Assembly (NCBI GenBank): GCA_903854805.1
Contig: CAINXK010000230.1
Location: 1 to 11,202, forward strand
Direction: 5' to 3'
Source of the DNA: an uncultured Anaerolineae bacterium
GTDB taxonomy: Bacteria; Chloroflexota; Anaerolineae; Anaerolineales; Villigracilaceae
DNA length: 11,202 nt
Below, in pieces: positions 1 through 11,202 of this stretch (positions are counted from its first letter, which is position 1; every line of letters starts with the position of its first letter). A program made the position numbers and the translations under genes. The notes beneath the pieces were generated by a model. The model had not been told where the DNA came from and did no database searches. It saw only the letters and a program-made list of their open reading frames with translations.

Positions 1-590
1 ACCATGAACCTGATCGAACCCTGGTTATTATTTTCGACAAGATTACCTCCACCAATTCAGCGCAGCAAGAAACGCTGGTACCGTTTTAACCTCTTTGATA
101 TAACGCCAATCCACACGTGCCAAAAAAATTTATCTATCCTGTTCTATTTCAAACATCACAAATTATTACCCATGAAATATCCAGAAGAAAAAAACCAATG
201 CTTGTTAATTCAGCGCGAACCGGTCCACAGCACGATGGGCTAACGGTTGTCCGATTGGCGCGTACATTATACAACTTCCTATTGGATAAATTCCTTAGTA
301 CCCAATTATCGCACAAGCTACAGAGATATGCAAAAATTCTCAGTTACGCAAGATGACCCGTACAGGTATCAATTCTATCAGTGATGTATGCCCAAATTTT
401 GCATCTTTTATTAAAACAAGTTACGTATCCCTATCAGTCTGTTTCCCGAGACTGTCTTATGTATTTTCATATTTGGATACCAGCTGTAATTCACATCTAG
501 GAAAACCTAAAAAATGGTATTTCAAATATAAAGAGCCCGACTTTATTGTATCCAAAACCTTAATATCGCACGGCACCATTCTTACATATT
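1..590. other. Gene-free AT-rich leader region
   Basis: No convincing gene was found here on either strand. The short open frames lack recognisable motifs, overlap each other and have no ribosome binding sites. The stretch is visibly richer in A and T than the coding region to its right. It contains an inverted repeat at 435-454 and scattered copies of the half-site GGTATC or its complement GATACC (365-370 and 476-481), the same word that builds the operator at 611-632. It probably serves as the upstream regulatory region of the LacI-headed operon, but it could also hold the eroded end of an unrecognised gene. No tRNA was seen. Confidence 0.5.
435..454. repeat. Inverted repeat, 6-bp arms, 8-nt loop
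   Basis: The arms CAGTCT (435-440) and AGACTG (449-454) are perfectly complementary around the loop GTTTCCCG. A moderately T-rich stretch follows but no uninterrupted T run, so a rho-independent terminator for an upstream transcript is possible but weak. It could equally be a protein-binding site. Confidence 0.35.
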
Positions 591-603
591 TTGTGGTATC
601 ATA

Positions 604-632
604 TTGACAACGTATGGTATCGATACCATACG
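604..632 (+). promoter_or_regulatory. Promoter of the LacI-headed operon
   Basis: A perfect -35 hexamer TTGACA lies at 604-609. With a 17-nt spacer the -10 position falls at 627-632 (CATACG, a poor match), inside the right arm of the operator palindrome. The start codon of the regulator follows at 657, so the leader would be about 20 nt. The perfect -35 next to an operator covering the spacer and -10 is a typical repressor-controlled layout. The -10 assignment is uncertain. Confidence 0.5.
611..632. promoter_or_regulatory. Perfect 22-bp palindromic operator
   Basis: The left arm CGTATGGTATC is followed directly by its exact reverse complement GATACCATACG, giving an uninterrupted 22-bp palindrome centred on CpG. 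LacI-family operators are usually palindromes with a central CG, where the paired hinge-helix leucines intercalate. The repressor encoded 25 bp downstream keeps that hinge leucine, so autoregulation of the whole operon is the simplest reading. Another half-site, TGGTATC, lies at 594-600, exactly 21 bp (two helical turns) before the same word at 615-621. Confidence 0.75.
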
Positions 633-656
633 TCCAAAGACACAAGCGAGCACCCA

Positions 657-1691
657 ATGACAACCATCCATGATGTGGCCAAACGAGCCGGAGTTGCCTC
701 AATCACTGCTTCACGGGTGATCAACAATTCCGGCTATGCCAGCGAAGCTGTGCGCAAACGCGTGCAGGATGCTGCCAGAGAAATGGGATATGTACCCAAC
801 CGCCTGGCCAGCAGCTTGCGCTCACGGCGCACGAATGTGCTGGCGCTGGTACTGACCGATATCACCAATCCTTTTTTTACGGTAGCAGCTCGCGGCGTGG
901 AAGATGTTGCCAACCAGGCAGGTTACACTGTAATTTTCTGTAATACAGATGAAGACAAAACCAAAGAACAGAAATATGTCGAGATATTAATGCAAAATCG
1001 GGTCGATGGGGTCATCCTGGTACCAAGCGATTCTGATTCTGGATCAGTTGAGACTTTGCAACAAAACGGCGTTCCCGTGGTGGTCATCGACCGGCACGTA
1101 CCGAGCAAAACTGTCGACCAGGTACGTTGCGATTCGATCGGCGGCGCCCACGATCTGACCCGGCTCTTAACCTCGCTCGGACACCAGCACATCGCACTCT
1201 TGAACGGACCGCAAAATGTATCCACCGCAGCTGACCGCCTGACCGGGTTTCAACTGGCAATGCAGGAGGCTGGCAACCCGGCCCGGGCAAATCAAGTGAT
1301 CATCTCTGGATCTTTCAACCGTGCCAGCGGCTATGAGATGGCCCGACAGGTGCTTTCGATGTCACCTCGCCCAACCGCCCTGCTGGCAGGTAACAACTTC
1401 ATTGCCTTGGGCGCTTTGCAGGCCCTGGAAGAAGCCCGCGTGCGCGTGCCGGAAGACATGGCCGTGGTGGCCTTTGACGACCTGCCGGAATCCCTGGTAG
1501 TTTCGCCCTTTTTGACAGCCGCTGCCCAGCCCGTCTATGAAATGGCGACCAGGGCCACTGAAATTTTGATTCGACGCCTGGGAAACAACACTGAAAAAGA
1601 GTTTAGCGAAGTCATTTTCCCCACCCGGCTTATATTACGAAAATCGAGCGGCGCAGCCATCCATCCTGAGACTTCTTCGCTGCCCAGCTGA
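657..1691 (+). CDS. LacI-family transcriptional repressor
   Basis: A 344-residue protein of normal LacI-family length. Residues 2-25 form the helix-turn-helix (TIHDVAKRAGVASITASRVIN), and the hinge follows at about 47-56 (VPNRLASSLRS) with the minor-groove leucine at L54. Residues about 60-330 are a periplasmic-binding-protein-like sensor domain, recognisable from TDITNPFF, GVILVPSD, VVVIDR and VAFDDLP. The recognition helix has TASRV where the family usually has TVSRV. An in-frame TTG at 591 would add 22 residues translated from the promoter and operator, so the ATG at 657 is chosen; its ribosome site is weak. It is separated by 42 bp from the epimerase gene and probably controls the sugar genes downstream and itself. 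The ligand is unknown, plausibly a sugar or sugar phosphate of the encoded pathway. Confidence 0.93.
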   Translation: MTTIHDVAKRAGVASITASRVINNSGYASEAVRKRVQDAAREMGYVPNRLASSLRSRRTNVLALVLTDITNPFFTVAARGVEDVANQAGYTVIFCNTDEDKTKEQKYVEILMQNRVDGVILVPSDSDSGSVETLQQNGVPVVVIDRHVPSKTVDQVRCDSIGGAHDLTRLLTSLGHQHIALLNGPQNVSTAADRLTGFQLAMQEAGNPARANQVIISGSFNRASGYEMARQVLSMSPRPTALLAGNNFIALGALQALEEARVRVPEDMAVVAFDDLPESLVVSPFLTAAAQPVYEMATRATEILIRRLGNNTEKEFSEVIFPTRLILRKSSGAAIHPETSSLPS

Positions 1692-1733
1692 CCCGTCACA
1701 CAACCAGAAACACAAATCAAGGAGACTATAAAA

Positions 1734-2777
1734 ATGACAAACATGATTGCAGCAACCGATCCCAACCTCAAAAAAGACGACCTGATCGTAATAACCGGTG
1801 CAGGCGGCTTTATTGGAGGTTCGCTAGTGCGCTACTTCCAGGAACAGGGCTTTACCAATTTGCGCGCCGTGGATAAAAAACCACTGCCCACATGGTACCA
1901 GCGTGTACCAGGTGTGGAATGCCTGAGCATGGACTTGAGCCAGGAAGAAAACTGCATCCGCGCCGTGGAGGGCGCAAAAGAAGTTTACAACCTGGCAGCG
2001 GATATGGGCGGCATGGGCTTTATTGAGCGCTTTCGCGTCGAATGCATGCGCAGTATTCTGATCAACACCCACATGCTCGAATCGGCCTACCGGGCCGGGG
2101 TGGAACGCTATTTCTTCTCGTCATCCGCCTGTGCCTATAATATCTCGCTGCAACAAGACTCCAACGTGAGCGCGCTCAAAGAAAGCGATGCCTACCCGGC
2201 CAATGCCGAGCGTGGTTACGGTTGGGAAAAATTAATGTCTGAAATGTTCTGCCAGGAATATACATCCGAGCGCGGCATGAAAACCTTCATTGCGCGCTTC
2301 CACAACGTCTACGGGCCCAACGGCACCTGGGACGGCGGACGTGAAAAAGCCCCTGCAGCTATCAGCCGCAAAGTTATTACCGCCAAACAAAGCGGCAAAC
2401 ATGAAATCATGATCTGGGGCGACGGCAGCCAGACCCGCAGTTATATGTTTATAGAAGACTGCGTACGCGGAATCGACATGATTACGCACTGCGACGCACT
2501 GACAGCCACCCCCATCAACCTGGGCTCGAGTGAACTAGTATCGGTTAACGAATTGGTCAGTATCGCAGAGCAGATCGCCGGCGTAAAACTGGAACGCAAG
2601 TATGATCTCACAGCACCACGCGGGGTAGCCGGGCGCAACAGCGACAACACCTTCATCCAAAAAATGCTAAACTGGGAACCATCCACATCTTTCCGCACCG
2701 GACTGGCAAAGACCTACGCCTGGATTGAACAGCAATATATCGACCGACAGGCCGGCAAGCGGGTCGTCACCGAATAA
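1734..2777 (+). CDS. GDP-mannose 3,5-epimerase-like SDR enzyme
   Basis: A 347-residue extended short-chain dehydrogenase/epimerase. TGAGGFIG at 21-28 is the NAD-binding glycine motif. The protein carries a set of motifs that, as I recall them, mark plant GDP-mannose 3,5-epimerase (GDP-D-mannose to GDP-L-galactose): NLAADMGGMGFI (86-97), SSSAC (129-133), the YxxxK pair Y162/K166, RFHNVYGPNGTWDGGREKAPAA (188-209), WGDGSQTRS (228-236) and GRNSDN (300-305). C133 and K205 align with the acid/base pair C145 and K217 of the Arabidopsis enzyme. AAGGAG at 1719-1724, 9 nt upstream, supports this start over the ATG three codons later. The partner gene at 3647-4735 resembles the next plant enzyme, which strengthens the substrate call. 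A related sugar-nucleotide epimerase with another hexose substrate remains possible. Confidence 0.85.
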   Translation: MTNMIAATDPNLKKDDLIVITGAGGFIGGSLVRYFQEQGFTNLRAVDKKPLPTWYQRVPGVECLSMDLSQEENCIRAVEGAKEVYNLAADMGGMGFIERFRVECMRSILINTHMLESAYRAGVERYFFSSSACAYNISLQQDSNVSALKESDAYPANAERGYGWEKLMSEMFCQEYTSERGMKTFIARFHNVYGPNGTWDGGREKAPAAISRKVITAKQSGKHEIMIWGDGSQTRSYMFIEDCVRGIDMITHCDALTATPINLGSSELVSVNELVSIAEQIAGVKLERKYDLTAPRGVAGRNSDNTFIQKMLNWEPSTSFRTGLAKTYAWIEQQYIDRQAGKRVVTE

Positions 2778-2862
2778 ATCCGCCCGGCAGATCTCTGCCA
2801 GGCTACAAGACCCATGCCATCTGGATGTTTTTCACCCAGGTGGCGCAAGGTGAAACGCCAAA

Positions 2863-3645
2863 ATGGTCGATATCACCCAGATCATCAAAAAAATTCCGTA
2901 CCGGCTCGCGCTTTCAGGCGGTTGGATTGATCAACCTTTCGTATCTCGAAACAACCCTAGCCCACCCGGCTCAATGGTCGTGGTAGGCGTGCAGCCCGAT
3001 TTTCGCTTCATGGATCGCTGTGGGATGGGCACCAGCACACGCCAGGTAGCTGCTCGGCTCTGGAATGGAACACTGCCGCAACGCGACCCCGCCGAAATGG
3101 TCCAGGAGTTATATGCTGCCGAAAATGAAGGCCTGGCCGAGCCATCCGGCTCTCAAGACATGGCCGGATTGATTTATCCCGGTGTCAACCGCCTGGATTA
3201 CGACCACAATTATTCTGGCGGAATTTTTCCTGTTCGGATCGAATCGAATACAGACTCACAGACCGCCGCCTGGTTGGAAAACGTCATGCACATCTTACCT
3301 GTTGCGCCACGCCCGGCAGGATACAACCCCTTTGGCAATGAAAACCTGGCCCCAGAATGGGTTCAACGCCTGGGCCAGAGCGGGAAGGCTTGCTACACAG
3401 CCATTGAACAACGTGACAGCAGCGCCTTGGGCGAAGCCATGAATGAATGCATGCGCTGCTGGGAAGCCATCCTACCGCGAACCGTGCGCCATCCTTTACT
3501 GACCCTTGACCTGATGGAACTGCTGGCGTTTTATCAACACCGTTACGCCGGAGCCATGTATTCAGGCTGTGGTGGTGGATATCTTTACATCGTTTCAGAA
3601 CAACCCGTACCCGGATCCTTCCAGATCAGGGTACGTTTGGAGTAA
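2863..3645 (+). CDS. Compact GHMP-superfamily sugar kinase-like protein
   Basis: A 260-residue protein with GHMP-kinase hallmarks. Motif 1 is PYRLALSGGWIDQP (12-25), which recalls the GGWxDTP motif of L-fucokinase-type enzymes. The phosphate-binding motif 2 is GMGTST (54-59), an acceptor-side motif is PSGSQD (94-99), and motif 3 is the glycine-rich SGCGGGYLYIV (234-244). It would phosphorylate a sugar with ATP; L-galactose is an attractive guess because L-fucose is 6-deoxy-L-galactose. Only about 30 residues separate motifs 1 and 2, against roughly 100 in typical members, so the N-terminal domain is strongly reduced. AAGGTGA at 2847-2853 lies 9 nt before the ATG. The 85-bp gap after the epimerase is the longest in the operon. 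The protein is paralogous to the C-terminal half of the gene at 4728-5825. Substrate, and even activity, are inferred. Confidence 0.7.
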   Translation: MVDITQIIKKIPYRLALSGGWIDQPFVSRNNPSPPGSMVVVGVQPDFRFMDRCGMGTSTRQVAARLWNGTLPQRDPAEMVQELYAAENEGLAEPSGSQDMAGLIYPGVNRLDYDHNYSGGIFPVRIESNTDSQTAAWLENVMHILPVAPRPAGYNPFGNENLAPEWVQRLGQSGKACYTAIEQRDSSALGEAMNECMRCWEAILPRTVRHPLLTLDLMELLAFYQHRYAGAMYSGCGGGYLYIVSEQPVPGSFQIRVRLE

Positions 3646-3646
3646 T

Positions 3647-4735
3647 ATGCCCGACACTGGAAGCCCGTTTTCATCCGAAAGTCAGTTCCGCGCCAGGTAT
3701 CGAGACAAATTATCCGCCATGCTGCGAGCCAACACTACCGCCCACGATTTTGGGCTGAGCACGTTTGTCCTGGTGTGCGCCAATGCCTATTTTGACCGCG
3801 ATATTCTGAACGAGCTGGACAATGACCTGCGACGGGCCTTTATCAACATCCGCGAGAAATACTTTCGGCTTTTTGCAGAAGGACAGATCCTGGATGAGCG
3901 CCATGCCGAAGATCTACTGGTGTTTTTGAAAATTGCGCTGGTTGGGCTGGAACAACTGCGAGTAACAGAACACCGGCCCCTGGGTGAATGGACGCTCCAG
4001 TTTAACCACATCCGCTCATTCAGACCACAGAGAACCGCAGCCAGGTCGGTGCCATCCATCGATATCCCTTTTAACGAAAATTCCTTTCACTACGACGCGG
4101 CACTGTGCGAGCGGGAAAGCTTCTGGTCTGGCAGCCTGGCAGTCAAAAACGTTTCCTTGCTGTATAACAAATACCCTTTCGCTCGCCTACACGCACTTCT
4201 AATTCCGGAACCAGAAAGAAAACAACGGCAATTCCTGGATCGCGAAAACCATGACTGGGCCTGGAATGCGGCTCAATCTCTGGCGCAAGACCTGCCAGGA
4301 TTTGGCCTGGGTTATAACTCGTTGGGAACCTTCGCTTCAGTGAATCACCTGCACTTTCAAACCTTTATCGAACCAAACGGCATGCCTGTCATGCAAAACA
4401 GCTGGAAACACAATGGTGGCAGCCAGGAATACCCGCTGCCATGCATTGTATTTGACTCAGTAGAAGCTTCGTGGAAATGGATGGAAAGGATCTACACCCA
4501 AAACAGCACTTCCTTTAATTTGCTATACACACCCGGGAAGATCTTTTGCTTCGAGCGTAAACGCCAGGGCACCTACCGGCATGCGCGCTGGACAAGCGGT
4601 TTTGCATGGTATGAACTGGCCGGGAACATCATCACCTTCAGCCGTGAAGACTACAGCGCCCTGACACCCGACCGGATCGAAAAAGAGTTTAAAAAACTAA
4701 AAATCCAGCAGAAACAGAAGAACTCGGATGCCTAA
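3647..4735 (+). CDS. GDP-L-galactose phosphorylase (VTC2/GDPGP1)-like protein
   Basis: A 362-residue HIT/GalT-superfamily protein. Residues 135-345 follow the order seen in plant VTC2 and animal GDPGP1: PFNENSFHYD (141-150), NVSLLYNKYPFARLHALLIP (168-187), GYNSLGTFASVNHLHFQTF (222-240), SFNLLYTPGKIFCF (289-302) and WYELAGNIITFSREDY (321-336). HLHFQ at 234-238 is the HxHxQ signature, and H236 is the expected nucleophile that forms a guanylyl intermediate. The family cleaves GDP-hexoses with phosphate to GDP and hexose 1-phosphate. The first ~110 residues are a mainly helical extension I cannot assign. An upstream in-frame GTG at 3569 would overlap the kinase gene by 77 nt. The ATG at 3647 sits 1 nt after the kinase stop with GGAG at 3639-3642, so it is preferred. 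GDP-L-galactose is the likeliest substrate given the epimerase upstream; GDP-D-glucose or GDP-mannose are alternatives. Confidence 0.8.
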   Translation: MPDTGSPFSSESQFRARYRDKLSAMLRANTTAHDFGLSTFVLVCANAYFDRDILNELDNDLRRAFINIREKYFRLFAEGQILDERHAEDLLVFLKIALVGLEQLRVTEHRPLGEWTLQFNHIRSFRPQRTAARSVPSIDIPFNENSFHYDAALCERESFWSGSLAVKNVSLLYNKYPFARLHALLIPEPERKQRQFLDRENHDWAWNAAQSLAQDLPGFGLGYNSLGTFASVNHLHFQTFIEPNGMPVMQNSWKHNGGSQEYPLPCIVFDSVEASWKWMERIYTQNSTSFNLLYTPGKIFCFERKRQGTYRHARWTSGFAWYELAGNIITFSREDYSALTPDRIEKEFKKLKIQQKQKNSDA

Positions 4736-5825
4736 AAAAGCCTTCGTCAGCGGTTGTTTTGATTTGCTCCACAGTGGTCATGTGGCCTTCTTTGAAGAAG
4801 CCGCCCGCTATGGCGAGCTATATGTCGCGATTGGTTCTGATCGCAACGTCTTTGAACTCAAACGACGCCCCACCATCAACAGCGAAGCCGAACGCCTGTA
4901 TATGATCAAATCTTTGGCGTATGTAAAGGATGTATTTGTAGCCAAAGGTTCAGGGGTTTTGGATTTTGTGCAGGAACTGGCTGTGATCAAGCCTGACTAT
5001 TTTGTGGTCAACGAGGACGGAAGCACGCCAGCAAAGAAAAATCTGTGCGAGGAATTGGGAATCGAGTACGTTATCTTAAAACGCGAACCCCACAGCGGTC
5101 TGGCTGCACGCTCAACCACCGCCCTGAGAGGCGCGAGCCTGATCCCCGATTACATCGGGCTGGCAGGCGGCTGTCTGGACCTGCCGGAAATTTCAAGGCT
5201 TGCTCCCGGCCCAGCCATCACCATCTCGATCCAGCCACTCCCGGAGCATTCATCCAGCACACGCAGGGCCGCGATCGAATTATGGGATGCGCGCCTGCCG
5301 GCGGACAAGCCCGAAAAGCTGGCCAAAGTTCTTTTTGGATATACAAACCTGCCTGGCACTGCTGAAATCCGCGGCTCAAAAGCCGCGCTCGGCATCTGCT
5401 TACCAGGCGTATCCAGGACAGATTACAGCGGACAATACTGGCCGGAACGTATAACCAATCAGCAAGATGAAGCTATCCTGAAATTCATCGAAGACTCGCT
5501 TATCGTGATTCCGTTTGATTTACAAACGACCTCATCGTACCCACACAAAATGACTGCCCGTGCAACAGAAGCCCACTGCCAAGCCGCTGAAGCCTGCTGG
5601 CAGGCCATCCTAAAGCAGGATAAGCTGGCTTTTGGGCAGAGCCTGACGGCAAGTTTTGAATCCCAAACCGCCATGCTCCCACCAGACAAAACCACCCAGG
5701 AACTGATCGCCACCTATCGGGAACAGGTCCTGGGATGGAATATCTGCGACCTGGGACTGTTACTTGTGACTGACAAACCGTTGGAAAACGCCACCCGCAT
5801 CAGCCTACGGCATGCGAACGATTAA
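4728..5825 (+). CDS. Cytidylyltransferase-like / degenerate GHMP fusion
   Basis: A 365-residue two-domain protein. Residues 1-134 form a TagD/RfaE-C-type nucleotidyltransferase: GCFDLLHSGH (9-18) holds the nucleotide-binding HxGH, and RSTTALR (128-134) matches the C-terminal STT signature. Such enzymes join a phosphorylated alcohol or sugar to CMP or AMP. Residues 139-365 align along their whole length with the stand-alone kinase at 2863-3645: GGCLDLP (147-153), SSTRRAAIELWDARLP (176-191), PGVSRTDYSGQYWP (226-239) and a shared LRH/RVR-type end. The ATP-site motifs are eroded: GMGTST has become EHSSST, PSGSQD has become IRGSKA, and the GCGGG loop is gone. This half is probably a pseudokinase or dimerisation module. 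The ATG overlaps the preceding stop by 8 nt, implying translational coupling. Product and nucleotide specificity are unknown; L-galactose 1-phosphate is a candidate acceptor. Confidence 0.75.
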   Translation: MPKKAFVSGCFDLLHSGHVAFFEEAARYGELYVAIGSDRNVFELKRRPTINSEAERLYMIKSLAYVKDVFVAKGSGVLDFVQELAVIKPDYFVVNEDGSTPAKKNLCEELGIEYVILKREPHSGLAARSTTALRGASLIPDYIGLAGGCLDLPEISRLAPGPAITISIQPLPEHSSSTRRAAIELWDARLPADKPEKLAKVLFGYTNLPGTAEIRGSKAALGICLPGVSRTDYSGQYWPERITNQQDEAILKFIEDSLIVIPFDLQTTSSYPHKMTARATEAHCQAAEACWQAILKQDKLAFGQSLTASFESQTAMLPPDKTTQELIATYREQVLGWNICDLGLLLVTDKPLENATRISLRHAND

Positions 5826-6244
5826 AGCCGCTGATTAAATTCGACCTTCTCGCCATCTGGGCCACGGACAGTGAAAAACCTGACCCCTTTCGACCAGAAA
5901 GGCAGAAACACCGGGGCATCCGGCTCAAGGATCTCAAAACCAGCAGCCTTGAGCTCGGTAAAAGCGCCATCAATATCCAGGACGTCCAGGGCAATATGAT
6001 CAATATGGCCATCCTGGCGCGAGGCCACTTCATCACGCCGCGCACCCGGCAGCTGGTACAGCTCAATCGTCAGGCCAGCCTTCTCCAACATCGCCACAAA
6101 CACCGTACCATCCGCCTCGGCCAGATCGGTACGCAGTGCAGTCACAAAACCAAGCTGCGCATAAAAAGCCTGGGAACGCTGTAAATCCGTGACCGGCAGA
6201 CCCAAATGCTGCAGCCCCTGCAAATTACCCTGTAAATATGGCAT
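5822..6244 (-). CDS. VOC/glyoxalase-fold metalloenzyme-like protein
   Basis: A 140-residue vicinal-oxygen-chelate family protein with two beta-alpha-beta-beta-beta repeats. The usual metal ligands are visible as H13 (LQHLGLPV), E61 (IELYQ), H83 (DHIALDV) and E136 (KVEFNQ). The RGPDGEKVEF ending is typical of glyoxalase I-like lactoylglutathione lyase relatives and of dioxygenase or isomerase members. The ligand set supports a metal-dependent enzyme, but the substrate cannot be read from sequence. A longer frame begins at 6322, but AAAGGAG at 6253-6259 places the start at 6244. The gene runs opposite to the sugar operon and its stop codon overlaps that operon's last stop. It is probably regulated separately. 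Confidence 0.85.
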   Translation of the reverse strand: MPYLQGNLQGLQHLGLPVTDLQRSQAFYAQLGFVTALRTDLAEADGTVFVAMLEKAGLTIELYQLPGARRDEVASRQDGHIDHIALDVLDIDGAFTELKAAGFEILEPDAPVFLPFWSKGVRFFTVRGPDGEKVEFNQRL

Positions 6245-6252
6245 GTTAAATA

Positions 6253-6259
6253 CTCCTTT
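6253..6259 (-). promoter_or_regulatory. Ribosome binding site of the VOC gene
   Basis: On the minus strand this reads AAAGGAG, 8 nt before the ATG at 6244. It is the best Shine-Dalgarno match in the window and decides the start against the upstream in-frame ATG at 6322. Confidence 0.75.
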
Positions 6260-6265
6260 CAGTGA

Positions 6266-6271
6266 AGTATA
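6266..6271 (-). promoter_or_regulatory. Putative -10 box for the VOC gene
   Basis: The minus strand reads TATACT, a 5/6 match to TATAAT, about 22 nt ahead of the start codon. No clear -35 hexamer is seen at the expected distance, and the leader would be only about 15 nt long, so an activator or a different start site may be involved. Confidence 0.35.
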
Positions 6272-6294
6272 GCAAAAGGTTGTGTTTTTAGGGT

Positions 6295-6314
6295 GGAATA
6301 TCCAGGAATATCCA
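6295..6314. repeat. Tandem 10-bp repeat upstream of the VOC gene
   Basis: GGAATATCCA occurs twice head to tail with no spacer. Each unit contains GGA-N3-TCC, a small inverted repeat, and the units are one helical turn apart, as for cooperative binding of a regulator. The location upstream of the VOC promoter fits an activator or repressor site, but a chance duplication is equally possible. Confidence 0.4.
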
Positions 6315-6322
6315 GCACACAA

Positions 6323-6568
6323 AAATACATGGCATTTCTGAAATCCATGGCTCGCTTATGAACAATAACTACCCATAAGCTCCGCAACTTAGATTCCCTG
6401 ATAACAAACGAAGGTAAACCCATTTATACTCTGCAACCTGGGGTGTCGCCTGTGAACCCGTCTGCCGGGCCCGGGAAGTTGGTTAAAATATTTGGTCTCT
6501 CCATCAGCCGAACCAAAGAAATTGTCCGGCTGTCCTGCCTGAGCGCGGGCATGTAGTTGGTCTGCTAG
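6323..6568. other. Intergenic stretch without recognisable gene
   Basis: No supported coding region was found. Frames on both strands are short and carry no family signature; the longest minus-strand frame (6389-6610) mirrors the region without recognisable motifs. It leads straight into the 5' side of the DUF6585-like pseudogene, so part of it may be the eroded N-terminal portion of that gene. Confidence 0.4.
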
Positions 6569-7239
6569 CTGCCAGCCAACTTTGAAGCTAATGAAAGCCC
6601 GGGCACTCACACGGGCATTACCCTGCCAGGCTTCTTCATCGGCCTGCCAATGTTCTTCGGGATCTGGCAGCTCTTCAGGATGGCGGGCGTTTCACTGGAG
6701 CTGTACGAACATGGGCTGATCTACCGACCCCACGGCCTCGAATTCATGACGACCTGGAATGAAATTGTGACCCTGAATGGTACCCGTACTTGCCTGATCA
6801 CTCGCCAAGACGATCGCCAGGTTGAATTTGGCGCCGGGATCGCAGGCTTTGAAGAATCCGCCGGGACAATCTGGTGCGCCTGCCTACGTCACCTGCTCCC
6901 CGGCAGCCTTGAAGCACTGCGAGCCGGGTCAAACGTAACCTTTAAGGGAATCCTGCCATTTGGTAAAACCCGCCGGGCCGGCGGCTGAACAATTCCATGG
7001 CCGCCAGCGCTGGTTTCAGCGCGGACGCGCGGGGCATTCGCAGCCTGGAGGGCGAAAGCAAAAACATCCCGTGGAACCAGGTCAGGCGCAATGACGCCTT
7101 GGGCCGCCGGCCGGTGAATGTCTATTTTTTCGAAAGCGCCCAGGTCGAGTTAAAAACACGCCTGGACCTGCTCTCCAACGCCCAGGTGCTGAGCAAACTA
7201 TGGACAGAGATGACGGGGTTGGATGAAAAAGTTATATAA
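6569..7239 (+). pseudogene. Frameshifted DUF6585-like protein remnant
   Basis: Two consecutive frames together read like one DUF6585-type protein. The first is open from 6569 (after a TAG at 6566) to a TGA at 6986-6988. It encodes a hydrophobic segment (FFIGLPMFFGIWQLF), then LELYEHGLIYRP and the TTWNEIVTL stretch typical of the family. The second, one base back, is open from 6967 to 7239 and supplies a family-like end with NIPWNQV and a C-terminal LSNAQVLSKLW. Joining them requires a single-base change between 6967 and 6988. The first frame has no ATG before 6650, so the 5' end is also missing or altered. The family is uncharacterised. A sequencing error at the GC-rich hairpin could explain the frameshift but not the missing start. 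Confidence 0.55.
6970..6984. repeat. GC hairpin at the frameshift point
   Basis: CCGCCG, loop GGC, CGGCGG: a perfect 6-bp all-GC stem exactly where the two frames of the DUF6585-like remnant must be joined. Such structures cause indels and base-calling errors. No canonical heptameric slippery sequence precedes it. Confidence 0.6.
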
Positions 7240-7255
7240 GCGCATCATCCGCGCC

Positions 7256-7264
7256 TGATATAAT
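7256..7264 (+). promoter_or_regulatory. Extended -10 promoter of the helicase pair
   Basis: TGATATAAT is a perfect extended -10 element (TGN followed by TATAAT). No good -35 is seen at the usual spacing, which extended -10 promoters can tolerate. Transcription would begin near 7271, giving a leader of about 46 nt before the helicase start at 7317. Confidence 0.6.
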
Positions 7265-7316
7265 TATTTACAATCCCTGACTCTTATTCAAACCTGCAAC
7301 CAGAACCCAAAAAATC

Positions 7317-9044
7317 ATGACCGGTCATCAAGCCCTGCTCCAACGTTTGCGCGAGCATGTCAACAGCGAGTTTGCTACTCAACTGGCCAACCTGCAACGC
7401 CAATGGCAGCTGCCACTGGGCGAGCGGGTTATGCACGGCTATGCAATTGAAGGCTTGCGGGTCACGCAGGTGAAGGAAGGTTTGATTCATCTGAACTGCC
7501 AGACCAATGATTCACGCTTTCGCGAGGGGGATTTTCTTGTAATGCACCGCAGCACACCCGTTGGATTGGAGGCTGCCCAGGTGCTATTGGAATATGACGA
7601 TGAAACCTCGCTGGTTGTATCCATGCTGAGTGGGAATCCTTTCATGCTGCAAACCGAACCCGAGGGCTGGATTGCGGATGAGAGCATCCTGGATTTGCGT
7701 TTTTTTCACCTGGATGCCCTGGATGAAGTGGCAGACAGCTGGCGCGGCCGCGAAATTATCCTGCCCCTGTTAAGCGGTACGCGCAGTCCCCAGATTGATT
7801 TTGCACGCTACGAACGCGGCTTCCTGGCAGCCAGGCAGTTCGGGCTGGACGAATCACAGTCCGAGGCCATTGCGCAGGCTTATGCCACCGATCTGTACCA
7901 TCTCATCCAGGGACCGCCTGGTACGGGTAAGACTTTCGTTTTGGCCCACTTGGTGCACTTACTGGTAGCGGATGGATACCGCGTGCTGGTCAGCGGGCTA
8001 ACACACCGCGCCATCAATAACGCGCTCAACAAGATCTACGACATTGACCCCATGTTACCTGTCTGCAAAATCGGGCTCGAATCGCGGGCAGGGGACTTGA
8101 ATGTGCCAAATTATGAAAATTTTATCGAATCTGGATTTGGCGATTTAAGCAAGGGCTATGCAGTTGGGGGCACCCCCTTTGCCTGCCGCAGTCAAAAAAG
8201 GCTGGCTGGTGTGGAGTTCGATGTGATCATCTTTGACGAAGCCTCGCAGATCACGCTCTCGCTGGCGATCATGGGAATGCTATCTGGAAAGAAATATATT
8301 TTTATTGGAGACGAACGCCAGCTGCCCCCGGTCACCTCGCTCAAAAGCACTTCAGGCGCCAACACTTCCATTTTTAGTTACCTGAGCGGGCGTGGCGCAG
8401 AAAAAATGCTGACCACCACTTACCGCATGAATGACATCATCTCACGCTGGCCCAGCCACGAGTTTTATAACGATCAACTACGCCCAGATCCGCATGTGGC
8501 CAACCGGCGGCTTACACTTAAACAAACCGATGGAATCTGGGATCACGTTCTGAACCCGGATGAACCGCTGGTCTTTATCGACCTCCATCAAAGGGGCAAT
8601 ACCACCCGCAGCCAAAGGGAAGCTGAAATCATCACTGGGATCATCCAATCCCTGCTCAGCGCCCAGCTGCTGGCCGAACAGATCGGGGTGGTTGTACCGT
8701 ATCGAGCCCAGGGTCGTTTGATCCGCAGCCTGCTACGCAGCAGCCTGGCAAATGCCGGGACAGCCAGAGAAATCGTAGTGGACACAGTCGAACGCATGCA
8801 AGGCCAGGAACGCGAAGTGGTTTTTGTCTCGCTGACCACTTCAAACGCCACCTTCGCCGCTCAACTGGCAGATTTTTATTTTCAACCCGAGCGTCTGAAC
8901 GTGGCCATCACCCGCCCGCGCACCAAGTTGATCATCGTTGGCTCGAAAAATGTCCTGAAGGCGGAACCTGCTCTGCCCGAACATCAAGACTGGGTTCAAA
9001 TGCTGAGCAGGCTGCTGGATACCTGTACCTTGGTCACACTTTAA
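7317..9044 (+). CDS. SF1B (Upf1/Dna2-like) helicase
   Basis: A 575-residue ATP-dependent helicase with a full superfamily 1 motif set: Q motif around Q181, Walker A GPPGTGKT (199-206), Ia VLVSGLTHRAINNAL (223-237), Walker B DVIIFDEASQ (302-311), III IGDERQLPPV (330-339), IV TYRMNDIISRWPSHEFYN (368-385), V DTVERMQGQE (489-498) and VI RLNVAITRPRTK (526-537). DEAS and the ERMQGQE/AITRPR pair point to the Upf1/Dna2/IGHMBP2 branch, normally 5'-to-3' on single strands. About 180 N-terminal residues appear beta-rich, like the 1B/stalk domains of this branch; no nuclease or iron-sulphur cluster cysteines are apparent. The ATG lacks a clear ribosome site but is the first start after the promoter. The gene abuts the UvrD-like gene. 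Its role could be repair, RNA surveillance or defence. Confidence 0.9.
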   Translation: MTGHQALLQRLREHVNSEFATQLANLQRQWQLPLGERVMHGYAIEGLRVTQVKEGLIHLNCQTNDSRFREGDFLVMHRSTPVGLEAAQVLLEYDDETSLVVSMLSGNPFMLQTEPEGWIADESILDLRFFHLDALDEVADSWRGREIILPLLSGTRSPQIDFARYERGFLAARQFGLDESQSEAIAQAYATDLYHLIQGPPGTGKTFVLAHLVHLLVADGYRVLVSGLTHRAINNALNKIYDIDPMLPVCKIGLESRAGDLNVPNYENFIESGFGDLSKGYAVGGTPFACRSQKRLAGVEFDVIIFDEASQITLSLAIMGMLSGKKYIFIGDERQLPPVTSLKSTSGANTSIFSYLSGRGAEKMLTTTYRMNDIISRWPSHEFYNDQLRPDPHVANRRLTLKQTDGIWDHVLNPDEPLVFIDLHQRGNTTRSQREAEIITGIIQSLLSAQLLAEQIGVVVPYRAQGRLIRSLLRSSLANAGTAREIVVDTVERMQGQEREVVFVSLTTSNATFAAQLADFYFQPERLNVAITRPRTKLIIVGSKNVLKAEPALPEHQDWVQMLSRLLDTCTLVTL

Positions 9045-11069
9045 ATGGCACAAATCATCCCGGCATCCCCACTCGGCAGCCTACCAGCCGAAGTACTGAA
9101 AACCTTCCGGTTTTTTAAAAACCTACCGGAAGACTATCGTGTCTGGCACCACCTCACGCCCTGGGAACTGGAAGCGCCTGATTTCTTTCTATTGGACCCA
9201 GCAGGCCGGGCCCTACTGGTAAAGGTCAGTACTCAGAGTGATCAGAACTCCCGCCCGGCAGCCCAGCTGCTGCTAATGGGGGACGACCGCAGCATACTGG
9301 GAGACGCCCAGCAGGCTGTCCTTAAATTATTTTTGGAACGGCTGCCTGCCGAACTGGCAGCCCAAATCCCAGCCCTGGTTGTATTCCCGAACATCACCAG
9401 CCGGCACCTGGCTGCCAGCCAATCCCCAGAGCAGGCAGCCCAGTACAAATGGATTGGGCAGGAACAGCTTCAGGGTGCAAACTTACCCGCCTGGCAGGCC
9501 TTGTTTAGCGGGAAACGCCTGCGGGAAACCGGCATCGACCTGCTGCGGGTGAAATTCACACCCGAGTCAGTCGTCCCGGCTGCGCTAACCGTACGCCCGC
9601 CCCAGGATGGGAAACAGCCAGCCGGGCTGACTGATTATTTGCTCGACAGCCAGCAAGAACAGGCTGTAAAAAATGACCTGGAACTGCCAGCCGAACAAGA
9701 AAACACTTCCAGAGATTTCCAGGTGGGCATCATCAACGGCGTGGCAGGCAGTGGAAAAACCCTGATCCTGCTTTATCGCCTGCGCCTGCTGCAAGCTATG
9801 TTTCCACAGAAACGCTTCCTGGTCCTGACCCATAACAAGCCCCTGATCCGTGATTTGCGCAGCCGCTTCGAGCGCCTTTCTGATTCCAATCTACCGCGCA
9901 ATATCACCTGGGAAACGTTTAACGGGTTCTGCCGGCGGCACTGGCCGGAAACCGCAGCGGATGTCTGGCAAAAACCCATTAACCAAACCCAGCGCGTGCG
10001 GTTGGTCACCAGCATCTTGGAAAAACATTTTTCCGGCACATCCATCACTGCCGAGAGCCTGGCCGGCGAACTGGATTGGTTCAAAGACCAAATCCCGATG
10101 GACAGATCCGCTTACCTGGCCGTGATACGAAAAGGCCGCGGGTTTCGGCTGAGCCGCGAACAACGCGAGAAAATGTGGGAGGCCATGGCAGATTACCAAC
10201 ACCAGCTTAAAACCAGCGGCCTGGTAGACTGGAGCGATGTCCCGCGCCGCATGTGGAATTTTATCCGCGAAAACAAGGTCAGACTACCAGTTTACGATGT
10301 GGTCATGATCGACGAAGCCCAGTTTTTCGCCCCAATCTGGTTTGAAATTGTACGCCGCAGTGTGCGACCTAAAAGTGGCCATCTCTTCATCGTGGCCGAT
10401 CCCACACAAGGCTTTCTCAGGCAGGGCACTTCCTGGAAGTCGCTGGGCGTGGACGCGCGCGGCCGCATTCATAATATTCGCCGTTCCTATCGTTCCACTC
10501 ACGAAATCCTGAACTTCGCCACTCTGTTTTACCGCCGGCGGGTTCCGAAAAATGATTCAGACGATGACATCCTGGCGCCCGACCTGCTGAACATGCCGCG
10601 CGGCGTCTTACCGGTTCTGCTGCCGGTGCGCAGTGCCCAGGACGAGATCGGCGTGGTGACCGCTGAAATCGTTTCCCTGCACCAAAAAGGCTATCCACTG
10701 GGAAATTTATTGGTACTGCATGCCGAATTTGGGGTGGAAGCCCTGATTGAATCCCTGAACAGGCATCTCGGCCCAGGCCAGGCGATTGACCCAAAAAATG
10801 CGCCGCCCGGTGACTGTGTGCGAGTCACCACCCTGAACGCTGGTACCGGGCTGGAAAGCCCGATCGTTTTCCTGGTTGGATTAAACCACCTGTTCGAGCG
10901 CGAACAAAGCCTGCGCCTGTCAGATGATGAGGTGGAGCAGCTGGTACTTGAAAACACCCGTAAAGTATACATGGCCGCAACCCGCGCCGGGCAAAGACTG
11001 GTCATCACTTATGTTGGTGAGGTGCCCGCCTCGCTGCGCGAGCTGTTGGTAAACCAACTCCAGGGCTGA
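9045..11069 (+). CDS. UvrD-like SF1A helicase with NERD-like N-terminus
   Basis: A 674-residue protein. Helicase motifs run from 232 to 655: Walker A GVAGSGKT (232-239), Ia LVLTHNKPLIRDL (259-271), Walker B VMIDEAQFF (420-428), III IVADPTQGF (449-457), IV RRSYRSTHEIL (479-489), V TTLNAGTGLESPIVFLVG (595-612) and VI VYMAATRAGQRLVIT (641-655). Motif III has ADPTQ instead of the common GDxxQ. Residues 10-120 resemble a NERD nuclease-like domain (LKTFRFFKNLPEDYRVWHH, then APDFFLLDPAGRALLVKVS), but the catalytic ExK strand seems replaced by KVS, so nuclease activity is doubtful. The ATG directly follows the TAA of the preceding helicase with no spacing and no ribosome site, suggesting termination-reinitiation and a fixed ratio of the two proteins. 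The helicase call is firm; the NERD call is tentative. Confidence 0.88.
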   Translation: MAQIIPASPLGSLPAEVLKTFRFFKNLPEDYRVWHHLTPWELEAPDFFLLDPAGRALLVKVSTQSDQNSRPAAQLLLMGDDRSILGDAQQAVLKLFLERLPAELAAQIPALVVFPNITSRHLAASQSPEQAAQYKWIGQEQLQGANLPAWQALFSGKRLRETGIDLLRVKFTPESVVPAALTVRPPQDGKQPAGLTDYLLDSQQEQAVKNDLELPAEQENTSRDFQVGIINGVAGSGKTLILLYRLRLLQAMFPQKRFLVLTHNKPLIRDLRSRFERLSDSNLPRNITWETFNGFCRRHWPETAADVWQKPINQTQRVRLVTSILEKHFSGTSITAESLAGELDWFKDQIPMDRSAYLAVIRKGRGFRLSREQREKMWEAMADYQHQLKTSGLVDWSDVPRRMWNFIRENKVRLPVYDVVMIDEAQFFAPIWFEIVRRSVRPKSGHLFIVADPTQGFLRQGTSWKSLGVDARGRIHNIRRSYRSTHEILNFATLFYRRRVPKNDSDDDILAPDLLNMPRGVLPVLLPVRSAQDEIGVVTAEIVSLHQKGYPLGNLLVLHAEFGVEALIESLNRHLGPGQAIDPKNAPPGDCVRVTTLNAGTGLESPIVFLVGLNHLFEREQSLRLSDDEVEQLVLENTRKVYMAATRAGQRLVITYVGEVPASLRELLVNQLQG

Positions 11070-11202
11070 AACCACTAGCCATCCCAGGCGGCAAGTCAGC
11101 AATTCTATTTTGAAATAAAATAAAAGTAAGGGGAGAATTTGGGCAGACTAATTTCCGGGGCCTGGCAGATCCGAATTATGTTGCTTGATTAGAAGTTGTA
11201 GC
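11070..11202. other. Intergenic tail, no gene seen
   Basis: This 133-bp stretch after the UvrD-like stop holds no recognised gene. The A-rich part near 11101-11130 contains no stable hairpin followed by a T run, so no intrinsic terminator can be called for the helicase operon. Confidence 0.5.

What the first reader, a model, noticed from the sequence alone, without database searches (positions are those of the whole stretch)
1734..5825. Plant-like GDP-L-galactose route in a bacterial operon
The epimerase at 1734-2777 and the phosphorylase-like protein at 3647-4735 resemble GDP-mannose 3,5-epimerase and VTC2, successive steps of the plant ascorbate route, with catalytic residues kept (C133/K205; HLHFQ at 234-238). 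They are co-transcribed with a GHMP kinase and a nucleotidyltransferase, neither of which is a plant next step. This suggests a distinct bacterial pathway: L-galactose 1-phosphate may be re-activated as another nucleotide sugar, or free L-galactose salvaged. I know of no described pathway with this gene set. Similarity is seen directly; the pathway is inference.
Basis: partly seen in the sequence, partly recalled or inferred. Interest (0 to 1): 0.85.

Follow-up and report, generated by a model that had tools for sequence, protein, structure and literature searches.

The report
Predicted bacterial L-galactose breakdown gene cassette
A bacterium appears to use an enzyme known from plant vitamin C synthesis, together with sugar-activating partner enzymes, to turn a rare mirror-image sugar (probably L-galactose) into ordinary mannose phosphate, in a route laid out like the classic galactose pathway; this is a prediction from genes, not yet shown in the laboratory.

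Summary
The genes are real and at the stated places. [quoted passage not shown] The HIT protein carries HxHxQ, but I could not compare it with a plant or animal GGP. The finding missed a LacI regulator (657-1691), a perfect 18-bp palindrome before it (613-630), and the degenerate GHMP-kinase half of the nucleotidyltransferase.

The conserved unit is lacI-GME-GHMP-nucleotidyltransferase: in 26 related Anaerolineae contexts, GME (whole, cut or fragmentary) lies beside the kinase in 23 and a nucleotidyltransferase in 24. The GGP-like gene is a rare option (3 of 26). GDP-mannose pyrophosphorylase (ManC) lies in its place in four others and as a fragment in a fifth; never both. At least six contexts hold an alpha-L-fucosidase-family gene, eight a same-strand sugar transporter, 13 the operator. 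Genomes with the kinase are enriched in L-fucose isomerase (13 of 20 against 52 of 376).

Best reading: a LacI-controlled L-sugar (probably L-galactose) catabolic route through GDP-sugars: L-Gal, L-Gal-1-P, GDP-L-Gal, GDP-Man, Man-1-P. It works like a mirror-image Leloir pathway, opposite in direction to the plant route. No step is proved biochemically; substrate, nucleotide and direction are inferred.

The parts
613..630 (.). LacI-type operator, perfect 18-bp palindrome TATGGTATCGATACCATA, 26 bases before the lacI start codon; a TTGACA (604-609, seen by eye) lies just before it
   Evidence: sites within 3 mismatches in 14 of 39 sequences scanned (window included), all cassette-bearing; none in 1.07 Mb of 77 loci of the scan without the cassette
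657..1691 (+). LacI-family transcriptional regulator (344 aa) of the cassette
   Evidence: Pfam LacI and periplasmic-binding domains; homologue (>45% identity) in 15 of 26 related contexts
1734..2777 (+). [quoted passage not shown] C133, Y162, K166, K205
   Evidence: tree
2863..3645 (+). short GHMP-family sugar kinase, L-fucokinase-like (260 aa), glycine-rich motifs SGGWIDQPF, CGMGTSTR, SGCGGGY present (their role as GHMP motifs is recalled); predicted L-galactose (L-sugar) 1-kinase
   Evidence: homologous to NT C-halves, of which 10 of 21 match GHMP_kinases_C and whose profile matches FKP (also L001 and L082 proteins); 10 of 26 family members match FKP weakly
3647..4735 (+). HIT-superfamily protein, GGP/VTC2-like (362 aa), HLHFQ 234-238; predicted GDP-hexose phosphorylase or guanylyltransferase
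   Evidence: confident AF2 model, not compared with known folds
4728..5129 (+). PF01467 nucleotidyltransferase domain, HSGH and RSTTALR motifs present; predicted sugar-1-phosphate nucleotidyltransferase
   Evidence: Pfam CTP_transf_like 9e-15, above cut-off; nearest named NCBIfam model rfaE domain II, below its cut-off
5130..5825 (+). degenerate GHMP-kinase-like half of the same protein (glycine-rich motifs lost), stop codon included
   Evidence: alignment with intact relatives; blastp and hhalign to the GHMP protein

Best explanation
A LacI-regulated catabolic cassette for an L-sugar, most likely L-galactose, that works like a mirror-image Leloir pathway using GDP-sugars. The GHMP protein phosphorylates the imported L-sugar at C1. 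The nucleotidyltransferase activates the 1-phosphate to GDP-L-galactose and releases pyrophosphate. GME run from L to D converts it to GDP-D-mannose. The last step releases mannose 1-phosphate: by the GGP-like HIT protein (with phosphate, or by GMP exchange with L-Gal-1-P as GalT does) in this window, by ManC run backwards in related cassettes, or by a housekeeping enzyme. Mannose 1-phosphate then enters glycolysis through Man-6-P. Shown here: the genes, their families (GHMP and HIT indirectly), conserved neighbourhood, operator, ManC in the GGP position. Inferred: every reaction, its direction, the sugar and the nucleotide.
For: GME identity. Core lacI-GME-GHMP-NT recurs: of 26 contexts, 19 have whole GME, 3 GME cut by the contig end, 1 a GME fragment, 3 none; NT in 24. 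ManC (TIGR01479 325-336 bits in the two tested; the others by 63-65% identity to them) lies after lacI-GME-GHMP-NT where the GGP-like gene lies in L002/L003: 4 contexts plus 1 fragment; no context has both. A type I mannose-6-phosphate isomerase lies by the ManC fragment in L181. At least 6 of 26 have a same-strand GH29 alpha-L-fucosidase-family gene (candidates picked by eye). Same-strand sugar ABC-transporter genes in 8 of 26; in L167 and L169 the order is lacI, operator, ABC genes, GME, GH29, GHMP, NT. Operator sites in 14 of 39 scanned sequences, always inside the cassette. FucI flanks L001, L002 and L003, a FucU-type mutarotase and L-rhamnose-type genes L001 and L002. FucI in 13 of 20 kinase-bearing genomes against 52 of 376 others. 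The characterised L-fucokinase FKP also phosphorylates L-galactose and makes GDP-L-galactose (PMC11982464, passages).
Against: No biochemistry. FKP's Km for L-galactose is about 100 times that for L-fucose, so the kinase may prefer L-fucose. Plant GGP strongly favours breaking GDP-L-Gal, its reverse has a Km of 45 mM for L-Gal-1-P, and its guanylyltransferase activity is under 10% (PMC11066809, passages), so the GalT-like use is not what the plant enzyme does well. ManC could as well supply GDP-mannose for the opposite direction. Two close GME relatives sit in glycan-synthesis-type clusters without kinase or NT. L168, L170 and L178 carry dehydrogenase-like ORFs on the cassette strand, L178 two Gfo/Idh-like ones where the NT would be, and L173 and L186 a PHP-domain-like ORF (a possible phosphatase) between NT and kinase (all by eye), so other fates of the sugar are open in some relatives. 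PF01467 enzymes known to me use CTP or ATP, not GTP (recalled). In the window itself no transporter, glycosidase or fucose gene is seen. In 18 of 26 contexts I saw no same-strand sugar transporter and in 20 no GH29 gene, though several are short contigs and GH29 was not searched for systematically. 13 of 27 cassette-bearing sequences gave no operator site.
Confidence: 0.5

Rival explanations
1. Biosynthesis and salvage: the cassette makes GDP-L-galactose for glycans, from GDP-mannose through GME and from scavenged L-galactose through kinase and nucleotidyltransferase, as FKP does for L-fucose.
For: Bacterial GME has been tied to lipopolysaccharide (PMC6678494, PMC8787198, passages). Related GMEs in L133 and L134, and the three clade B contexts read (L135-L137), lie among glycan-synthesis-type genes (glycosyltransferase-, NeuA-, NeuB-like; by eye). 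ManC and ManA can supply GDP-mannose. L179 has a glycosyltransferase-like ORF on the other strand after the NT, L183 an acyltransferase-like ORF (by eye).
Against: Apart from that L179 ORF I recognised no glycosyltransferase in the 26 cassette contexts (by eye); LacI operator, sugar importers and GH29 genes point to uptake and breakdown; a GGP-like phosphorylase would destroy GDP-hexoses.
Confidence: 0.22
2. The natural sugar is L-fucose (6-deoxy-L-galactose): kinase and nucleotidyltransferase make NDP-L-fucose, and the epimerase acts on that.
For: Nearest characterised kinase is L-fucokinase; GH29 genes in at least 6 of 26; L-fucose genes nearby; FKP prefers L-fucose about 100-fold by Km. The bifunctional NT-GHMP relatives sit with L-fucose genes in L108, L109 and L111.
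Against: 13 of 20 kinase-bearing genomes also have L-fucose isomerase, so L-fucose already has a route there; ManC and the GGP-like protein fit hexose, not 6-deoxyhexose, products; GME on GDP-fucose would give a GDP-6-deoxy-mannose with no obvious use (inference).
Confidence: 0.15
3. Plant-like direction: GDP-mannose is converted to L-galactose 1-phosphate and L-galactose, for ascorbate or as a released product.
For: GME and a GGP-like protein are successive plant steps. L173 and L186 have a PHP-domain-like ORF (by eye) that could be a phosphatase.
Against: No galactonolactone dehydrogenase over the curated cut-off in 5 of 5 cassette genomes; all five have sub-threshold matches, as do 7 of 14 control genomes. 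Kinase and NT would run against it; GGP-like gene absent from 23 of 26 cassettes. L-Gal-1-P phosphatase and L-Gal dehydrogenase were not searched for by family.
Confidence: 0.04
4. The HIT protein is not a GDP-hexose enzyme but a dinucleoside polyphosphate phosphorylase or other housekeeping nucleotide phosphorylase placed here by chance.
For: By sequence it is not close to any solved GDP-hexose enzyme; the weak PDB matches are HIT proteins, aprataxin and Ap4A phosphorylase. Its relatives in 77 other loci lack the cassette genes and no other ORF family is shared by more than 21 of the 80 loci.
Against: It lies inside the operon in two gene orders (window and L001; L002 and L003), and ManC, a GDP-mannose enzyme, lies in its place elsewhere.
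Confidence: 0.2

Closest known systems
Leloir pathway (GalK, GalT, GalE)
   Same: Kinase of GHMP type, HIT-type transferase or phosphorylase, SDR epimerase: sugar to sugar-1-P to nucleotide sugar to epimer to usable sugar-1-P (family make-up of GalK/GalT recalled)
   Different: L-sugar and probably GDP instead of D-galactose and UDP; 3,5-epimerase; no sequence relation to E. coli GalT or GalK seen in a weak single-sequence test; optional last enzyme (GGP-like or ManC)
Smirnoff-Wheeler (L-galactose) pathway of plants
   Same: GME, and probably a GGP-like enzyme
   Different: Predicted opposite direction; kinase, nucleotidyltransferase, LacI; no galactonolactone dehydrogenase over the cut-off in 5 genomes
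FKP, bifunctional L-fucokinase/GDP-fucose pyrophosphorylase of Bacteroides
   Same: Kinase plus nucleotidyltransferase activating an L-fucose-type sugar; kinase relation by profile of the paralogous NT C-half
   Different: The nucleotidyltransferase here is PF01467 (rfaE domain II/TagD type), not the FKP type; kinase is a separate short protein
Oxidative L-galactose catabolism (lgu genes, Luteolibacter sp. LG18, PMC12632266; title and start of abstract in search listings only)
   Same: L-galactose as carbon source in bacteria
   Different: Dehydrogenases to L-galactonate; no nucleotide sugars in what I saw

Membership tests
GDP-mannose 3,5-epimerase | Closer to characterised GMEs than to other SDR epimerase classes | tested here: met
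   PDB best five all GME, 1.5e-78 to 2.1e-75; next class 1.4e-24. No tree with other SDR classes was built
GDP-mannose 3,5-epimerase | Catalytic Cys and Lys plus YxxxK | tested here: met
   C133, K205, Y162, K166 aligned with the solved GMEs; role of Cys/Lys/Tyr from PMC6678494 and PMC8787198 passages
GDP-mannose 3,5-epimerase | Activity on GDP-mannose | not testable with these tools
   needs assay
GDP-L-galactose phosphorylase (VTC2/GGP, GDPGP1) | HIT motif with one conserved His replaced (HxHxQ) | tested here: met
   HLHFQ; in A2 (40 rows) H234, L235, H236 invariant, F237 and Q238 at 90% or more. The motif is shared with other HIT enzymes of this branch (recalled), so it does not single out GGP
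GDP-L-galactose phosphorylase (VTC2/GGP, GDPGP1) | Sequence or fold match to a characterised member | tested here: inconclusive
   No such member in the PDB searches; fold search switched off; the 120 homologues listed carry the label PF26217, which I recall as GDPGP1-like but could not look up
GHMP kinase, L-fucokinase (FKP) type | Match to a GHMP or FKP model | tested here: inconclusive
   Window protein: none. 10 of 26 family members match FKP, best 3.6e-5; profile of the paralogous NT C-half matches FKP in the PDB at 8e-8; the GHMP profile itself only at 0.15
FKP | FKP-type GDP-fucose pyrophosphorylase domain | tested here: not met
   NT domain is PF01467
Leloir pathway enzymes | Homology to GalT and GalK | tested here: inconclusive
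   hhalign with single E. coli K-12 GalT and GalK sequences below 1% probability, no better than the mismatched pair; it also misses the expected GHMP-GalK relation, so the test is insensitive
Plant ascorbate pathway | Galactonolactone dehydrogenase in the genome | tested here: not met
   0 of 5 cassette genomes over the cut-off; no whole genome held for the window

The most novel reading that the evidence does not exclude
A second, independently assembled Leloir-type pathway, the mirror of the first: L-galactose kinase (GHMP), a PF01467 guanylyltransferase, GME working catabolically, and a bacterial GGP that acts on GDP-mannose (or as an L-Gal-1-P guanylyltransferase) and is interchangeable with ManC, all under one LacI operator in Anaerolineae.
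Probability: 0.35. Interest if true: 0.85.

Novelty: new variant of a known kind. Interest (0 to 1): 0.68.

Why it matters
If true, it is a nucleotide-sugar route for breaking down an L-sugar: the L-galactose catabolism I saw in print goes through dehydrogenases (search listings), and bacterial GME has been tied to lipopolysaccharide (passages). It would give bacterial GME a catabolic role, put a GGP-like enzyme in bacteria (a 2024 review calls GGP generally green-plant specific, with similar proteins in metazoans and scattered protists; PMC11066809, passages), and supply an L-galactose sensor and enzymes for making L-galactose and GDP-L-galactose. It can be tested with single purified proteins.

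Tried and rejected
Rejected: ascorbate synthesis (gene content). Rejected: the idea that the four named genes are the unit; the GGP-like gene is optional. Considered and not adopted: an ADP-heptose pathway analogy (NT resembles rfaE domain II; GHMP like HddA, recalled), because the SDR is GME and neighbours of relatives are L-fucose/L-rhamnose genes. Considered: the GGP-like genes of the 77 other loci as guides to function; no other ORF family is shared by more than 21 of the 80 loci (neighbours not followed), so they tell little. Pair-distance correlations among cassette proteins (lacI-GHMP 0.77, lacI-GME 0.76, GME-GHMP 0.68, GHMP-NT 0.52, GME-NT 0.32) were not set against a species tree and are not used as evidence. 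The GHMP fold model was poor (pLDDT 61). The HIT-protein model is good (93.5) but could not be compared. E. coli GalT and GalK as yardsticks gave nothing, in a test too weak to count.

Limits: the 26 contexts are the window-type GHMP loci (samples of 120 and 396 genomes) apart from G034 (partial match, not fetched) and a 129-base match in G372 (fetched as L107, dropped); G502 was not fetched. Many contexts are short contigs, so absences are soft; L104 ends just after the kinase. In some searches only the first few candidates per genome were scored, so the genome counts are lower bounds. One search kept 80 of 87 relatives. The operator consensus was drawn from palindromes seen near lacI starts and then scanned on one strand (it is palindromic), so those sites are not independent of it; its controls are the 77 loci without the cassette and mononucleotide shuffles only. 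Neighbour names without a family search are by blastp to labelled genes or by eye. On re-checking I lowered the best explanation from 0.52 to 0.50, because of the dehydrogenase-, Gfo/Idh- and PHP-like ORFs in five contexts.
Full report
What is there. The window holds a LacI regulator (657-1691), a GME-type SDR (1734-2777), a short GHMP-type protein (2863-3645), a HIT-type protein (3647-4735) and a PF01467 nucleotidyltransferase (4728-5825), all on the + strand with 42, 85 and 1 bases between them and an 8-base overlap at the last junction. The SDR matches GMEs in the PDB at 1.5e-78 to 2.1e-75, against 1.4e-24 for the next class; C133, Y162, K166 and K205 sit in the right places. The HIT protein has HLHFQ, and 51 positions are invariant among the 40 rows aligned, but no Pfam or NCBIfam model names it; a profile reaches HIT proteins and Ap4A phosphorylase only weakly. 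The nucleotidyltransferase has HSGH and RSTTALR and a C-half that is a decayed copy of the GHMP protein. The host is probably Chloroflexota: a 99% identical nucleotidyltransferase comes from a record named as a Chloroflexi MAG. No whole genome is held for the window.

Conservation. A scan of genome contigs with the HIT family kept 80 of 87 loci: three Anaerolineae (L001-L003) with the whole set, and 77 others (by record title mostly beta- and gammaproteobacteria) with the HIT gene but none of the other three genes within the stretch held. In Anaerolineae the HIT gene is rare: 1 of 298 genomes of the class, 3 of 120 of the family of L003. The window-type GHMP gene is commoner: 20 of 396 genomes strongly and 2 more in part. 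I read 26 contexts of it (L001-L003, L104-L106, L167-L186). GME lies beside it, whole, in 19; cut by the contig end in 3 (L172, L173, L179); as a fragment in 1 (L105); not in 3 (L171, L174, L186). A nucleotidyltransferase is present in 24 (not L178, L184). A lacI gene (over 45% identity) is in 15. The HIT gene is in 3. ManC is in 4 (L105, L106, L171, L172) and as a 115-residue fragment in L181; the copies in L105 and L106 score 325-336 bits with TIGR01479 (cut-off 373, model of the longer fusion). No context has both. In L105 and L106 ManC follows lacI-GME-GHMP-NT just where the HIT gene follows in L002 and L003. The genome of L105/L106 (G372) is in the family sample in which only G001-G003 had the HIT gene.

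What surrounds it. Six contexts (L167, L168, L169, L177, L184, L185) carry an alpha-L-fucosidase-family gene (PF01120) on the same strand, and L181 a type I mannose-6-phosphate isomerase (candidates were picked by eye, so more may exist). Same-strand sugar ABC-transporter genes occur in eight (L002, L003, L104, L105, L167, L169, L170, L172; blastp 30-82% identity to the labelled ones, L002 by eye); weaker ABC matches of 25-27% in L168, L178 and L185 are not counted. In L167 and L169 the order is lacI, operator, three ABC genes, GME, GH29, GHMP, NT. FucI (over the curated cut-offs) lies near all of L001-L003; a FucU-type mutarotase near L001 (over the cut-off) and L002 (under it; the frame listed lacks the start); RhaA (over), RhaD- and FucA-like aldolases near L001; RhaB- and RhaM-like genes (under the cut-offs) near L001 and L002. 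FucI is found in 13 of the 20 genomes with the strong GHMP gene and in 52 of the other 376 (one-sided Fisher p 6e-7; related genomes are not independent).

Operator. The window has the perfect palindrome TATGGTATCGATACCATA at 613-630. Scanned with up to 3 mismatches, the consensus gave 19 sites in 14 of 39 sequences. All 14 hold the cassette; the 12 sequences without it, and 13 of the 27 with it, gave none. Of the 16 sequences with a lacI gene (window included) 13 have a site (not L183, L184, L185). Sites lie before lacI, between lacI and GME or the ABC genes, or before GME (L170). There were none in 1.07 Mb of loci without the cassette and two in five shuffles of the 527 kb. The consensus came from the same sequences.

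GME history. In a tree of 35 GMEs (midpoint root) the cassette enzymes (20) and two from glycan-synthesis-type clusters (G383, G333) form one side of a 100/100 branch, 13 other GMEs of the same family sample the other. [quoted passage not shown] This supports the same reaction in the cassette, in either direction.

How it most likely works. The kinase family is closest, among characterised enzymes found, to L-fucokinase; Bacteroides FKP also phosphorylates L-galactose, at about 100-fold higher Km, and makes GDP-L-galactose (PMC11982464, passages). With a nucleotidyltransferase, GME and an enzyme that takes GDP-mannose to mannose 1-phosphate, an L-galactose unit becomes a D-mannose unit. With ManC the pyrophosphate made in the activation step is reused and GTP regained; with the GGP-like enzyme phosphate is used, or GMP is exchanged as by GalT (inference). 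Plant GGP is reversible but poor in reverse and has under 10% guanylyltransferase activity (PMC11066809, passages), so I favour phosphorolysis of GDP-mannose or GDP-L-galactose by this enzyme and leave its substrate open.

Against this reading. The kinase may prefer L-fucose; ManC and ManA may supply GDP-mannose for synthesis; no PF01467 guanylyltransferase is known to me; the window shows no importer or glycosidase; in most contexts I saw no GH29 or transporter gene, though many are short. By eye, L168, L170 and L178 have dehydrogenase-like ORFs on the cassette strand, L178 two Gfo/Idh-like ORFs in the place of the nucleotidyltransferase, L173 and L186 a PHP-domain-like ORF between nucleotidyltransferase and kinase, and L179 a glycosyltransferase-like ORF on the other strand. 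No GLDH over the cut-off in 5 of 5 genomes speaks against ascorbate.

Known and new. Bacterial GME is known (PMC6678494, passages) and tied there and in PMC8787198 (passages) to lipopolysaccharide. Nine searches of the open library showed, among the rows listed, no paper on L-galactose breakdown through GDP-sugars or on a bacterial GGP; most searches matched more papers than were listed, only listings and the named passages were read, and most subscription papers are not held. I file it as a new variant of a Leloir-type pathway in how it works; whether its enzymes share ancestry with GalT and GalK was not settled.

Noticed in passing
L108 10274-11416, L109 4226-5368, L111 9037-10179, L082 9206-10351, L110 11596-12738: A bifunctional PF01467 nucleotidyltransferase-GHMP kinase (about 380 aa) sits beside L-fucose genes (FucI or FucU) in L108, L109, L111 and L082; in L110 the neighbour looks like a fucosidase by eye only. 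It looks like an FKP with an unrelated nucleotidyltransferase domain. Several metagenome contigs seem to carry one intact and one degenerate copy (equal contig lengths).
   Followed up: partly
L105 1907-2206 and L106: One genome (G372) has two lacI-GME-GHMP-NT-ManC cassettes; in L105 only a fragment of GME is recognisable.
   Followed up: no
L001 2599-3696 and 12834-14162, L104 5993-7096, L105 5007-6095: MtaA/uroporphyrinogen-decarboxylase-like genes recur beside L-fucose/L-rhamnose and cassette genes; role unknown.
   Followed up: no
L173 1354-2259 and L186 6952-7860: PHP-domain-like ORFs (by eye) between the nucleotidyltransferase and the kinase genes in two contexts.
   Followed up: no
L178 6068-8307: Two Gfo/Idh-like oxidoreductase ORFs (by eye) follow GME-GHMP where a nucleotidyltransferase is found in 24 of the 26 contexts.
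   Followed up: no
L004-L080: GGP-like HIT genes without the cassette, by record title mostly in beta- and gammaproteobacteria, with one Altiarchaeales and one Bacteroidetes record, 30-50% identical to the window protein.
   Followed up: partly
window 7317-9044 and 9045-11069: Two adjacent helicase genes (IGHMBP2-like and UvrD-like) with partial matches to defence-system helicases (MkoA, C3a187 and GajB models).
   Followed up: partly
L003 7137-7961 and relatives: In 21 of 24 contexts with a nucleotidyltransferase it resembles the L003 protein of two tandem PF01467-type domains, the first lacking HxGH in L003 (by eye); in the window the degenerate partner is a GHMP domain instead.
   Followed up: partly
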